From the NCBI RefSeq assembly GCF_026013905.1, contig NZ_CP110257.1, positions 1,302,001 through 1,366,000 of the forward strand: a stretch of 64,000 bases of DNA, written 5' to 3'. The position numbers were made by a program, and so were the translations under genes. This stretch comes from Schlegelella aquatica (GTDB taxonomy: Bacteria; Pseudomonadota; Gammaproteobacteria; Burkholderiales; Burkholderiaceae_C). Below the pieces are notes generated by a model. The model saw only the letters and a program-made list of their open reading frames with translations. It had not been told where the DNA came from and searched no databases. Below, one piece after another: positions 1 to 64,000 of this stretch. The stretch's first letter is position 1; every line of letters begins with the position of its first letter.

Positions 1-2269
1 GGGCGGAAGTGGTTGCCGCGATGCCGAAGAGCCCGATCGCGATGGCCACCGCCTGCAGCCAGTAGGTGACGGCGAAACTGCGGTCGAAGATGCGAAGCGA
101 GGCGCTGCGGATCGTCTGCGCTGAGGTGAACTCGAGCGTCTGTGCACCGGGAAGGGCCCTCACACGGGCTTGCAGTTCGGCCAGGTCGAGGCCCGCGTCG
201 GGCCACAGCGCCAGGTCGTTCACCCGTGTATCGCCGGTGGCCCGCACATAGGCGGCGCGTGCGATCACGATGGAGCCGTGCTGGCGCACGTAGTCGCGCC
301 ACACGCCCTGCACCCAGATTTCGAGGCCGGAGCCCAACGGCAGGGGCAGGCGCTGTCCGGGCTGCAGGTCGTAGAGGTCCACCATCGCCTCGCTGACGAA
401 GGCCGCGACGGCGCCGTCGGGCCGTTCGCGCTCGTCGAGCAGGCGGCTTCGCCCTGCCAGCGGCAGCTGCCGGGCCGGATCGTCCAGCGCGCGTGCGATC
501 AAGGCCACGGGCGGTCGCTGGGGCTTGAGCAGCAGCGGGGTCACGCGAAGAGGCTCCACACGGGCCACACCCGGCAGTCCGGCGATGGCGTCGACCAGGC
601 CCTCGTCGAGAAAGGCCCCCTCGCTTCCGGCCGGGCTCAGGCCGGCGCGCACGTAGAGCGGTGCGGGCAGCACCTGGTCCAGCCACTGCGAGACCGACGC
701 GCGGAAGCTGCCGACCATCACCGTGAGTGCCACCGACAGACTCAGGCTCGCCACCACCCCGGCGACGGCCGTCGTCGCCGTATGGCGCTGCCGCCGGGCG
801 CGCTCGAGCGCGAGCAGGGTCTCGGGCCGGCGTGCCCGCAGGCGCCCCAGCGCCAGCGTGACGGCCTCCGGCACACAGGCGATCCCGCCCAGGAGCAGAC
901 AGGCCACCGAGGCATATGCGAACAACGGCAAGCCCGCCACGGGCGGCAGCAATGCCAGCAGCGCGCCGGCCGCCAGCAGGGCCAGCCCGCCCGCCCGGCG
1001 CCAACGCCGCTCCACCGCCGAGGGCACGCTGCCCAGGCCCTTGAGTGCCTGCGCAGGCGGCAGGCGCTCGGCTTGCCGGGCCGGCAGCCACGCCCCGGCC
1101 AGCGCGGCGGCCACGCCGAGCGCGAGGTGGGCGCCGCCCGCAGGGGTGGACCACTGCAAGCTCGGTTGTACGCCGGTGAAGTAGCCGCCCCCCAGGTCTC
1201 CGCCGAAGAACCGCAACGCGAGGCTCGCCAAGCCCGTGCCGGCGGCCAGCCCGGCCGCGCTTCCCACGCCGCCGAGGAAGGCCGCCTCGGCCAGCACCAA
1301 CTGGCGTCGCTCGCGCGCGGTGAGCCCCAGCACGCCGAGCAGCGCCAGTTGCGCACTGCGTTTGGCGACCGAGAGCGCCAGCACCGAGAAGACGAGAAAG
1401 CCCCCGGTGAAGAGCGCGACAAAGGCGAGCACCGTGAGGTTGACGCGGTAGGCGCGCGAGAGGTGCGAGATGCGCTCCTCGGCCGCGCCGGGGGCGATGC
1501 CCCGTACACCGGCAGGCAGCGCGAGCGCGTCCAGCAGGGCGGCGCCGTCGGCACCGGGGGCGAGCTTCAGGTCGATGCGGCTCACGCGGCCGAGCAATCC
1601 GAAGGCCTCCTGCGCCCCCGCGATGTCCATGACGACGAGGGGTCCGCCGCCCGCACCGACATTGCCCGCCACCTTCCACGCACGCCATTGCGTGCCGGCG
1701 CGCAGTTCGAGCCGGTCACCCGGCTGTACGCCGAGGACTCGCTGTGCGGCCGGGTTGAGAAAGACGAGTCCGGGGTCCACCAGCGCCAGCCGATCCTGCC
1801 TTTCGGCCGCCCGCGGGAGCAGTCGAGGGGCGATGGCAGGGGCCACGAGGGCGTCGATGCCGAGCACGCGCACTCCGACGCTCGGGCCTGCGGATGCGGT
1901 GTCGGCCGCCGGCACGCGCGCCTGCGTCTGCACTTCCACCACGGGGCTGGCGACCTGCACTTGCGGATGCCGGGCTGCCCGCGCGTACACCTGTTCGTCG
2001 AAGGAGCCGGCGGCGGCGCGCAGTTCGAGGTCGGGTTCGCCATTGACGGCGCGCACCGCCTGGCTGAATTCCGCGAGGGCGGAGCGGTTGATGAGGTGAA
2101 CCGACCACGCGAGCGCGACGCCGAGCAGCACCGCGACGACCACCGTCGCGTGGCGCCAGGGGTGCAGGCGCCACTCGGGCCACGCGTAGCGGCGCACCAG
2201 CGCGCGTACCACGCCGGGCGGGGCGCGCCAGGCGCTCGAGGTCGGGTCGGGGGCAGGGAGGGACGACAT
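1..2269 (-). CDS. FtsX-family ABC transporter permease, 3' end cut by the window edge
   Basis: At least 756 codons are visible, starting with MSSLPAPDPTSS and still open at base 1, so the C-terminus is missing. A first membrane segment near residues 38-58 is followed by a long periplasmic region. A membrane block follows (LTVLAFVALFTGGFLVFSVLALS), then further hydrophobic helices, a second periplasmic domain and the start of another helix. This duplicated layout is that of large FtsX/MacB-like permeases of the lipoprotein-export or predicted antimicrobial-export type. The matching ATPase lies upstream at 3354-4055 on the same strand, with a metallo-beta-lactamase-fold gene between. The substrate cannot be read from the sequence. 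Confidence 0.85.
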   Translation of the reverse strand, partial: MSSLPAPDPTSSAWRAPPGVVRALVRRYAWPEWRLHPWRHATVVVAVLLGVALAWSVHLINRSALAEFSQAVRAVNGEPDLELRAAAGSFDEQVYARAARHPQVQVASPVVEVQTQARVPAADTASAGPSVGVRVLGIDALVAPAIAPRLLPRAAERQDRLALVDPGLVFLNPAAQRVLGVQPGDRLELRAGTQWRAWKVAGNVGAGGGPLVVMDIAGAQEAFGLLGRVSRIDLKLAPGADGAALLDALALPAGVRGIAPGAAEERISHLSRAYRVNLTVLAFVALFTGGFLVFSVLALSVAKRSAQLALLGVLGLTARERRQLVLAEAAFLGGVGSAAGLAAGTGLASLALRFFGGDLGGGYFTGVQPSLQWSTPAGGAHLALGVAAALAGAWLPARQAERLPPAQALKGLGSVPSAVERRWRRAGGLALLAAGALLALLPPVAGLPLFAYASVACLLLGGIACVPEAVTLALGRLRARRPETLLALERARRQRHTATTAVAGVVASLSLSVALTVMVGSFRASVSQWLDQVLPAPLYVRAGLSPAGSEGAFLDEGLVDAIAGLPGVARVEPLRVTPLLLKPQRPPVALIARALDDPARQLPLAGRSRLLDERERPDGAVAAFVSEAMVDLYDLQPGQRLPLPLGSGLEIWVQGVWRDYVRQHGSIVIARAAYVRATGDTRVNDLALWPDAGLDLAELQARVRALPGAQTLEFTSAQTIRSASLRIFDRSFAVTYWLQAVAIAIGLFGIAATTSA

Positions 2270-2388
2270 GGCCAGACCCATTGTCGGCCCTGTGCGGCCC
2301 GTGTGCCGTCAAGGGCAGGCCGCGTCGGAGTCGCGCTCGCTGTCCGTTGCTCCGGAGAAGGACAGAGCCCCGCAGCGCGCTTTTGCCC

Positions 2389-3204
2389 TCAGCCGAGCAG
2401 CGCCGCGCCCGTGTGGTTGCGGCGCAAGCGTGTCGCGCCCGCCGGCACCGCGTAGTTGGCGTCGCTCATCAGGTCGATGCCGCAGCTCAGCCCTTCGACC
2501 CAGTCGATGAACTCCTGCACGGCGGGGCCTTCCATCGGCGCGCCGTGCTGGGGCACGATCATCTCGATGTCGAGTTCGCGCACCATGCGCGCCCAGTGCC
2601 GCAGGACCTTGTTCGAGACCATGTAGCGGCGGTGGAACGCTTCCATGCGGGGGACGTGCTCGGCCAAGGACCGTACGGACTGCTGGGCCTGCCGGCCGCT
2701 TGCGGCCGAGGCACCGAGGTCGCCGGAGAAGAGGATGCGGCTGACCGGGTCGTAGAACTGGAAGTTGCCCTCGGCATGGAGGAAGTGCGCCGGCAGTGCG
2801 ACGATCTGCCAATCGCCGACCTGGATGATCTGGCCCGAATCCGGGATGCCGACGATGCGTCCTTCCGTCTTGCCCGGTTTGCAGAAGTGAGGCACGAAGC
2901 GCTCCCACACCCGCGAGATGTACAGCGGCGCGCTCGTGGCCGTCATCCATCGGTCGAGGGACGCAATGATGTCGGGATCGGCGTGCGAGGCGAGGATCGC
3001 GCCCAGCCGGTGCGGCGGGAAGTAGCGCATCATCCCCACGTAGAGCTCGTTGTAGGCCAAATTGCCGCCCGGATCGAGGATGGCCCCCGTGTCACCGTGC
3101 ACGATGAGGAACTGATTGGCCTGCACGGCTTCGCCGCCCTCGTCCATGAGGTCGGTGAACATCAGGCAGCGGTGATCGCCGCGGGCGTAGAGTTCGATGG
3201 GCAT
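2389..3204 (-). CDS. Metallo-beta-lactamase-fold, ODP/flavodiiron-like protein
   Basis: A 271-residue protein from ATG at 3204; a GTG ten codons upstream is a possible alternative start. The metal-binding pattern SHADPDI (His74, Asp76, Asp78), AHFLHAEG (His), FSGDLGAS (bridging Asp) and PQHGAP (C-terminal His) resembles the oxygen-binding diiron family related to flavodiiron proteins rather than hydrolytic beta-lactamases. There is no flavodoxin domain, so it is a stand-alone diiron fold. In that family such proteins bind or sense O2 or reduce it; the function here is inferred. It sits between an ABC ATPase and an FtsX permease on the same strand. Confidence 0.8.
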   Translation of the reverse strand: MPIELYARGDHRCLMFTDLMDEGGEAVQANQFLIVHGDTGAILDPGGNLAYNELYVGMMRYFPPHRLGAILASHADPDIIASLDRWMTATSAPLYISRVWERFVPHFCKPGKTEGRIVGIPDSGQIIQVGDWQIVALPAHFLHAEGNFQFYDPVSRILFSGDLGASAASGRQAQQSVRSLAEHVPRMEAFHRRYMVSNKVLRHWARMVRELDIEMIVPQHGAPMEGPAVQEFIDWVEGLSCGIDLMSDANYAVPAGATRLRRNHTGAALLG

Positions 3205-3353
3205 GGCATGAGCGAGGTCAAGACGAGGCTCCACTCTAGGGAAGACCCGGGCATCGTCCCTTGACCTTGCTCAACTGGGGCGGGCGGGTGAGGGGATGAT
3301 CGGGGAGCCGTACGGCTGCGGCGGGATGCGCCGACGTCCGGGCGCCGGGGCAC

Positions 3354-4055
3354 TCAGTGCGTCGGAGGCGCTGCGGCGCCCTCGCGAGGCCGCAGCCCCT
3401 GCGGAGTGAGTTCGAGGATGCGGTCGGCGCGGGCGGCCGCGGCCGGGGAGTGGGTCACCAGCAGGCAGGCCGCGCCGTGCCCGCGGACCTGCTCCACCAG
3501 CGCATCGAGCACAGACTCCGCCGTCCTCGGGTCGAGGTTGCCCGACGGCTCGTCGGCCAGCAGCAGCGCGGGGCGGTGGATCAGCGCGCGCGCGATGGCC
3601 ACGCGTTGCAACTGACCGCCCGACAGCTGCGCCGGCAGTCGCTCGCCCAGATCGGCCAGGCCCACCTGCGCGAGCGCCCGCTGCACCCGCTCGCGGTCGT
3701 CGCCGCCGCCGAGCAGCAGCAGCGGCAGCGCCACGTTCTGGGCCACGGTGAGGTGGGGCAGCACGTGGAACGCCTGGAAGACGAAGCCGATGTGCCGGCG
3801 GCGCAGGCGGGCCTGCTCGGCCTCCGGCAGTCGGGCGACGGCCTCGCCCATCACCCGCACGTCGCCGCTATCGGCGGCGTCCAGTCCGGCGATGCAGTTG
3901 AGCAGGGTCGACTTGCCCACACCCGACTCCCCGACGATCGCGACGATCTCGCCCGCTCGCACGGTGAGGTCCACGGCCTCGAAGACGGTGTGCGCGCCGT
4001 AGCGCTTGGTCAAGGCGCGCACTTCCACGACGGGCAGCGTCGCCACGCCGGTCAT
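3354..4055 (-). CDS. ABC transporter ATP-binding protein (LolD/MacB-like)
   Basis: A 233-residue single nucleotide-binding domain. Walker A is GESGVGKST, the Q-loop region reads FVFQAFH, the signature is LSGGQ, Walker B is LLLADEP, and the H-loop is VTHS. The size and the GNLDP sequence after Walker B are typical of the LolD/MacB/FtsE branch that partners FtsX-type permeases, and such a permease lies downstream at 1-2269. The ATG shares ATGA with the miaA stop, indicating translational coupling. A longer open frame upstream overlaps miaA and is not used. Confidence 0.88.
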
Positions 4056-5035
4056 GCCCAGCCTCGGGCGGCGCGCAGCAAGGCGGCCACCGCGTGGTCG
4101 AGGGCGTCCTCGCGGTCGCAGGCCACCACCATGCGCTCGGGCATCGCGCGCAACCAGGTGAGCTGGCGCTTGGCCAATTGCCGCGTGGCGGCGATGGCCC
4201 GTGACGGCAGTTCGTCGAGGTCGTAGGCGCCGTCCAGCATCTCCCAGACCTGCCGGTATCCCACGCACCGCATCGAGGGCAGCATGAGGCTCAGGTCCCC
4301 CCGCGCTCGCAGGGCGCGCACCTCGTCCACCAGCCCGTCCTCCAGCATCCGATGCAGGCGTGCGGCGATGCGATCGTGCAGCCACGCCCGCTCGCTCGGC
4401 TCCAGGGAGACCAGCGGAGCCGCCGTGGCTTCGCGCACGGCGCCGGAGGCTTCGCGTGCGCGGGTGTGGAAGCTCGAAAGCGGACGGCCGGTGATCCGGT
4501 ACACCTCCAGCGCCCGCTGGATGCGCTGCGCGTCGGTGGGAGCGAGCCGCGCGGCGGTGTCCGGGTCCACCCGGCTCAGTTCGGCATGCAGCGCGGGCCA
4601 GCCCTCGCGCGCGGCCCAGAGATCCAGTTCCGCCCGCACCGCGACATCGGCCGCGGGCAGCTCGTCGATGCCTTCGAGCAGCGCCTTGTAGTACAGCATC
4701 GTCCCACCCACCAGCAGGGGCAGCCGGCCGCGGGCGCGGATCTCATCGACCAGCCGCTTGGCGTCGGCCACGAACTGCGCCGCCGAGTACGACTGGGTGG
4801 GGTCGAGGATGTCGATCAGATGATGGGGCACCCGCTCGCGCTCGGCGAGCGTGGGCTTGGCGGTGCCGATGTCCATGCCGCGATAGACGAGCGCGGAGTC
4901 GACGCTGACGATCTCGACCGGCACCCGCGTCGCAAAGGCAAGCGCCGCGGCGGTCTTGCCCGAGGCCGTCGGCCCTGCGAGGCAGACGTACGGGACGCGA
5001 TCGTTGGGTGCGTCGAAGAAGGGGTCACTCGGCAT
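4052..5035 (-). CDS. miaA: tRNA dimethylallyltransferase MiaA
   Basis: MiaA transfers a dimethylallyl group to the N6 of A37 in tRNAs reading UNN codons. The 327-residue protein has the P-loop [12 protein letters not shown] near residue 21, the substrate motif [16 protein letters not shown], the PHHLID segment, [14 protein letters not shown] and the [12 protein letters not shown] region, all standard for the family and at normal length. It overlaps the upstream MFS gene by 11 bp and the downstream ABC ATPase by 4 bp, so the three are probably cotranscribed. In many proteobacteria miaA follows mutL; here mutL is about 5 kb away on the same strand. Confidence 0.97.
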
Positions 5036-6290
5036 GGCTGTGGTGCGCGTACCGGGGAACGAGCAGCAGCGCTGCCGCCGCCACCGCCGCGGACCAGAAG
5101 GCCACGGTGAGTGCTAGCGGATAGACGGTGCCGTCGAAGCTCCAGCCGATCCAGTAGCCTACGCCGAAAGCCAGTGTCATGCCCACGAAGCCCGACAGGG
5201 CCGAGGCGGTGCCCGCGCGTTGGGGGAAGGCGGCGATGGCACCCACCTGGGCACACGGCTGGTGCAGGCCGTGCGCCAGCGTGTAGACGAACTGCGGCAC
5301 CATCAACGCCAGCGGATGATGCACTCCCGCCCAGGCAAGACCGGCCATCAGTGTGCCCGCCGCCAGGCTCACCCAGGCGGCGAGCCGCAGCGTGCGCACC
5401 AGCCCGCGTCGCGGAATCAGATGCCGGCACACCGTGGAGCCGATCAGGTAGCCCGAGACCACGAACGCGAAGGCGAAGCCGAACTCCTGCCGCGTCAGAC
5501 CGAGCACCTTGACGAGCACGAAGGACGAGCCCGCGATGAAGCTGAAGAGACCGGCGTACGTGAAGCTCGACACCGCCGTGTACGACCAGAAGCCGGGATG
5601 GCGCAGGATCTCGCTCCAGCCTTCCGTCCAGCGCCCGGTCCCCCGGCGCGAGAGGCTCTCCGGCAGCCGGGTGGCCACATAGAGCAGGGTCAGAGCGCCG
5701 AAGACGGTGAGCACCGCGAATGCGCCGCGCCAGCCCCAGTGGCTCTCGATGTAGCCGCCGAGCACGGGCCCGAGCAGCGGGATGAGGCTCATCCACGTGG
5801 AGCCCCGGGCCAGCATGTGGGCGCCCTCCTGCGGGGCGTAGAGGTCGCGCAGCATTGCGCGCACGCCCACCACGCAGGCCGCCATGCCGATGCCCTGTGC
5901 GGCCCGGCAGGCCACCAGCGCCCCGATGTGCGTGGCGACCATCGCCAGGGCGCTGGCGGCCGTGTAGAGCGCGAGGCCCCCGAGCAGCACGGGGCGGCGG
6001 CCGATGCGGTCGGACAAGGCGCCCAGCGGCAGCTGCGCGGCCCCGAAGCACACGACGAGCACGCTCAGAGTCAACTGCACCGTCGCCACCGGCACCCCGA
6101 AGTAGCCTGGCAACGAAGGCAGCGAGGGCAGGTACAGGTCGGTGGAGATGGGCTGGGTGCCCAGCAGCAGCATCAGTGCGATGACGACCGTGCCGGCGCT
6201 CGGGCGCCGGGGCCGGGCCGCCGCCGTGGAGCCTTCCGGGGCGCAGCAGTTCGAGGAAGAAGAGGTGGACACGGGCGAACTGGACGACAT
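5025..6290 (-). CDS. Bcr/CflA-family MFS drug exporter
   Basis: I place the start at ATG 6290 (MSSSSPVST), giving 421 residues; the open frame further upstream has low-complexity, non-family content. After a Ser-rich N-terminus come about 12 hydrophobic helices. The first carries the [18 protein letters not shown] segment typical of Bcr/CflA proton-driven exporters, and loop 2-3 has [17 protein letters not shown], the MFS A-motif. A role in drug or amino-acid export is expected from the family; no substrate can be inferred. It is the first gene of a run with miaA and the ABC ATPase. Confidence 0.88.
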
Positions 6291-6601
6291 CTCCGCGAGG
6301 GTAACAGAGACGCCCCGACGGCATCCTGCTGGCGAGGCGGCCCGCCGCAGCGAGAAACGGAGCGAGCGCGGTGCCCGCGAAACCGGCCAGCGGTGCCCGC
6401 GAAACGGCGCGAGCGCCGTGCCCGCCACTGTAAGCGGTCGAAACAAGCTCTTCTGAAAGCCTTGGGAAGAACTCGCTCCTGCAGCGTCTTGTTTCACTTG
6501 CAACGTCGCGCGGGGCCGGGGGGCTGAAACACAATTGCCCGGCGTGGTCGTCCGTCCCATGGGCTGCCGCGCTGCGAACAACAACCCCCGAGGAGTGCCC
6601 G
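6291..6601. other. Intergenic region between divergent genes with short direct repeats
   Basis: This 311-bp gap holds no convincing gene. A 15-bp direct repeat (CGGTGCCCGCGAAAC) occurs at 6369-6383 and 6391-6405, with a degenerate third copy starting near 6415. The right half must hold the promoter of the PA2779-family gene, but I could not fix -35/-10 boxes with confidence. Confidence 0.5.
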
Positions 6602-7021
6602 ATGTCCGTCTCCCGATTCCTCCGCGTCACCGCTTGTTCGGTGTCGCTGGCGCTCGCCCTTGGCGCCTTCACCCGTCCCGCCATGGCGACGACGCTGATC
6701 ACCACCGAGCAGTTGGCGCAGGAGGCGGCGACCGCCGACCGCACCGCAGCCGGGCGGGCGCACCGCGAGCGGCTGGCGAGCGAACTCGACCGCCCCGAGC
6801 TCCAGGCCCGCCTGCAACAGTGGGGTGTGAGCGCCGAGGATGCCAAGGCGCGGGTGGCGGCGCTCAGCGACGAAGAGGCGGCGGCGCTCGTGGCGAAGAT
6901 CGACCAGGCCCCGGCCGGAGGCGACGTCCTCGGCGTCATCCTGTTCGTCTTCGTGTTGCTGCTCATCACGGACATCCTGGGCTTCACCAAGGTGTTCCCG
7001 TTCACACGCTCGATCCGCTGA
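6602..7021 (+). CDS. PA2779-family small membrane protein
   Basis: A 139-residue protein with an N-terminal signal-type segment (residues 8-29, ending GAFTRPAMA), a soluble helical part and a C-terminal hydrophobic segment (VLGVILFVFVLLLITDILGFTKVF). This matches the PA2779 family, named after a Pseudomonas aeruginosa gene of unknown function that lies beside PA2778. The PA2778-type peptidase follows directly here too, so the pair is conserved. An envelope location is predicted from the two hydrophobic ends; the biochemical role is unknown. A GAGGAGTG ribosome site precedes the ATG. Confidence 0.85.
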   Translation: MSVSRFLRVTACSVSLALALGAFTRPAMATTLITTEQLAQEAATADRTAAGRAHRERLASELDRPELQARLQQWGVSAEDAKARVAALSDEEAAALVAKIDQAPAGGDVLGVILFVFVLLLITDILGFTKVFPFTRSIR

Positions 7022-7113
7022 GGGCTTTCGCGCTCGCCGGCGGGGGCGGCCGCCCCGGTCCCGCTGGCGCTCTTTTCCGGCGAGCGCAGCCGGATGCCCG
7101 AGGGAGACCCGCC

Positions 7114-8061
7114 ATGCAGCGCAGAAGCCTTCTGATCGCCGGTGCCTCGCTGGCCCTGCTGGGCGGGTGCGCGACCCAGACGGCTGCGCTGCGCTTCGGG
7201 GCGGTGGAGGGGCTGCCCCGGCGCGCCGAGTTGGTGGACACGCCCTTCTTCCCTCAGGACCAGCGCTACCTGTGCGGGCCGGAGTCCCTCGCGGCGGTCT
7301 TGCAGGCCACGGGGCTCGCCGTCACGCCGCCGGACCTCGTGCCGCAGGTCTACGTGCCGGGGCGGCAGGGCTCGTTGCAGGCCGAGATGCTCGCGGCCAC
7401 GCGCCGGCAAGGGGCGGTGGCGTATGTGCTGCCCCCCAGGCTGGAGGCGCTGCTGCGCGAGGTGGCGGCCGGCACGCCGGTCGTCATCCTCCAGAACCTG
7501 GGCCTGCAATGGGCGCCCACCTGGCACTACGCCGTGGTGGTGGGCTACGACCTCGACGAAGGGCTCGTGCTGCTGCGGTCCGGCCCTGTGCGGCGGCAGG
7601 AGATGGCCCTGCGCACCTTCGAGCACACCTGGGCCCGCTCGGACCACTGGGCCTTCGTGGCGCTCGCGCCGGGCCGTCTGCCCGCCACCGTGGGCGAAGC
7701 GGAAGCCGTGCGCTCGCTCGTCGCCTTCGAGCGGGTCGCCCCTCCCGCACTGGCCGTGCGCGCCTACGAGAGGGCGCTGACCCGCTGGCCGGGCGTGCTC
7801 ACCTTGCAGATGGGGCTGGGCAACGCGCTCTACGCCGCGGGCCGCAAGGCCGAGGCCGCGGATCGCTTCGAAGCTGCGGCGCGCGAGCACCGCCATGCCG
7901 CGGCGTGGATCAACCTCGGCACGGTCGCCCTGGAGCTCGGGCAGCGCACCCGGGCCGAGGCGGCAGCCCGCGAGGCCGTGGCGCTCGGCGGCGCGTGGTC
8001 CACGCAGGCACGCGAGCTGCAGGCCCGGCTGCACGCCGACGGCCGCGGGCCGCTGCGTTGA
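7114..8061 (+). CDS. PA2778-family C39-like cysteine peptidase lipoprotein with TPR tail
   Basis: A 315-residue protein. The N-terminus is a lipoprotein signal with lipobox LLGGC (Cys19). Residues 35-170 form a C39-like papain-fold domain: catalytic Cys in YLCGPESLAAVL and His in WHYAVVVGYD. The C-terminal 110 residues are helical TPR-like repeats (ALTRWPGVLTLQMGLGNALYAAGRKAEAADRF, shown here only as family evidence). The start at 7114 follows a GGGAGA ribosome site. It lies 92 bp after its usual partner, the PA2779-family gene. It probably acts at the outer or inner membrane, facing the periplasm; the substrate is unknown. Confidence 0.85.
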   Translation: MQRRSLLIAGASLALLGGCATQTAALRFGAVEGLPRRAELVDTPFFPQDQRYLCGPESLAAVLQATGLAVTPPDLVPQVYVPGRQGSLQAEMLAATRRQGAVAYVLPPRLEALLREVAAGTPVVILQNLGLQWAPTWHYAVVVGYDLDEGLVLLRSGPVRRQEMALRTFEHTWARSDHWAFVALAPGRLPATVGEAEAVRSLVAFERVAPPALAVRAYERALTRWPGVLTLQMGLGNALYAAGRKAEAADRFEAAAREHRHAAAWINLGTVALELGQRTRAEAAAREAVALGGAWSTQARELQARLHADGRGPLR

Positions 8062-8073
8062 CCGGCCGCCCCT

Positions 8074-8931
8074 TCAGAACGACTCGTCGGGCTGCAGGTA
8101 GCGCCACTGCCCGGGCGGCAGGTCGCCCAGCCGCACCCGCCCGATCCGCACGCGCTTGAGGCCGACGACCTTCAGCCCCACCGCCTCGCACATGCGGCGG
8201 ATCTGCCGCTTGCGGCCTTCGGTCAGCACGAAGCGCAGCTGGTCGTCGTTCTGCCAGCTCACCTGGGCCGGGCGCAATGCGTGGCCGTCGAGGTGCAGCC
8301 CGTGGCGCAGCAGCTTCAGCTTCTCGGCGGGGAACACGTCGGGCAGACGGCCCGGGCGGTCGTACCGCACCCGCACGAGGTACTCCTTCTCGATCTCCGA
8401 ATCCTCGCCGATCAGTTGGCGGGCGATGCGTCCGTCCTGCGTCAGCACCAGCAGCCCGACGGAATCGATGTCCAGGCGGCCCGCGGGTGCGAGGCCCCGG
8501 GCGTGGGCCGGGTGCCAACGGATGCCGCTGCGGTCGCCGCGCCAGCGGTTCTCGGCCCGCACCAGCACGCTGGCGGGCTGGTAGCCGTCCTCGGCTTGGC
8601 CGCTCACGTAGCCCACCGGCTTGTGCAGCAGGATCGTGACTCGCTGGGCTTGTGCCTGGCGCGCGGCCGGGTCCACCGTGATCCGTTGGTGCGGACCGAC
8701 CCGCGAGCCGAGTTCGCTGACGATCTCTCCGTCCACGCGCACCCAGCCCTTGGCGATCCATTCGTCGGCCTCGCGGCGAGACGCGAGCCCCAGTTCTGCC
8801 ATGCGTTTCGAAAGCCTCGGCCAGGCGGCGGGCTCGTCCGCGGCGGGAGGCCGGTGGGCTGCAGGCGCGGGCTTGCGGGCAGCGGGTTCAGGCCCGGCAG
8901 CCGGGCGACGGGGGCGCGGGGGAGGTTTCAT
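8074..8931 (-). CDS. RsuA/RluB/E/F-family rRNA pseudouridine synthase
   Basis: I use ATG 8931 ([13 protein letters not shown]), giving 285 residues. A basic Pro/Ala-rich N-terminus precedes an S4 RNA-binding domain ([21 protein letters not shown]). The catalytic domain follows, with [17 protein letters not shown] carrying the active-site Asp and [17 protein letters not shown] near the end. The S4 plus catalytic layout is that of RsuA-type enzymes; it resembles RluF, but the exact target uridine cannot be assigned. The AGGAG directly abuts the ATG, so an upstream TTG start at 9060 is a weak alternative. Confidence 0.85.
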
Positions 8932-8980
8932 CTCCTGACGATGAGGCGGCGGGAGCGAGATTTGACCACGGGCCGGGCGT

Positions 8981-9940
8981 TCAGCCGCGACGCACGTGGG
9001 TGACTGGGGCGGGGGTGCGACGCGCGTGGTTCGACGCTTTGGCCCCGGCCGGCAGGGCAAAGAGCTCGTGCAACGCGCGTTCGTACTCGGCCAGCCCCAA
9101 GTCGTGGGTGTTGTGGTGGGTGCCCCCCGGCACCAGCACCCAGCGCTTGGGCCCCCGCGCCCGCTCGTAGAGCCGCCGGCCCAGCGAGGGAAGGATCAGC
9201 CGGTCGTCGCTGCCGTGCACCACCAGCACCGGCGCGCGCACCTTGCCGATCCGCTCGGCGGAATCGAAGCGCTGCGTGATGAGCCAGCTCACCGGCAACC
9301 ATCCCCAGCGCAGGGTGGCGAACACGTCGGGTACCGACGAGAACGTGCCCTCCACCATGAGGCCGGCGACGCCGTCGACCTCCGAAGCCAGATGCACGGC
9401 GATCGCCCCACCCAGGGAGTGCCCGAACACATAGCGTGGCGCACCAGGGTGGCGGGCGGCGAGCCAGTCCCAGGCGGCCACGGCGTCCTCGTGGGCGGTG
9501 GCCTCCGACGGCAGCGCCGGGGTGCTGCGGCCGAAGCCTCGGTAGTCGATCGCGAGGACGTGGAATCCGAGCGCCTGCATGCGGCGGATGCGCGGGGCGC
9601 TGCCGGCCACGCCCCAGCGCGCGCCATGCAGGTAGAGCAGCACCGGCGCGTCGGCGCGCTCGTGGGGCATCCACAGCGCGTGCAGCCGCGCCGGCGCCTT
9701 CGCCACGCGCGAGTGGAAGTCGATCCACACGTCCTGCATCCCCTGGGCCTCGGTGGCCGTGTTGCCCCAGCTCGCGGAAGACGGCTGGAAGATCCACTGG
9801 CGCTGGCGCTCGTCCAGCGCACTGCAGCCCGCCAGCAGCGCATAAGCGAGCACGCCCAGCAGGGCGGCACGGCGCACCGGCGGGCTCCGGACCAGGCCGC
9901 GCGGGAAGGGGCGCATCGGGGAGGAGGTCGAATTCGTCAT
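8981..9940 (-). CDS. Alpha/beta hydrolase lipoprotein (serine aminopeptidase S33-like)
   Basis: A 319-residue protein from ATG 9940. A basic N-terminus and hydrophobic stretch end in the lipobox LLAGC, suggesting export and lipidation. The hydrolase core has LYLHGARW (oxyanion region), the nucleophile elbow FGHSLGGA, an acid in [10 protein letters not shown], and a late His in GGTHHNTHD. It resembles DUF/S33 family membrane-anchored hydrolases. The physiological ester or peptide substrate is not known. It lies downstream of mutL on the same strand with a gap of about 120 bp. Confidence 0.82.
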
Positions 9941-10061
9941 CTCCGCCCACAGGGATCGGCCTGGGGGCGGAAAGTTCACCGCCAGGCGGCATGAAGCAGG
10001 AAGCGGCGGTCGGAAATCACAGCGGCCCGGCTCCGGGCAGTGGCCGCTGCGCGGCCGGGTC

Positions 10062-11960
10062 TCAGCGCCCGCGCAGGAAGAGGCCGTCCAGCTCCTTCAG
10101 CGTGAGCTGCCGCCATGTCGGGCGCCCGTGGTTGCACTGGTCGGCGCGCTCGGTGCGCTCCATCTCGCGCAGCAGGGCGTTCATCTCCTCGAGGGTCAGA
10201 CGCCGGTGGGCCCGCACCGCGCCGTGACAGGCCATGGTCGCGAGCAACTCGTGCTGCGCGCGCTCGATGACGTGGCTGGCGTCGTAGTGCGCGAGTTCGG
10301 CGAGCACGCTGCGGGCGAGTTCCACCACATCGGCTTGCGCCAGGGCCGCCGGCCGGGAGCGCACTGCGAGCGTCCCGGGCCCGAGCGGCGAGACGTCGAG
10401 TCCGAGCGTCAGCAGCGCCTCGCGGGCGCTCTCGGCGGTTGCGATCTCCGCCGGTGTGGCCGCGAAGGTGGCCGGAATCAAGAGCGGCTGGGCCTCGATG
10501 CGCTGTTCTGCCAGAAGGCGCTTGAGCCGCTCGTACACGATGCGCTCGTGGGCGGCGTGCATGTCCACGATCACCAATCCGTGCGCGTTCTCGGCCAGGA
10601 TGTACACACCGCCCAACTGAGCGATCGCGCGCCCCAGCGGCCAGTCGGGCCGGGGCTCGTCGGCGGCAGCGCAGGGCGTGTCCGCTTGTGCCGCAGGCAC
10701 CTCCAACCTGCGCGGCCAGGCGGCGCCGGGCTCGGCCGCGTGCAGCGCCAGCGCCTCCTGCCACGCGAGGCGCCCTTGCAGCTGCGCGCCGAAGGCGGCG
10801 ACGGGCTCTCGCACGACGGGGGGGGCCGAGAACGATCGGCCGCCGCCCGAGACCCATGCCGTCTCCGTCCCCGTCTGCGTCGCGGTTGCAGGCTGCGCAC
10901 CCGTGGAGGCCGTCGGCTGCGCGACGGGCCCCGCGGGGGCAGCGGCGGCCTGGGTGTGAGGCTGTGCGAGCGCCGCCTCCACCGCATGGCGGACGGCCTG
11001 ATGCACCTCCCGCGCGTCGCGGAAGCGCACCTCGATCTTCGTGGGGTGCACGTTCACGTCCACGCGATCGGGGGCGATGTCCAGCCGCAGCAGGTACACC
11101 GGCTGACGCGCTCCGTGCAACACGTCCTCGTAGGCGGCCCGCACGCCGTGCGCCAGCAGCTTGTCGCGCACGTAGCGGCCGTTGACGTAGAAGTACTGCT
11201 GGTCCGCACGCGAGCGGGCGGCCTCGGGCACGCCGGCATAGCCCGAGAGGGCGAGCGGGCCCACTCGGGCCTGCACTTCGCGTGCTCCTTCCATGAAGTC
11301 GGCGCCCAGCACATCGCGCACACGCTGCTCGAAGCTCGCGCGCCGCCACTGCTCCACCAAGCGGCCCTCATGCCAGACGGCGAAGGCCACGTCGGGGCGG
11401 GCCAGCGCGTGGCGGCGCACGGCCTCGATGCAGTGAGCGAGTTCGGTCGCGTCGGTCTTGAGGAACTTGCGCCGCGCCGGCGTGCTGAAGAACAGCTCCC
11501 GGACTTCCACGCTGGTGCCCACCCCGCGCGCCGCCGGGGCGAGCTCGCCGCTGCGTGCATCCAGCCGCCACGCATGATCGGCGCCCGCCGTGCGGCTCAG
11601 CACGGCCACCTCGGCGACGGACGCGATGGCGGCCAGCGCCTCGCCGCGGAATCCCATCGTGCTCACCGCCTCGAGCTCGGCCAGCGAGGCGATCTTGCTG
11701 GTCGCGTGCCGCTTGAGCGCCATGGGCAGCTCGTCAGCCGGGATGCCGATGCCGTCGTCCTCGACCAAGATCGCGCGCACGCCCCCGGCAACGAGCCTGA
11801 CCGTGATCTCCGTCGCACCCGCATCCAGCGCGTTGTCCACCAGTTCGCGCACCACGGAGGCCGGCCGCTCGACCACCTCGCCGGCGGCGATTTGGCTGAT
11901 CAGCTCGTCCGGCAGCTCTCGGATCGGGCGACGCGGGCTCGGCTGGGGCAGGGCACTCAT
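10062..11960 (-). CDS. mutL: DNA mismatch repair protein MutL
   Basis: A 632-residue MutL. The GHKL ATPase motifs ELVDNALDAGA, EDDGIGI and MGFRGEALAAI lie in the first 110 residues. A Pro/Ala-rich linker of roughly 100 residues joins it to the C-terminal dimerisation domain. That domain contains DMHAAHERIVYE, which fits the MutL endonuclease pattern DQHAx2Ex4E except for Met in place of Gln, so this MutL is probably a nicking enzyme, consistent with lineages lacking MutH. ATG 11960 is chosen because the family core begins shortly after it. MutS is encoded at 29080-31701. Confidence 0.97.
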   Translation of the reverse strand: MSALPQPSPRRPIRELPDELISQIAAGEVVERPASVVRELVDNALDAGATEITVRLVAGGVRAILVEDDGIGIPADELPMALKRHATSKIASLAELEAVSTMGFRGEALAAIASVAEVAVLSRTAGADHAWRLDARSGELAPAARGVGTSVEVRELFFSTPARRKFLKTDATELAHCIEAVRRHALARPDVAFAVWHEGRLVEQWRRASFEQRVRDVLGADFMEGAREVQARVGPLALSGYAGVPEAARSRADQQYFYVNGRYVRDKLLAHGVRAAYEDVLHGARQPVYLLRLDIAPDRVDVNVHPTKIEVRFRDAREVHQAVRHAVEAALAQPHTQAAAAPAGPVAQPTASTGAQPATATQTGTETAWVSGGGRSFSAPPVVREPVAAFGAQLQGRLAWQEALALHAAEPGAAWPRRLEVPAAQADTPCAAADEPRPDWPLGRAIAQLGGVYILAENAHGLVIVDMHAAHERIVYERLKRLLAEQRIEAQPLLIPATFAATPAEIATAESAREALLTLGLDVSPLGPGTLAVRSRPAALAQADVVELARSVLAELAHYDASHVIERAQHELLATMACHGAVRAHRRLTLEEMNALLREMERTERADQCNHGRPTWRQLTLKELDGLFLRGR

Positions 11961-12049
11961 CGCCGCGATTCTATTGATTTGCCGGTCCAGGGACGGCCAC
12001 TCCCGGGGGCATTGGGCGTCGGGGAGGGTGCGCACCCGATAATCGGCCG

Positions 12050-12712
12050 ATGGACATTGTCGCGTTCCTGATCGATTTCATCCTGCACGTCGACGCGCAC
12101 CTCGCCGAATTCGTCGCCCACTACGGCGCCTGGGTGTATGCGCTGCTGTTTCTCATCGTCTTCGTCGAGACGGGGCTGGTCGTCATGCCCTTTCTGCCGG
12201 GCGACTCGCTGCTGTTCGTCGTCGGAGCGCTGTGCGGGGCCGGCGTGATGAACCTGCCGCTGGCGATGATCCTGCTGCTCGTGGCGGCCATCGCCGGCGA
12301 CCAGATCAACTACACCATCGGGCGCTACGTCGGGCCCAAGGTGTTCCGGTGGGAGCAGTCGCGCTTCTTCAACCGCGCTGCGTTCGACCAGGCTCATGCC
12401 TTCTACGAACGCTATGGGGGCATCACGATCGTGCTCGCGCGCTTCATGCCCTTCATCCGCACCTTCGCGCCGTTCGTGGCCGGCGTGGCGGAGATGAGCC
12501 GCGGCAAGTTCACGTTCTACAACGTGCTCGGTGCCGTGCTGTGGGTGTGCGGTCTCACGACGGCAGGGTACCTGTTCGGCAACCTGCCCATCGTGCAGGA
12601 GAACCTGAGCCTCATCATCTGGGCGCTGTTCATCGTGCCCGGCCTGGTGGCGATCTTCGGCGCCTGGCGGGGCCGCCGCGCCGCGGCGCTGGCCGAGCGC
12701 AGCAGCGGGTGA
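12050..12712 (+). CDS. DedA-family membrane protein
   Basis: A 220-residue integral membrane protein with the DedA/SNARE-associated signature: hydrophobic N-terminal helices, the acidic ETGLVVMPFLPGDSLLF segment, GDQINYTIGRYVG, and RFMPFIRTFAPFVAGV, containing the conserved Arg residues. DedA proteins act as lipid scramblases or flippases, for example for undecaprenyl phosphate or phospholipid, and affect pH and drug tolerance. It is transcribed opposite to mutL on its left and amiC on its right, breaking an otherwise minus-strand amiC-mutL order. Confidence 0.9.
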   Translation: MDIVAFLIDFILHVDAHLAEFVAHYGAWVYALLFLIVFVETGLVVMPFLPGDSLLFVVGALCGAGVMNLPLAMILLLVAAIAGDQINYTIGRYVGPKVFRWEQSRFFNRAAFDQAHAFYERYGGITIVLARFMPFIRTFAPFVAGVAEMSRGKFTFYNVLGAVLWVCGLTTAGYLFGNLPIVQENLSLIIWALFIVPGLVAIFGAWRGRRAAALAERSSG

Positions 12713-12819
12713 AGGGGCGGGCGCGACGCACCTGACGAGGCGGGTTCGCGCCGGCGGGGGCTTGTCGCGCCGGTCGCGATGCGCGAGGCCCGCGCCTCAC
12801 CGCTCACGACGGCGGATTG

Positions 12820-14151
12820 TCACAGTTGACGATTGCGTGCCAGCGGCGGATTCTTGGCGAAGTAGCGCCGGATGCCGCTCATCATCGCGTCCACCAACTC
12901 GTCCTGGTAGCGCGGGTCCCGCAGCTTCGCTTCTTCCTCCGGGTTGGAGATGAAGGCCGTCTCGACGAGGATCGACGGGATGTCGGGCGCCTTCAGCACG
13001 GCAAAGCCCGCTTGCTCGACCCGGCGCTTGTGCAAGCGGCCCACCCGGCTGATCTGTCCCAGCACTTCGCTGCCGAGCTTGAGGCTGTCGTTGATCTGCG
13101 CGGTGGTGGACATGTCGAGCAACGCGCGCATCACGTGCGCGTCGTTGTGGCGGAGGTTGGCTCCTCCCACCAGGTCGGCGGCGTTCTCCTTGTTGGCGAG
13201 CCAGCGCGCTGCGGTGCTGGTGGCGCCCCGGTCGGACAGCGCGAAGACCGAGGCACCGCGCGCATGCGGGGTGATGAAGGCGTCGGCGTGGATCGAGATG
13301 AACAGGTCCGCCTGCACCCGGCGGGCCTTCTCGACGCGCTGGTGCAGGGGCACGAAGAAGTCCGCGTCGCGCGTCATCATCGCCCGCATGTTGGGCTGCG
13401 CATTGATGTGGTCGCGCAGCTTGCGGGCGATCTGGAGCACCACGTCCTTTTCCTTCAGCCCGCTCGGGCCGATGGCGCCCGGGTCTTCGCCGCCGTGGCC
13501 CGGGTCGAGTGCCACGATGACGAGGCGGTCGATCTTGCTCTTCGTCTTGGCGTCCACCGGCTCGCGGGGGGTGAGGGGAGCGGGGGCCGGGGCCGGGGTG
13601 GGCGCCGTCGCGACCGAGGGCGAGCGGTTCATGCGGTCGATGAACTCGCCCAGGGCGTCGTTGATGGCCGACTGCGCCTGCCGCTCGGCCTGCTCCTTCT
13701 CGCGGATGAGCGCGAGCAGCGGATCGGGTGCGACCGTGGGAAAGAGGTCGAACACCAGCCGGTGGTTGTAGGCGGCCACCGGCGGCAAAGTGAACACCTG
13801 CGGGTCCACGAGCTGCTTGAGGTCGATGACCAGGCGCACCACGCGCGGCTGGTTCTGCCCGATGCGGATGCCGGCGATGTAGGGGTCGTCGGGCAGCACC
13901 TTGCCGACCAGCTCCCGCAGCTGCGGGCTGAGCTCGAGCCCCTCGATGTCGATCACCACCCGCGGCGGGTCCTCCATCAGGAAGTGACGGGCCTGCAACT
14001 GCACATCGCTTTCGAGCGTGACGCGGGTGTAGTCGGTGGCCGGCCAGACCCGCACGGCGACGATGTTCGCGCCCCACACGAGGCCGGGCGCAGACAGCAG
14101 CAGCGCGAGGCTGCCGGTGGAGCGTAACAATCGGCGTCGGCTTTCGATCAT
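12820..14151 (-). CDS. amiC: N-acetylmuramoyl-L-alanine amidase AmiC
   Basis: A 443-residue periplasmic amidase that cleaves septal peptidoglycan during daughter-cell separation. The N-terminus MIESRRRLLRS is a twin-arginine-like signal. An AMIN domain follows (residues 30-125), then a Pro/Ala linker, then the Amidase_3 zinc domain with DPGHGGEDPGAIG, SIHADAF and ETAFISNPEEE. The start at 14151 shares ATGA with the end of tsaE, so the two are coupled. AmiC normally needs activation by an EnvC/NlpD-type LytM protein, not seen in this window. Confidence 0.95.
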   Translation of the reverse strand: MIESRRRLLRSTGSLALLLSAPGLVWGANIVAVRVWPATDYTRVTLESDVQLQARHFLMEDPPRVVIDIEGLELSPQLRELVGKVLPDDPYIAGIRIGQNQPRVVRLVIDLKQLVDPQVFTLPPVAAYNHRLVFDLFPTVAPDPLLALIREKEQAERQAQSAINDALGEFIDRMNRSPSVATAPTPAPAPAPLTPREPVDAKTKSKIDRLVIVALDPGHGGEDPGAIGPSGLKEKDVVLQIARKLRDHINAQPNMRAMMTRDADFFVPLHQRVEKARRVQADLFISIHADAFITPHARGASVFALSDRGATSTAARWLANKENAADLVGGANLRHNDAHVMRALLDMSTTAQINDSLKLGSEVLGQISRVGRLHKRRVEQAGFAVLKAPDIPSILVETAFISNPEEEAKLRDPRYQDELVDAMMSGIRRYFAKNPPLARNRQL

Positions 14152-14639
14152 GCGTCGTGGCAGGCGGCCAGCAAGGAGCGGCCGCGGTCGGTATGGGCGG
14201 TGGCCGTGACCTCGCGTTGATCGTCGGCCCCGATGCTCAGTTCCAGTCGCAAGTCCGGTGCCGGCAGCATGCCTTGTGCCTTCTCGGCCCACTCGACCAG
14301 CTTGAGGCCGGGCGCGGCGAACACGTCGCGCAAGCCCGCGTCTTCCCACTCGCGAGGATCGTCGAAGCGATAGAAGTCGAAATGGCTGATCGAGAACCCG
14401 CCGGGCAGGGTGTAAGGTTCCATCACCGCGTAGGTGGGGCTCTTGATCCTGCCGGTCACGCCGAGCGCGCGCAGCAGGTGGCGCACGAAGGTCGTCTTGC
14501 CCGCACCGAGCGGGCCGTGCAGTTCCACGCAGGCGTCCCGCAGCTCGGGCCGCGCCGCCAGCCGGCGCGCACACGCCTCGCACGCCGCCTCATCGCGCCA
14601 GCGCAGGTGTCGGGTTTCTAGAATCGCGGAATGCAGCAT
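14148..14639 (-). CDS. tsaE: tRNA threonylcarbamoyladenosine biosynthesis ATPase TsaE
   Basis: TsaE is the ATPase partner of TsaB/TsaD in making t6A37 in tRNA. The 163-residue protein has Walker A GPLGAGKTTFVRHLL, a switch region SPTYAVMEPYTL, HFDFYRFDD and LVEWAEKA, all diagnostic. The start chosen is ATG 14639 (MLHSAILETRHLRW). This start codon lies inside the first codons of queG on the opposite strand, so the two reading frames overlap head to head by 9 bp. The 3' end overlaps amiC by 4 bp. Confidence 0.93.
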   Translation of the reverse strand: MLHSAILETRHLRWRDEAACEACARRLAARPELRDACVELHGPLGAGKTTFVRHLLRALGVTGRIKSPTYAVMEPYTLPGGFSISHFDFYRFDDPREWEDAGLRDVFAAPGLKLVEWAEKAQGMLPAPDLRLELSIGADDQREVTATAHTDRGRSLLAACHDA

Positions 14640-15734
14640 CGATCCCCTGTCGTCGCCCAACCGCACGTCGACCCCGCCGACGTGGTTGCGCAGCTGCGCA
14701 CGTGGGCGCACGAGCTGGGATTTTCACAGATCGGGGTGAGCGGCGTCGACCTGCGGGACGCCGAGCCCGGGCTGCTCGCGTGGCTTGCACGAGGGTTTCA
14801 CGGTTCGATGCACTACATGGCGTCGCACGGGCTCAAGCGCGCGCGCCCGGCCGAGCTGGTGCCGGGCACCGTCAGCGTCGTGACCGCGCGCATGGACTAC
14901 CTGCCTCGTGGCACGCCCGACGGCTGGCAGCGCATCGAGTTCGACCGGCTCGCGCGTGGGGCCGAGGCGACGGTCTCGATCTATGCCCGGGGGCGCGACT
15001 ATCACAAGGTGCTGCGCCAGCGGTTGCAGAAGCTGGCCGACCGCCTCGCCGCGCACATCGGGCCCTTCGGCCACCGCGTGTTCACCGACTCGGCGCCGGT
15101 GCTGGAGGTCGAGCTGGCGACGCGCAGCGGGTTGGGCTGGCGCGGCAAGCACACCCTGGCGCTCGACCGCCAGGGGGGCTCGATGTTCTTCCTGGGCGAG
15201 ATCTTCGTCGATCTCGCATTGCCCGTCACGCCGCCCGTCTCGGCCCATTGCGGCCGGTGCACTGCGTGCCTGGAGGCTTGCCCCACGCGCGCCATCGTCG
15301 AGCCGTACCGCGTCGACGCGCGGCGCTGCATCTCCTACCTCACGATCGAGCACGACGGCCCGATCCCGGTGGACCTGCGCCCCGCGATGGGAAACCGCGT
15401 CTACGGCTGTGACGACTGCCAGCTCGTCTGCCCCTGGAACAAGTACGCCACCCCCAGCCGCCTGCCGGACTTCGACCCCCGCGAGCCTTGGAGGACGCCG
15501 ACACTGCTCGGTCTGTGGTCGTGGACGCAGGAGGAATTCCTGCGCCACACCGAGGGCAGCCCGATCCGGCGCATCGGCTATGAGCGCTGGCGGCGCAACC
15601 TCGCCGTGGCACTGGGCAACGCTTGGCGTGCGACGCGCGACGAGAGCGTGCGCCGCGCCCTCGTGGCCGCCCGCGAGGCGGCCTCGCCGCTCGTGCGCGA
15701 GCACATCGACTGGGCGCTGGAGGTGGGGCGCTGA
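14631..15734 (+). CDS. queG: Epoxyqueuosine reductase QueG
   Basis: QueG reduces epoxyqueuosine to queuosine in tRNA using cobalamin and two [4Fe-4S] clusters. The 367-residue protein shows the expected cobalamin-fold N-terminal half and two ferredoxin-type motifs: CGRCTACLEACPTRAI and CDDCQLVCPWNKYA. The C-terminal tail has helical HEAT-like content, a little short. The start ATG 14631 overlaps the divergent tsaE start; the next candidate starts are less good. It is isolated in orientation, followed by the convergent AEC carrier. Confidence 0.95.
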   Translation: MQHRSPVVAQPHVDPADVVAQLRTWAHELGFSQIGVSGVDLRDAEPGLLAWLARGFHGSMHYMASHGLKRARPAELVPGTVSVVTARMDYLPRGTPDGWQRIEFDRLARGAEATVSIYARGRDYHKVLRQRLQKLADRLAAHIGPFGHRVFTDSAPVLEVELATRSGLGWRGKHTLALDRQGGSMFFLGEIFVDLALPVTPPVSAHCGRCTACLEACPTRAIVEPYRVDARRCISYLTIEHDGPIPVDLRPAMGNRVYGCDDCQLVCPWNKYATPSRLPDFDPREPWRTPTLLGLWSWTQEEFLRHTEGSPIRRIGYERWRRNLAVALGNAWRATRDESVRRALVAAREAASPLVREHIDWALEVGR

Positions 15735-15810
15735 GGGGCACGCAGGCGCCGGGCGCGCAACGCTTGGCAAGCCGTCGTGTCGCTTGCCGGGAGCATTGCG
15801 CTTGGCCCGC

Positions 15811-16713
15811 TCACGCGAGGTGCCGCCAGGCTGCGAGCCAAAGGGGGATCGAGGCCATGCCGAGCAGCGTCGAGACGGTGACGAGGCCCGCCACGTAGGG
15901 CCCGTTGCCACCCATGCGCAGCGCCAGCACGTAGGCGCTGGAGGCTGTGGGCATCGCGGCGAAGGCCACGACGACCGGTTGTTGGGCCGCGGGCACCCGC
16001 AGCAGAGCGATCAAGCCGAACGCCACCAGCGGCAACACGACATGCCGGATGCCCAGGAGCGCGGCGGCCAACCGCGGCGCAGCCCACAGCCCGCCCAGCT
16101 GCAGCCCGGCCCCGACCGTCATCAGGCCCAAGGCGAGCGCGGCCTGGCCCATGCGCTGCAGGGCGGGGGCGACAGGCTCGGGCACGCGCAGGCCGAGCAG
16201 GTTGGCGGTCAGGCCGGCCAGCGTGCTGAGGATCAGTGGGTTGCGCAGCACCTCCTGCCAGAAGCGGTGCCCGCCCTGCCGGGCCAGCGGATACACCGCG
16301 CCGAAGTTGCACAGGGGCACACACACCGCGACGAGCATCGCCGTCCACGCGACGCCTGCCGGGCCGGCCAGCTTGTCGGCCAGCGCCAGCGCGACATAGG
16401 AATTGAACCGGAATGCCACTTGCGCACCGGAGGCATGCGCGACGGGGTCGACGCCGGGCACCGCCTTCAACGCATAGCTCATCGCGATGCCGGTGCCCAC
16501 GACCCCCAGCCCCGCCACGACGAGCGGCAGGGTTTCGCCGAAGGCGAGCGGGCTGCGCACGATGGAGTGGAACAGCAGCACCGGGAACAGCAGGTAATAC
16601 ACCAGCCGTTCGACGCCGTCCCACACGCTGCGGCCCAGCGGGGTATGGCGGCACACGAGGAAGCCCGAGACGATGAGGAGGAAGTCCGGAAGCAGGAGCA
16701 GGGCGTCTGACAT
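15811..16713 (-). CDS. AEC-family (auxin efflux carrier-type) permease
   Basis: A 300-residue membrane protein with about ten hydrophobic helices. Hallmarks of the AEC family are the N-terminal half PDFLLIVSGFLVCRH, the RNPLILSTLAGLTANLLGL segment between the two halves and the late MPTASSAYVLALRMGG. Members move malate, malonate or other carboxylates, or are uncharacterised. It faces queG (convergent) on one side and is divergent from a Bug carboxylate receptor on the other. A functional link with that receptor is only a guess. Confidence 0.85.
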   Translation of the reverse strand: MSDALLLLPDFLLIVSGFLVCRHTPLGRSVWDGVERLVYYLLFPVLLFHSIVRSPLAFGETLPLVVAGLGVVGTGIAMSYALKAVPGVDPVAHASGAQVAFRFNSYVALALADKLAGPAGVAWTAMLVAVCVPLCNFGAVYPLARQGGHRFWQEVLRNPLILSTLAGLTANLLGLRVPEPVAPALQRMGQAALALGLMTVGAGLQLGGLWAAPRLAAALLGIRHVVLPLVAFGLIALLRVPAAQQPVVVAFAAMPTASSAYVLALRMGGNGPYVAGLVTVSTLLGMASIPLWLAAWRHLA

Positions 16714-16911
16714 CGGCGCAAGCCTACCAGCGCGCTCGCCATTGCCAACGCCGCCACCCCGGGGTCACCCGATGCGTAGTTCCCACAATCCAGCCGGTGC
16801 GCCGGGTGGCTCAGCATTGCGCCAGCGGACCGATGGCCGCGCGGCCAGGGTCACCCTCTGGTACGCTTCGCCCCGGTCCGATACTCCCATCGAACAAGGA
16901 GACGCATCACA

Positions 16912-17883
16912 ATGCAGCGCAGACTGATCTTGGCCGTCATGGCCCTGCCGTTGGCCCTGGCCGCCGGCTCCGTATGGTCGCAGGCCTATCCGGCCAAGCC
17001 GGTGCGCCTGATCGTGCCCTTCGCGCCAGGCGGTACCACCGACATCATCGCCCGTGTCGTGGCTGACAAGATCCAGCCCGCCCTGGGGCAGCAGATGATC
17101 GTGGACAACCGGGGCGGCGGCGGTGGCATCATCGGCGCGGCCGAGATCGCCAAGGCGCAGCCGGACGGCTACACGCTGGGCATGGCCACCGTCTCCACGA
17201 CGGCCTCCAATCCGGCCATCAACCCCAAGACGCCCTACAACCCGCTCACCGACTTCACCTCCATCATCAACATCGCGGCCACGCCGAACGTGATCGCGGT
17301 GCACCCGAGCTTCCCCGCCAAGGACTACAAGGGCTTCCTCGCCGAACTCAAGAGGAACCCGGGCAAGTACTCCTACGCGAGCTCGGGCACCGGCGGCATC
17401 GGCCATCTGCAGATGGAGCTGTTCAAGTCGCTGTCGGGCACCTTCGTCACGCACATCCCGTACCGCGGCGCAGGCCCGGCGCTCAACGACACCGTCGCGG
17501 GCCAGGTGCCGATCATCTTCGACAACCTGCCCTCGGCGCTGCCCTTCATCAAGGACGGCCGGCTGATCCCCATCGTGGTCGCGGCGCCGGAGCGCCTCGC
17601 GGTTCTGCCCAACGTGCCGACCTTCAAGGAAGTGGGCCTCGAGCCGGTGAACCGGATGGCCTACTACGGCATCCATGGGCCCAAGGGGCTGCCCAAGGAG
17701 GTGGTGGACAAGGTCCACGCGGCGGTCAAGAAGACGCTGGAGGTCCCCGAGGTGCGCAAGCGCATCGAGGACACCGGCTCCATCATCGTGGGCAACACCC
17801 CGGACCAGTTCGCCGCGCAGACGCGGGCCGAGTTCGAGGTGTACAAGAAGGTCGTCGAGCGCCAGAAGCTCAAGCTCGACTGA
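16912..17883 (+). CDS. Bug-family tripartite tricarboxylate transporter receptor
   Basis: A 323-residue periplasmic binding protein. The signal peptide spans residues 1-23 and is cleaved after VWSQA. The body begins [19 protein letters not shown], the near-universal opening of Bug/TctC receptors, and has [13 protein letters not shown] and [17 protein letters not shown], family signatures of the ligand pocket. Bug proteins are greatly expanded in Burkholderiales and mostly act without a neighbouring TctAB permease, as here. The ligand is unknown. A ribosome site AAGGAG lies just upstream, and a strong terminator follows. Confidence 0.93.
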
Positions 17884-17904
17884 ACGTCGCCTCTGCCCAT
17901 CGAC

Positions 17905-17941
17905 AGGCCACGCGTCCGGGTTCGGGCGGGTGGCCTTTTTT
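17905..17941 (+). terminator. Rho-independent terminator after the Bug receptor gene
   Basis: Inverted repeat AGGCCAC ... GTGGCCT with a GC-rich loop, directly followed by a run of T (17936-17941). It lies 21 bp after the Bug stop codon and just before xerD. Its overlap with a possible TTG start of xerD at 17940 favours the GTG at 17952 as the xerD start. Confidence 0.85.
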
Positions 17942-17951
17942 GCCTAGGCCC

Positions 17952-18845
17952 GTGCACCCCGACAGCCTCGCCCAGATCGACCGCTTCATCGACGCCCTGT
18001 GGATCGAGGAAGGGCTCTCGGCCAACACGCTGGCGGCGTACCGGCGCGACTTGAGGCTCTATGCCGGCTGGCTGCACGGCGCGACGGCCAAGTCCATCGA
18101 GCAGACCACGGAGGTGGACCTGCGCGCCTACGCGGTGCACCGGGCGGCGGACAAGGCCACATCGGCCAACCGGCGCCTCGCGGTGTTCCGGCGCTTCTTC
18201 CGCTGGGCCCTGCGCGAACGACTCGTGCAGGCGGACCCGACCCTCAAGCTGGCCACCGCGCGCCGGCCCTTGCGTGTGCCCAAGACGCTCTCGGAGTCGC
18301 AGGTCGAGGCCTTGCTGGATGCGCCCGACGCGAGTGCACCTCTGGGGCTGCGCGACCGCACCATGCTGGAGCTGATGTACGCGAGCGGCTTGCGCGTGAG
18401 CGAACTCGTCACGCTCAAGACGGTGCACGTGGGGCTGGACGAGGGCGCGCTGCGCGTGATGGGCAAGGGCAGCAAGGAGCGCCTCGTGCCCTTCGGCGAG
18501 GAGGCCCATCAGTGGGTGCGCCGCTACCTGGCCGAAGGGCGTCCGGCCATCCTGGCCGGCCGGGCCAGCGACGCCTTGTTCGTCACGCGGCTGGGCGAAC
18601 CGATGACGCGGCAGATGTTCTGGAAGCTGGTGAAGAAGTACGCGCTGCAGGCCGGCATCCTCGCGCCCATCTCGCCGCACGTGCTGCGCCACGCGTTCGC
18701 GACGCACCTGCTCAACCACGGCGCAGACCTGCGGGCCGTACAGATGCTGCTGGGGCATGCGGACATCTCGACCACGCAGATCTACACGCACGTGGCGCGC
18801 GAGCGGCTCAAGGCGCTGCACGCCAGGCACCATCCGCGCGGGTGA
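17952..18845 (+). CDS. xerD: Tyrosine recombinase XerD
   Basis: XerD with XerC resolves chromosome dimers at dif. From GTG 17952 the protein is 297 residues, close to the usual 298. The N-terminal SAM-like core-binding domain begins SLAQIDRFIDALW. The catalytic domain carries the Arg in YASGLRVSELV, Lys in GKGSKERLVP, HxxR in SPHVLRHAFATHLLNHGADLR, His/Trp position in LLGHADIST and the nucleophilic Tyr in TQIYTHV. A TTG start at 17940 would lie inside the terminator. It is housekeeping and not a phage integrase: no att site or cargo is visible. Confidence 0.95.
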   Translation: MHPDSLAQIDRFIDALWIEEGLSANTLAAYRRDLRLYAGWLHGATAKSIEQTTEVDLRAYAVHRAADKATSANRRLAVFRRFFRWALRERLVQADPTLKLATARRPLRVPKTLSESQVEALLDAPDASAPLGLRDRTMLELMYASGLRVSELVTLKTVHVGLDEGALRVMGKGSKERLVPFGEEAHQWVRRYLAEGRPAILAGRASDALFVTRLGEPMTRQMFWKLVKKYALQAGILAPISPHVLRHAFATHLLNHGADLRAVQMLLGHADISTTQIYTHVARERLKALHARHHPRG

Positions 18846-18867
18846 GAAGGCGCGACAATCGCGCCCC

Positions 18868-19461
18868 ATGGATCACACCTTCCTTTCTGCCTTCATCTTG
18901 CTGCTGCTGGTGCTGGACCCGTTCGGCAGCCTGCCCATCTTCATCTCGGTCATGCGCGGCGTGGCGCCCGAGCGCCGGCGCTGGGTGGCGCTGCGGGAGG
19001 TCGTGCTCGCCTTCGTCGCGCTGCTGGTGTTCATGCTGGCCGGGGATGCCTTCCTGCGCGTGATGCACCTGAGCGAGCGTTCGCTCGAAGTGGCCGGAGG
19101 CGTGATCCTGCTGATGATCTCGATCCGCATGATCTTTTCCTCCGGCGAGTCCATCTACGCGGCCGAGGGCGGCCGCGAGCCGTTCATCTTTCCGTTGGCG
19201 ATCCCGCTGATGGCGGGGCCCTCGGCCATGGCGACCGTGCTGCTCCTGGCGGCACGGCAGCCGGAGCGGCTGGTGGAGTGGGTCGGGGCCCTGACGGCGG
19301 CGATGGCGGTGTGCGGCCTCGTGCTGCTTGCGGCGGACCGCATCCGACGGCTCCTCGGCGATTCGGTCGTCAACGCCCTCGAGAAGCTGATGGGCCTGGT
19401 GCTCACCGCGATCTCGGTCGAGATGATCCTTGCGGGCCTCAAGCGCTACTTCCTGGGCTGA
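18868..19461 (+). CDS. MarC-family integral membrane protein
   Basis: A 197-residue protein with six predicted helices. The family pattern is clear: LLLLVLDPFGSLPIFISV in the first helix, GGVILLMISIRMIF, FPLAIPLMAGPSAMATVLLLA and the closing LTAISVEMILAGLKRYF. MarC/UPF0056 members are NAAT-like membrane proteins of uncertain function, and the original link to multiple antibiotic resistance was not upheld. It follows xerD by 22 bp and may share its transcript. Confidence 0.9.
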   Translation: MDHTFLSAFILLLLVLDPFGSLPIFISVMRGVAPERRRWVALREVVLAFVALLVFMLAGDAFLRVMHLSERSLEVAGGVILLMISIRMIFSSGESIYAAEGGREPFIFPLAIPLMAGPSAMATVLLLAARQPERLVEWVGALTAAMAVCGLVLLAADRIRRLLGDSVVNALEKLMGLVLTAISVEMILAGLKRYFLG

Positions 19462-19538
19462 GAAAGGGCGACACGGCGCGGCCGGTCCTCCCCCGGGGCG
19501 GCCAGGCGACGGTCGTTGCGCCCGTCTTCGCGCCGGGC

Positions 19539-20345
19539 TCAGACGTCGCCCAGCAGGTACGCCAACTCTTCGTCGCTGAACCCGGCGCGGCGTCGCGCCT
19601 CCTCGTTGAAGGGCGGCTTGAGCCGGGGGGCCTGGTAGCGCCGCACCAGCTCCCCATAGTGCGCGACCGGGTCGAGGCCCTCGCGCTCGCAAAGCCAGCG
19701 GTACCAGCGGTTGCCGATGGCCACGTGGCCCACTTCGTCGCGCAAGATGACGTCCAGGATCTCCACAGCACGCAGGTCCTCGGCGCGGCGCAGCTTGTCC
19801 TGGATCAGGGGCGTGGCATCGAGGCCGCGGGCTTCGAGCGTGCGCGGCACGAGCGCCATGCGGGCCACCGGGTCCTCGCGTGTCTTCCAGGCCATGGCCC
19901 ACAGGCCGTCGTGGGCGTCGAACTCGCCGTAGTCGTGGCCCAGCGAGCGCAGGTGCTCGCGCAGCAACGTGAAGTGCAGTGCCTCCTCCGCCGCCACCTG
20001 CAGCCAGTCCAGGTAGTAGGCGGCGGGCATCGCCTCGAAACGCCAGACGGCATCGAGCGCCAGGTTGATCGCATTGAACTCGATGTGCGCGATCGCATGC
20101 AGCAGGGCCGCGCGGCCGTGCGGGGTGTGGGGCGAGCGCCGCGGCACCTCGTCGGGGGGCACGAGCCGCGGCCGCTGCGGGCGGCCCGGCACGCCGTGCG
20201 GCTCGCTCAAGCGGGCCTGCGGTGCAAGCGTCAGCGAGCCGGTCCGTGCCTCGCCGAACAAGGCGCGTGCGGCGGCGGCCTTCTCGGCGGGGTCGCACAG
20301 CGTGAGCACGTCGAGGGCGCGGCAGCGGGCATCCAACGTCGGCAT
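19539..20345 (-). CDS. DUF455 ferritin-like protein
   Basis: A 268-residue protein from ATG 20345. The helices contain repeated metal-ligand style motifs HAIAHIEFNAINLALD, VAAEEALHFTLLREHL and ILRDEVGHVAIGNRW: Glu/His pairs in the arrangement of a ferritin-like diiron four-helix bundle. DUF455 proteins are related to the tRNA-modifying MiaE-like fold, but their activity is not established. It is convergent with the MarC gene and divergent from the gamma carbonic anhydrase gene. Confidence 0.88.
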   Translation of the reverse strand: MPTLDARCRALDVLTLCDPAEKAAAARALFGEARTGSLTLAPQARLSEPHGVPGRPQRPRLVPPDEVPRRSPHTPHGRAALLHAIAHIEFNAINLALDAVWRFEAMPAAYYLDWLQVAAEEALHFTLLREHLRSLGHDYGEFDAHDGLWAMAWKTREDPVARMALVPRTLEARGLDATPLIQDKLRRAEDLRAVEILDVILRDEVGHVAIGNRWYRWLCEREGLDPVAHYGELVRRYQAPRLKPPFNEEARRRAGFSDEELAYLLGDV

Positions 20346-20459
20346 GGCGGAGGGCGGTCCTTCAGGTGTCCTTCCGGTGAAGGGCGGCGCAAGGCAAGCG
20401 TCGAACCTAGAATTGTCCCATCCCACCCGCGCGCGGTGGTGCACCCGTTGGGAGCCCTC

Positions 20460-20984
20460 ATGGCCATCTACCAGCTCGACGACCTCGTCCCGCAGATCCA
20501 CGAAACCGCCTGGGTGGCCGACAGTGCCGAAGTCATCGGCCGGGTCGAAGTGGCGAGGGACGCCAGCATCTGGTTCGGCACCGTGGTGCGCGGCGACACC
20601 GATCTGATCCGCATCGGGCGCGGCTCGAACATCCAAGACAATTCGGTGCTGCATGCCGATGCCGGGCAGCCGCTGTCGATCGGCGAGGAGGTCACGGTGG
20701 GCCACCAGGTCATGCTGCACGGCTGCACGATCGGCGACGGCGCGCTCATCGGCATCCAGGCGGTGGTGCTCAACGGCGCCCGCATCGGCCGCGGTTGCGT
20801 CGTCGGCGCGGGCTCGGTGGTCACCGAGGGCAAGGAGTTCCCGGACGGCTGGTTGATCCTCGGCGCGCCCGCCAAGGCGGTGCGGCAACTCACGCCCGAG
20901 CAGATCGCGCTCTTTCAGGCTGGGGCTCGGCACTACGTGCACAACGCCCGGCGCTTTCGCCAGGGGCTGAAGAAACTGGGGTGA
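20460..20984 (+). CDS. Gamma-class carbonic anhydrase-like hexapeptide-repeat protein
   Basis: A 174-residue left-handed beta-helix protein of the YrdA/CaiE/gamma-CA group. The trimer-interface metal ligands fit the family: His in NSVLHADAGQP and the pair in VGHQVMLHGCTIGDG. Hexapeptide repeats run from residue 18 to about 130 and a C-terminal helix follows. Bacterial members bind zinc and some hydrate CO2, but many show no activity in vitro. It is divergent from the DUF455 gene and upstream of hslO. Confidence 0.9.
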   Translation: MAIYQLDDLVPQIHETAWVADSAEVIGRVEVARDASIWFGTVVRGDTDLIRIGRGSNIQDNSVLHADAGQPLSIGEEVTVGHQVMLHGCTIGDGALIGIQAVVLNGARIGRGCVVGAGSVVTEGKEFPDGWLILGAPAKAVRQLTPEQIALFQAGARHYVHNARRFRQGLKKLG

Positions 20985-21086
20985 TTCGCGCCGGGGCAAA
21001 ATACCGGCCTTCCCGCACCGAATCCAGGCGCCGCCCCCTTCGGGGACGCGGCGCTTGCTGTCTTGACACTCAGCGAGGTCCTGCTC

Positions 21087-22121
21087 TTGAACGCTCCCGC
21101 CCCCTTGCCCAGCGAACTGCACAAGTTCCTGTTCGACGGGCTGCCCGTGCGCGGCATCATCGTGCGCCTGACCGACGCCTGGCAGGAGATCCTGCGCCGG
21201 CGCGAGCAGGTGGGCGGCTATCCCGAGCCGGTGCGGCGGCTCCTGGGCGAGATGGCGGCGGCCAGCGTCCTGATGCAATCCAACATCAAGTTCAACGGCG
21301 CGCTGGTGCTGCAGATCCTCGGCGACGGGCCGGTCAGGGTCGCCGTCGCAGAGGCCCAGCCGGACCTCACCTTGCGGGCGACCGCGAAGGTGATCGGCGA
21401 GGTTGCGGCCGACGCTCGGCTGGAGGCCCTGGTCAACGTGGGCGGGCACGGCCGCTGCGCAATCACGCTGGACCCGCGCGACCGATTGCCGGGCCAGCAG
21501 GCCTACCAGGGCATCGTGCCCTTGCATGGCGACCGCCGCGAGCCCCTGCAGCGCCTGAGCGAGGTGCTGGAGCACTACATGCTGCAGTCCGAGCAGCTCG
21601 ACACGAAGCTCGTGCTCGCGGCCAACGACGAGGTGGCGGCCGGCTTGCTGATCCAGCGACTGCCCATCGAGGGCGCCGGCAACCTCGCCGGCCGGGCGGC
21701 GGCCGCCCAAGGGGGTGGCGAGCCTTCCGGCCGCGCCTCGGCCAACGAGGACGAGATCGGCCTGAACGAAGGCTACAACCGCATCGCCCACCTGACGGCC
21801 ACGCTCACGGCAGACGAACTGCTGCACCTGCCGATCGATCAGATCCTGCACCGCCTGTACTGGGAGGAAAAGCTGGTGCGCTTCGAGCCCTTGCGGGGCG
21901 ACGAAGGCCCGCGGTTCGCCTGCACCTGCTCGCGCGAGCGGGTTGCGCGCATGCTCGTCGGCCTGGGCCGCGAGGAGGTGGGCAGCATCCTGCAGGAACA
22001 GGGGCGCGTCGAGATCGGCTGCGATTTCTGCGGGCAGCACTACCACTTCGACCCGGTGGACGTCGGCAGCCTGTTCACACCGGGACGCGACCTGCCGCCC
22101 GGCTCGTCGTCCGTGCAGTAG
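21087..22121 (+). CDS. hslO: Redox-regulated chaperone Hsp33 (HslO)
   Basis: Hsp33 is a holdase activated by oxidation of a zinc-bound four-cysteine switch. The C-terminal switch is intact: CTCS and CDFC, about 65 codons before the end. Substrate domain signatures MQSNIKFNGALVLQI and the GYP-type loop are present. I prefer TTG 21087, which has GAGG eight bases upstream, giving 344 residues; a TTG at 21063 is the alternative. A Gly/Ala-rich insertion around residues 205-225 (AGRAAAAQGGGEPSGRAS) makes it longer than E. coli Hsp33 (292). Confidence 0.92.
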   Translation: MNAPAPLPSELHKFLFDGLPVRGIIVRLTDAWQEILRRREQVGGYPEPVRRLLGEMAAASVLMQSNIKFNGALVLQILGDGPVRVAVAEAQPDLTLRATAKVIGEVAADARLEALVNVGGHGRCAITLDPRDRLPGQQAYQGIVPLHGDRREPLQRLSEVLEHYMLQSEQLDTKLVLAANDEVAAGLLIQRLPIEGAGNLAGRAAAAQGGGEPSGRASANEDEIGLNEGYNRIAHLTATLTADELLHLPIDQILHRLYWEEKLVRFEPLRGDEGPRFACTCSRERVARMLVGLGREEVGSILQEQGRVEIGCDFCGQHYHFDPVDVGSLFTPGRDLPPGSSSVQ

Positions 22122-22146
22122 CGGTCGTCGCCGGCGGGCGCCGCTG

Positions 22147-22878
22147 TCAGCGCCGGGCGGCGAGCCCGCGGAACAGGCGGTGCTCGCACTCGGGCACGAG
22201 GCACTCGCGGCACCAGGCCTGCCAGCGTGCGTCGTCGCGGCCCCCACGGGGATCGGCCTCTTCGGGGCCCGGTGCCGGTGCCGAGGCCGCCGGGAAGGGC
22301 CGCCCCGCCAGGCCCGGCAAGTGGGCCTGCACCGCGCGCCAGGCGTTGTCGGCCCGCGTGGGGCCGTGGCCATAGATCACGCCGTAAGGGCGGGCCAGCG
22401 CAGCAAGCTCGCGGCGCACACGCAGATCCACCGGCTCACGCACATGCGGGCCGTCGCGCTGCAGCCCATCGGCCTGCCAGGGCAGGTCCAGCCCCATCAA
22501 GAGCGTGAGGTGCACCTGCGCATGAGCCTGCCGGCAGCTCTCGTGCAGGCCGGTGTCGCCGAAGAGGATCTCGCTGTAGATCGCGGTCATGAGCGCCGTC
22601 GTGTCCGCCAGCACGAGGGGCGCTTCGCGTCGCGCCGCGGCGATGCGTTCCGTCTGGATGCGAGCGATCTCGGCCTGCTCGTGGCGATGGGGCGTGCGCC
22701 CTTCGCGCTCGCAGAACTCGCGCAGGTACTCCGTCACCACGACTGCCTCCAGCCCGGCTTCGCGCAGCCGGGCCTGCAAGGCCCACGCCGTGGAGGTCTT
22801 TCCGGTGCTTTCCGCCCCGAGCAGGGCGACGACCGCACCGGCCGGCGGCGGGGGCAGCGCGGACGAGGCAGGTGTCAT
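22147..22878 (-). CDS. NadR-like AAA ATPase, probable ribosylnicotinamide kinase
   Basis: A 243-residue protein from ATG 22878. It has a P-loop GAESTGKTSTAWAL and a TEYLREFCEREGR segment, matching the kinase half of NadR, which phosphorylates nicotinamide riboside. There is no DNA-binding or adenylyltransferase half. Coupling with pnuC through ATGA strongly supports a nicotinamide riboside salvage step: PnuC imports and this kinase traps it as NMN. A Pro/Ala-rich stretch interrupts the C-terminal region, which ends with three Cys/His residues of unknown role. Confidence 0.8.
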   Translation of the reverse strand: MTPASSALPPPPAGAVVALLGAESTGKTSTAWALQARLREAGLEAVVVTEYLREFCEREGRTPHRHEQAEIARIQTERIAAARREAPLVLADTTALMTAIYSEILFGDTGLHESCRQAHAQVHLTLLMGLDLPWQADGLQRDGPHVREPVDLRVRRELAALARPYGVIYGHGPTRADNAWRAVQAHLPGLAGRPFPAASAPAPGPEEADPRGGRDDARWQAWCRECLVPECEHRLFRGLAARR

Positions 22879-23531
22879 CGACGGGCCCCCCGCGCAGGTG
22901 AGGCGGCCTCGATCTGACGCGACCAGGCGCGCCAGCCGACGACCGACAGGGCGATGAAGACGAGGTACAGCCCGGCGGTCAGCCACAGATCCTTGTAGAC
23001 GAAAAGCGCCACGCTCACCCCATTGACCACGATCCACACCGGCCAGTTCTCCACCAGCTTGCGCCCGAGCAGGAACTGCCCTAGCACGCTGGCCGCCGTG
23101 GGGAAGGCGTCCCAGTACGGCACATCGGTGTCAGTGTAGTGGTCGAGATACCACCCGACGAGCGGCCAGGTCAGTCCCAAGGCCAGCAGGTTGAGCGCGC
23201 GGCCCCGAGCCGACAGCCGATGGACCGCCAGCGCCCGCCCCGAGGTGTCGCGCCCCCGCAGCCATTGCCACCAGCCCCAGCCGGCCACGACGGCGAAGAA
23301 GATCTGCAGCACCGCATCGCCATAGAGGCGGTACTGCCAGAAGAGCAGGAAGTACAGCAGGGAACTCGCGATCGCCAGCGGCCAGCCCCAGTGGATCACG
23401 CGGATGTTGCACACCACCATGGCCAGGGCCAGCGCCACCGCGACGAGCTCGAGCCACGTGAAGGGCACGGCGCCGACCACGAAGGCCGGCTGCATCCACG
23501 GCTGCACCGCAGCGAGCAGGGCATCCATCAT
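22875..23531 (-). CDS. pnuC: Nicotinamide riboside transporter PnuC
   Basis: A membrane protein of about 218 residues with seven predicted helices. It shows the PnuC landmarks NIRVIHWGWPLAIASSLLYF, FWQYRLYGDAVLQ, the WxxW-containing GWGWWQWLRG and the ENWPVWIVVNGVSVALFVYK region; these aromatic/Asn motifs line the substrate channel in the family. Two ATGs (23531 and 23528) are equally possible. The gene begins immediately after the terminator of the ftsB operon, with no obvious ribosome site, and overlaps the kinase gene by 4 bp. Confidence 0.92.
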   Translation of the reverse strand: MMDALLAAVQPWMQPAFVVGAVPFTWLELVAVALALAMVVCNIRVIHWGWPLAIASSLLYFLLFWQYRLYGDAVLQIFFAVVAGWGWWQWLRGRDTSGRALAVHRLSARGRALNLLALGLTWPLVGWYLDHYTDTDVPYWDAFPTAASVLGQFLLGRKLVENWPVWIVVNGVSVALFVYKDLWLTAGLYLVFIALSVVGWRAWSRQIEAASPARGARR

Positions 23532-23545
23532 CGCGTCGCACAAGA

Positions 23546-23569
23546 AAAAGCGGAGCCCGGGGCTCCGCG
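23546..23569 (-). terminator. Rho-independent terminator of the pyrG-ftsB gene run
   Basis: On the minus strand a GCGGAGCCC / GGGCTCCGC hairpin is followed by TTTTTC. It lies about 40 bp after the ftsB stop codon and 14 bp before the pnuC start codon, so pnuC must be expressed from read-through or from a promoter overlapping the hairpin. Confidence 0.8.
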
Positions 23570-23610
23570 TGTGACGGGCACCGCCTGCCGCGCACCGTGC
23601 CCCGGGGGCC

Positions 23611-23895
23611 TCAACGCGGCGGCGGGGTGATCTGCACGAACACCTCGTCCGGCTTGATCATGCCGAGTTCGTAGCGGGCCTTTTCCTCGACCATCTCGAG
23701 GCCTTCCTTGAGGTCGCGCACCTCGGCGGCGAGCTGCGCGTTGCGCTCTCGTGCGGCCTCGTTCTTGACCTGCTGGGCTCCCAGCCGCCGCTGCAGCTCC
23801 ATCACCCGGTGCACGCCGTTCTTGCCGAACCACAGGTCGGCATGGACGAGCACCAAGAGCGCCACGAGCGCCAGGGTGAGGAGGCGGGAAGACAC
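23611..23895 (-). CDS. ftsB: Cell division protein FtsB
   Basis: FtsB is a small bitopic divisome protein that works with FtsL and FtsQ. The 94-residue product has one N-terminal membrane helix (LLTLALVALLVLVHADLWFG), a coiled coil (residues 30-65) and the C-terminal EEKARYELGMIKPDEVFVQI, which is highly characteristic. It follows eno by 13 bp, the standard pyrG-kdsA-eno-ftsB order in betaproteobacteria. Confidence 0.95.
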   Translation of the reverse strand: MSSRLLTLALVALLVLVHADLWFGKNGVHRVMELQRRLGAQQVKNEAARERNAQLAAEVRDLKEGLEMVEEKARYELGMIKPDEVFVQITPPPR

Positions 23896-23908
23896 CGCAG
23901 CCGCCGCT

Positions 23909-25270
<1,362 letters not shown>

Positions 25271-25561
25271 TTACAAACCTTCCACGACCACCATGCGCAT
25301 GAGGGCGGCGCCGGCGCGCGCATCGCGGGCGCGGCGGTACTCGGCGGAGTCGTAGAAGGCGCGGGCCTGGTCCATCGACGGGAACTTGAGGATCACCAGG
25401 CGCGTGGGCTGCCAGCGGCCCTCCAGCACCTGCACCTGCCCGCCGCGCACCAGCACTTCGGCGCCATGCGCCTGCATCGCCTGGGTGGACCACTTGCGGT
25501 ACTCGGCATACTGCTCGTCGTTGGTGACCGTGACGTCGGCGATGATGTAGGCAGGCTTCAT
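25271..25561 (-). CDS. DUF1330 (EthD-like dimeric alpha-beta barrel) protein
   Basis: A 96-residue protein beginning MKPAYIIADVTVTNDEQYAEYRKW and containing SMDQARAFYDSAEYRRARDARAGAA, the usual DUF1330 pattern of a dimeric alpha/beta-barrel fold. Function is unknown; related folds include small monooxygenases and stress proteins. It lies 9 bp after kdsA and 78 bp before eno, so it belongs to that transcript, a placement seen in several betaproteobacteria. Confidence 0.88.
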   Translation of the reverse strand: MKPAYIIADVTVTNDEQYAEYRKWSTQAMQAHGAEVLVRGGQVQVLEGRWQPTRLVILKFPSMDQARAFYDSAEYRRARDARAGAALMRMVVVEGL

Positions 25562-25570
25562 CGGGCAGGC

Positions 25571-26425
25571 TCAGTTGAAGTCGTTCTCGAGGAACCCGTG
25601 GCGCTTGGTGACGCGATCGAGCTCCAGCAGCGTCTCGAGCAGGGCCTTCATGCGGCGCAGCGGCACGGCGTTGGGGCCGTCGCTCAGGGCCTTGCTCGGC
25701 TCGGGGTGCGTCTCCATGAACAGGCCCGCCACGCCGACCGCCACGGCGGCTCGCGAGAGCACCGGCACGAACTCGCGCTGCCCGCCCGAGCTGGTGCCCT
25801 GGCCGCCCGGCAGCTGCACCGAGTGCGTGGCGTCGAAGACGACCGGCGCGCCCGTCTCGCGCATGATGACGAGCGATCGCATGTCGGAGACGAGGTTGTT
25901 GTAGCCGAAGCTCGCGCCGCGCTCGCACGCGAGGAAGTTGTCCTCCGGCAGGCACTTTTCACGGGCCGCCGCGCGCGCCTTGTCGATCACGTTCTTCATG
26001 TCGCCCGGCGCGAGGAACTGGCCCTTCTTGATGTTGACCGGCTTGCCGGACTGGGCGACGGCGCGAATGAAGTCGGTCTGGCGGCACAGGAACGCCGGCG
26101 TCTGCAGCACGTCCACCACGGCCGCGACGGCCGGCACTTCTTCTTCGGTGTGCACGTCGGTCAGCACCGGCACGCCCAGCTCGCGCTTGACCTTGGCCAG
26201 GATCTCCAGACCCTTTTCCATGCCGGGGCCGCGGAACGAGGCCCCGGAGGAGCGGTTGGCCTTGTCGTAGCTGGACTTGAAGATGAACGCGATGCCCAGC
26301 TCGGAGGTGATCTCCTTGAGCGTGCCGGCGGTGTCCATCTGCAGCTGCTCGGACTCGACCACGCACGGGCCGGAGATCAGGAAAAAGGGCTGGTCCAGCC
26401 CCACCTTGAAGCCGCAAAGTTCCAT
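25571..26425 (-). CDS. kdsA: 3-deoxy-8-phosphooctulonate (KDO-8-P) synthase
   Basis: KdsA condenses phosphoenolpyruvate with arabinose 5-phosphate to make KDO-8-P for lipopolysaccharide. The 284-residue protein has the opening [74 protein letters not shown] and [16 protein letters not shown]. All are standard. It lies downstream of pyrG by 33 bp. Confidence 0.97.
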
Positions 26426-26458
26426 CGATGTTCCTCGAGGGGCGAGGCGCGGCGGCGA

Positions 26459-28228
<1,770 letters not shown>

Positions 28229-29083
28229 TCAGCGGCGGCTGGCGGGGCGGGCCGGCTCGCGCTCGAAGCGCTCGAGCCACTCGGTCACGGCTTGCACCGT
28301 CTCGAAGGGCTTCTCGAAGGGGTAGAGGTGGCTGCCTTCGATCCAGCTGATGCGCCCGTGCGTGATCTGCTCGGTGGCGCGCAGGCCCACCTGGCGCACC
28401 TCCACGGAGCGGGTGCCGCCGATGAAGGCCACCGGCACGCGCAGCGGTCGGCGCCGCAGCAGGTGGTGGATGTGGTGCGGCAGCGTGTTGTAGATGTCCG
28501 TCTCGATCTCGCGCTTGAAGGCCAGGGTGCGTTGCTCGCCCGCGGGCTGCGTGCCGGCGGCGATGTAGTCCGCCAGCACCTCGGGGTGCCAGCTCGCGAA
28601 GTTGGGCTTGCTGGCGAAATGCGACAACGCCTCGTCGGCGCTGCCCCAGGCGTCGCGGCGCTGGCGCGAGATCTTGCCCGGCGAGACGCGGCCGATCCAG
28701 CCGGCGGCCTTGAACAGCTGCACGCCCCTCGCCTTGAGGCCGTAGAGCACCGGGGAGTCGAGCAGCACGACGCCTCGCGCGAGGTCGGGCCGGTAGATCG
28801 CGGCCAGCAGGCTCAGGAACCCACCGAGCGAGTGGCCGACGAGCCAGGCAGGCCGCTGCGGCACTTCGCGCTCGATGAAGTGGATGAGCTGGTCGCGCAG
28901 ATGCGGCCAGTTGTTCGTGACCGGGTACCGCGGATCGTGGCCGAACTTCTCGATGGCGTGGACCTCGTACCCCTGCGCGCGCAAGCGATCGAAGAGCAGA
29001 CGGTAGGTCCCGGCCGGAAAGCCGTTGGCGTGCGAAAAGACGATAGGCGAAAGAGACGACATCGGGGGTGTGGGAGCGGTCAT
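28229..29083 (-). CDS. Alpha/beta hydrolase
   Basis: A 284-residue cytoplasmic alpha/beta hydrolase (no signal peptide). It has [11 protein letters not shown] near the N-terminus (oxyanion hole), the nucleophile elbow [12 protein letters not shown] and a late His in [11 protein letters not shown]. The start at 29083 shares ATGA with the mutS stop; a second Met eight codons in is possible. A hydrolase of this type next to mutS is common in Burkholderiales, but its substrate is unknown. Confidence 0.85.
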
Positions 29084-31701
29084 AGCAGCTTCTTCAGCCG
29101 GTACAGCGCGTCCAGCGCCTGACGGGGGGAGAGCTCATCGGGCTGCAACGCGGCGAGGGCTTCTTCGACGGGCGACGGCTGGGGCGGTTGCGGCACCGCA
29201 GGCGTCGCGGGGGCTGCAAAGAGGTCGATCTGCGCGTCGCTCGCACGCTGCTGGCTTTCGAGCGACTCCAGCGTGGCGCGCGCCTGCCGGATGAGCGAGG
29301 GCGGCATGCCCGCCAGCCGCGCCACCTGCACGCCGTAGCTGCGGCTGGCCGGCCCGGGCTGGATCTCGTGCAGGAAGACGAGGTCGTCGCCCGACTCCAC
29401 CGCGCCGACGTGCACGTTCAGGGCCCGCTCATGCCGGGCGGGGAATTGCGTCAGCTCGAAGTAGTGGGTGGCGAACAGCGTGAAGGAGCGGTTGCGGTCG
29501 TGCAAGTGGCTCGCGATGGCGCCCGCGAGCGCCAGGCCGTCGAAGGTGGAAGTGCCACGCCCGATCTCGTCCATCAGCACCAGCGAATGCTCGGTCGCGC
29601 CGTGCACGATCGCGGCCGCTTCGGTCATCTCCAGCATGAAGGTGGACTGCGCGTTGGCGAGGTCGTCCGCGGCCCCGATGCGGGTGTGGATGGCGTCGAT
29701 GGGCCCCAGGCGGCAGTTCTTCGCGGGCACGTAGGAGCCGATGGCCGCCAGCAGCACGATCAAGGCCACCTGACGCATGAAGGTGGACTTGCCCCCCATG
29801 TTCGGGCCGGTGATGATGAGCATGCGTCGGTTGGCATCGAGCCGGCAGTCGTTGGGCATGAAGCGGCCTGCGCCCGTTTCCTGCAGGCGGGCTTCCACCA
29901 CGGGGTGACGGCCTTGCTCGATCTCGATGCACGGCTCCTTGACGAACTGCGGCCGGCACCACTGGAGGGTGGCGGCCCGCTCGGCCAGCGCGCCGAGCGC
30001 GTCCAGCGTGGCCAGGGCCTCGGCCAGCGCGCCCAGCGCCGCCAGGTGCGGCTGCAGGTCTTCGAGCAGCTGCTCATAGAGCCACTTCTCGCGCGCCAGC
30101 GCCCGGTCCTGGGCCGACAGCGCCTTGTCCTCGAAGGCCTTGAGCTCAGGAGTGATGAAGCGCTCGGCATTCTTCAGCGTCTGGCGGCGCTGGTAGTCCA
30201 TCGGCACGCGGCCCAGGGCCCCTTGCGTGACCTCGATGTAGAAACCGTGCACCTTGTTGTACTGCACGCGCAGGTTCGCAATGCCGGTGCGTGCGCGCTC
30301 GCGCGCTTCCAATTCGACGAGGAAGGCGTCGCAGTTCTGGCTGATCGCGCGCAACTCGTCCAGCTCGGCATCGAAGCCGGGTGCGATCACCCCGCCGTCG
30401 CGCAGCATCACGGCGGGCTCCTCGGCGAGGGTGCACACGAGCCGTTCGAGGATCGTGCCGTCGGGCTGGAGTGCTGCGGCCAGGCGTTCCAGCAGCGGCG
30501 CGTGCCCCGGGGGCAGGGTCGCGCGCAGGGCGGGCAGAGCGGCCAGCGTCGCTCGCAGGCCGGCCAACTCCCGGGGGCGCACCTGGCGCAGCGCCAGGCG
30601 CGCCGTGATGCGCTCCACGTCGCTCGTCTGCCGCAGCGCGTCGCGCAAGCGGTCGAAGCCGTGCTCCATCAGACAGGCGATGGCTTCGTGCCGTTGGATC
30701 GCGACCTCGCGGTCGCGCATCGGGTGGCACAGCCAACGCCTGAGCATGCGGCTGCCCATGCCGGTGCGGCAGGTGTCGAGCACCGACAGCAAGGTCGGCT
30801 TGTCCTCGCCGCGCAGTGTCTGGGTCAGCTCCAGGTTGCGGTGGGTGGCGGGCGGCAGCTCAAGCAAGTCGCTGGCGCGCTGCACTTCGAGCGTGGCCAC
30901 GTGCGCCAGCGCCCGGCCCTGCGTGTGCTCGGCGTACGACAGGAGCGCAGCCGCCGCGGCGTGGGCCAGGGCCAGGTCTTGGGCATTGAAACCGGCGAGG
31001 CTCGCCACGCGCAGCTGCTCGCACAGCTTGCGCGCGCCCAGCGCCGCGTCGAACTGCCACCCCGGGCGCTTGGTGAGCGCGCAGCGCTGCTGCTGGACAC
31101 AGGCGGGCCAGTCGCCCTCGGCCAGCAGGATCTCCGCCGGCTGCAACCGGGCCAGCCAGGTGGCCAGTTCGCGTTCCACGCATTCGGTCAGTCCGAGCCG
31201 CCCGCTGGCCAGGCCCAGCCACGCCAGCCCGAAGCGGGCCGCTTGACGGTGCAGGGCCACGAGCAGAGTGTCGGCCTTGTCCGAGAGGAGTTCGGTGTCG
31301 GTCACCGTGCCGGGCGTCACCACGCGCACCACCTTGCGCTCGACCGGCCCTTTGGTCGCGCCGACCTCGCCCACCTGTTCGCAGATGGCCACAGCCTCGC
31401 CGAGCTTGATCAGCTTGGCCAGATACGACTCCACGGCGTGCACCGGCACGCCGGCCATCACCACCGGCTGGCCCGCGCTTTGGCCCCGCGTGGTGAGGGT
31501 GATGTCGAGCAGACGGTTGGCCTTGACCGCGTCGTCGAAGAACAGCTCGTAGAAGTCGCCCATCCGGTAGAAGACGAGCGTGTCCGGAAACTGCGCCTTG
31601 ATGCGCAGGTACTGCTGCATCATGGGCGTGTGCTGCGCGAAGTCCGCACTGCCCAGGGCCCCTTGCGTGCGCTCGCGCGTCGCCGCGTCCGCGTGCTTCA
31701 T
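29080..31701 (-). CDS. mutS: DNA mismatch repair protein MutS
   Basis: MutS recognises base mismatches. The 873-residue protein has the mismatch-contact region [16 protein letters not shown] with Phe-x-Glu, connector and lever domains, and the ATPase domain with Walker [34 protein letters not shown] and ATHYFELT. The C-terminal clamp and tetramer region ends [22 protein letters not shown] lies upstream of the ATG. Together with mutL at 10062-11960 it makes a MutS/MutL set. Confidence 0.98.
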
Positions 31702-31722
31702 CGCCGGCTCCCGTCGTGGGCG

Positions 31723-32778
31723 TCAGAAGGGGGCGGTGTCGTCTTGCGTGTCGTCGCGGCGCTCGCCCGCGGCAGCGGGCGATCCGCTGGCGGGGCCCGT
31801 CCCGGCCTTGCTCTTGCCGGCCTTTTCGGCCTCCACGTCGGCCCGGCGCAGGCGCACGGGGCCCTTCTTGCGGGGCGGTGCGGGGGGTGCGGCCTCTTCG
31901 TGAGCCTCGGGCTCCGCCGCAGCGGTGGGCGAGGGCTTCGCCTGCGCGCCTTCGGGGGCTTCGACTTCCTTGATGACGCGGGTGAAGGGCGAAAGCATCT
32001 GCACGAGCTGCCCGTAGATGCGCGGCGTGCCCGCCACCACCTCGCGTTGATGCAGGAAGTCCGGCTCGCCGGTGAAATTGCCGATGAGGCCACCGGCCTC
32101 GGTGATGATCAGCGAGCCTGCGGCCACGTCCCACGGGTTGAGGCCCGTCTCGAAGAAGCCGTCGTAGTACCCGGCGGCCACGTAGCAGAGGTCCAAGGCG
32201 GCCGCGCCGGGGCGGCGCACGCCGGCGCAGCTTTGCATCACCAGTTCGAACATCTTCATGTAGCGCTTGAAGTTGTCGCCCTTGCGGAAAGGAAAGCCGG
32301 TGCCGATGAGCGCATCGGACATCCGGGTGCGCTTGGAGACGCGGATGCGCTTGTCGTTGAGGTAGGCGCCGCGCCCCTTGGAGGCATAGAAGAGGTCGTT
32401 GCGGGCCGGGTCGTACACGACGGCCTGCTGGATCTGCCCGCGCACCTGCAGCGCGATGGACACCGCGTACACCGGGAAGCCGTGGATGAAGTTGGTGGTG
32501 CCGTCCAGCGGATCGATGATCCAGACGTGGTCGCTGTCGCGCTTGCCGTGGGTGCGCCCGGATTCTTCGGCCAGGATGCCGTGGCCGGGGTAGGCCGTGA
32601 GCAGTGTCTCGATGATGGCCTGCTCGGCCGCGTGGTCCACCTCGGTGACGAAGTCGTTGGGCGACTTGGCGCTCACGCGCAGCAGGTCCAGGTCCAACGA
32701 TGCCCGGTTGATGATCGCGCCGGCGGCGCGCGCGGCCTTGATCGCGGTGTTGAGCATCGGATGGAGGGCTTGGGACAT
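31723..32778 (-). CDS. suhB: Inositol-1-monophosphatase SuhB with C-terminal extension
   Basis: A 351-residue protein whose first 265 residues are a standard SuhB/inositol monophosphatase: [17 protein letters not shown], the metal site [17 protein letters not shown] and [17 protein letters not shown]. SuhB also joins ribosomal RNA antitermination complexes in E. coli. The unusual part is a C-terminal tail of about 80 residues rich in Ala, Pro, Glu, Lys and Arg, not present in E. coli SuhB (267 residues). The tail looks disordered. The ATG at 32778 is the family start; mutS follows on the same strand in the downstream direction. Confidence 0.92.
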
Positions 32779-32960
32779 AAGCGAAACCTGTCTGGGCGGA
32801 TGGGGGCGGCTTCGGACGACGCAGCCGAGCCGCAGGCGGACGTTGACGGGAATGAAAGAGCAAAGACGGCGCCGGCAGGTCGGGCCTGCGGGCGCCATCA
32901 CGATAATGCTCGAAATTCTATCCTGCCCGCCGGTCACGCCAGTGCGGCCCCGTTTGCGCG

Positions 32961-33749
32961 ATGTCCACCTACTTGCCCGACCCCTGCCTTTGCGATCCCG
33001 CGGCGGCGACCCGCTTCGTGCTCGTGGGCACGAGCCACCCTGGCAACGTCGGGGCCGCGGCCCGGGCGATGAAGGTGATGGGATTTCGCCAGCTCGTGCT
33101 CGTCTCGCCCCGCCATGCCGACGTGCTGGTGCAGGAGGAGACGGTGGCGATGGCGAGCGGGGCGGCAGACATCCTCGTGAGAGCACGTATCGCAGGCACG
33201 CTCGCCGAGGCTCTCGACGGTGTGACCCATGCCTGCGCCACCGCGATGGTCTCGCGCGACTTCGGTCCGCCGACCCATGCGCCGCGGCCCTTCCTGCCGA
33301 CGCTGGCCCAGCGGGGTGAGCGCGTCGCGTTCGTCTTCGGGCCCGAGCGGTATGGCTTGGCCAACGAGGACGTCTACCGCTGCCACAGCGTGCTTTCGAT
33401 CCCCACGGCTCCCGACTACGGCTCGCTCAACCTGGCGCAGGCGGTGCAGGTGATCGCCTACGAGTGGCGACAGGCGCTCGGAGGGTTCGAGGTGCACCCG
33501 CGCACCGCGGTGACGGGGCGCGCGGATGCCCGTGCCGTGCAGGGCGTCCTGTCCCACTGGGAGCAGGCGCTGGTGCACATCGGCTTCCTCGATCCGTCGG
33601 CGCCCAAGAAGCTCCTGCCCCGGCTCAATCAGCTCTTCAACCGCGCGGAGCTGACCGAGGAGGAAGTCCACATCCTGCGCGGCATCGCGAGGGCGATGCT
33701 GCGCACACGGGCAGCGCCGGGATCCGGCGGGACGCACGAATCGCCCTGA
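32961..33749 (+). CDS. trmJ: tRNA (cytidine/uridine-2'-O-)-methyltransferase TrmJ
   Basis: TrmJ methylates the ribose of nucleotide 32 in tRNA. The 262-residue SPOUT protein has [21 protein letters not shown] at the N-terminus, [18 protein letters not shown] (trefoil-knot cofactor site) and [14 protein letters not shown]. The length and motifs fit TrmJ. It is divergent from suhB across a 182-bp gap, a common arrangement in betaproteobacteria where cysE follows; here a large lipoprotein gene intervenes. Confidence 0.95.
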
Positions 33750-34034
33750 GCGAGAGGGCCGGGTACGCGCCGGCGTGCCTCGGCGACGTCCGGCCGCACG
33801 TTGTGCAAACAAGTTCGCACGTCTCGTGAGTACGTGGACCGGCATGTAACCGGCCGTGGCCCGCGTCCAGAGAGGCAGGACACCGCTGCCGTTTCGGCCG
33901 CTTACGTTCGCCCGACTCGATCCCGAAGAATCCGCCCCGCCTCCGGTGCGATCGCGTCGGAAGAAGCAACGCCCGCGTCGTGCGGTCTTCGTGCGAACGC
34001 GGTGTCTCGAACACACAGTCGTTGGGAAACTCTG
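33750..34034. other. Intergenic region upstream of the beta-helix lipoprotein gene
   Basis: This 285-bp gap has no recognisable gene, although a frame runs open through most of it in phase with the downstream lipoprotein. The stretch is less GC-rich than its surroundings and includes an imperfect palindrome (ACCGGCATGTAACCGGCCGT near 33839-33858). It should contain the lipoprotein promoter; no clear sigma-70 boxes were found. Confidence 0.4.
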
Positions 34035-35951
34035 ATGTCGTCGTTTGCACGGCCTAGCCGGCCTTTGCTTGCTTTGCTTTCTCATGCGGGATGGTCCCGC
34101 ATGCCTTGGCGCCTGACGGTCAGCGCGGTGGCACTTGCCGCCGGGCTGAGTGCCTGCGGTGGGGGTGGCAGCGCCACGTCCACGGCCGAGGCGAGCCCCG
34201 ACAGCGTCGATACCGCCGAATCGGGCGAAGCACCCGGCCTCGGGGAGAGCGACGGGACGAACACCGTCGATCCGTCTGCTTTCGATGCCGACCTCAGTGG
34301 AGCGGCCCCTCAGTTCGCGGGAGCCGACCCCGAGCAGGCCGAGCGCATGTCGGTGTCCTCGAATGCAACCACGCCCGGTACCGTGTCCACCCCGTATCCC
34401 ACGCTGCACAGCCTCACGATCGAGTGGCCCATCAGCGGGGATGCGGACCTGGACGGGGTAGTGTCGGTGCGGTTCCGCGAGCGGGGCGCGACCACCTGGC
34501 GTACCGCGATGGCGCTGCGCCGTGTGCCTGCGGGCAGCAACGCCGGCTTCTCATGGGGCAACCGGCACTCCGGCAGCCTGATGGACCTGAAGCCGGGTAC
34601 CACCTACGAGATCGAGCTCAACCTGAAGGACCCGGACGGAGGCTCTACGGTGCGCATGGTGCAGGCGCGCACGCGGCCGGTGCCGGCCCCGATGGCGAAC
34701 GCGCCGGTGAAGGCGGTCACCCCGTCGAACTTCTCCAGCGTGGCGGCCTCTGCGCAGCCCGGAGACGTGCTGCAGCTCGGCCCCGGCACCTACAGCGGCT
34801 TCAGCTGGTCGAGAAGCGGGGTGGAGGGCAAGCCCATCGTCATCCGGGGCAGCAGCGGCGCGGTCATCAACGGCAACGTCGACATCATCGGTCAGCAGCA
34901 CGTGCACCTCACCGGGCTGACGATCAACGGGCGGGTCCGATTCAACAGCTCCAAGCATGTCGCGATCACGCGCAACACGATCAAGACCAACGGAGACGGC
35001 ATCGTCACCTTCCTGCGCGCGGAGAACGCCTACATCGCCGACAACGTGGTCACCGGCGCCACGGCCTGGGCCGCGTCCTCGCTCGGGGTCAGCGGCAACA
35101 ACGTGGGCGAGGGGATCCTCGTGACCGGGCCCGGCCACGTGGTCATGAACAACCGCGTCATCGGGTTCCGCGACGGGATCTCGTTCCTCGAGCAGTCCGA
35201 GGCCGTCGATCAGTTCAGCATCGACGTGCTGAACAACGACATCCGCAATGCGGCCGACGATGGCATCGAGGCCGACTACTGCTTCCACAACTGCCGCATC
35301 CTGCGCAACCGCATCACCAACGCGTTCATGGGAGCCTCGTCGCAGCCCAGCCTCGGCGGCCCGACGTTCTTCGTGCGCAATGTCATGTACAACGTGCTGA
35401 TGTCGCCCTTCAAGCTGCACAACGGCAGCACCGGCGATCTGCTGTTGCACAACACGGTGGTCAAGAGCGGCGACGCCCTCGGCATCTTCGCCGGAGCACC
35501 GATCCGTCACGCCCGATTCCGGAACAACCTCTTCATCGGTGGGCCGGGCGGCACGTACAACGGCTACAACACGGGTTCTGGCCGCGTGGTGCAGGTGGCC
35601 GACCTCGATGCGGCGACCTCGCAGGCGGACTACGATGCGTATGGCACGACCGCCTCGAGCTTCTCCGGGCAACTGGGCAGCGCGCGCTTCGCAAGCCTGG
35701 AGGCGCTGCGCAGCCAGACGACCGAAAAGCATGCCGTCCAGGTCGGGCTCAACGTCTTCGCCTCGCCCACCTCGATGCCCGGTTCGCCGATGACGGCCTA
35801 CAACGCGCCGGACCTGCGTCCCGCGGCGACGGCTGCAGTGGTCGACAAGGGCATCGTCATTCCCAACGTGAACTCCGGTTTCCGCGGGGCGGCACCCGAC
35901 ATCGGGGCCTACGAGGCGGGCAACGCGCTGCCGGTGTACGGGCCGCGCTGA
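34035..35951 (+). CDS. Secreted lipoprotein with Fn3-like domain and right-handed beta-helix
   Basis: A 638-residue protein. The basic N-terminus and hydrophobic stretch end in lipobox LSAC (Cys41), followed by GGGG and an acidic, Ser/Thr-rich linker. Residues about 110-215 look like a fibronectin-III-type domain ([23 protein letters not shown]). The rest is a right-handed parallel beta-helix with short repeats ([19 protein letters not shown]) and many Asn turns, resembling polysaccharide-lyase family 6 or PbH1 surface proteins. No catalytic set can be assigned. It ends PDIGAYEAG, frequent in such proteins. It separates trmJ from cysE, a pair usually adjacent, suggesting insertion. Confidence 0.8.
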
Positions 35952-36100
35952 CGCGCAGTGGCGATCCGGGGCCTCGTCGCACGGGCGAAGCCCCGGGTCC
36001 AAGCCATCGGCGGCGTCGGGGCGAGCGCCGGGCCGCCGGGCAGGACGGGGCGTGCACCGGTACACTGTCACGCTCCGTTTCGTTTCCCGGCAGACGGCCC

Positions 36101-36871
36101 ATGTTTCAGCGCCTGAGAGAAGACATCTCCTGCATCCTGGAGCGCGACCCTGCGGCGCGCTCCGCGTGGGAGGTGCTCACCTGTTACCCGGGCCTGCACG
36201 CGCTGCAGATGCATCGGCTGGCGCACTGGTGCTGGGTGCACGGCTGGCGGTGGCTCGGCCGCTTCATCTCGCACCTCGCCCGCTTTTTCACCGGCATCGA
36301 GATCCACCCCGGGGCCCGCATCGGCCGCCGCGTGTTCATCGATCACGGCATGGGCGTGGTGATCGGCGAGACCGCCGAGATCGGTGACGACTGCACCATC
36401 TACCAAGGCGTGACGCTCGGGGGCACGTCCCTGACTCGCGGCGCCAAGCGTCACCCGACGCTCGGGCGCGGCGTCATCGTGGGTGCGAATGCCCAGGTGC
36501 TCGGTGCGTTCACGGTCGGCGACGGTGCCCGCATCGGCTCCAACGCCGTGGTCGTCAAGGAAGTGCCCCCCGGGGCGACGGCGGTCGGCAACCCGGCGCG
36601 CGTCCTGCACAAGGAGGCCGAATCGGCACGCGAGGAGGCGGCCAACCGCATGGGGTTCTCGGCCTACGGAATCACGCAGGGCGACGATCCGTTGTCGCAG
36701 GCGATCAAGGGCCTGGTGGACAACGCCGCGAGCCAGGAGCACCAGATCGCCTTGCTGTGGCAGGCGATCCAGAAGCTCTCGCACGGACGAAGTGCGCAGG
36801 AGTGCGTGCCCAGCGAGGCGCACACGACCGAGCAGTTCGACGCCGAGCAGCTGAACCAGCTCGTCAAGTGA
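36101..36871 (+). CDS. cysE: Serine O-acetyltransferase CysE
   Basis: CysE acetylates serine in cysteine synthesis. The 256-residue protein has the helical N-terminal part ([32 protein letters not shown]) and the hexapeptide beta-helix with [38 protein letters not shown] and [20 protein letters not shown]. The C-terminus is extended by about 80 residues beyond the helix, as in several Burkholderiales versions. It is convergent with mogA. Confidence 0.95.
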
Positions 36872-36964
36872 TCGCACGGGGGGGCGGGCGCGCCCCCGGC
36901 GGTCCGGCCCCGCTGCTCCAGTGCAGGCCCGGCGCCGGCCGGGGCATGGCGCCTTACCGCACCG

Positions 36965-37564
36965 TCATGCGCTCTTGGCAGGCCGCTGCGCCGACTTGGG
37001 CCTGAACGCCTTGCACACGCTCTCGACGGTCTCGATGTACGGTCCGCCGATGAGGTCGATGCAATAGGGCACGGCCGCGAAGATGCCGTGTACCACCGGC
37101 TGCCCCTGGTCGTCCTTGAGGCCTTCCAGCGTCTCGGCAATCGACTTCGGCTGGCCCGGCAAGTTGATGATGAGCGCCCGGCCGCGGATCACCGCCACCT
37201 GGCGCGAGAGGATGGCGGTCGGCACGAAGCGCAGGCTGATCTGCCGCATTTGCTCGCCGAAGCCGGGCATGACCTTGTCCGCGACGGCGAGCGTGGCTTC
37301 CGGCGTCACATCGCGCGGGGCGGGCCCGGTGCCGCCCGTGGTCAACACCAGGTCGCAGCGGCACTCGTCGACCAGCTCGCGCAGGCTGGCGCTGATGCCC
37401 TCCTGCTCGTCTGGAATGAGCCGCGTCTCCCAGTCGATGGGGTTGCGCAAGGCGCGCGTGAGCCACTCCTTCAAGGCCGGGATGCCCTTGTCCTCGTACG
37501 CGCCGCTGGAGGCGCGGTCGCTGATGGACACCACGCCGATGCGCACACGGTCGAAGTCACTCAT
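36965..37564 (-). CDS. mogA: Molybdopterin adenylyltransferase MogA
   Basis: MogA adenylates molybdopterin before molybdenum insertion. The 199-residue protein has IGVVSISDRASSGAYEDKGIP, LVLTTGGTGPAPRDVTPEAT, PGFGEQMRQISLRFVPTAILSRQ and LIINLPGQPKSIAETL, all typical of the MogA/MoaB fold with the C-terminal part of MogA. The start overlaps the end of darP by 8 bp. The molybdenum cofactor is needed for NasA nitrate reductase elsewhere in the window. Confidence 0.93.
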   Translation of the reverse strand: MSDFDRVRIGVVSISDRASSGAYEDKGIPALKEWLTRALRNPIDWETRLIPDEQEGISASLRELVDECRCDLVLTTGGTGPAPRDVTPEATLAVADKVMPGFGEQMRQISLRFVPTAILSRQVAVIRGRALIINLPGQPKSIAETLEGLKDDQGQPVVHGIFAAVPYCIDLIGGPYIETVESVCKAFRPKSAQRPAKSA

Positions 37565-38102
37565 CGTCGTTCGTCTCCTGCAGGTACGGCTTGAGAAACT
37601 GGAACAGCTCCCGGTACGCGCGGCCGCTGCGCTGCTCGGGGCTCGCGGCGGCATCCTTGCGCGCCGCGCGGATGAGGGCGCGCAGGGGCTGCACGTCGCA
37701 GTCCGGGTGCTCGGCCATCCAGCGGGTGAGGGCGTCGTCGTCGGCGATGAGCTCGTCGCGCCAGCGTTCGGTCTGATGCAGCGTCAGGGTGTCGCGGGCG
37801 CGGCCGAGTTGGAGCGCGGCGACCGCTTCACGCAAGGGCTGCGAGTCCACACCCCTCATCAGCTTGCCGATGTACTGCATCTGACGCCGACGCCCCTCGT
37901 GAGAGCGGGTGCGGTGGTACTCCAGGATGGCTTCGCGCAACGATTCGGGCATCTCGAGCGTGACGAGCTGGTGCGCGGGCAGCGCGGCCAATGCCTCGCC
38001 CAAGTCCTGCAACTCGTGCATCGCCTTCTTGCGGCGCGTCTTGCTCGGCCGCTCGGCCTGGGCCGCGGCATCGTCGAATACGTCGGAGTCTCGTCGTGAC
38101 AT
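37557..38102 (-). CDS. darP: Ribosome biogenesis factor DarP (YjgA, DUF615)
   Basis: A 181-residue basic, helical protein starting MSRRDSDVFDD. It contains RPSKTRRKKAMHELQDLGEALAALP and RRRQMQYIGKLMRGVD, which define DUF615. In E. coli YjgA associates with late 50S intermediates. I use ATG 38102; a longer open frame upstream has non-family content. It overlaps mogA and is divergent from pmbA, the pairing of yjgA and pmbA being conserved in proteobacteria. Confidence 0.93.
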   Translation of the reverse strand: MSRRDSDVFDDAAAQAERPSKTRRKKAMHELQDLGEALAALPAHQLVTLEMPESLREAILEYHRTRSHEGRRRQMQYIGKLMRGVDSQPLREAVAALQLGRARDTLTLHQTERWRDELIADDDALTRWMAEHPDCDVQPLRALIRAARKDAAASPEQRSGRAYRELFQFLKPYLQETNDDE

Positions 38103-38254
38103 GTGTGCTTGCCCTGTCGAGGGGCTTTGCCGCCCGCCGCCCGAAGGCGCGAACCTGTCGCCGCAGGTGGGCGAGCAAGCGTCGCAGTCGGCCGGATGCA
38201 AAGCGGGGCTCGCTATCATAAGTCCGCCCTTTACCTCTCTACGACTGTCACACC

Positions 38255-39637
38255 ATGACCGATGCATCCAGGACCCGCGACGACCACGGCTTCTCCTACA
38301 CGCGCGAGCAGTTCCGCGAGCTCGTGGAGGAAGCCCTACAGGTGGCCAAGCGGTTGGGGGCGAGCGATGCGGCCGCCGAGGTGTCCGAGGGGGTGGGCCT
38401 GTCGGTCTCGGTGCGCAAGGGCGAGCTCGAGAACGTCGAGCGCAACCGCGACAAGTCCCTCGGCGTGACGGTGTACCTCGGCAAGCGGCGCGGCAACGCG
38501 AGCACGTCCGATTTCTCGCGGCAGGCGCTCGAGCAGACCGTGCGCGCGGCCTACGACATCGCGCGCTTCACCGCCGAGGACCCGGCGGCCGGATTGCCGG
38601 ACGAGGACGACCTGGCCCTTGGCGCGGAAGCCGCACGCGATCTGGACCTCTTTCATCCCTGGCCGATCGACGCGGAGAAGGCTGCAGAGCTGGCGTTGCG
38701 CTGCGAGCAGGCGGCCTTGCAGACCGACAAGCGCATCACCAACTCGGAGGGGGCGGGGGTGTCGGCCCAGCAGTCGCACTTCTACGCCGGCAACACCCGG
38801 GGCTTCGGCGGCGGCTACGCGAGCTCGCGCCACTCGATCTCGGTGGCGCCGATAGCCGGCCGCGGCGACGACATGCAACGCGACGCCTGGTACAGCTCGA
38901 TGCGCGATCCGGCCGAGCTGGCGGCGCCGGAGGCCGTGGGTCGCTATGCGGCCGAGCGTGCGTTGTCGCGGCTCAACGGACGCAAGATCCGCACCTGCGA
39001 GTGCCCCGTGCTGTTCGAGTCGACGCTCGCGGCCGGGTTGTTGGGCGGCTTCGTGCAAGCGACGAGCGGCGGCGCGCTGTACCGCAAGGCGAGCTTCCTG
39101 CTCGACAGCCTCGGCGAGCAGGTGTTTCCCGAGCACATCGACATCGTCGAGGATCCGCACATCCCGAAGGGCAAGGGCAGCGCTGCGTTCGACGACGAGG
39201 GCGTCCGCACGCGGCAGCGCCATGTGGTGCGCGGCGGGCGGGTGGAAGGCTACTTCCTCTCGAGCTACTCGGCGCGCAAGTTGGGCATGAAGACCACCGG
39301 CCATGCCGGCGGCTCCCACAACCTCACGCTGCAAAGCCGCCTCACGCAGCCGCAGGACGATCTCGACGAGATGCTTCGCAAGCTGCACCGTGGTCTTTTC
39401 GTCATCGAGCTGATGGGGCAGGGCGTCAATTACGTGACGGGTGATTACTCCCGCGGCGCCGCCGGCTTCTGGGTCGAGGACGGACGCATCGCCTATCCGG
39501 TGCACGAAATCACCATCGCCGGGAACCTGAAGGATATGTTCCGGCAGATCGTGGCGGTCGGGGCCGATGCCTACACGCTCGGGTCGAAGACCATCGGCTC
39601 GGTCCTGATCGAGCGAATGAAAGTCGCGGGCTCCTGA
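38255..39637 (+). CDS. pmbA: TldD/PmbA-family metalloprotease PmbA
   Basis: PmbA (TldE) with TldD forms a zinc protease that processes small peptides such as microcin precursors and degrades CcdA. The 460-residue protein shows family segments QTDKRITNSEGAGVSAQQS, RDAWYSSMRDPAEL, SARKLGMKTTGHAGGSHN and NYVTGDYSRGAAGFWVEDG. As in PmbA generally, the HExxH-type zinc motif of TldD is not expected here. The partner TldD is not in this window. The ATG is preceded by no strong ribosome site. Confidence 0.95.
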   Translation: MTDASRTRDDHGFSYTREQFRELVEEALQVAKRLGASDAAAEVSEGVGLSVSVRKGELENVERNRDKSLGVTVYLGKRRGNASTSDFSRQALEQTVRAAYDIARFTAEDPAAGLPDEDDLALGAEAARDLDLFHPWPIDAEKAAELALRCEQAALQTDKRITNSEGAGVSAQQSHFYAGNTRGFGGGYASSRHSISVAPIAGRGDDMQRDAWYSSMRDPAELAAPEAVGRYAAERALSRLNGRKIRTCECPVLFESTLAAGLLGGFVQATSGGALYRKASFLLDSLGEQVFPEHIDIVEDPHIPKGKGSAAFDDEGVRTRQRHVVRGGRVEGYFLSSYSARKLGMKTTGHAGGSHNLTLQSRLTQPQDDLDEMLRKLHRGLFVIELMGQGVNYVTGDYSRGAAGFWVEDGRIAYPVHEITIAGNLKDMFRQIVAVGADAYTLGSKTIGSVLIERMKVAGS

Positions 39638-39744
39638 ATATTCCCTGAATATGGCGCCGGTATTTATCATGGTCGCCTGAAAATATCCTGATAATCCTGG
39701 AGGAAAGCCGGGAGAGCGAATCAGAAGGTTCCCCAACAGAAGCG

Positions 39745-39780
39745 CCGCTGCATTTCTTTAGAATGCAGCGGTTATTTTTT
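39745..39780 (+). terminator. Rho-independent terminator upstream of the first TRAP receptor gene
   Basis: Perfect 10-bp stem CCGCTGCATT / AATGCAGCGG with a 7-base loop, followed by TTATTTTTTTT. It is 108 bp after the pmbA stop and 35 bp before the GTG of the first TRAP receptor. It may simply end the pmbA transcript, or it may act as an attenuator if the receptor promoter lies in the AT-richer stretch at 39640-39735. Confidence 0.9.
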
Positions 39781-39814
39781 TCTTACAGCCTTCGGCAATA
39801 ACTTAGGAGCTTTT

Positions 39815-40894
39815 GTGGAACGTAGATCCTTCATCCGGGGCGCCGGCCTGGCCGGCGTGCTGGCCGCCGGGGTGGCCCCGGCTGTCCATGCGCAGGCAAC
39901 GATCCGTTGGCGCCTTGCGTCGAGCTTTCCGAAGTCGCTGGACACCATCTACGGCGGAGCCGAGGTGTTCTCGAAGAAGGTGAGCGAGCTGTCGGGCGGC
40001 AAGTTCCAGATCTCGGTCCATGCGGGCGGCGAACTCATGCCTCCCTTTGGCGTGGTGGACGGCGTGCAGAACGGCACGGTCGAGATCGCCCATACGGCCC
40101 CCTACTACTTCTTCGGCAAGGACGAAACCTTCGCCATCGGCGGGGCGATCCCGTTCGGACTGAACTCGCGCCAGATGACCGCGTGGATGCAGGAGGGCAA
40201 CGGCACCAAGCTGATGCGCGAGTTCTATGCGCAGTACAACATCATCAGCTTCTCGGGCGGCAACACCGGGGCCCAGATGGGCGGCTGGTTCCGCAAGGAG
40301 GTCAAGACCCTGGCGGACATGAAGGGCCTGAAGTTCCGCATCGGCGGCTTCGCTGGCAAGGTGGTCGAGCGCCTGGGCGGTGTGCCGCAGAACATCCCCG
40401 GCGGCGAGATCTACCAGTCGCTGGAGAAGGGCACGATCGACGCCGCCGAATGGATCGGGCCGTACGACGACCAGAAGCTCGGCTTCAACAAGGTGGCGCC
40501 CTTCTACTACTACCCCGGCTGGTGGGAAGGTGGCCTGGAGCTGTCCTTCTACATCAACACGAAGGCCTATCAGGGCCTGTCCGCCGAATACAAGGCCATC
40601 ATCGAGGCGGCGTCGGCCTACGCGCACGTGGACATGCAGGCCAAGTACGACGCCCGCAACCCCGTTGCGCTCAAGCAGCTGGTGGCCCAGAAGACGAAGC
40701 TGCTGCCCTATCCGAAGGCCATCCTGGACGCGGCCTTCAAGGAGTCGATGGCGCTGTACTCGGAACTGTCGGCCAGCAACCCGAACTGGAAGAAGGTGTA
40801 CACCGACTACGCCGCCTTCCGCCGCGATCAGAACTTGTGGTTCCGGTTCACGGAGGCGCAGTTCGACCGCTACATGCAGGCGGCCAAGCTGTAA
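39815..40894 (+). CDS. TRAP transporter substrate-binding protein (DctP/TakP type), copy 1
   Basis: A 359-residue periplasmic receptor starting with GTG after an AGGAG ribosome site. The N-terminus MERRSFIRGAGLAG has the twin-arginine export pattern and is cleaved after VHAQA. The body has SFPKSLDTIYGG, LKFRIGGFAGKVVERLG (the Arg that contacts the ligand carboxylate in TRAP receptors) and TIDAAEWIGPYDD. These fit the TakP-like 2-oxo acid branch, so a monocarboxylate or keto acid ligand is likely but not proven. It is very similar to copy 3 and less so to copy 2. The dctQM permease faces it on the opposite strand. Confidence 0.9.
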   Translation: MERRSFIRGAGLAGVLAAGVAPAVHAQATIRWRLASSFPKSLDTIYGGAEVFSKKVSELSGGKFQISVHAGGELMPPFGVVDGVQNGTVEIAHTAPYYFFGKDETFAIGGAIPFGLNSRQMTAWMQEGNGTKLMREFYAQYNIISFSGGNTGAQMGGWFRKEVKTLADMKGLKFRIGGFAGKVVERLGGVPQNIPGGEIYQSLEKGTIDAAEWIGPYDDQKLGFNKVAPFYYYPGWWEGGLELSFYINTKAYQGLSAEYKAIIEAASAYAHVDMQAKYDARNPVALKQLVAQKTKLLPYPKAILDAAFKESMALYSELSASNPNWKKVYTDYAAFRRDQNLWFRFTEAQFDRYMQAAKL

Positions 40895-41164
40895 TGACGC
40901 GCACCGCGCGGCCTTGGTGGCGGCGCGGTCATTGTCTTCGACCCATTGCCGGGCGCTCGCGAGGGCGCCCGCCCGGTCTCCAGCCCCGATCGGGTGCTCG
41001 GTGACCTGCGGAAGGGAGCTCCCACCGGGGGCTCTTCGGACGTTTCGGCCCGCCCGGCCGTCGCACGAAGACGACCGAGCCAGGCCCTTTGCGCGCCGGT
41101 GTCGCGTCCTTGCGGCCGCGATGTCCTGGCATTTCATCCACGGTCTTACATCGAGGCAGTATCC

Positions 41165-42247
41165 ATGGACCGTCGTTTCTTCGTTCGTTCCGCCGGCTTG
41201 GCCGGCGTGCTTTCCGCAGGGGTGGCTCCTGCCGTCGTGCAGGCTCAGGCCAACGTGCGTTGGCGCTTGGCCACGAGTTTCCCGAAGTCCCTCGACACGC
41301 TGCACGGTGGGGCCGAGACGTTCTCCCGCAAGGTCTCCGAGCTGAGCGGTGGCAAGTTCCAGGTCTCCGTGCACGCCGCGGGCGAGATCGTGCCCGCGCT
41401 CGGCGTGGTCGACGCGCTGCAAGCGGGCACCATCGAGGCCGGCTACAGCGTGGGCTACTACTACTTCGGCAAGGACGACACCTGGGCTCTGGGGGCCGGC
41501 ATCCCCTTCGGACTGAACTCCCGCCAGATGACGGCGTGGATGTTCGAGGGCAATGGCCTCAAGCTGATGCGTGAGTTCTATTCGAACTACGGCATCATCA
41601 ACTTCCCGGGCGGCAACACGGGCGCGCAGATGGCGGGCTGGTTCCGCAAGGAGATCAAGTCGGCCGCCGATCTGAAGGGGCTCAAGTTCCGCATCGGCGG
41701 CTTCGCGGGCCGCGTGGTCGAGCGCCTGGGCGTCGTGCCGCAGAACCTGCCGGGCGGCGAGGTGTACCAGGCCCTCGAGAAGGGCACGATCGACGCCGCC
41801 GAGTTCGTGGGGCCGTACGACGACCTCAAGCTCGGGCTGTGGCAGGTCGCGCCCAATTACTACTATCCGGGCTGGTGGGAGGGCGGCCCGCAGGTGGACT
41901 TCTACATCGGCCGCAAAGCCTACGACTCGTTGTCCGCCGAGTACAAGGCCATCGTCGAAGCAGCCGCCACCTCCGCGCACGTCGAGGTACAGGCCAGGTA
42001 TGACGCGCGCAACCCGGGAGCCCTGAAGCAGCTGGTGGGCCACAAGGTGAAGGTGCTGCCGTTCCCGAAAGCCATCATGGACGCCGCGTTCAAGGAGTGC
42101 GAGGCGCTCTACGCCGAGCTCTCGGCGAAGAACCCCGCCTGGAAGAAGATCTACTCCGACCTGCAGGCCTTCCGCCGCGACCAGAACCTCTGGTTCCGGT
42201 TCACCGAGGCGCAGTTCGATCGCTACATGCAATCGGCCAAGCTCTGA
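41165..42247 (+). CDS. TRAP transporter substrate-binding protein (DctP/TakP type), copy 2
   Basis: A 360-residue receptor with a twin-arginine signal (MDRRFFVRSAGLAG). It keeps SFPKSLDTLHGG, LKFRIGGFAGRVVERLG and TIDAAEFVGPYDD, but the pocket-region segments differ from copies 1 and 3: QAGTIEAGYSVGYYYFGKDDTWALGAG here against QNGTVEIAHTAPYYFFGKDETFAIGGA-type there. It therefore probably recognises a related but different acid. It has its own terminator at 42272. Confidence 0.9.
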   Translation: MDRRFFVRSAGLAGVLSAGVAPAVVQAQANVRWRLATSFPKSLDTLHGGAETFSRKVSELSGGKFQVSVHAAGEIVPALGVVDALQAGTIEAGYSVGYYYFGKDDTWALGAGIPFGLNSRQMTAWMFEGNGLKLMREFYSNYGIINFPGGNTGAQMAGWFRKEIKSAADLKGLKFRIGGFAGRVVERLGVVPQNLPGGEVYQALEKGTIDAAEFVGPYDDLKLGLWQVAPNYYYPGWWEGGPQVDFYIGRKAYDSLSAEYKAIVEAAATSAHVEVQARYDARNPGALKQLVGHKVKVLPFPKAIMDAAFKECEALYAELSAKNPAWKKIYSDLQAFRRDQNLWFRFTEAQFDRYMQSAKL

Positions 42248-42271
42248 GCTTCGCTCGAGGAGCACGGTGCG

Positions 42272-42297
42272 GGCCCCGCCAAGGCGGGGCCTTTTCA
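42272..42297 (+). terminator. Rho-independent terminator after TRAP receptor copy 2
   Basis: Hairpin GGCCCCGCC-AA-GGCGGGGCC followed by TTTTCATTT. It lies 25 bp after the copy 2 stop codon, so copies 2 and 3 are probably separate transcripts. Confidence 0.85.
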
Positions 42298-42522
42298 TTT
42301 CTGAAGATCGGCCGACCTGCTCCTGTCGCGATCGAGCAACTCGCGGTGAGAAGGTGCGGCTCTCCAGCGTGCCGGCCAGCCTCGGAAAACCCTTCCCCGC
42401 AGGGCCTTTTTTGCGGCGAGTGCGGCGGTGACAGGGAAACCCCTGGCTAAGAGCTGAAAGTGCCTTCCTAGAATCAGCGGCGCGTTTGCAAAACCTTTAA
42501 CCGCTCTTTCAGGAGTACACAC

Positions 42523-43605
42523 ATGGAACGCCGTTCTTTCCTGCGTCACGCCGGCCTGACGGGGGTCCTGGCCGCTGGTGCCGCGCCCGCCGTGGTCCAC
42601 GCCCAGGCGAACATCCGCTGGCGGCTCGCGTCGAGCTTCCCGAAATCGCTGGATACCATCTTCGGCGCCGCCGAGGTCTTCGCGAAGAAGGTCGGTGAGA
42701 TGTCCGGCGGCAAGTTCCAGATCTCGGTGCATGCCGGCGGTGAACTGATGCCTCCCTTCGGCGTGGTGGACGGTGTGCAGAACGGCACGGTCGAACTGGC
42801 TCACACCGCGCCCTACTACTTCTTCGGCAAGGACGAGACCTTCGCTATCGGCTGCGCGATCCCGTTCGGCCTCAACTCCCGGCAAATGACCGCCTGGATG
42901 TACGAAGGCAACGGTCTGAAGCTCATGCGCGAGTTCTATGCCCAGTACAACATCATCAGCTTCCCGATGGGCAACACGGGGGCGCAGATGGGCGGCTGGT
43001 ACCGCAAGGAGATCAAGACCCTGGCCGACATGAAGGGCTTGAAGTTCCGCATCGGCGGCTTCGCGGGCAAGGTGGTCGAGCGCCTCGGATCGGTTCCCCA
43101 GAACATCCCGGGCGGCGAGATCTATCAGGCGCTGGAAAAGGGCACGATCGACGCGGCCGAGTGGGTGGGCCCGTACGACGACCAGAAGCTGGGCTTCAAC
43201 AAGGTGGCGCCGTTCTACCACTATCCCGGCTGGTGGGAGGGCGGCCCCCAACTCGACCTGTACGTCAACACCAAGGCGTATGAGGGTCTGTCGTCCGAGT
43301 ACAAGGCGATCATCGAGGCGGCCGCCGCGTACGCGCACACCGACATGCAGGCCAAGTACGACGCGCGCAACCCGGGCGCGCTCAAGCAGCTGGTGGCGGC
43401 CAAGACCAAAGTGGTCGCGTTGCCCAAGGCGGTGATGGACGCAGCCTTCAAGGAGTCGATGGCGCTGTACAGCGAGATCAGCAGCAAGAATCCGAACTGG
43501 AAGAAGGTGTACACCGACTACGCGAACTTCCGCCGCGAGCAGAACCTGTGGTTCCGCTTCACCGAGGGCCAGTTCGACCGTTACATGCAGTCGGCGAAGC
43601 TCTGA
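42523..43605 (+). CDS. TRAP transporter substrate-binding protein (DctP/TakP type), copy 3
   Basis: A 360-residue receptor with twin-arginine signal MERRSFLRHAGLTG and a good AGGAG ribosome site. It is close to copy 1 across the whole length, including NGTVELAHTAPYYFFGKDETFAIG, LKFRIGGFAGKVVERLG and TIDAAEWVGPYDDQKLGFNKVAPFY-type sequence. It probably arose by tandem duplication with copy 1. It has its own upstream region and terminator. The ligand class is inferred only from the family. Confidence 0.9.
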   Translation: MERRSFLRHAGLTGVLAAGAAPAVVHAQANIRWRLASSFPKSLDTIFGAAEVFAKKVGEMSGGKFQISVHAGGELMPPFGVVDGVQNGTVELAHTAPYYFFGKDETFAIGCAIPFGLNSRQMTAWMYEGNGLKLMREFYAQYNIISFPMGNTGAQMGGWYRKEIKTLADMKGLKFRIGGFAGKVVERLGSVPQNIPGGEIYQALEKGTIDAAEWVGPYDDQKLGFNKVAPFYHYPGWWEGGPQLDLYVNTKAYEGLSSEYKAIIEAAAAYAHTDMQAKYDARNPGALKQLVAAKTKVVALPKAVMDAAFKESMALYSEISSKNPNWKKVYTDYANFRREQNLWFRFTEGQFDRYMQSAKL

Positions 43606-43680
43606 TCCGGCTGTGGCCGTCGTCGCGGGGCGAGCGGCTCGCTTGCCTCGCCGGCAAGCCGCCAGGCCGCCCAGCGACCC

Positions 43681-43706
43681 AGCCGCCCATCCAGGGCGGC
43701 TTTTTT
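43681..43706 (+). terminator. Rho-independent terminator after TRAP receptor copy 3
   Basis: Hairpin AGCCGCCC-ATCCA-GGGCGGCT followed by TTTTTT, 75 bp beyond the copy 3 stop codon. Confidence 0.9.
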
Positions 43707-43735
43707 GTCGCCGCCGGGCCCGGCAAGGCGAGGCA

Positions 43736-43766
43736 AAAACAAAGGAGCCCGGTCGGGCTCCTTCGT
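43736..43766 (-). terminator. Rho-independent terminator of the dctQM operon
   Basis: On the minus strand GAAGGAGCCCG / CGGGCTCCTTTG forms a stem of about ten pairs followed by TTTGTTTTT. It lies 67 bp after the dctM stop codon, tail to tail with the terminator of receptor copy 3. Confidence 0.85.
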
Positions 43767-43832
43767 GTAGCGCGGCGCCGTGCGGGAGCGCCGGCGGCAG
43801 GGGCGGGTGGCTACCCGCCCCCGGGGCATCGA

Positions 43833-45623
43833 CTAGGGCTTCGTGCCCTCGTTCGCCTTGTTCGCGGCATCTTCAAGCGCCTTCATCGGGTCTTCCTCGG
43901 CCGGCGCCTCGTCCTCGGGCGCGGGCATCTGTTCTTCCTCGCTCTGACCCTCCTCAGGCGCGGGCTCCTCGCCGTCCTGCGGCATCTGGAGCTGCTGCAT
44001 CACTTCCTCGGAGCTCAGCTCCTCGCCTTTCTGGAGGTTGTCGGAGACCAGCCCCGGGAACGCGATGATCATCGACACCATGATCAGTTGCAGGATGATG
44101 AAGGCGATCGAGCCCTTGTAGATCTGCGCCGTGGTCACCGCCGGGATGAGCTTGTTGGTGACCCGGTCCACGTAGTCGTTCTTCGCTGCGACGCTGCGCA
44201 GGTAGAACAACGCGAATCCGAAGGGCGGGGTCAGGAAGGAGGTCTGCAGGTTCATCGCGATGATGACGCCGAACCAGATGAGGTCGATGCCCATCTTGTC
44301 GGCCACCGGCGCCAGGATCGGGATCACGATGAAGGCGATCTCGAAGAAGTCGATGAACATGCCGAGCACGAAGACCAGCAGGTTCACGACGATCAGGAAG
44401 CCCAGCGCGCCGCCCGGCAGCTTGTCGAACAGATGCTCGACCCAGATGTGGCCGTCCGCCGCGTTGAACGTGAAGCTGAAGACGGTGGAGCCGATCAGGA
44501 TGAACAACACGAAGCAGGACAGGCGTGCCGTGCTGTCCAATGCCTGCTTCATGGTCGGCAGGGACAGCCGCTTGCGGGCGAGAGCCATCACCAGGGCACC
44601 GACGGCGCCCATCGCGCCGCCCTCGGTGGGCGTGGCGACGCCGAGGAAGATGGTGCCCAGCACCAGGAAGATCAGCACCAGCGGCGGGATCAGCACGAAC
44701 GTGACCTGCTGAGCGAGCTTGGACAGCAGGTTGAGCCGCAGGACTTTCGTCAGGAGCGCGATCAGCAGCGCGAGCAGGGAGGCGACGGTCATCGACATGA
44801 TGAAGACCTCGTCTCCCGGGGCCGGCCCGCTGCGCTCGACCATCGGGTTGATGATCTGGCCGTGCACGCGAGACCAGGCATACCCGGCAGCGCCGCAGAT
44901 GAGCAGCAGCACGAGCAAGGATCGATGGCCGCTGGAGCCGTTGTCTTCGCGGTAGATGCGCGCCTCGGGCGGGAGTGCGGGGGCCCAGCTGGGCTTGAAG
45001 ATCGCCACCAGGACGATGAAGACAAGGTACAGGCCCACGAGCATCAGGCCCGGAATCAGCGCGCCGGCGTACATGTCCCCAACCGAGCGGCCGAGCTGGT
45101 CGGCCATCACGATCAGCACGAGCGACGGGGGGATCGCCTGGGCCAGCGTGCCGGACGCGGTGATGGTGCCGGTGGCGATCACGCGGTTATAGCCGTAGCG
45201 CAGCATGATGGGCAAGGAGATCAGGCCCATCGAGATCACCGCGGCCGCGACCACGCCGGTGGTGGCTGCGAGCAGCGCGCCCACCAGGATGACGGCAATC
45301 GCCAGGCCGCCGCGCACCGGCCCGAAGACCTGGCCCACCGTCTCGAGCAGATCCTCTGCCATGCCTGAGCGCTCGAGGATGATGCCCATGAACGTGAAGA
45401 AGGGGATGGCCAGGAGCGTGTCGTTCTGCATGATGCCGAACACACGCAGCGGCAAGGCCTGAAAGAGGTTGGAGCCGAACAGCCCCAGTTCCATCCCGAG
45501 AAAGCCGAACAGCAGGCCGGTGGCGGCCAGACCGAAGGCGACGGGAATGCCGCTGAGCAGGAAGAACAGGAGTCCCGCGAACATCAGCGGGACGAAGTTG
45601 GCGGTCAGGAACTCGATCATCAC
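43833..45623 (-). CDS. dctM: TRAP transporter large permease DctM with acidic C-terminal tail
   Basis: A 596-residue DctM/SiaM-type permease, the main transmembrane component of a TRAP transporter. It has about 12-14 helices with family signatures SGIPVAFGLAATGL, ATTGVVAAAVISMGLISLPIM, PPSLVLIVMADQLG and VLGMFIDFFEIAFIVIPIL. The last 75 or so residues form an extremely acidic, Pro/Gln-rich tail that starts EELSSEEVMQQLQ and is not part of the normal DctM fold. The ATG shares ATGA with dctQ. It faces the three receptor genes across a pair of terminators. Confidence 0.93.
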   Translation of the reverse strand: MMIEFLTANFVPLMFAGLLFFLLSGIPVAFGLAATGLLFGFLGMELGLFGSNLFQALPLRVFGIMQNDTLLAIPFFTFMGIILERSGMAEDLLETVGQVFGPVRGGLAIAVILVGALLAATTGVVAAAVISMGLISLPIMLRYGYNRVIATGTITASGTLAQAIPPSLVLIVMADQLGRSVGDMYAGALIPGLMLVGLYLVFIVLVAIFKPSWAPALPPEARIYREDNGSSGHRSLLVLLLICGAAGYAWSRVHGQIINPMVERSGPAPGDEVFIMSMTVASLLALLIALLTKVLRLNLLSKLAQQVTFVLIPPLVLIFLVLGTIFLGVATPTEGGAMGAVGALVMALARKRLSLPTMKQALDSTARLSCFVLFILIGSTVFSFTFNAADGHIWVEHLFDKLPGGALGFLIVVNLLVFVLGMFIDFFEIAFIVIPILAPVADKMGIDLIWFGVIIAMNLQTSFLTPPFGFALFYLRSVAAKNDYVDRVTNKLIPAVTTAQIYKGSIAFIILQLIMVSMIIAFPGLVSDNLQKGEELSSEEVMQQLQMPQDGEEPAPEEGQSEEEQMPAPEDEAPAEEDPMKALEDAANKANEGTKP

Positions 45624-46222
45624 TTGGCCTTCAGTTGGACTTGTTCAGCTTCGCGGGCCAGTTCCTCGGCCAGCTTCTGTTCCTCGGACTTCTCTTCGTT
45701 GAAGGTGAACGGCTCGCTGCGGTGGCCGGCCAGGAAAGCGACGCGCTTGATGAGCTCCGACACGGACTGCACCAGCAGGATCGAGAAGCCGACGGGCATG
45801 AGCAGGTACACGGGCCAGCGCACGAGGCCGCCGGCGTTCTGCGACATCTCGCCGCTGACATAGGCCTTGTAGAACAGAGGCCAGGACAGGTTGATGAGGA
45901 TGAGGCTCAGCGGGATGATGAAGGCGATGATTCCCAGGACGTCGATGATCGCGTTGGTGCGCTTGGACAGTCGCGAGGAGATGAAATCGATGCGCACATG
46001 CGCGTTGTGCAGCAGCGTGTAGCCCACGCCGAGCATGAAGACCGCTGCGAACAGATACCACTGGATCTCGAGCAGGGCGTTCGAACTCATGTTGAACACC
46101 TTGCGCACGATGGCGTTGCCGGCGCTGATCAGTACGGCCCCCAGGACGAGCCACATGGTCAATTTGCCGACAAGAAGATTGATCCGGTCGATCAGACCAG
46201 ACAGCTTTAATAGCGCGGACAT
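45620..46222 (-). CDS. dctQ: TRAP transporter small permease DctQ
   Basis: A 200-residue four-helix DctQ protein, needed with DctM for solute entry. The helices start KLTMWLVLGAVLISAGNAI; the conserved EIQWYLFAAVFMLGVGYTLLHNAHVRIDF segment is present (family evidence; part of the second helix). The C-terminus is highly charged (NEEKSEEQKLAEELAREAEQ), echoing the acidic tail of DctM. The start is ATG 46222. It is coupled to dctM by a 4-bp overlap. Confidence 0.9.
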   Translation of the reverse strand: MSALLKLSGLIDRINLLVGKLTMWLVLGAVLISAGNAIVRKVFNMSSNALLEIQWYLFAAVFMLGVGYTLLHNAHVRIDFISSRLSKRTNAIIDVLGIIAFIIPLSLILINLSWPLFYKAYVSGEMSQNAGGLVRWPVYLLMPVGFSILLVQSVSELIKRVAFLAGHRSEPFTFNEEKSEEQKLAEELAREAEQVQLKAK

Positions 46223-46359
46223 CTCGTCTCCGTGGATGGTGGACGGCTTGGGGCAGTGGACATCCCCCGAGCCGGAACTGCAGACGCGCCTCGGGTGCGT
46301 GCGGCACTGGGGCCGCACGACCCGCACAGCGGCGGGCGCACTGTACGGAGCTTGAACTG

Positions 46360-46385
46360 AACACGGCCTGAAAGCAGGCCGTGTT
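46360..46385 (-). terminator. Hairpin between the TIGR01244 gene and dctQ
   Basis: Perfect inverted repeat AACACGGCCTG / CAGGCCGTGTT with a 4-base loop. The following T-run is weak on both strands. Its position between the TIGR01244-family stop codon and the dctQ leader suggests a terminator for the former. Confidence 0.55.
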
Positions 46386-46427
46386 TCCGCGAGTTCTAGG
46401 GAAGACCCTTAGGAAAACCGTCGGGTC

Positions 46428-46769
46428 TCAGCGCGAGGTGGCGGCTTGGAAGAGGCGGGTGCAGCGGCCGCCGGAGCGACAGAAGGCCAGCACGGGCCGG
46501 GGCAACGTCTGGAGCAACTCGCCGAAGCGCGCGATCTCCTCGGGTGTCTGCACGGTGGGGTTGACCGGCAGGTGCACGTACTGAAGGCCCGCGGCCCGCG
46601 CCGCGGCTTCGATGTCGGCGCTCTTGGGTTGGTCCGGGCCGCCCTCGCCGTCGGGGCGGTTGTTGATCACGCTCTTGAAGCCGGCGGCCGCCACCGCCGC
46701 CATGTCGGCCGGGGTGAGTTGCGGCGCGGCGCACACATCGGGCGCAAGCTGTTGCAGGGATAGGGTCAT
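46428..46769 (-). CDS. TIGR01244/DUF442 phosphatase-like protein
   Basis: A 113-residue protein from ATG 46769. It belongs to the beta-lactamase hydrolase-like (BLH N-terminal) family with a dual-specificity phosphatase fold: FKSVINNRPDGEG early and the P-loop-like AFCRSGGRCTRLF near the end, with the catalytic Cys and Arg positions. In relatives this domain is fused to a persulfide dioxygenase-like domain and linked to sulfide metabolism; here it stands alone. The substrate is unknown. Confidence 0.82.
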   Translation of the reverse strand: MTLSLQQLAPDVCAAPQLTPADMAAVAAAGFKSVINNRPDGEGGPDQPKSADIEAAARAAGLQYVHLPVNPTVQTPEEIARFGELLQTLPRPVLAFCRSGGRCTRLFQAATSR

Positions 46770-46892
46770 CGTCGGTCCTCCTGTGGGCAGCGGGGGCGGA
46801 TCCGGGCTTCGAATCCTGCCCCTCGATGGGAAGCGTGGCAAGCGCCTCGCCAGCGGTCGCGGCGGTGCTGGCTCTTCGGCGCGGCGCCGAGC

Positions 46893-47339
46893 TCAGCGGC
46901 TCAGGGCCCGCTTGACGGCGGCGGAGACCTGGCCCATGTCGGCCTTGCCCGCCAGGCGGGTCTTGGCGGCTGCCATCACCTTGCCCATGTCGGCCGGGCC
47001 CGTGGCGCCCGTCTCCTGCACCAGTCGAGCGACTTCGGCCTCGATCTCGGCCTCGGTCAGGCGCTGGGGCAGGTAGGCCTCCAGCACGACGATCTCGGCC
47101 GCTTCCTTGTCGGCCAGATCGCCGCGGCCCGCCTGCGCGTACTGCGCCTGCGCGTCCTTGCGCTGCTTGATAAGCTTGTCCACCACCCCGATGACGGCGG
47201 CGTCGTCCAACTCGATGCGCTCGTCGACTTCCTTCTGTTTGACGGCCGCCAGCAGCATGCGGATGGTGGAGAGCCGCGCGCTGTCCTTGGCGCGCATCGC
47301 GGCCTTCATGTCTTCCTGGATTTGTTCCTTGAGGCTCAT
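46893..47339 (-). CDS. yqeY: GatB/YqeY-domain protein
   Basis: A 148-residue protein starting MSLKEQIQEDMKAAMRAKD, with RLSTIRMLLAAVKQKEVDER, LDDAAVIGVVDKLIKQRKDA, LEAYLPQRLTE and DMGKVMAAAKTRLAGKADMGQVSAAVK, the standard YqeY pattern. YqeY resembles the tail of the GatB amidotransferase subunit and may touch tRNA; its role is not settled. It follows rpsU on the same strand, as in many betaproteobacteria, but dnaG and rpoD do not follow here. Confidence 0.93.
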   Translation of the reverse strand: MSLKEQIQEDMKAAMRAKDSARLSTIRMLLAAVKQKEVDERIELDDAAVIGVVDKLIKQRKDAQAQYAQAGRGDLADKEAAEIVVLEAYLPQRLTEAEIEAEVARLVQETGATGPADMGKVMAAAKTRLAGKADMGQVSAAVKRALSR

Positions 47340-47460
47340 TTCGTTCGTCCCAAAAGGGGTGCGGCCTTCGCCGGGCGTGGCCCGGGGCCCGCGGGAGGTG
47401 AGGGTGCCCCGCGCCCTCTCAGCGGTGCCGATCGGCCAGAGGTGGCATGGTACAGAAACA

Positions 47461-47491
47461 CGAAAGCCCGGCAGGGCGTCCCCGGCCGGGC
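47461..47491 (-). terminator. Probable rpsU terminator
   Basis: On the minus strand AAGCCCGGCC / (G)GCCGGGCTT makes a GC-rich hairpin followed by TTCGTGTTTCTG, a weak T-tract. It lies about 75 bp after rpsU, so it may partly reduce read-through into yqeY. Confidence 0.6.
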
Positions 47492-47565
47492 TTGGATTCG
47501 TCGCGCACGCGGCGCCTTCGGTATCGCGTCGCAGCGCGGCCACGCCAGGCGCCGCGCCGGTGTCG

Positions 47566-47778
47566 TCAGTACAGCTTCTTGGGCAGCTGCATGCTGCGCA
47601 CACGCTTGAAGTGGCGCTTGATCGCCGCAGCCTTCTTGCGCTTGCGTTCGGCCGTGGGCTTCTCGTAGAACTCGCGGGCGCGCAGTTCGGTCAGCAGGCC
47701 CAGCTTCTCGATGGTGCGCTTGAAGCGGCGCAGGGCCACGTCGAACGGCTCGTTTTCTTTGACGCGAATGGTAGTCAT
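47566..47778 (-). CDS. rpsU: 30S ribosomal protein S21
   Basis: The 70-residue S21 begins [21 protein letters not shown] and has the family-specific [22 protein letters not shown] basic helix, ending in KLY. It is involved in translation initiation on the small subunit. A perfect -10 box lies about 230 bp upstream, implying a leader of some 220 nt. The next gene is yqeY. Confidence 0.97.
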
Positions 47779-48007
47779 TGAGAGATCGGATCCTTCTCGA
47801 TAATCGGTGCGCGGGGCAAGCGTCGTCGCTCGGGGCCGCCCGGTGGTACCGGCCGGGCGCCGCAAGAGGCCGAGCCGAGCGCGGCGCCTCGAAGGGTCGC
47901 TGCGTCGATTCGGCCCGCTCGGCCTGGGTGCCGGGGCCTCTCGGCCCTCGTGCGCCGTGCCAAACGGAGGTCGGCATGCTGCGCGCGGTTTGCCAGCAAA
48001 GTCGGTC
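47779..48007 (-). other. Long rpsU 5' leader
   Basis: No gene is visible here on either strand. Given the promoter at 48008-48036 the stretch would be transcribed as the rpsU leader. It contains at least one strong GC-rich hairpin and no canonical ribosome site except close to the rpsU ATG. Confidence 0.45.
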
Positions 48008-48036
48008 ATTATAAGCGGGCTGGCCGCCGGGCGCAA
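48008..48036 (-). promoter_or_regulatory. rpsU: Sigma-70-type promoter of rpsU
   Basis: On the minus strand TTGCGC (48036-48031), a 17-bp spacer and perfect TATAAT (48013-48008) are present. Transcription should begin near 48001, giving rpsU a leader of about 220 nt. The leader contains an inverted repeat GCCCGG ... CCGGGC near 47836-47858. Confidence 0.65.
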
Positions 48037-48054
48037 AGAGCGCGGCGCCGAGGC

Positions 48055-49338
48055 TCAGGGCCCGGGCCGAGCGGCAGCCATCGCCCGGGCGCAGGCGGCC
48101 GCGCTCGCCCAGGCCCACTGGAAGTTGTAGCCCCCCAGCCAGCCGGTCACGTCCACCACCTCGCCGATGAAGTGCAGCCCGGGTACGAGCCGGCTTTCCA
48201 TCGTCTGGGAGCTCAGCTCCCGCGTGTCGACGCCCCCGGCCGTGACCTCGGCCTTGCGGTACCCCTCGGTGCCGCTGGGCACCAGCGACCAACGGTGCAG
48301 CCGCTCGGCCAAGTGGTCGAGGTCACGGTCGCGGATCTCGCCGAGGGGTCGCTCGAGTGCAGGGGGGACGGCCGCCTTGTATGGGGGGCCACTTCCTGGC
48401 TGGGCGCCGCGCGTGGCGCCCTCGGCCTCCACGCCGAGGGCGAGCCAGGTGTCGGCGAGTCGGGCAGGCATCCACGCGGCCAGTTCGTTCGGCAGGTGCT
48501 TGCGCGTGCGGGCCGCCTTGGCTTCGCGCAGCGCCTCGCTCAAGCGCAGGTGGGGCACGAGGTCGACGAGGATGGGCTGGCCGGGATGCCAGTAGCTGGA
48601 AACCTGCAGCACGGCGGGCCCGCTCAGACCCCGGTGCGTGAAGAGCAGGTCCTCCAGAAACTCGCCGCGCCCCTTGCCCTCGCCGGTGGCGATCCGCACT
48701 TCGAGCGACACCCCGGCCAGCGCCGCGAAGGGCGCCCAGGCTGCAGCGTCGAACGTGAGCGGCACCAGGGCGGGCCGGGTGGGCACCACGCGGTGGCCGA
48801 ACTGGCGAGCGAGCCGGTACCCGAAGTCGGAGGCACCGATCTGCGGAATCGACAGGCCCCCGGTCGCAACCACGAGCCGGGCGCCGGCCACGACGCCGGC
48901 ACGGGTGTCGAGTTCGAAGCGGGCTGCCGTGTGCCGCACGGCGTGCACGGTGCACGAATGCCAGCGCTGGACGCCCCCGGCGTCGCATTCGCGCAGCAGC
49001 ATGCGGATGATGTCCTCGCTCGACTCGTCGCAAAAGAGCTGCCCCTTGTGCTTCTCGTGCCAGGCGATGCGGTGGCGCTGCACGAGTGCCAGGAAGTCTC
49101 GCGGCGTGTACCGGGCGAGCGCCGAGCGGCAGAAGTGCGGGTTGGACGAGAGGAACTGCTCGTGCGTGGCGTCACGGTTGGTGAAGTTGCACCGCCCGCC
49201 GCCCGAGATACGGATCTTCTCGGCGACCTTCTTCGCGTGGTCGAGCACCAGGACCTTGAGGCCGAGCTGACCCGCGACGCCCGCACAGAACAGGCCTGCC
49301 GCCCCGGCCCCGACGATCACGACATCGAACTGCTGCAT
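48055..49338 (-). CDS. HI0933/BaiN-type FAD-dependent flavoprotein
   Basis: A 427-residue protein from ATG 49338. The N-terminal Rossmann motif is VVIVGAGAAGLFCAGVAG. The family-diagnostic segments are KIRISGGGRCNFTNRD, LVVATGGLSIPQIGASDFGYRLA and, at the end, VDVTGWLGGYNFQWAWASA. Homologues include YhiN and the bile-acid enzyme BaiN; most are uncharacterised oxidoreductases. It is divergent from the LysE-family gene. Confidence 0.92.
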   Translation of the reverse strand: MQQFDVVIVGAGAAGLFCAGVAGQLGLKVLVLDHAKKVAEKIRISGGGRCNFTNRDATHEQFLSSNPHFCRSALARYTPRDFLALVQRHRIAWHEKHKGQLFCDESSEDIIRMLLRECDAGGVQRWHSCTVHAVRHTAARFELDTRAGVVAGARLVVATGGLSIPQIGASDFGYRLARQFGHRVVPTRPALVPLTFDAAAWAPFAALAGVSLEVRIATGEGKGRGEFLEDLLFTHRGLSGPAVLQVSSYWHPGQPILVDLVPHLRLSEALREAKAARTRKHLPNELAAWMPARLADTWLALGVEAEGATRGAQPGSGPPYKAAVPPALERPLGEIRDRDLDHLAERLHRWSLVPSGTEGYRKAEVTAGGVDTRELSSQTMESRLVPGLHFIGEVVDVTGWLGGYNFQWAWASAAACARAMAAARPGP

Positions 49339-49443
49339 CGGGCGGATTATCCTTGGCGCTGTCCGGCAGAATCGAGCCGATCCTCCATCCTCGTTTGCGC
49401 TTGGCGCCGCCTTCGCGGCTGCGGCGTCTTCCTCGGAGACCTC

Positions 49444-50073
49444 ATGAAGACTGAAGTGTGGTGGGCGTACTTCTTCGCCTGCTGGGTCATCGCCGTTTCG
49501 CCGGGGTCGGGCGCGGTGCTGTCGATGAGCCACGGCCTGTCGTACGGCGTGCGCAGGGCAAGCACGACGATCGCCGGATTGCAGGTCGGGCTCATGGGGA
49601 CGCTGCTGATCGCCGGCGGCGGACTGGGGGCCATCCTGCTCGCCTCCGAGACGGCCTTCATGGTCATCAAGGTGGTGGGAGCCGCCTACCTCATCTGGCT
49701 CGGGGTGCAGCAGTGGCGTTCGCCGGTGCACACCTCAGGCAAGACGGTGCAAGTGGCACCGATGTCGGCACGCCGGCGCTTCTTCACCGGGGTGTTCACG
49801 AACCTGACGAACCCGAAGGGCATCGTCTTCATGGTGGCGGTGTTGCCGCAGTTCATCGACCCGGCGCGGCCGCTCGCCCTGCAACTGCTGATCCTCGGGG
49901 CGACGATGTGTGCGGTGGACCTCGTTGTGATGCACGGCTATGCGCTGCTGGCCTCGCGCTTGCAGGCCCTGTTCCGCCGCCCGCAGGCGATGCGCTGGCA
50001 GAACCGCTTTTTCGGCAGCGTGCTGATGGCCGTCGGCGCGGCCCTGTTCTTCGTGCGGCGCCAGGCTCACTGA
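49444..50073 (+). CDS. LysE/RhtB-family amino-acid exporter
   Basis: A 209-residue membrane protein with six predicted helices. It has the opening WWAYFFACWVIAVSPGSGAVLSMSHGL, AAYLIWLGVQQWRS, and the family hallmark FTGVFTNLTNPKGIVFMVAVLPQF. RhtB-type proteins export homoserine, threonine, leucine or lysine; which one is unknown. It is convergent with cobA; the two stop codons are 4 bp apart. Confidence 0.9.
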   Translation: MKTEVWWAYFFACWVIAVSPGSGAVLSMSHGLSYGVRRASTTIAGLQVGLMGTLLIAGGGLGAILLASETAFMVIKVVGAAYLIWLGVQQWRSPVHTSGKTVQVAPMSARRRFFTGVFTNLTNPKGIVFMVAVLPQFIDPARPLALQLLILGATMCAVDLVVMHGYALLASRLQALFRRPQAMRWQNRFFGSVLMAVGAALFFVRRQAH

Positions 50074-50077
50074 CGGC

Positions 50078-50935
50078 TCAGCACTCCTGCACGGCGGCCG
50101 GTGTCGGGTTCAGCCCGGCGCGTGGCGTCGGCGCGGCGCCACCCGCCTGCGCCGAAGGGGCGGTGACGTGCGGGCTCGCTGCGGCGAGCACGTCGCCGAC
50201 GACGATGATGGCGGGGCTCGCCAGACCGTGGCGCGAGAGGGCTGCGTGCAAGTCTCCCAAGCGGGCGTGCACGCGCCGCTCCTGAGGCAAGCTGGCGTGT
50301 TGCACGATGCCGACGGGCGTCGAGGCGGGGAGCACCTCCCGCAGCCCGCGCTCGATCTCGGCCGCCGAGGCGACGCCCATGTAGATCACCAGGGTGTAGC
50401 CCTGCGACGCGAGGGTGGCCAGCGAGCGCCAGTCGGGCGACGGGGCGCCGTCGCGCGTATGGCCGGTGGCGAAGATCACGCCGTGCGCATGGGCGCGGTG
50501 GGTGAGCGGCACGCCCAGTGCGGTGGCGGCGGCGACGCCGGCCGTGATGCCGTTGACCACTTCCACGCGCAGCCCCGCCGCTTCGAGGGCACGGCGCTCC
50601 TCGCCCGCACGGCCGAAGATGCACGGGTCGCCGCCCTTGAGTCGCACGACCCGCTCGCCTCGCCGCGCCTCGGCGATCATCCAGCGTTCGATGAAGGCTT
50701 GGGGGGTGCTGCGGCAGCCGCCGCGTTTGCCGACCCGAACGATGCGCGTGCTCGGGCGCGCGTAGCGCAAGACGGCGTCGCCGACCAGATCGTCCACCAG
50801 AAGGACGGTGGCGCGCCGGATGGCTTTGACGGCTGCGACGGTCAGCAGGTCGGGATGCCCCGGCCCCGCACCGACCAGGGTGACCACCGGGCCGCAGGGT
50901 GGCTCGCTGGGGGGGAGTTCATGCGGAAAGTTCAT
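50078..50935 (-). CDS. cobA: Uroporphyrinogen-III C-methyltransferase
   Basis: The enzyme (also called SumT) methylates uroporphyrinogen III at C2 and C7 on the way to siroheme, the cofactor of nitrite reductase NirB. The 285-residue protein has LVGAGPGHPDLLTVAAVKAI, the VRLKGGDPCIFGRAGEE loop, VNGITAGVAAATALGVPLTHR and FATGH. It lacks the CysG dehydrogenase part. The start overlaps the end of ybiB by 17 bp. It is the last gene of the nitrate cluster. Confidence 0.93.
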   Translation of the reverse strand: MNFPHELPPSEPPCGPVVTLVGAGPGHPDLLTVAAVKAIRRATVLLVDDLVGDAVLRYARPSTRIVRVGKRGGCRSTPQAFIERWMIAEARRGERVVRLKGGDPCIFGRAGEERRALEAAGLRVEVVNGITAGVAAATALGVPLTHRAHAHGVIFATGHTRDGAPSPDWRSLATLASQGYTLVIYMGVASAAEIERGLREVLPASTPVGIVQHASLPQERRVHARLGDLHAALSRHGLASPAIIVVGDVLAAASPHVTAPSAQAGGAAPTPRAGLNPTPAAVQEC

Positions 50936-51881
50936 GCGACGTGCCGCTCGCGCAGGGGAGTTGCGCGAGGGTCTGCAAGATGCATTCCACTTGCTTGAGG
51001 ATGGGCGCGGGGACGGGCTGCTCGCCGCTGAGCACGCCTTGGATGTACTGCGCCGTGGTGGCGGCGTCGCACTCGCGCGGCAGCGGCGGCAGGTCGGTCA
51101 GCACGCCTTCGCGCGCGGTGGCGCCCAGCGCGGGCTGCCGGCGGCCGGCGAGGAAGACCTCCATGCGCGGCGTGCGCCTCGGGTCGGCCACCGGCTCGCC
51201 CTCCGTCCCCCGCAACAGCAACGCATGGGCGGCGGTGCGCTCCAGGAACTGCGCGAGCGTTTGGCCGTACTCGGGGTGGGTGTAGTTCACGACGCGCAGC
51301 GCCTGTCCGGGCGCGGTGGGGGCGAGGATCTTGGCGACGGTGTGCGCGGGGTTGCGCAGCCCGATCACCCTGCGCACGTCCAGCAGCCGCGCCAAAGGCG
51401 GGCACAGGGCCTCGGTGGGGATGAACGCCGGTTGACGGCGGCGGTGCCAGGCCTGCAGGATCGCGCGGGCATCGCTGGCTTGCGGCACACCCAGGGCCGT
51501 GAGGATCTGCGCCGTGGTGACCCGACCGGGATCGTGCCCCACGCCATGGACCAGCACCGGCACCCCTTCCCGTGCGAGGAGCAGCGCCAGCAGCGGTGTC
51601 AAGTTGGGCAGGCGGCGTGCGCCGTTGTAGGACGGCAGCACCACGATGGGGCGAGGCGCGGGCACCGGGATGCAGCGCTCGGTGACGGCCTCCAGGAAGC
51701 CTTGCAGCTCTTCGATCGACTCGCCCTTGATGCGCATGGCGATGGCGAAGGCGCCGAGTTCGAGGTCGGTGACCCGGCCGTCCAGCACCTGACACATGAG
51801 GTCGTAGGCCTGCTCGCTCGAGAGCGAGCGTGCGCCTTCCTTGCCGCGGCCGATTTCTTTGATGTAGTGAGAAATACCCAT
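50919..51881 (-). CDS. ybiB: DNA-binding protein YbiB (TrpD-like fold)
   Basis: A 320-residue protein with the glycosyl/phosphoribosyl-transferase fold of TrpD: LSSEQAYDLMCQVLDGRVTDLELGAFAIAMRIKGES at the start, VVLPSYNGARRLPNLTPLLALLLAREG and VHGVGHDPGRVTTAQIL. Homologue YbiB of E. coli binds nucleic acid and is under SOS control. In betaproteobacteria it often sits in nitrate assimilation clusters, as here, but its part in the pathway is unclear. The start at 51881 lies about 146 bp after nasA. Confidence 0.88.
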   Translation of the reverse strand: MGISHYIKEIGRGKEGARSLSSEQAYDLMCQVLDGRVTDLELGAFAIAMRIKGESIEELQGFLEAVTERCIPVPAPRPIVVLPSYNGARRLPNLTPLLALLLAREGVPVLVHGVGHDPGRVTTAQILTALGVPQASDARAILQAWHRRRQPAFIPTEALCPPLARLLDVRRVIGLRNPAHTVAKILAPTAPGQALRVVNYTHPEYGQTLAQFLERTAAHALLLRGTEGEPVADPRRTPRMEVFLAGRRQPALGATAREGVLTDLPPLPRECDAATTAQYIQGVLSGEQPVPAPILKQVECILQTLAQLPCASGTSHELSA

Positions 51882-52027
51882 CACGCTGTCGCGTCCCACC
51901 GCGCAGCCGGTGCGGCCGCGCCCATGCAATCCCGCAATTCTCGGACCAGCGTTCGCCGCGCGCCGGTCGTGGCGGGCGCGCATCGCGGGTATGGCGTACC
52001 GAGGGCCGGTGCACAGGCCCCGGCTGC

Positions 52028-54829
52028 TCAGGCAGGCGCCGCGAGTGCGGTCGGGGCTTGAAGGAGCTTGCGGACCTCGGGCAGGCACGAACCGCACTGC
52101 GTGCCGCAGCGCAACCGGGCCTGCACGGCGTGCAGTCGGGCCTCGACGGTGGCTGCGTCCGGCGGACAGGCCTCGAGGATCTGGGTGTCCGCGACGTCGA
52201 AGCAGGCGCACACCTGGCGGCGGGGCGTTGCGGCCTGCGACGCCGGGGGGTGTGCCCCGGGCACGAGCAACAGGCGGCCGTAGTCCTGCGCGGGACGCCG
52301 CTCCTGCCACAGCGGCTTGACCCAGCGCCCGGCACTGATATCGCCGGCCAGCAAGAAGGCCTGCAGGGCGACCGGCTCGCCCGATTCGGCGTCCGTCAAC
52401 CGCATCACGCGGCGCTGCCCGCGCCGGCGGTCCAGGTAGCGCAAGGCGTTCGGTCCGTCCAACCCGAGCAGGCGTTCGAGCGTCTCCAGAAGCGGCGCGG
52501 GGGGCGGCTCGTAGGACGCGGCGCGCAGGAGCAGCCCCACCGGGTCGCGCGGGCCCGTCTCGCGGCCCACGGGCACGCAGGCAGCGTAGGCAAACCGGCT
52601 CATCAGAGTGCGCAACTCGGCACGCACCGCCTGGGCGCAGTGAGCGGGCAGCCAACCCGCGGCCAGTAGCGACCACGGCAACTCGGCCTTGAGGATCTTG
52701 ATCGCTGCGTGCTTGAGCTCGGGCTGCTTCGAGACCGGGCAGTGAGCACTGGTGGTCAGCGCATTGACGCCGGCGGCCGGCTGACCGCTGCCCGTCTGCC
52801 CCGACACGAACTCATCGCCCCAGTGCATCGCGATGAAGGCCTGCGCCGGCGCCACTTCGCCGCTGCCCTGGGCAGGCAACACGATGGAGCCTCGACGCGA
52901 GGTGATGTGCACCAGGTCTCCGTCGCGCAGGCCCTGGCGTGCCATGTCGGCGGGGCTCAACTCGATGCACGGTTCGCTCACATGCCCGAACAGCCGGCCC
53001 AGCTGGCCGGTGCGGCTCATGCCGTGCCACTGGTCGCGCAACCGCCCGGTCGTCAGGCTGATGGGATAACGCACATCCCGTGCTTCGGCCACCGGCACGT
53101 ACTCGACGTTGGCGAAGCGCGCCCGTCCGTCGGGCGTGGGGAAGCGGCCGTCCTCGTACAGGCGGGCGCGACCGGTAGTGGCGCCTTGCGGCATGGGCCA
53201 CTGCTGAGGCCCCAGCTCCTCGAGCAAGGCGTAGCTCAGAGCGGTGATGTCCAGGTCGCGGCCTCGTGTGGTTTCGCGATGCTCGTTCCAGATCGCCTCG
53301 GGGCTGTCGTAGGGGAACAGTGTGTGGGGCGCCCGCGCGGGCAGCCGTCGTTCGAGGCGGCGCGCAATGTCCACCGCGATGCGCCAGTCGCAGCGTGCCG
53401 ACCCCGGCGGCGGTACGGCCGCTCGCACACGCGTGACGCGCCGCTCGCTGTTGGTGACGGTGCCGTCCTTCTCTGCCCACGTCGCGGCCGGCAACAGCAG
53501 GTCGGCATAGGCGCAGGTCGCCGTGGTGGCATACGCTTCCTGCACGATGACCAGCTCCGCGCGCTCGAGTGCCTGGCGCACCGTGCGCTGGTCGGGCATC
53601 GATTGCGCAGGGTTGGTGCAAACGATCCACAGGGCTTTGATCTGACCGCGGGCCGCCGCTTCGAACATCTCCACGGCCGTCGTGCCCGGTGTGGCAGGCA
53701 CGTCCGGCACGCCCCACAGGCGCGCCACTTCGGCCCGGTGGTGCGGGTCGGACAGATCCCGGTGCGCACTGAGCAGGTTGGCGAGCCCGCCGACCTCGCG
53801 ACCCCCCATGGCATTGGGCTGCCCGGTCAGAGAGAAGGGTCCCGCCCCGGGGCGGCCGATCTGGCCGGTGGCCAGGTGCAGGTTGATGAGCGCCGCGTTC
53901 TTGGCGGTCCCGCTGGCGCTCTGGTTCAACCCCTGGCAATAGAGCGAAAGCGTGGCGGTCGATTGTCCGAACCAGCGGGCCGCCTGCACGAGGCTGCGCT
54001 CCTCCAGGCCGCACAGCGCTGCTGCCGTCCGCGGCGTGTAGCGGCGTACCGTGGCCCGCAGGGTCTCGAAGCCGGTGGTGTGTTGTGCGATGAAGCGGGT
54101 GTCGAGCAGCCCTTCCTCGATCAGCACATGGAGCATGCCGTGAAAGAGCGCCACGTCCGTGCCCGGCTGCACCGGCAGGTGGAGGTCGGCCGCTTCGGCG
54201 GTGGGGGTGCGCCGCGGGTCGGCCACGATGATCCGCAGCGCCGGGTTGGCCCGTTTGGCCTCCTCGATGCGCCGGAACAGAATGGGATGCGCATAGGCGG
54301 TGTTCGAGCCGGCGATGAAGATCGTCTGGGCGCGATGCACGTCGTCATAACAGGCCGGCGGGGCATCGGCCCCCAGGGTCTGCTTGTATGCCGCGACGGC
54401 ACTGCTCATGCACAGCCGCGAGTTCGTGTCGATGTTGTTCGTGCCGAGCAGCCCCTTGGCGAGCTTGTTGAAGACGTAGTAGTCCTCGGTGAGCAACTGG
54501 CCGGAGATGTAGAAGCCCACCGCATCCGGCCCATGCTGGCGGATCACCCCTGCGAGCCGTTGCGCCGCCTCGTCGAGCGCCACGTCCCACGATACCGGTC
54601 GCGGCGGCTGCTGCCTCGAAACGCGCATCATGGGCTCGAGCAGGCGGTTCTGCCGCATCAACGGCGCCATGGCCGTCAGGTGCAGCGTGCTGCCCTTCGT
54701 GCACAGACGCCCGAAGTTCGCCGGATGCTGCGGGTCGCCCCGCACCCCGACGATCTGCTCACCCTCCGACTCGATGATGACCCCGCAGCCCACGCCGCAG
54801 TAGGGGCAGGTCGATTTCGTTTCACGCAT
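52028..54829 (-). CDS. nasA: Assimilatory nitrate reductase catalytic subunit NasA
   Basis: A 933-residue molybdopterin enzyme reducing nitrate to nitrite. The N-terminal [4Fe-4S] ligands are Cys8, Cys11, Cys15 and Cys43 (CPYCGVGC ... RLCTKGS). Cys140 in NSRLCMSSAV is the likely molybdenum ligand. The bis-MGD domains follow, then a C-terminal BFD-like [2Fe-2S] domain (VCACFDV ... GTQCGSCLPEV) as in NasA proteins that take electrons from a separate reductase or ferredoxin. ATG 54829 is the only in-frame copy of the repeated start region; a longer frame to 55117 reads the repeats in another phase and is rejected. It follows nirD and the repeat array. Confidence 0.95.
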   Translation of the reverse strand: MRETKSTCPYCGVGCGVIIESEGEQIVGVRGDPQHPANFGRLCTKGSTLHLTAMAPLMRQNRLLEPMMRVSRQQPPRPVSWDVALDEAAQRLAGVIRQHGPDAVGFYISGQLLTEDYYVFNKLAKGLLGTNNIDTNSRLCMSSAVAAYKQTLGADAPPACYDDVHRAQTIFIAGSNTAYAHPILFRRIEEAKRANPALRIIVADPRRTPTAEAADLHLPVQPGTDVALFHGMLHVLIEEGLLDTRFIAQHTTGFETLRATVRRYTPRTAAALCGLEERSLVQAARWFGQSTATLSLYCQGLNQSASGTAKNAALINLHLATGQIGRPGAGPFSLTGQPNAMGGREVGGLANLLSAHRDLSDPHHRAEVARLWGVPDVPATPGTTAVEMFEAAARGQIKALWIVCTNPAQSMPDQRTVRQALERAELVIVQEAYATTATCAYADLLLPAATWAEKDGTVTNSERRVTRVRAAVPPPGSARCDWRIAVDIARRLERRLPARAPHTLFPYDSPEAIWNEHRETTRGRDLDITALSYALLEELGPQQWPMPQGATTGRARLYEDGRFPTPDGRARFANVEYVPVAEARDVRYPISLTTGRLRDQWHGMSRTGQLGRLFGHVSEPCIELSPADMARQGLRDGDLVHITSRRGSIVLPAQGSGEVAPAQAFIAMHWGDEFVSGQTGSGQPAAGVNALTTSAHCPVSKQPELKHAAIKILKAELPWSLLAAGWLPAHCAQAVRAELRTLMSRFAYAACVPVGRETGPRDPVGLLLRAASYEPPPAPLLETLERLLGLDGPNALRYLDRRRGQRRVMRLTDAESGEPVALQAFLLAGDISAGRWVKPLWQERRPAQDYGRLLLVPGAHPPASQAATPRRQVCACFDVADTQILEACPPDAATVEARLHAVQARLRCGTQCGSCLPEVRKLLQAPTALAAPA

Positions 54830-55121
54830 GAGGCAAGGCCGCTGGGGCGGCGGGGAGCCCCCCGCTGGGCGGGGGGACGAAAGGGGGGTGCCCGGTGACA
54901 CCGCAGAGCGGACCGCCACCGGCGCGTCCGCAGCCCACGCCGCAGTAGGGGCAGGTCGATTTCGTTTCACGCATGAGGCAAGGCCGCTGGGGCGGCGGGG
55001 GAGCCCCCCGCTGGGCGGGGGGGACGAAAGGGGGGTGCCCGGTGACACCGCAGAGCGGACCGCCACCGGCGCGTCCGCAGCCCACGCCGCAGTAGGGGCA
55101 GGTCGATTCCGTTTCACGCAT
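54822..55121 (-). CDS. Leader ORF in the repeat array (99 residues, two fused units)
   Basis: From ATG 55121 a frame of 99 residues reads MRETESTCPYCGVGCGRAGG and then, because this unit is 147 bp (a multiple of three), continues in phase through the next copy, MRETKSTCPYCGVGCGRAGG, to a stop at 54824-54822. The stop overlaps the nasA start in ATGCGTGA. It repeats the Cys8/Cys11/Cys15 pattern twice. Whether it is translated is unknown; the upstream sequence has no clear ribosome site. Confidence 0.35.
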   Translation of the reverse strand: MRETESTCPYCGVGCGRAGGGPLCGVTGHPPFVPPAQRGAPPPPQRPCLMRETKSTCPYCGVGCGRAGGGPLCGVTGHPPFVPPPSGGLPAAPAALPHA

Positions 55122-55266
55122 GAGGCAAGGCCGCTGGGGCGGCGGGGAGCCCCCCGCTGAGCGGGGGGACGAAAGGGGGGTGCCCGGTGACACCGCAGAG
55201 CGGACCGCCACCGGCGCGTCCGCAGCCCACGCCGCAGTAGGGGCAGGTCGATTTCGTTTCACGCAT
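55114..55266 (-). CDS. Leader ORF in the repeat array (50 residues, single unit)
   Basis: A 50-residue frame from ATG 55266 reads MRETKSTCPYCGVGCGRAGG followed by a Pro-rich C-terminal part ending LPHA. Its stop (TGA at 55116-55114) overlaps the next repeat start at 55121 in ATGCGTGA, so ribosomes could move from one to the next. It starts 20 bp after the nirD stop. The peptide keeps three of the four iron-sulfur Cys of NasA and is too short to fold as the enzyme. Coding status is uncertain. Confidence 0.35.
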   Translation of the reverse strand: MRETKSTCPYCGVGCGRAGGGPLCGVTGHPPFVPPLSGGLPAAPAALPHA

Positions 55267-55286
55267 GAGGCAAGGCCGCTGGGGCG

Positions 55287-55670
55287 TCACGCTGCCACGC
55301 GGCGCAGCAGCGCCTGCGCCTGCAACTCGCTGTCGTCCACGGCGATCGTCTGAAGTTCTTCCGCATCGAGGTACACCTCGCCGCCCTCGACCCTCACACT
55401 GAAGCGGGGCGTGCAGCCGTGGTCGGGTGCCTGCGCGCATCCGTCGTGCAGGCCGATCGCCCAGTTGTGCAGGGGGCAGGCCACGTGCTCGCCGAAGACG
55501 AGGCCCTGCGACAGCGGCCCGCCCTTGTGGGGGCAACGGTCCAGCAGCGCGAAGACCTTGTCCTGTGCAGTGCGAAAGACGGCCACGTCCGCGCCTTGCG
55601 CGCGGGCCACGCGACGCGCACCCAGCACCGGGATGTCGTCGACGCGGCAGATCGGTTTCCATTGGGTCAT
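55287..55670 (-). CDS. nirD: Assimilatory nitrite reductase small subunit NirD
   Basis: A 127-residue Rieske-like protein. It has the pattern CPHKGGPLSQG and CPLHNWAIGLHDG that correspond to the Rieske cluster positions, here with the Cys-x-His pairs present. NirD associates with NirB. The start ATG 55670 gives the usual family length. It lies 32 bp after nirB and its stop touches the repeat array. Confidence 0.93.
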   Translation of the reverse strand: MTQWKPICRVDDIPVLGARRVARAQGADVAVFRTAQDKVFALLDRCPHKGGPLSQGLVFGEHVACPLHNWAIGLHDGCAQAPDHGCTPRFSVRVEGGEVYLDAEELQTIAVDDSELQAQALLRRVAA

Positions 55671-55702
55671 GATGCAGTTCCGTTCGTGCGTGGGCGGGAC
55701 GG

Positions 55703-58147
55703 TCAGGCGGACAGGGCCTCGAACTGCCTCAGGTCCACCCGGGCTTTGTCGAACTCGACCCAGGGGTCGGGCTCGCCTTCGAGCGAGAACCTCAAGCGTG
55801 CCCAAAGCGCCCGACGGTGGTCGGCATCGTCCAGCACCTTCTTCTTGACGTGGTCCAGGCCGACCCTGGAGATGTAGTGGCAGGTGCGCTCCAGATACCA
55901 CCCCTCCTCGCGGTAGAGCTGCAGGAACGCTCCTGCGTACTCCAGGACTTCCTCGTGCGTCTTGACCTTGCAGAAGAAGTGTGCAACCTCGGTCTTGATG
56001 CCGCCGTTGCCTCCCACGTAGATCTCCCACCCGGAATCCACCCCGATGATCCCCACGTCCTTGATGCCGCTTTCGGCGCAGTTGCGGGGGCAGCCGCTGA
56101 CGGCCAGCTTGACCTTGTGCGGCGCGTACATGCGCCACAGGGCACGCTCGAGCTCCTTGCCCATGCGCGTGGAGTCCTGGGTGCCGAAGCGGCACCATTC
56201 GCTGCCCACACAGGTCTTCACGGTGCGCAACGCTTTGGCGTACGCGTGGCCGCACGGCATGCCGAGATCGCGCCAGACCTGGGGCAGGTCTTCCTTCTTG
56301 ACGCCCAGGAGGTCGATGCGCTGGCCGCCGGTGACCTTGACCGTCGGGATCTTGTACTTGTCCACGACGTCGGCGATGCGGCGCAGTTCGGCGGCCGTCG
56401 TTTCGCCGCCCCACATGCGTGGCACGACCGAGTAGGTGCCGTCCCTCTGGATGTTGGCGTGGCTGCGTTCGTTGATGAAGCGTGACTGCGGGTCGTCCGT
56501 GGCTTCCTTCGGCCAGGTCGCCAGAAGGTAGTAGTTGACCGCCGGGCGACAGGTGGTGCAGCCGCTCGGTGTGCGCCATTCGAGGAAGCGGAAGGTCTGC
56601 TCGATGCTGAGCAGCTTGTGCTGACGGATGGCGTGACGCACCTCGTCGTGGCTGTGATCGGTGCAGCCGCACATCGCCCTCTTCTTCGGCGCGGCGGAGT
56701 AATCGCCACCTGCGGTGGCCATCAGGATCTGTTCCACCAGCCCGGTGCACGATCCGCACGAGGCACTGGCCTTGGTGTGCTTGCGCACCTCGTCCAGCGT
56801 GAACAGGCCCTTGTCCTTGATGGCCCGGCAGATCGCGGCCTTGGTCACGCCGTTGCAGCCGCAGACCTCGTCGGTGTCGGCCATCTCGGCGGCCTTGCTG
56901 TGGCCCTGGTGGCCGGTGTCACCGATGTTCGATTCGCCGAACATCAGCCGGTCGCGCAGCTGCGCCACCGAGCGGCCCTCCCGCAGCAGTTTGAAGTACC
57001 AACTGCCGTCGACCGTGTCGCCGTACAGGCACGCACCCACCAGCCTGTCGTCCTTGAGGACGAGCTTCTTGTACACGCCTGCGTAGGGGTCGGACAGCAC
57101 GATCTCCTCGGTGCCTTCGCCGCCCATGAAGTCGCCGGCCGAGAAGAGGTCGATGCCGGTCACTTTGAGCTTGGTGGACACCTGCGATCCGGTGTAGCGG
57201 CCGATGCCCAACTCCGCCAGGTGCGTCGCGCAGACCTTGCCTTGCTCGAACAGCGGGGCGACCAGGCCGTAGGCGACACCGCGGTGCGAGGCGCACTCGC
57301 CCACGGCGTAGATGCGCGGATCGGTGATGGTCTGCATCGTGTCCGTCACGACGATGCCGCGGTGGCAGTGCAGGCCGATCTTCTCCGCCAGCTCGGTGTT
57401 GGGACGGATGCCGGCGGCCATCACGACCAGGTCCGCAGGCACCTCGCGGCCGTCTTTGACCTGCACGGCCATCACGCGGCCCGACCTGCCGCCGTCCCGA
57501 TCGCCGATGAGCGCCGTGGTGTGAGCGCCGATCAAGAACCTCAGTCCGCGGTCTTCGAGCGACTTCTGCAGCATCTTGCCGGCCACCTCGTCGAGTTGTC
57601 GCTCCATCAACCAAGGGGCGATGTGCACGACCGTCACCTGCATGCCACGGCGCATCAACCCGTTGGCCGCCTCCAGCCCCAGCAGGCCCCCGCCGACCAC
57701 GACCGCGTGCTTGTAGCGCTGCGCCGCCTCGATCATGGTGTTCGTGTCCGCGATGTCGCGGTAGGCGACGACGCCCTCCAGGTCCTTGCCCGGCACAGGC
57801 GGAATGAAGGGGGTGGAGCCCGTGGCGATCAGCAGCCGGTCGTAGGCGGCCGTGGTGCCGTCCTCGGCCGTCACGATGCGGCGCCGACGATCCACGTCGA
57901 CGACCTTCTTGCCCAGGTGCAACGAGATGCCGTTCTCGCGATACCACTCGAGGGGGTTGAGGATGATCTCGTCCAGCCTCTGCTCGCCGGCCAGCACGGG
58001 GGAGAGCAGGATGCGGTTGTAGTTGGGGTGCGGCTCGGCGCCGAAGATCGTGATGTCGTAGAGGTCCGGGGCGAGCTTGAGCAACTCCTCGACGGTGCGC
58101 ACACCCGCCATGCCGTTGCCGATCATCACCAGTTTCATCTTTCTCAT
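55703..58147 (-). CDS. nirB: Assimilatory NADH-dependent nitrite reductase large subunit NirB
   Basis: An 814-residue enzyme reducing nitrite to ammonia. Domains in order: FAD- and NAD-binding pyridine nucleotide-disulfide part (MIGNGMAGVRTVEELL, VVVGGGLLGLEAANGL), a BFD [2Fe-2S] domain with VCGCNGVTKAAIC and ASCGSCTGLVEQIL, a second Cys-rich stretch, and the siroheme/[4Fe-4S] domain with TCVGSEWCRFG and VSGCPRNCAESGIKDVG. The length is normal. Siroheme supply comes from cobA in the same cluster. The gene follows the nitrate transporter by 21 bp. Confidence 0.95.
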   Translation of the reverse strand: MRKMKLVMIGNGMAGVRTVEELLKLAPDLYDITIFGAEPHPNYNRILLSPVLAGEQRLDEIILNPLEWYRENGISLHLGKKVVDVDRRRRIVTAEDGTTAAYDRLLIATGSTPFIPPVPGKDLEGVVAYRDIADTNTMIEAAQRYKHAVVVGGGLLGLEAANGLMRRGMQVTVVHIAPWLMERQLDEVAGKMLQKSLEDRGLRFLIGAHTTALIGDRDGGRSGRVMAVQVKDGREVPADLVVMAAGIRPNTELAEKIGLHCHRGIVVTDTMQTITDPRIYAVGECASHRGVAYGLVAPLFEQGKVCATHLAELGIGRYTGSQVSTKLKVTGIDLFSAGDFMGGEGTEEIVLSDPYAGVYKKLVLKDDRLVGACLYGDTVDGSWYFKLLREGRSVAQLRDRLMFGESNIGDTGHQGHSKAAEMADTDEVCGCNGVTKAAICRAIKDKGLFTLDEVRKHTKASASCGSCTGLVEQILMATAGGDYSAAPKKRAMCGCTDHSHDEVRHAIRQHKLLSIEQTFRFLEWRTPSGCTTCRPAVNYYLLATWPKEATDDPQSRFINERSHANIQRDGTYSVVPRMWGGETTAAELRRIADVVDKYKIPTVKVTGGQRIDLLGVKKEDLPQVWRDLGMPCGHAYAKALRTVKTCVGSEWCRFGTQDSTRMGKELERALWRMYAPHKVKLAVSGCPRNCAESGIKDVGIIGVDSGWEIYVGGNGGIKTEVAHFFCKVKTHEEVLEYAGAFLQLYREEGWYLERTCHYISRVGLDHVKKKVLDDADHRRALWARLRFSLEGEPDPWVEFDKARVDLRQFEALSA

Positions 58148-58168
58148 GGATGGTCCTTCTTCGGTGGC

Positions 58169-59530
58169 TCAGCGCCAGGCGCCCGGTTGGGACGCGAGGG
58201 GCCGGGTCTTCGGGACGGCATTCACCACGCCGACCGGTGCGCCCGCCGCAGTCACGGCGGGCCCGTGAGGCACGGGGGCATGCACCGGCGTCGCAGGGCC
58301 GGGGCGGGAGGCGGCGGGCAGCGGAGTGCGCGCTTTGCCACCCTGATCGATCCAGCTTGCCGTCCAGCGCTTCTGCGCACGCCAGAGCACGAGCAGCATC
58401 GTCACCGTGGCCAGCGCGAACGCCGCAAACCCCCACAGATAGGAGCCCCCGTACTGCTTGGAGAGGCCCATCGCATTGGGAACGAAGCCGCCTCCCAGTG
58501 CACCGATCTCCCCGATCATCGAGCCCGCCACCGCCGTGGTCGTCGGCCACCGCAGCGGCACGAGCTGGAACACCGCTCCGTTGCCGGCGCCCAGGGCCGC
58601 AAAGCACGCCATGAAGAGGCCGGTGGCCAACCACACCGAGTCGCCCGCCCAGCCGCACAGCAGGAGGGAGACGGCCACGCCGATCAGCACGGCCGACAGC
58701 GTGCGCACGCCTCCCACGCGGTCCGAGAGGTGGCCGCCCAGCACACGCACCACCGAGCCCATCAGCGTGGCCAGCATCGTCAGCTGCCCGGCCTCGACCT
58801 TGCTCACGCCGAACTGGTCGTGGAAGTAGGTCGGCAGGAAGCTCGCCAGCCCTATGAAGCCGCCGAAAGTCACCGCATAGATCAAGCTGAAGATCCAGCC
58901 GTCCTTCTCCAGCAGACAGGCCAGGTGCTGCCGCAGCGTCTGGTGTTCCCGATCGGGCGGCTCCTTGGCGCACTGCCACATCACCGACATCGGCACCAGC
59001 ATCGTGAGGGCCGCGATGCCGTAGACGGTCTGCCAGCCATACAGCGTCGCCAACGGAGGGGCGAACAACACGGCGAGCACCGTCCCCGAGTTGCCCGCTC
59101 CGGCCAGCCCCATCGCCAGGCCCTTGTAGCGGGGCGGATACCAGCCCGATCCGAGCGAGAGCGCCACGCCGAAGCTCGCGCCCGCGATGCCGAGCAACAC
59201 CCCCATGGCCAGTACGCTGTCGTAGCTGTCCACGAAGAAGTAGCCGTAGGTGAGGGCCGCGACGATCAGCCCCATCTCGACCATGGCCGCGTTCTTGCGG
59301 CCGATGTACTGCGCCAGCACGCCGAGCGGGAAGCGCATCAAGGCGCCGGCGAGGATCGGTACCGAGACCATGAAGCCCTTCTGCGCCGCGCTGAGCCCGA
59401 AGCTCTCGCCGATGAAGGGTCCCATCGCGCCATTGAGCACCCACACCGCGAAGCAGAAGTCGAAATAGAGGAACGACGCGAACAAGGTGGGCCAGTGACC
59501 CGAGGAGAGGAAGTTCGTAGGACGTGCCAT
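58169..59530 (-). CDS. Nitrate/nitrite MFS transporter (NarK/NrtP type)
   Basis: A 453-residue transporter starting MARPTNFLSSGHWPTLFASF. Signatures of the NNP family are present: AGALMRFPLGVLAQYIGRK with the conserved Arg, GIAGASFGVALSLGSGWYPPRYKGLAMGLAGAGNSG (nitrate signature, helix 5 region) and GSMIGEIGALGGGFVPNAMG (second nitrate signature). Both substrate Arg positions appear kept. The C-terminus has a Pro/Ala-rich tail of about 60 residues. It is the first gene of the operon, with a sigma-54 promoter and ANTAR-type leader upstream. Confidence 0.92.
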   Translation of the reverse strand: MARPTNFLSSGHWPTLFASFLYFDFCFAVWVLNGAMGPFIGESFGLSAAQKGFMVSVPILAGALMRFPLGVLAQYIGRKNAAMVEMGLIVAALTYGYFFVDSYDSVLAMGVLLGIAGASFGVALSLGSGWYPPRYKGLAMGLAGAGNSGTVLAVLFAPPLATLYGWQTVYGIAALTMLVPMSVMWQCAKEPPDREHQTLRQHLACLLEKDGWIFSLIYAVTFGGFIGLASFLPTYFHDQFGVSKVEAGQLTMLATLMGSVVRVLGGHLSDRVGGVRTLSAVLIGVAVSLLLCGWAGDSVWLATGLFMACFAALGAGNGAVFQLVPLRWPTTTAVAGSMIGEIGALGGGFVPNAMGLSKQYGGSYLWGFAAFALATVTMLLVLWRAQKRWTASWIDQGGKARTPLPAASRPGPATPVHAPVPHGPAVTAAGAPVGVVNAVPKTRPLASQPGAWR

Positions 59531-59612
59531 GGGAGTGTCGCCCGCCGCGCAGTCCCGGTCGCTGTGGAGGCGACGTGGGCCGACGCTGGCGTGTAGGCCA
59601 GTCCGACTCGAG

Positions 59613-59677
59613 ATGCGCACCGCACTGTGCGCATGGCCTGGCGGTACGGGGACCAGACCGGGCGCTGCGCTGCGCCC
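59613..59677 (-). promoter_or_regulatory. Two-hairpin ANTAR target RNA in the nitrate operon leader
   Basis: On the minus strand hairpin P1 is GGGCGC-AGCGCA-GCGCCC (59677-59660) and hairpin P2 is ATGCGCAC-AGTGCG-GTGCGCAT (59634-59613). Both loops are exactly six bases with A at position 1 and G at position 4, the published signature of RNA bound by ANTAR antiterminators. The two are separated by 25 nt. P1 begins about 5 nt after the predicted start of transcription. A U-tract that would make a classical terminator is not visible after P2, so the exact switching mechanism is open. Confidence 0.85.
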
Positions 59678-59692
59678 ATGCGGGCCCTTCAA

Positions 59693-59708
59693 TGCAACAC
59701 CTGTGCCA
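59693..59708 (-). promoter_or_regulatory. Sigma-54 promoter of the nitrate assimilation operon
   Basis: On the minus strand TGGCACA-GGTG-TTGCA matches the consensus TGGCACG-N4-TTGCA except for one base, with the GG and GC elements correctly spaced. The start of transcription is expected near 59682, 152 nt upstream of the transporter ATG. This implies an enhancer-binding activator such as NtrC and control by nitrogen status. No convincing NtrC site was found; a GCAC-N8-GTGC near 59717-59732 is off by one base from the usual spacing. Confidence 0.85.
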
Positions 59709-59752
59709 GCAGCTGCACGAGGGTTGGTGCGATCCGTGCTTTCTGCGACGGC

Positions 59753-61015
59753 ATGATGGCGAGCAAAGTGATCGTGGCAGGGCCGGATCTGCGGGCACTC
59801 GAGGCCCTGACCCGAGACATGCAGGACGTGGGCATTCACGTCCTTGGTGCAGACGATGGATGCAACCTGGTGCGCGAGTGCATCAGGCTGGCGCCCGAGG
59901 CCCTGGTGTGGTGGGAGGACTGGCTCACCGTGCGCAGCCTCGACCACTTGCGCTTGCTCGCGCAGACCCACCCGCTGCCCACCCTGGTCTACACGCTCGA
60001 AGATGACGTGCGCCGATTGGAGGCCGCCGTGGAGGCGGGCGTGCAGGGGTATGTGGTCAACGGCTATGCGAGCGCGCGCCTGCGCAGCGACCTCGCCGCC
60101 GCCTGCGCGCGCTTCCGCAGGGAGCATGCGCTGCTGCGCGCGCTCGAGGAGCTGTCGCACAAGCACGAGGAGCGCAAGCTCATCGACCGCGCCAAAGGCG
60201 TGTTGATGCGCGCCACGCAGATGTCGGAGGAGGAGGCGTTCCGCTGGTTGCGCACCGCTTCCATGAGGCAGCACCGGCGTGTCGGCCAGGTCTCGCGGGT
60301 GCTGGTCGAAGCCGCCGCCCGCGCGCACGCCATCAACCGGGCAGGGCTGCTGCGGATGCTCTCTCAACGGTACGTGCTGGTGAGCGCCGCCGGGTGCGCC
60401 GGCGCATGTGTGGTCGCGCAAGGCGCCCTGCAAACGGTGACCGACACCGTCGCGCAGGTGCTGTCGGAGCTGCAGCGCTCCGAGGTGGTCCACCCGTACG
60501 GGGACCTCGTCGGAGCCGCGGCCGAGCAGTGGGCCCGGGTCGTCGCGGTGCAAGGACAGGGGGCGGACCATTGGTCCGAGCTTGACGAGGCGGCCGAGCG
60601 GCTGCTGGAGGCCGCCGAGCGCTTGACCGGCTGCCTGGAGGCTGCCTGGCCGGAAGGGCGTTTGAACGTCGTCAACCTGTGCGCGCGGCAACGCATGCTG
60701 GCGCAGCGCTATGGCAAGCACATGGCGCTGGCCGCGCTCGGCCACACCGATGCGGTCGCCGCCGCTGCTGCCGCCGCCCCCACGCGGGCGCAGTTCGAAG
60801 CGGCTCTCGAGGCGCTGCGGCACACGCCCCTGACCTCTGAGCGCGTGCGCGAGCTGCTGGCCCAGGCGGCCCGGACCTGGCGAGTGCTGCTCGCCGCCTG
60901 CCACGGCAGCCCTCCAGCCTGGGACGGCCTGATGGGCGCCGCCGACGAGCTGGTGTGCGTGTTCGATGCGCTGACGCAACAGTACGAACAGGAGGTGCAC
61001 CGGCTCATCGGCTGA
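59753..61015 (+). CDS. Nitrate-responsive antiterminator: pseudo-receiver, ANTAR and PilJ-like sensor
   Basis: A 420-residue regulator from ATG 59753 (MMASKVIVAGP). Residues 5-118 form a receiver-like domain in which the usual phosphorylated Asp is replaced (PEALVWWEDWL), so it is probably not phosphorylated. Residues about 131-191 are an ANTAR domain (RKLIDRAKGVLMRATQMSEEEAFRWLR). Residues about 194-420 contain two PilJ/NarX-P-box-like segments, INRAGLLRMLSQRY and VNLCARQRMLAQRY, typical of nitrate-sensing helical domains. It faces the nitrate operon and very likely binds the two-hairpin leader. The domain order differs from Klebsiella NasR, where the sensor comes first. Confidence 0.88.
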   Translation: MMASKVIVAGPDLRALEALTRDMQDVGIHVLGADDGCNLVRECIRLAPEALVWWEDWLTVRSLDHLRLLAQTHPLPTLVYTLEDDVRRLEAAVEAGVQGYVVNGYASARLRSDLAAACARFRREHALLRALEELSHKHEERKLIDRAKGVLMRATQMSEEEAFRWLRTASMRQHRRVGQVSRVLVEAAARAHAINRAGLLRMLSQRYVLVSAAGCAGACVVAQGALQTVTDTVAQVLSELQRSEVVHPYGDLVGAAAEQWARVVAVQGQGADHWSELDEAAERLLEAAERLTGCLEAAWPEGRLNVVNLCARQRMLAQRYGKHMALAALGHTDAVAAAAAAAPTRAQFEAALEALRHTPLTSERVRELLAQAARTWRVLLAACHGSPPAWDGLMGAADELVCVFDALTQQYEQEVHRLIG

Positions 61016-61169
61016 AGGACGGGCGGCCGCTTCCCGTCCCTCGCGCATCCCGCACTCGGGGGGCGTGCATCAAATGGGGGGGCGCGTGGTGAACGCGTTC
61101 CAGCCCCATGAAAGGCAGTTCGCGCCACAATCGCGGGGTGCGCCCCCGCGACGGGCGCCCCTCGAACCG

Positions 61170-62201
61170 ATGAGCCCTTCCTCCTCCGACCCACAAGCTG
61201 CCGACCCGATGGAGCCCTTGCGACCTGGCCTCACCGTCGACGAGGCGGCGGCCTGTCTGCGTCCTGTGCTGGACCACTTCGGCGAGGGCTTCGTCGTCAA
61301 GGATGCCGAGGGCCGCTACCTGTATGCCAATGCCGCGGCCGCCCGCATGCTCGGGCGGTCGGTGCAAGAGGTCGTCGGGCGGTGCGACGAGGAATTGCTC
61401 GATGCCGCGACGGCGGCGTCGCTGCGCGCCGGCGACCAGGCCGCGCGCTTGCAGTCACGCCCTCTGTACCGAGACGAACGCCTGCCCGGTGGCGACGAGG
61501 GCGTGATCGAGCTGCAGACGCTCAGGTACTGCGCGCCCGGCGCCGCCGACCCCGCCGCGGCACCCGTGTGTGCGCTGTGGACGGACGTCACCCAGGTGCG
61601 GCGCCTGCAGGCCCAGTTGCGCCACGCCCTCGAGCAGCTCGAGCTCCAGCAGCGTCAGAACGAGGAGCTGCGGCAGGAACTGCAGGACCAGCCGGTGCGC
61701 GATCCCGTCAGCGGTGTGTACAACCGGCACCACTTCGAGGAGCAGCTGCGCCGCGAGATCGACCTGTCGCTGCGCGAGAACCGCGAGTTCGCGCTGGTGG
61801 CCATCCGCATCGACCGCTACGGTGAGCTCATCGCGCGGCTCGGCGCTGCGGCGGGCGAGCGCGTGCTGCAGGCCCTGGGTCGCTTGCTGCGCGGCAACAC
61901 CCGGGTGATGGACGCGCCCTGTCGCCTGGGCGAGGAGCGCTTTGCCGTGCTCCTGTCCGGGGTGGGGCTGGCCACGGCCCACGCCCGCATGGAAAGCGTG
62001 CGCCGCCAGTGCGAGGCGCAGATGGTGCTGCTGGAGGGCAGCGAACTGCGCTTCACCGTCTCGATGGGCGTGGCGAGCTTTCCCCATACCGCGCAGGACC
62101 GCCAGGCTTTGCTCGCAGCGGCCGAGGCGGCGTTGGCACGCGCGGGCGAGCGCGGGGGCAACTGCACCCTGCCTGCGCCGATCGCGCTCGATCCGCGCTG
62201 A
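61170..62201 (+). CDS. PAS-GGDEF protein with degenerate GGDEF motif
   Basis: A 343-residue protein from ATG 61170. Residues about 30-140 form a PAS-like sensor domain (FVVKDAEGRYLYANAAAARMLG), followed by a coiled coil (LQLEQLELQQRQNEELRQELQ-type) and a diguanylate-cyclase fold starting DPVSGVYNRHHFEEQL. The active-site loop reads RLGEERFAVLL, where GGDEF has become GEERF, so cyclase activity is doubtful; it may bind c-di-GMP or act as a sensor or scaffold. The stop codon sits in TGATCA shared with the convergent TSUP gene. Confidence 0.85.
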   Translation: MSPSSSDPQAADPMEPLRPGLTVDEAAACLRPVLDHFGEGFVVKDAEGRYLYANAAAARMLGRSVQEVVGRCDEELLDAATAASLRAGDQAARLQSRPLYRDERLPGGDEGVIELQTLRYCAPGAADPAAAPVCALWTDVTQVRRLQAQLRHALEQLELQQRQNEELRQELQDQPVRDPVSGVYNRHHFEEQLRREIDLSLRENREFALVAIRIDRYGELIARLGAAAGERVLQALGRLLRGNTRVMDAPCRLGEERFAVLLSGVGLATAHARMESVRRQCEAQMVLLEGSELRFTVSMGVASFPHTAQDRQALLAAAEAALARAGERGGNCTLPAPIALDPR

Positions 62202-63008
62202 TCAGGCCAACGCCTTGTAGAGCATGTAGGCTGCCAGCCCGTAGAGCAGCAGCGCGAACACGCGCTTGAGTTGCCGCACGTTCATCGCATGCGCGACGCG
62301 GGCGCCGAAGGGGGCGGTGAGCACGCTGGCGCTCGCGATCACCGCCAGCGCCGGCAGGTAGAGGTAGCCGAGCGCGCCCGGCAGCGGAGCCGGCACCGAC
62401 CAACCCCCCACCACGTAGCCCACCGTATTGGCCAGGGCGATCGGGAAGCCCAGCGCGGCGCTCGTCGCCACCGCGTTGTGCATTGCCACGTTGCACCAGG
62501 TCATGAACGGCACCGACACGAACCCGCCGCCGGCGCCGACCAGCCCGGAGACGAAGCCGATGCCGCCGCCCGCAACCCATTGCCCCGCCATGCCGGGCAT
62601 CTGGCGCGCAGGGGCGGGCTTCTTGTCCAGCAGCATCTGCGTGGCCGAAAAGCCGACGAAGGCCGCGAAGACGAGCGCCAGCCACTGGCCCTTGAGCACC
62701 GCGAAGACACCGGCGCCGGCGAGCAGGCCGCCGATGACGATGCCCGGCGCCAGGCCGCGCACGATGTCCCATCGCACCGCCCCGCGCTTGTGATGGGCAC
62801 GCACGCTGGAGAGCGAGGTGAACAAGATGGTGGCCATCGAGGTGGCAATCGCCATCTTCACCGCCAGCCCGTCCGGCACCCCTCGGTGCGAGAGGATGAA
62901 CGTCATGAACGGCACGAGCAGCATGCCGCCCCCGATACCGAGCAGCCCCGCCAGGAACCCCGTGCAGGAGCCGAGCAGGAGCAGTTCCGCGATGAGTTGA
63001 AACTCCAT
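62202..63008 (-). CDS. TSUP-family (TauE/SafE-type) sulfite/sulfonate exporter
   Basis: A 268-residue membrane protein from ATG 63008, with about eight helices. It has the two TSUP repeats: GFLAGLLGIGGGMLLVPFM in the first half and GFVSGLVGAGGGFVSVPFM in the second. Family members export sulfite, sulfonates or sulfur intermediates, or are of unknown function. The stop codon is adjacent to that of the PAS-GGDEF gene, and the start follows the EVE gene by two bases. Confidence 0.9.
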   Translation of the reverse strand: MEFQLIAELLLLGSCTGFLAGLLGIGGGMLLVPFMTFILSHRGVPDGLAVKMAIATSMATILFTSLSSVRAHHKRGAVRWDIVRGLAPGIVIGGLLAGAGVFAVLKGQWLALVFAAFVGFSATQMLLDKKPAPARQMPGMAGQWVAGGGIGFVSGLVGAGGGFVSVPFMTWCNVAMHNAVATSAALGFPIALANTVGYVVGGWSVPAPLPGALGYLYLPALAVIASASVLTAPFGARVAHAMNVRQLKRVFALLLYGLAAYMLYKALA

Positions 63009-63010
63009 GG

Positions 63011-63481
63011 TCAAGCGATCGATTCAAGGGCCGTGAGCACCCGCCGCCACTGGTCGGGCGTCACGGGCGTGATCGAAAGCCGGTTGGCCGGCTTGAGGAC
63101 GAGCAGATCCGCGAGTTCGGGCCGCTCGCGCATGTCCTTGAGGCAGAGCAGCCGGGTCTTGCGCACCAGGCGCACATCGACGAGCCACCAGCGCGGCGCC
63201 TCAGGCGATGCCTTCGGATCGTGGTAGCGGCTGGCGGGATCGAACTGGGTCGGATCGGGATAGGGCGCGGACGCGACCTCCGCGAGACCGGCAATGCCGG
63301 GCTGCGCGCACGAGGAGTGATAGAACAACACGCCGTCGCCCACGCGCATCGCATCGCGCATGAAGTTGCGGGCCTGGTAGTTGCGCACCCCGGTCCAGGG
63401 CACCGTCTGGTTCGGCAGGCGCGCCAAGTCATCGATCGAGCACTCGTCGGGCTCGCTTTTCATCAACCAGTAGGAGGGCAT
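63011..63481 (-). CDS. EVE-domain protein
   Basis: A 156-residue protein starting MPSYWLMKSEPDECSIDDL and containing WTGVRNYQARNFMRDAMRVGDGVLFYHSS and WWLVDVRLV, the hallmark of EVE/PUA-like domains, which bind modified nucleobases in RNA or DNA. Stand-alone EVE proteins in proteobacteria are usually near zapA and 6S RNA, as here. The start ATG 63481 matches the family; an upstream start adds non-family residues. Confidence 0.93.
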   Translation of the reverse strand: MPSYWLMKSEPDECSIDDLARLPNQTVPWTGVRNYQARNFMRDAMRVGDGVLFYHSSCAQPGIAGLAEVASAPYPDPTQFDPASRYHDPKASPEAPRWWLVDVRLVRKTRLLCLKDMRERPELADLLVLKPANRLSITPVTPDQWRRVLTALESIA

Positions 63482-63581
63482 AGAGAAGGCGTTGCGCGAC
63501 ACACGGCGGCGGGCGCCGGGCGCAGAAGCCATCGTGAAGGCAAAGGTGTCCGCCACGGACCGGGAGCCGCATTCCTGAACC

Positions 63582-63743
63582 CAGGGGATTCAGGTGGGCG
63601 AGGTCAGTCCGGCTTCGGGTTCATCTGACGCGAGACGATCGCACCAGCCGGACGATCTTCCAAGCCCTAGCTCCAAGAGCATCGGTTCAAGGAAATATAA
63701 AACTCCCGCGAACGCGACGGACGACCCCATTCTACGGCCCCTG
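63582..63743 (-). ncRNA. ssrS: Probable 6S RNA (SsrS)
   Basis: The gap downstream of zapA lacks a gene but is placed exactly as 6S RNA is in many proteobacteria (zapA-ssrS). On the minus strand the ends can pair: CAGGGG (63743-63738) with CCCCTG (63587-63582), and GGTC-G-TCCG (63726-63718) with CGGA-CT-GACC (63611-63602). The enclosed stretch includes a long internal loop with TTTTATATTTCCTTGAACC, resembling the central bubble region. The span, about 160 nt, fits. Boundaries are approximate and no profile search was possible. Confidence 0.55.
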
Positions 63744-63750
63744 TGCTGCT

Positions 63751-64000
63751 TCAAATGAGTTGCCCGTCCTGTCCTAGGGCTTCGTCGAGCCGCCGGATCA
63801 AGCCGTGCAGATCTGTGCTTGACCCTGGGGCGCTGCCACGGTCGTCTTGCAGCACGGCAGCGTTCACCGCGGGCGCCAGCGGCTGCTTCTCGGCCAGCTC
63901 ATAGGCGATGTTGAGCGCCGCGAGCACGGCGATGCGCTCGCGCGCCTTGACCTTGCCCGCATCGCGGATGGCGCACATCTCGCGGTCCACGACGTTCACC
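63751..64000 (-). CDS. zapA: Cell division protein ZapA, 5' end cut by the window edge
   Basis: The visible 82 C-terminal residues read NVVDREMCAIRDAGKVKARERIAVLAALNIAYELAEKQ, the conserved ZapA helix, then a variable tail and a coiled-coil end. ZapA stabilises FtsZ bundles at the division site. The GTG at 63999 is internal, since the family has about 25 more residues upstream. The stop is followed by the probable 6S RNA. Confidence 0.9.
   Translation of the reverse strand, partial: VNVVDREMCAIRDAGKVKARERIAVLAALNIAYELAEKQPLAPAVNAAVLQDDRGSAPGSSTDLHGLIRRLDEALGQDGQLI

Follow-up and report, generated by a model that had tools for sequence, protein, structure and literature searches.

The closest described relative of the system analyzed here is NasR of Klebsiella oxytoca (NIT-ANTAR; PDB 4akk), likewise a one-component protein that joins a nitrate sensor to an ANTAR domain. 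NasR has its sensor first and its ANTAR domain last, and its target is a two-hairpin leader with A1/G4 loops, as described in the accessible text of PMC7496416. NasT, which also acts in nitrate assimilation, consists of a receiver-like part and an ANTAR domain and has a separate NasS/NrtA-like partner. For the target loops of NasR and EutV, an A at position 1 is given as a rule in the available parts of PMC7496416 and PMC3369931. The linkers between the hairpins of eut leaders measure 5–12 nt in E. faecalis (PMC3369931, PMC8934654); induction fell drastically with linkers of 3 or 14 nt (PMC3369931), and an extension by 20 nt abolished antitermination with EutV (PMC8934654), according to the accessible sections of both articles. 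Among PilJ-family sensors, the periplasmic domain of the chemoreceptor McpN is reported to bind nitrate in the available portions of PMC6381276 (also PMC8199190).

The regulator studied here lies in a 64-kb window, i.e., the whole stretch of DNA that was analyzed (G000:C1:1302001–1366000 in the genome set used for comparison), and it resembles each of these systems in part. Its predicted sensor fold is NIT-like, as in NasR, and its receiver-like and ANTAR front half recalls NasT. Unlike NasR, it places the sensor behind the ANTAR domain and carries an extra pseudo-receiver in front; its sensor escapes the NIT sequence model, its ANTAR helix continues into a sensor helix, and no U-tailed terminator was found at its leader. 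The sensor is fused to the protein, whereas NasT has a separate partner, and in contrast to EutV the phosphorylation residues are lost in regulators of this type. The linker between the two target hairpins is 23–28 nt instead of the 5–12 nt of eut leaders, and it is usually folded into a helix (Px). The PilJ-like domain is fused to an RNA-binding domain and is presumably cytoplasmic, which differs from the periplasmic McpN domain. As to the original prediction that this specific combination may be undescribed, we recognized no description of a receiver-ANTAR-PilJ/NIT protein or of a bridged ANTAR leader among the titles, abstracts, and passages of open-licence texts in PubMed Central, but public records already carry the fusion architecture under generic names. 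Ramesh et al. (2012) report dual-hairpin covariance-search matches in Burkholderia in the accessible part of their article (PMC3369931), so such leaders may already be in its supplementary tables.

Results

The regulator gene (59753–61015, plus strand; 420 aa) is divergent from a nitrate operon on the minus strand. The operon starts with a narK-type nitrate/nitrite transporter gene (58169–59530), whose product matches the NarK family model at 4.3e-75 with 253 bits, less than the curated cut-off of 311.7. It continues with nirB for the large subunit of nitrite reductase (55703–58147; TIGR02374, 1.6e-280) and, as assigned by eye, a nirD-like Rieske region, nasA, and a uroporphyrinogen methyltransferase-like gene. 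A candidate sigma-54 promoter, TGGCACAGGTGTTGCA, with its −24 GG and −12 GC, reads into this operon at 59708–59693 (minus strand), 44 bases from the regulator gene start. It is an exact match, keeps the TGGCAC-N5-TTGCA spacing, and is the sole match to TGGCACNNNNNTTGCA in the 64 kb even when one mismatch is allowed. Because 1.23 chance matches are expected at up to one mismatch, the site is weak evidence by itself; the support for a sigma-54 element rests on its conservation, as it also precedes the hairpins in relatives, in agreement with the original prediction. The genome has two sigma-54 genes. The NtrC-like sequences conserved upstream coincide with conserved regulator codons (GIHVLGA, NLV; by eye) and are therefore uninformative. 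From the promoter, the transcript would start near 59682, giving a leader of about 152 nt to narK. In six relatives with nirB as the first operon gene (L043, L051, L055, L073, L075, and L076), a second sigma-54-type site lies right before nirB, after the ANTAR leader, and could serve as a leader bypass.

The regulator can be read as a NasT-type protein fused to its own sensor, as originally proposed. In its pseudo-receiver (residues about 1–120), only 1 of the 25 aligned proteins, the window's among them, retains D at the phospho-Asp position, and none has K where the conserved Lys is expected. The ANTAR domain (PF03861, E 5.5e-18) spans residues 132–185. The NIT/PilJ-like sensor that follows contains two invariant P-box helices, at about 195–206 and 312–319, arginines included. 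The PilJ model matches the protein in two stretches (E 5.3e-13), the NIT model (PF08376) does not match at E 1, and no NCBIfam family exceeds its cut-off. The predicted sensor fold matches the NIT domain of NasR, a protein seen in a second-look alignment and outside the 50 matches listed by Foldseek, where EutV, Rv1626, and AmiR take the top ranks. Four plain NasT-type proteins of the same family share 31–35% identity with the front half over 127–161 aa. The only other ANTAR match in the genome is a receiver-ANTAR protein adjoining a histidine kinase, and its similarity to the front half is non-significant (E 1.1); no strong PF13379 (NrtA/NasS-like) protein was found in this genome. A homologue with 96% identity is encoded in Tepidimonas fonticaldi (L001), so the window's genome is Tepidimonas-like.

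The leader carries three predicted hairpins in tandem. The two that were originally predicted have perfect stems and A1/G4 hexaloops and lie within the first 70 nt from the presumed start: P1 (59677–59660, minus strand) has a 6-bp stem (GGGCGC/GCGCCC) and the loop AGCGCA, and P2 (59634–59613, minus strand) has an 8-bp stem (ATGCGCAC/GTGCGCAT) and the loop AGTGCG. P1 is backed by folding and by covariation in 31 leaders, P2 by folding and the leader model. The loops are 45 nt apart, and the 25-nt linker (26 nt with P2 taken as 7 bp) is predicted to fold as a third hairpin, Px (GGTCTGGT/GCCAGGCC; 59659–59635, minus strand), which was absent from the earlier account and draws on the predicted fold, the linker-helix test, and covariation. 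The whole 157-nt stretch (59534–59690) is not unusually stable on folding (z −1.07). At the gathering threshold, Rfam reports in the window a 6S RNA alone (63545–63724, minus strand; RF00013, 55.4 bits) and no ANTAR family.

The leader is conserved among relatives of the regulator. At E 1e-30, these were found in 69 of the 399 genomes searched from the same bacterial family; with one locus from an order search and T. fonticaldi, they give 71 unique loci. Of 63 divergent upstream regions, window included, 52 have a sigma-54-like element followed 25–60 nt on by an RNNG-hexaloop hairpin of at least 5 bp, compared with a mean of 0.6 and a maximum of 2 in 50 dinucleotide shuffles. A second such hairpin 40–49 nt beyond is found in 22/63, against 0.02 in shuffles. 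Eight of the 11 loci that fail this strict scan (L049, L053, L060, L061, and L064–L067) match the leader model R1; L046, L059, and L072 do not. At L046, an A1/G4 hairpin is present and a recognized promoter ahead of it is absent, L059 has at most a 4-bp RNNG-hexaloop hairpin, and L072 has none. Regulator-bearing relatives without both hairpins, named in the original prediction as evidence against it, thus exist in part: to these three loci comes a more distant group (L083–L100) that mostly has P1 and lacks P2 at the fixed distance. R1 matches 45 of the 70 loci searched (E ≤0.0032), 30 of them training sequences and 15 not.

Loop and linker geometry was counted in 37 leaders picked out by eye. 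All 37 have G at loop position 4 of both P1 and P2 and a purine at position 1 (A:G ratio 17:20 in P1 and 26:11 in P2), so that the A1 rule seems to relax to purine here. The loop distance is 42–47 nt (45 nt in 18/37). Counted in any register, a helix of ≥4 bp closes the linker in 30/37 leaders, compared with an average of 8 and a maximum of 15/37 in 500 mononucleotide shuffles, and is absent in seven. In 25 of these 30, the two ends of the helix lie no more than one base from P1 and P2, respectively, placing P1, Px, and P2 side by side. In a 31-leader alignment, where Px takes two registers offset by one base, 99.5% of the cells of P1, 88.9% of P2, and 76.8% of Px are paired, and pairing drops to 25–55% when the partners are shifted. 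Double-changed cells number 53, compared with 20.3 in shuffles that take no account of relatedness (0/500 as high); one of five covariation measures, further pair types, gives no excess over the same kind of shuffle (27 vs. 26.5; 258/500 as high). By these comparisons, the leader passes a conservation test for a putative ANTAR target. A second model, R2, built from 29 leaders with both Tepidimonas sequences (window and T. fonticaldi) excluded, recovers 59678–59613 (minus strand) from the whole genome with 51.0 bits (E 4.9e-7), the runner-up having 23 bits (E 0.23). R1 likewise has a single match in this genome at E ≤0.01, which suggests, as far as the models see, one target and not a regulon. 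In a class-wide sample searched with stricter filters, at which weak matches are lost, R1 matches 5 of 274 genomes at E 0.01, three of them in the same family and two, weakly, outside; the R1 leader thus appears close to confined to one bacterial family.

The fusion architecture is not rare in the family (69/399 genomes), and it consistently faces nitrate genes. At 67 of 71 loci, a divergent NarK or NirB homologue starts 140–953 nt off (47 narK first, 20 nirB first). Two further loci (L078 and L081) face NrtA-like genes in ORFs judged by eye, and two (L041 and L079) are cut by contig ends and excluded. A nitrate gene is therefore faced at all 69 readable loci, three of them less firmly assigned, including L052 with only 25% identity for narK. 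R1 is found in 43 of 399 genomes at E ≤1e-6, and 37 of the 43 also have the fusion. The six without it at E 1e-30 have the leader before nirB and other regulators: four (G421, G264, G397, and G621) encode a NasT-size ANTAR protein next to an NrtA/NasS-like gene, Pfam-tested in G621 and G421 and judged by eye in G264 and G397, and two (G391 and G403) encode a NIT-ANTAR protein (PF08376 at 8e-53 and 9e-59). In one of the 37 (G354; L140 and L072), the leader precedes nirB and lies some 2.2 Mb away from the fusion regulator; the latter adjoins narK, and the genome additionally encodes a plain NasT-type protein. An ANTAR match is present in all 43 leader genomes but also in 313/399 overall, which makes the association modest; it is not phylogenetically independent. 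Since several fusion genomes encode further ANTAR proteins, the reader of the leader is uncertain there.

Discussion

We consider it likely that the locus encodes a one-component, nitrate-responsive RNA regulator together with its target leader, working as follows. Under nitrogen limitation, sigma-54 polymerase would transcribe the narK-nirB-nasA operon, and P1, Px, and P2 would fold in tandem in the nascent leader. Nitrate (or nitrite) would sit between the two P-box helices of the C-terminal NIT-like sensor, so that the ANTAR face is presented, and a regulator dimer would place one ANTAR domain on each hexaloop, with Px keeping both loops at the right distance. Docking would then permit operon expression, most probably by opening a GC-rich structure that covers the first ribosome site and thereby also lifting Rho-dependent polarity; the classic exchange between P2 and a terminator is a less likely route. 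The genome comparisons demonstrate a conserved leader, a conserved domain architecture, and their genomic pairing; nitrate as the ligand, the positive sign, and dimer docking are what we infer. A Px helix that bridges P1 and P2 would be a natural explanation for why a gap of about 25 nt is tolerated.

Ribosome access with Rho-coupled polarity and a missed termination event rank about equally, because the tests downstream of P2 were moderate or negative. Classic ANTAR antitermination, in which docking on P1 and P2 would stabilize P2 at the expense of a terminator overlooked by standard rules because the DNA is GC-rich, is possible but has the smaller share of our confidence; it is the mode described for the NasR, EutV, and AmiR systems in the accessible texts of PMC3369936 and PMC7496416. 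Averaged over 36 leaders, the 70 nt that follow P2 show more structure than their shuffles (mean z −1.7; 28/36 below −1), and U-tailed hairpins lie around or downstream of P2 in six of them, all among the 10 nirB-first leaders. However, such hairpins occur in 0/26 narK-first leaders, window included, and P2 and the downstream structure do not overlap in predicted folds. In the GC-rich segment between P2 and narK (59612–59531, minus strand), the first 70 nt show no excess of structure over shuffles (z 0.09), and a scan for terminator-like sites on the minus strand of 59400–59800 was empty, bearing out the earlier remark that no U-tract follows P2. A box, ATGTGCCTCC, directly after P2 is kept in many relatives and absent in Tepidimonas.

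Translational control alone, in which the regulator changes ribosome access to narK (or, in relatives, to a short leader ORF), is about as tentative. Across relatives, the ensemble pairing of the post-P2 region with the first ribosome site and start codon exceeds expectation (7.2 vs. 3.9 pairs), reaching at least the shuffle median in 25 of 29 leaders, with p ≤0.1 in 11 and p ≤0.05 in six; in the window, pairing with the narK ribosome site is predicted and is not significant (p 0.09). Actinobacterial ANTAR RNAs are also reported to overlap the ribosome site in the available text of PMC8164766, although the mycobacterial case there is one of repression by its reported sign. Two candidate arrangements were rejected in the same 29 leaders. 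Pairing as one continuous helix against the ribosome site does not stand out (12.7 vs. 12.0 in shuffles), and mean ribosome-site accessibility is 0.37 whether P2 is forced on or off, with the site opening by >0.05 in two leaders, which argues against a P2-linked switch. Unconstrained P2 probability is <0.2 in 11/29 leaders and 0.94 in the window. By eye, short ORFs with a ribosome site lie downstream of P2 and ahead of the first operon gene in eight leaders (L056, L057, L061, L062, L064, L067, L043, and L055) and are possible leader peptides.

A functional regulator whose sensor binds something else, i.e., a PilJ-type ligand or a protein partner, would fit the match to PilJ and not to NIT among sequence models, but it is improbable given both P-boxes with their invariant arginines, the NIT-like fold, and the nitrate gene at every readable locus. 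That the inverted repeats, compact and adjoining the sigma-54 promoter, are sites for a DNA-binding protein is very unlikely, as they lie downstream of the presumed start site and keep loop position 4 while stem pairs vary on both sides, changes that a sequence-specific DNA protein would hardly tolerate.

The RNA-regulator reading thus describes a real conserved system in which ANTAR control of nitrate genes is varied in domain order and leader geometry; the principle is not new. It is doubtful, though conceivable, that the system forms an ANTAR subclass of its own. In this reading, nitrate bound by a NasT-NIT fusion would directly expose the RNA face, because the nitrate-binding helix prolongs the last ANTAR helix; the leader would have three hairpins, the middle one spacing two R1/G4 loops; the output would be ribosome access coupled to Rho and not an intrinsic terminator; and one leader would have been served by three interchangeable regulator architectures within a family. 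The folded bridge of about 25 nt, which replaces the short linker of EutV targets, offers a natural test of how an ANTAR dimer measures distance, and the fusion shows a second way of coupling nitrate sensing to ANTAR. One leader class with three regulator designs opens regulator replacement to direct study, and a widespread Burkholderiales protein family, mostly named by domains today, would gain a working assignment.

Several minor observations concern the surroundings of the regulator and its distant relatives. A PAS-GGDEF protein gene (61065–62198, plus strand; start uncertain) lies downstream of the regulator gene; its homologues stand behind the regulator in many relatives and adjoin the leader in some fusion-free genomes. 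At the start of nasA, a 145-bp tandem repeat (54783–55286; 3.5 copies, 98% matches) contains the first codons of the gene in its copies (MRETKSTCPYCGVGCG, by eye), so the nasA start appears multiplied. In the distant relative L094, one G and seven T come directly after the P1 stem, which gives this ANTAR-type hairpin the look of an intrinsic terminator.
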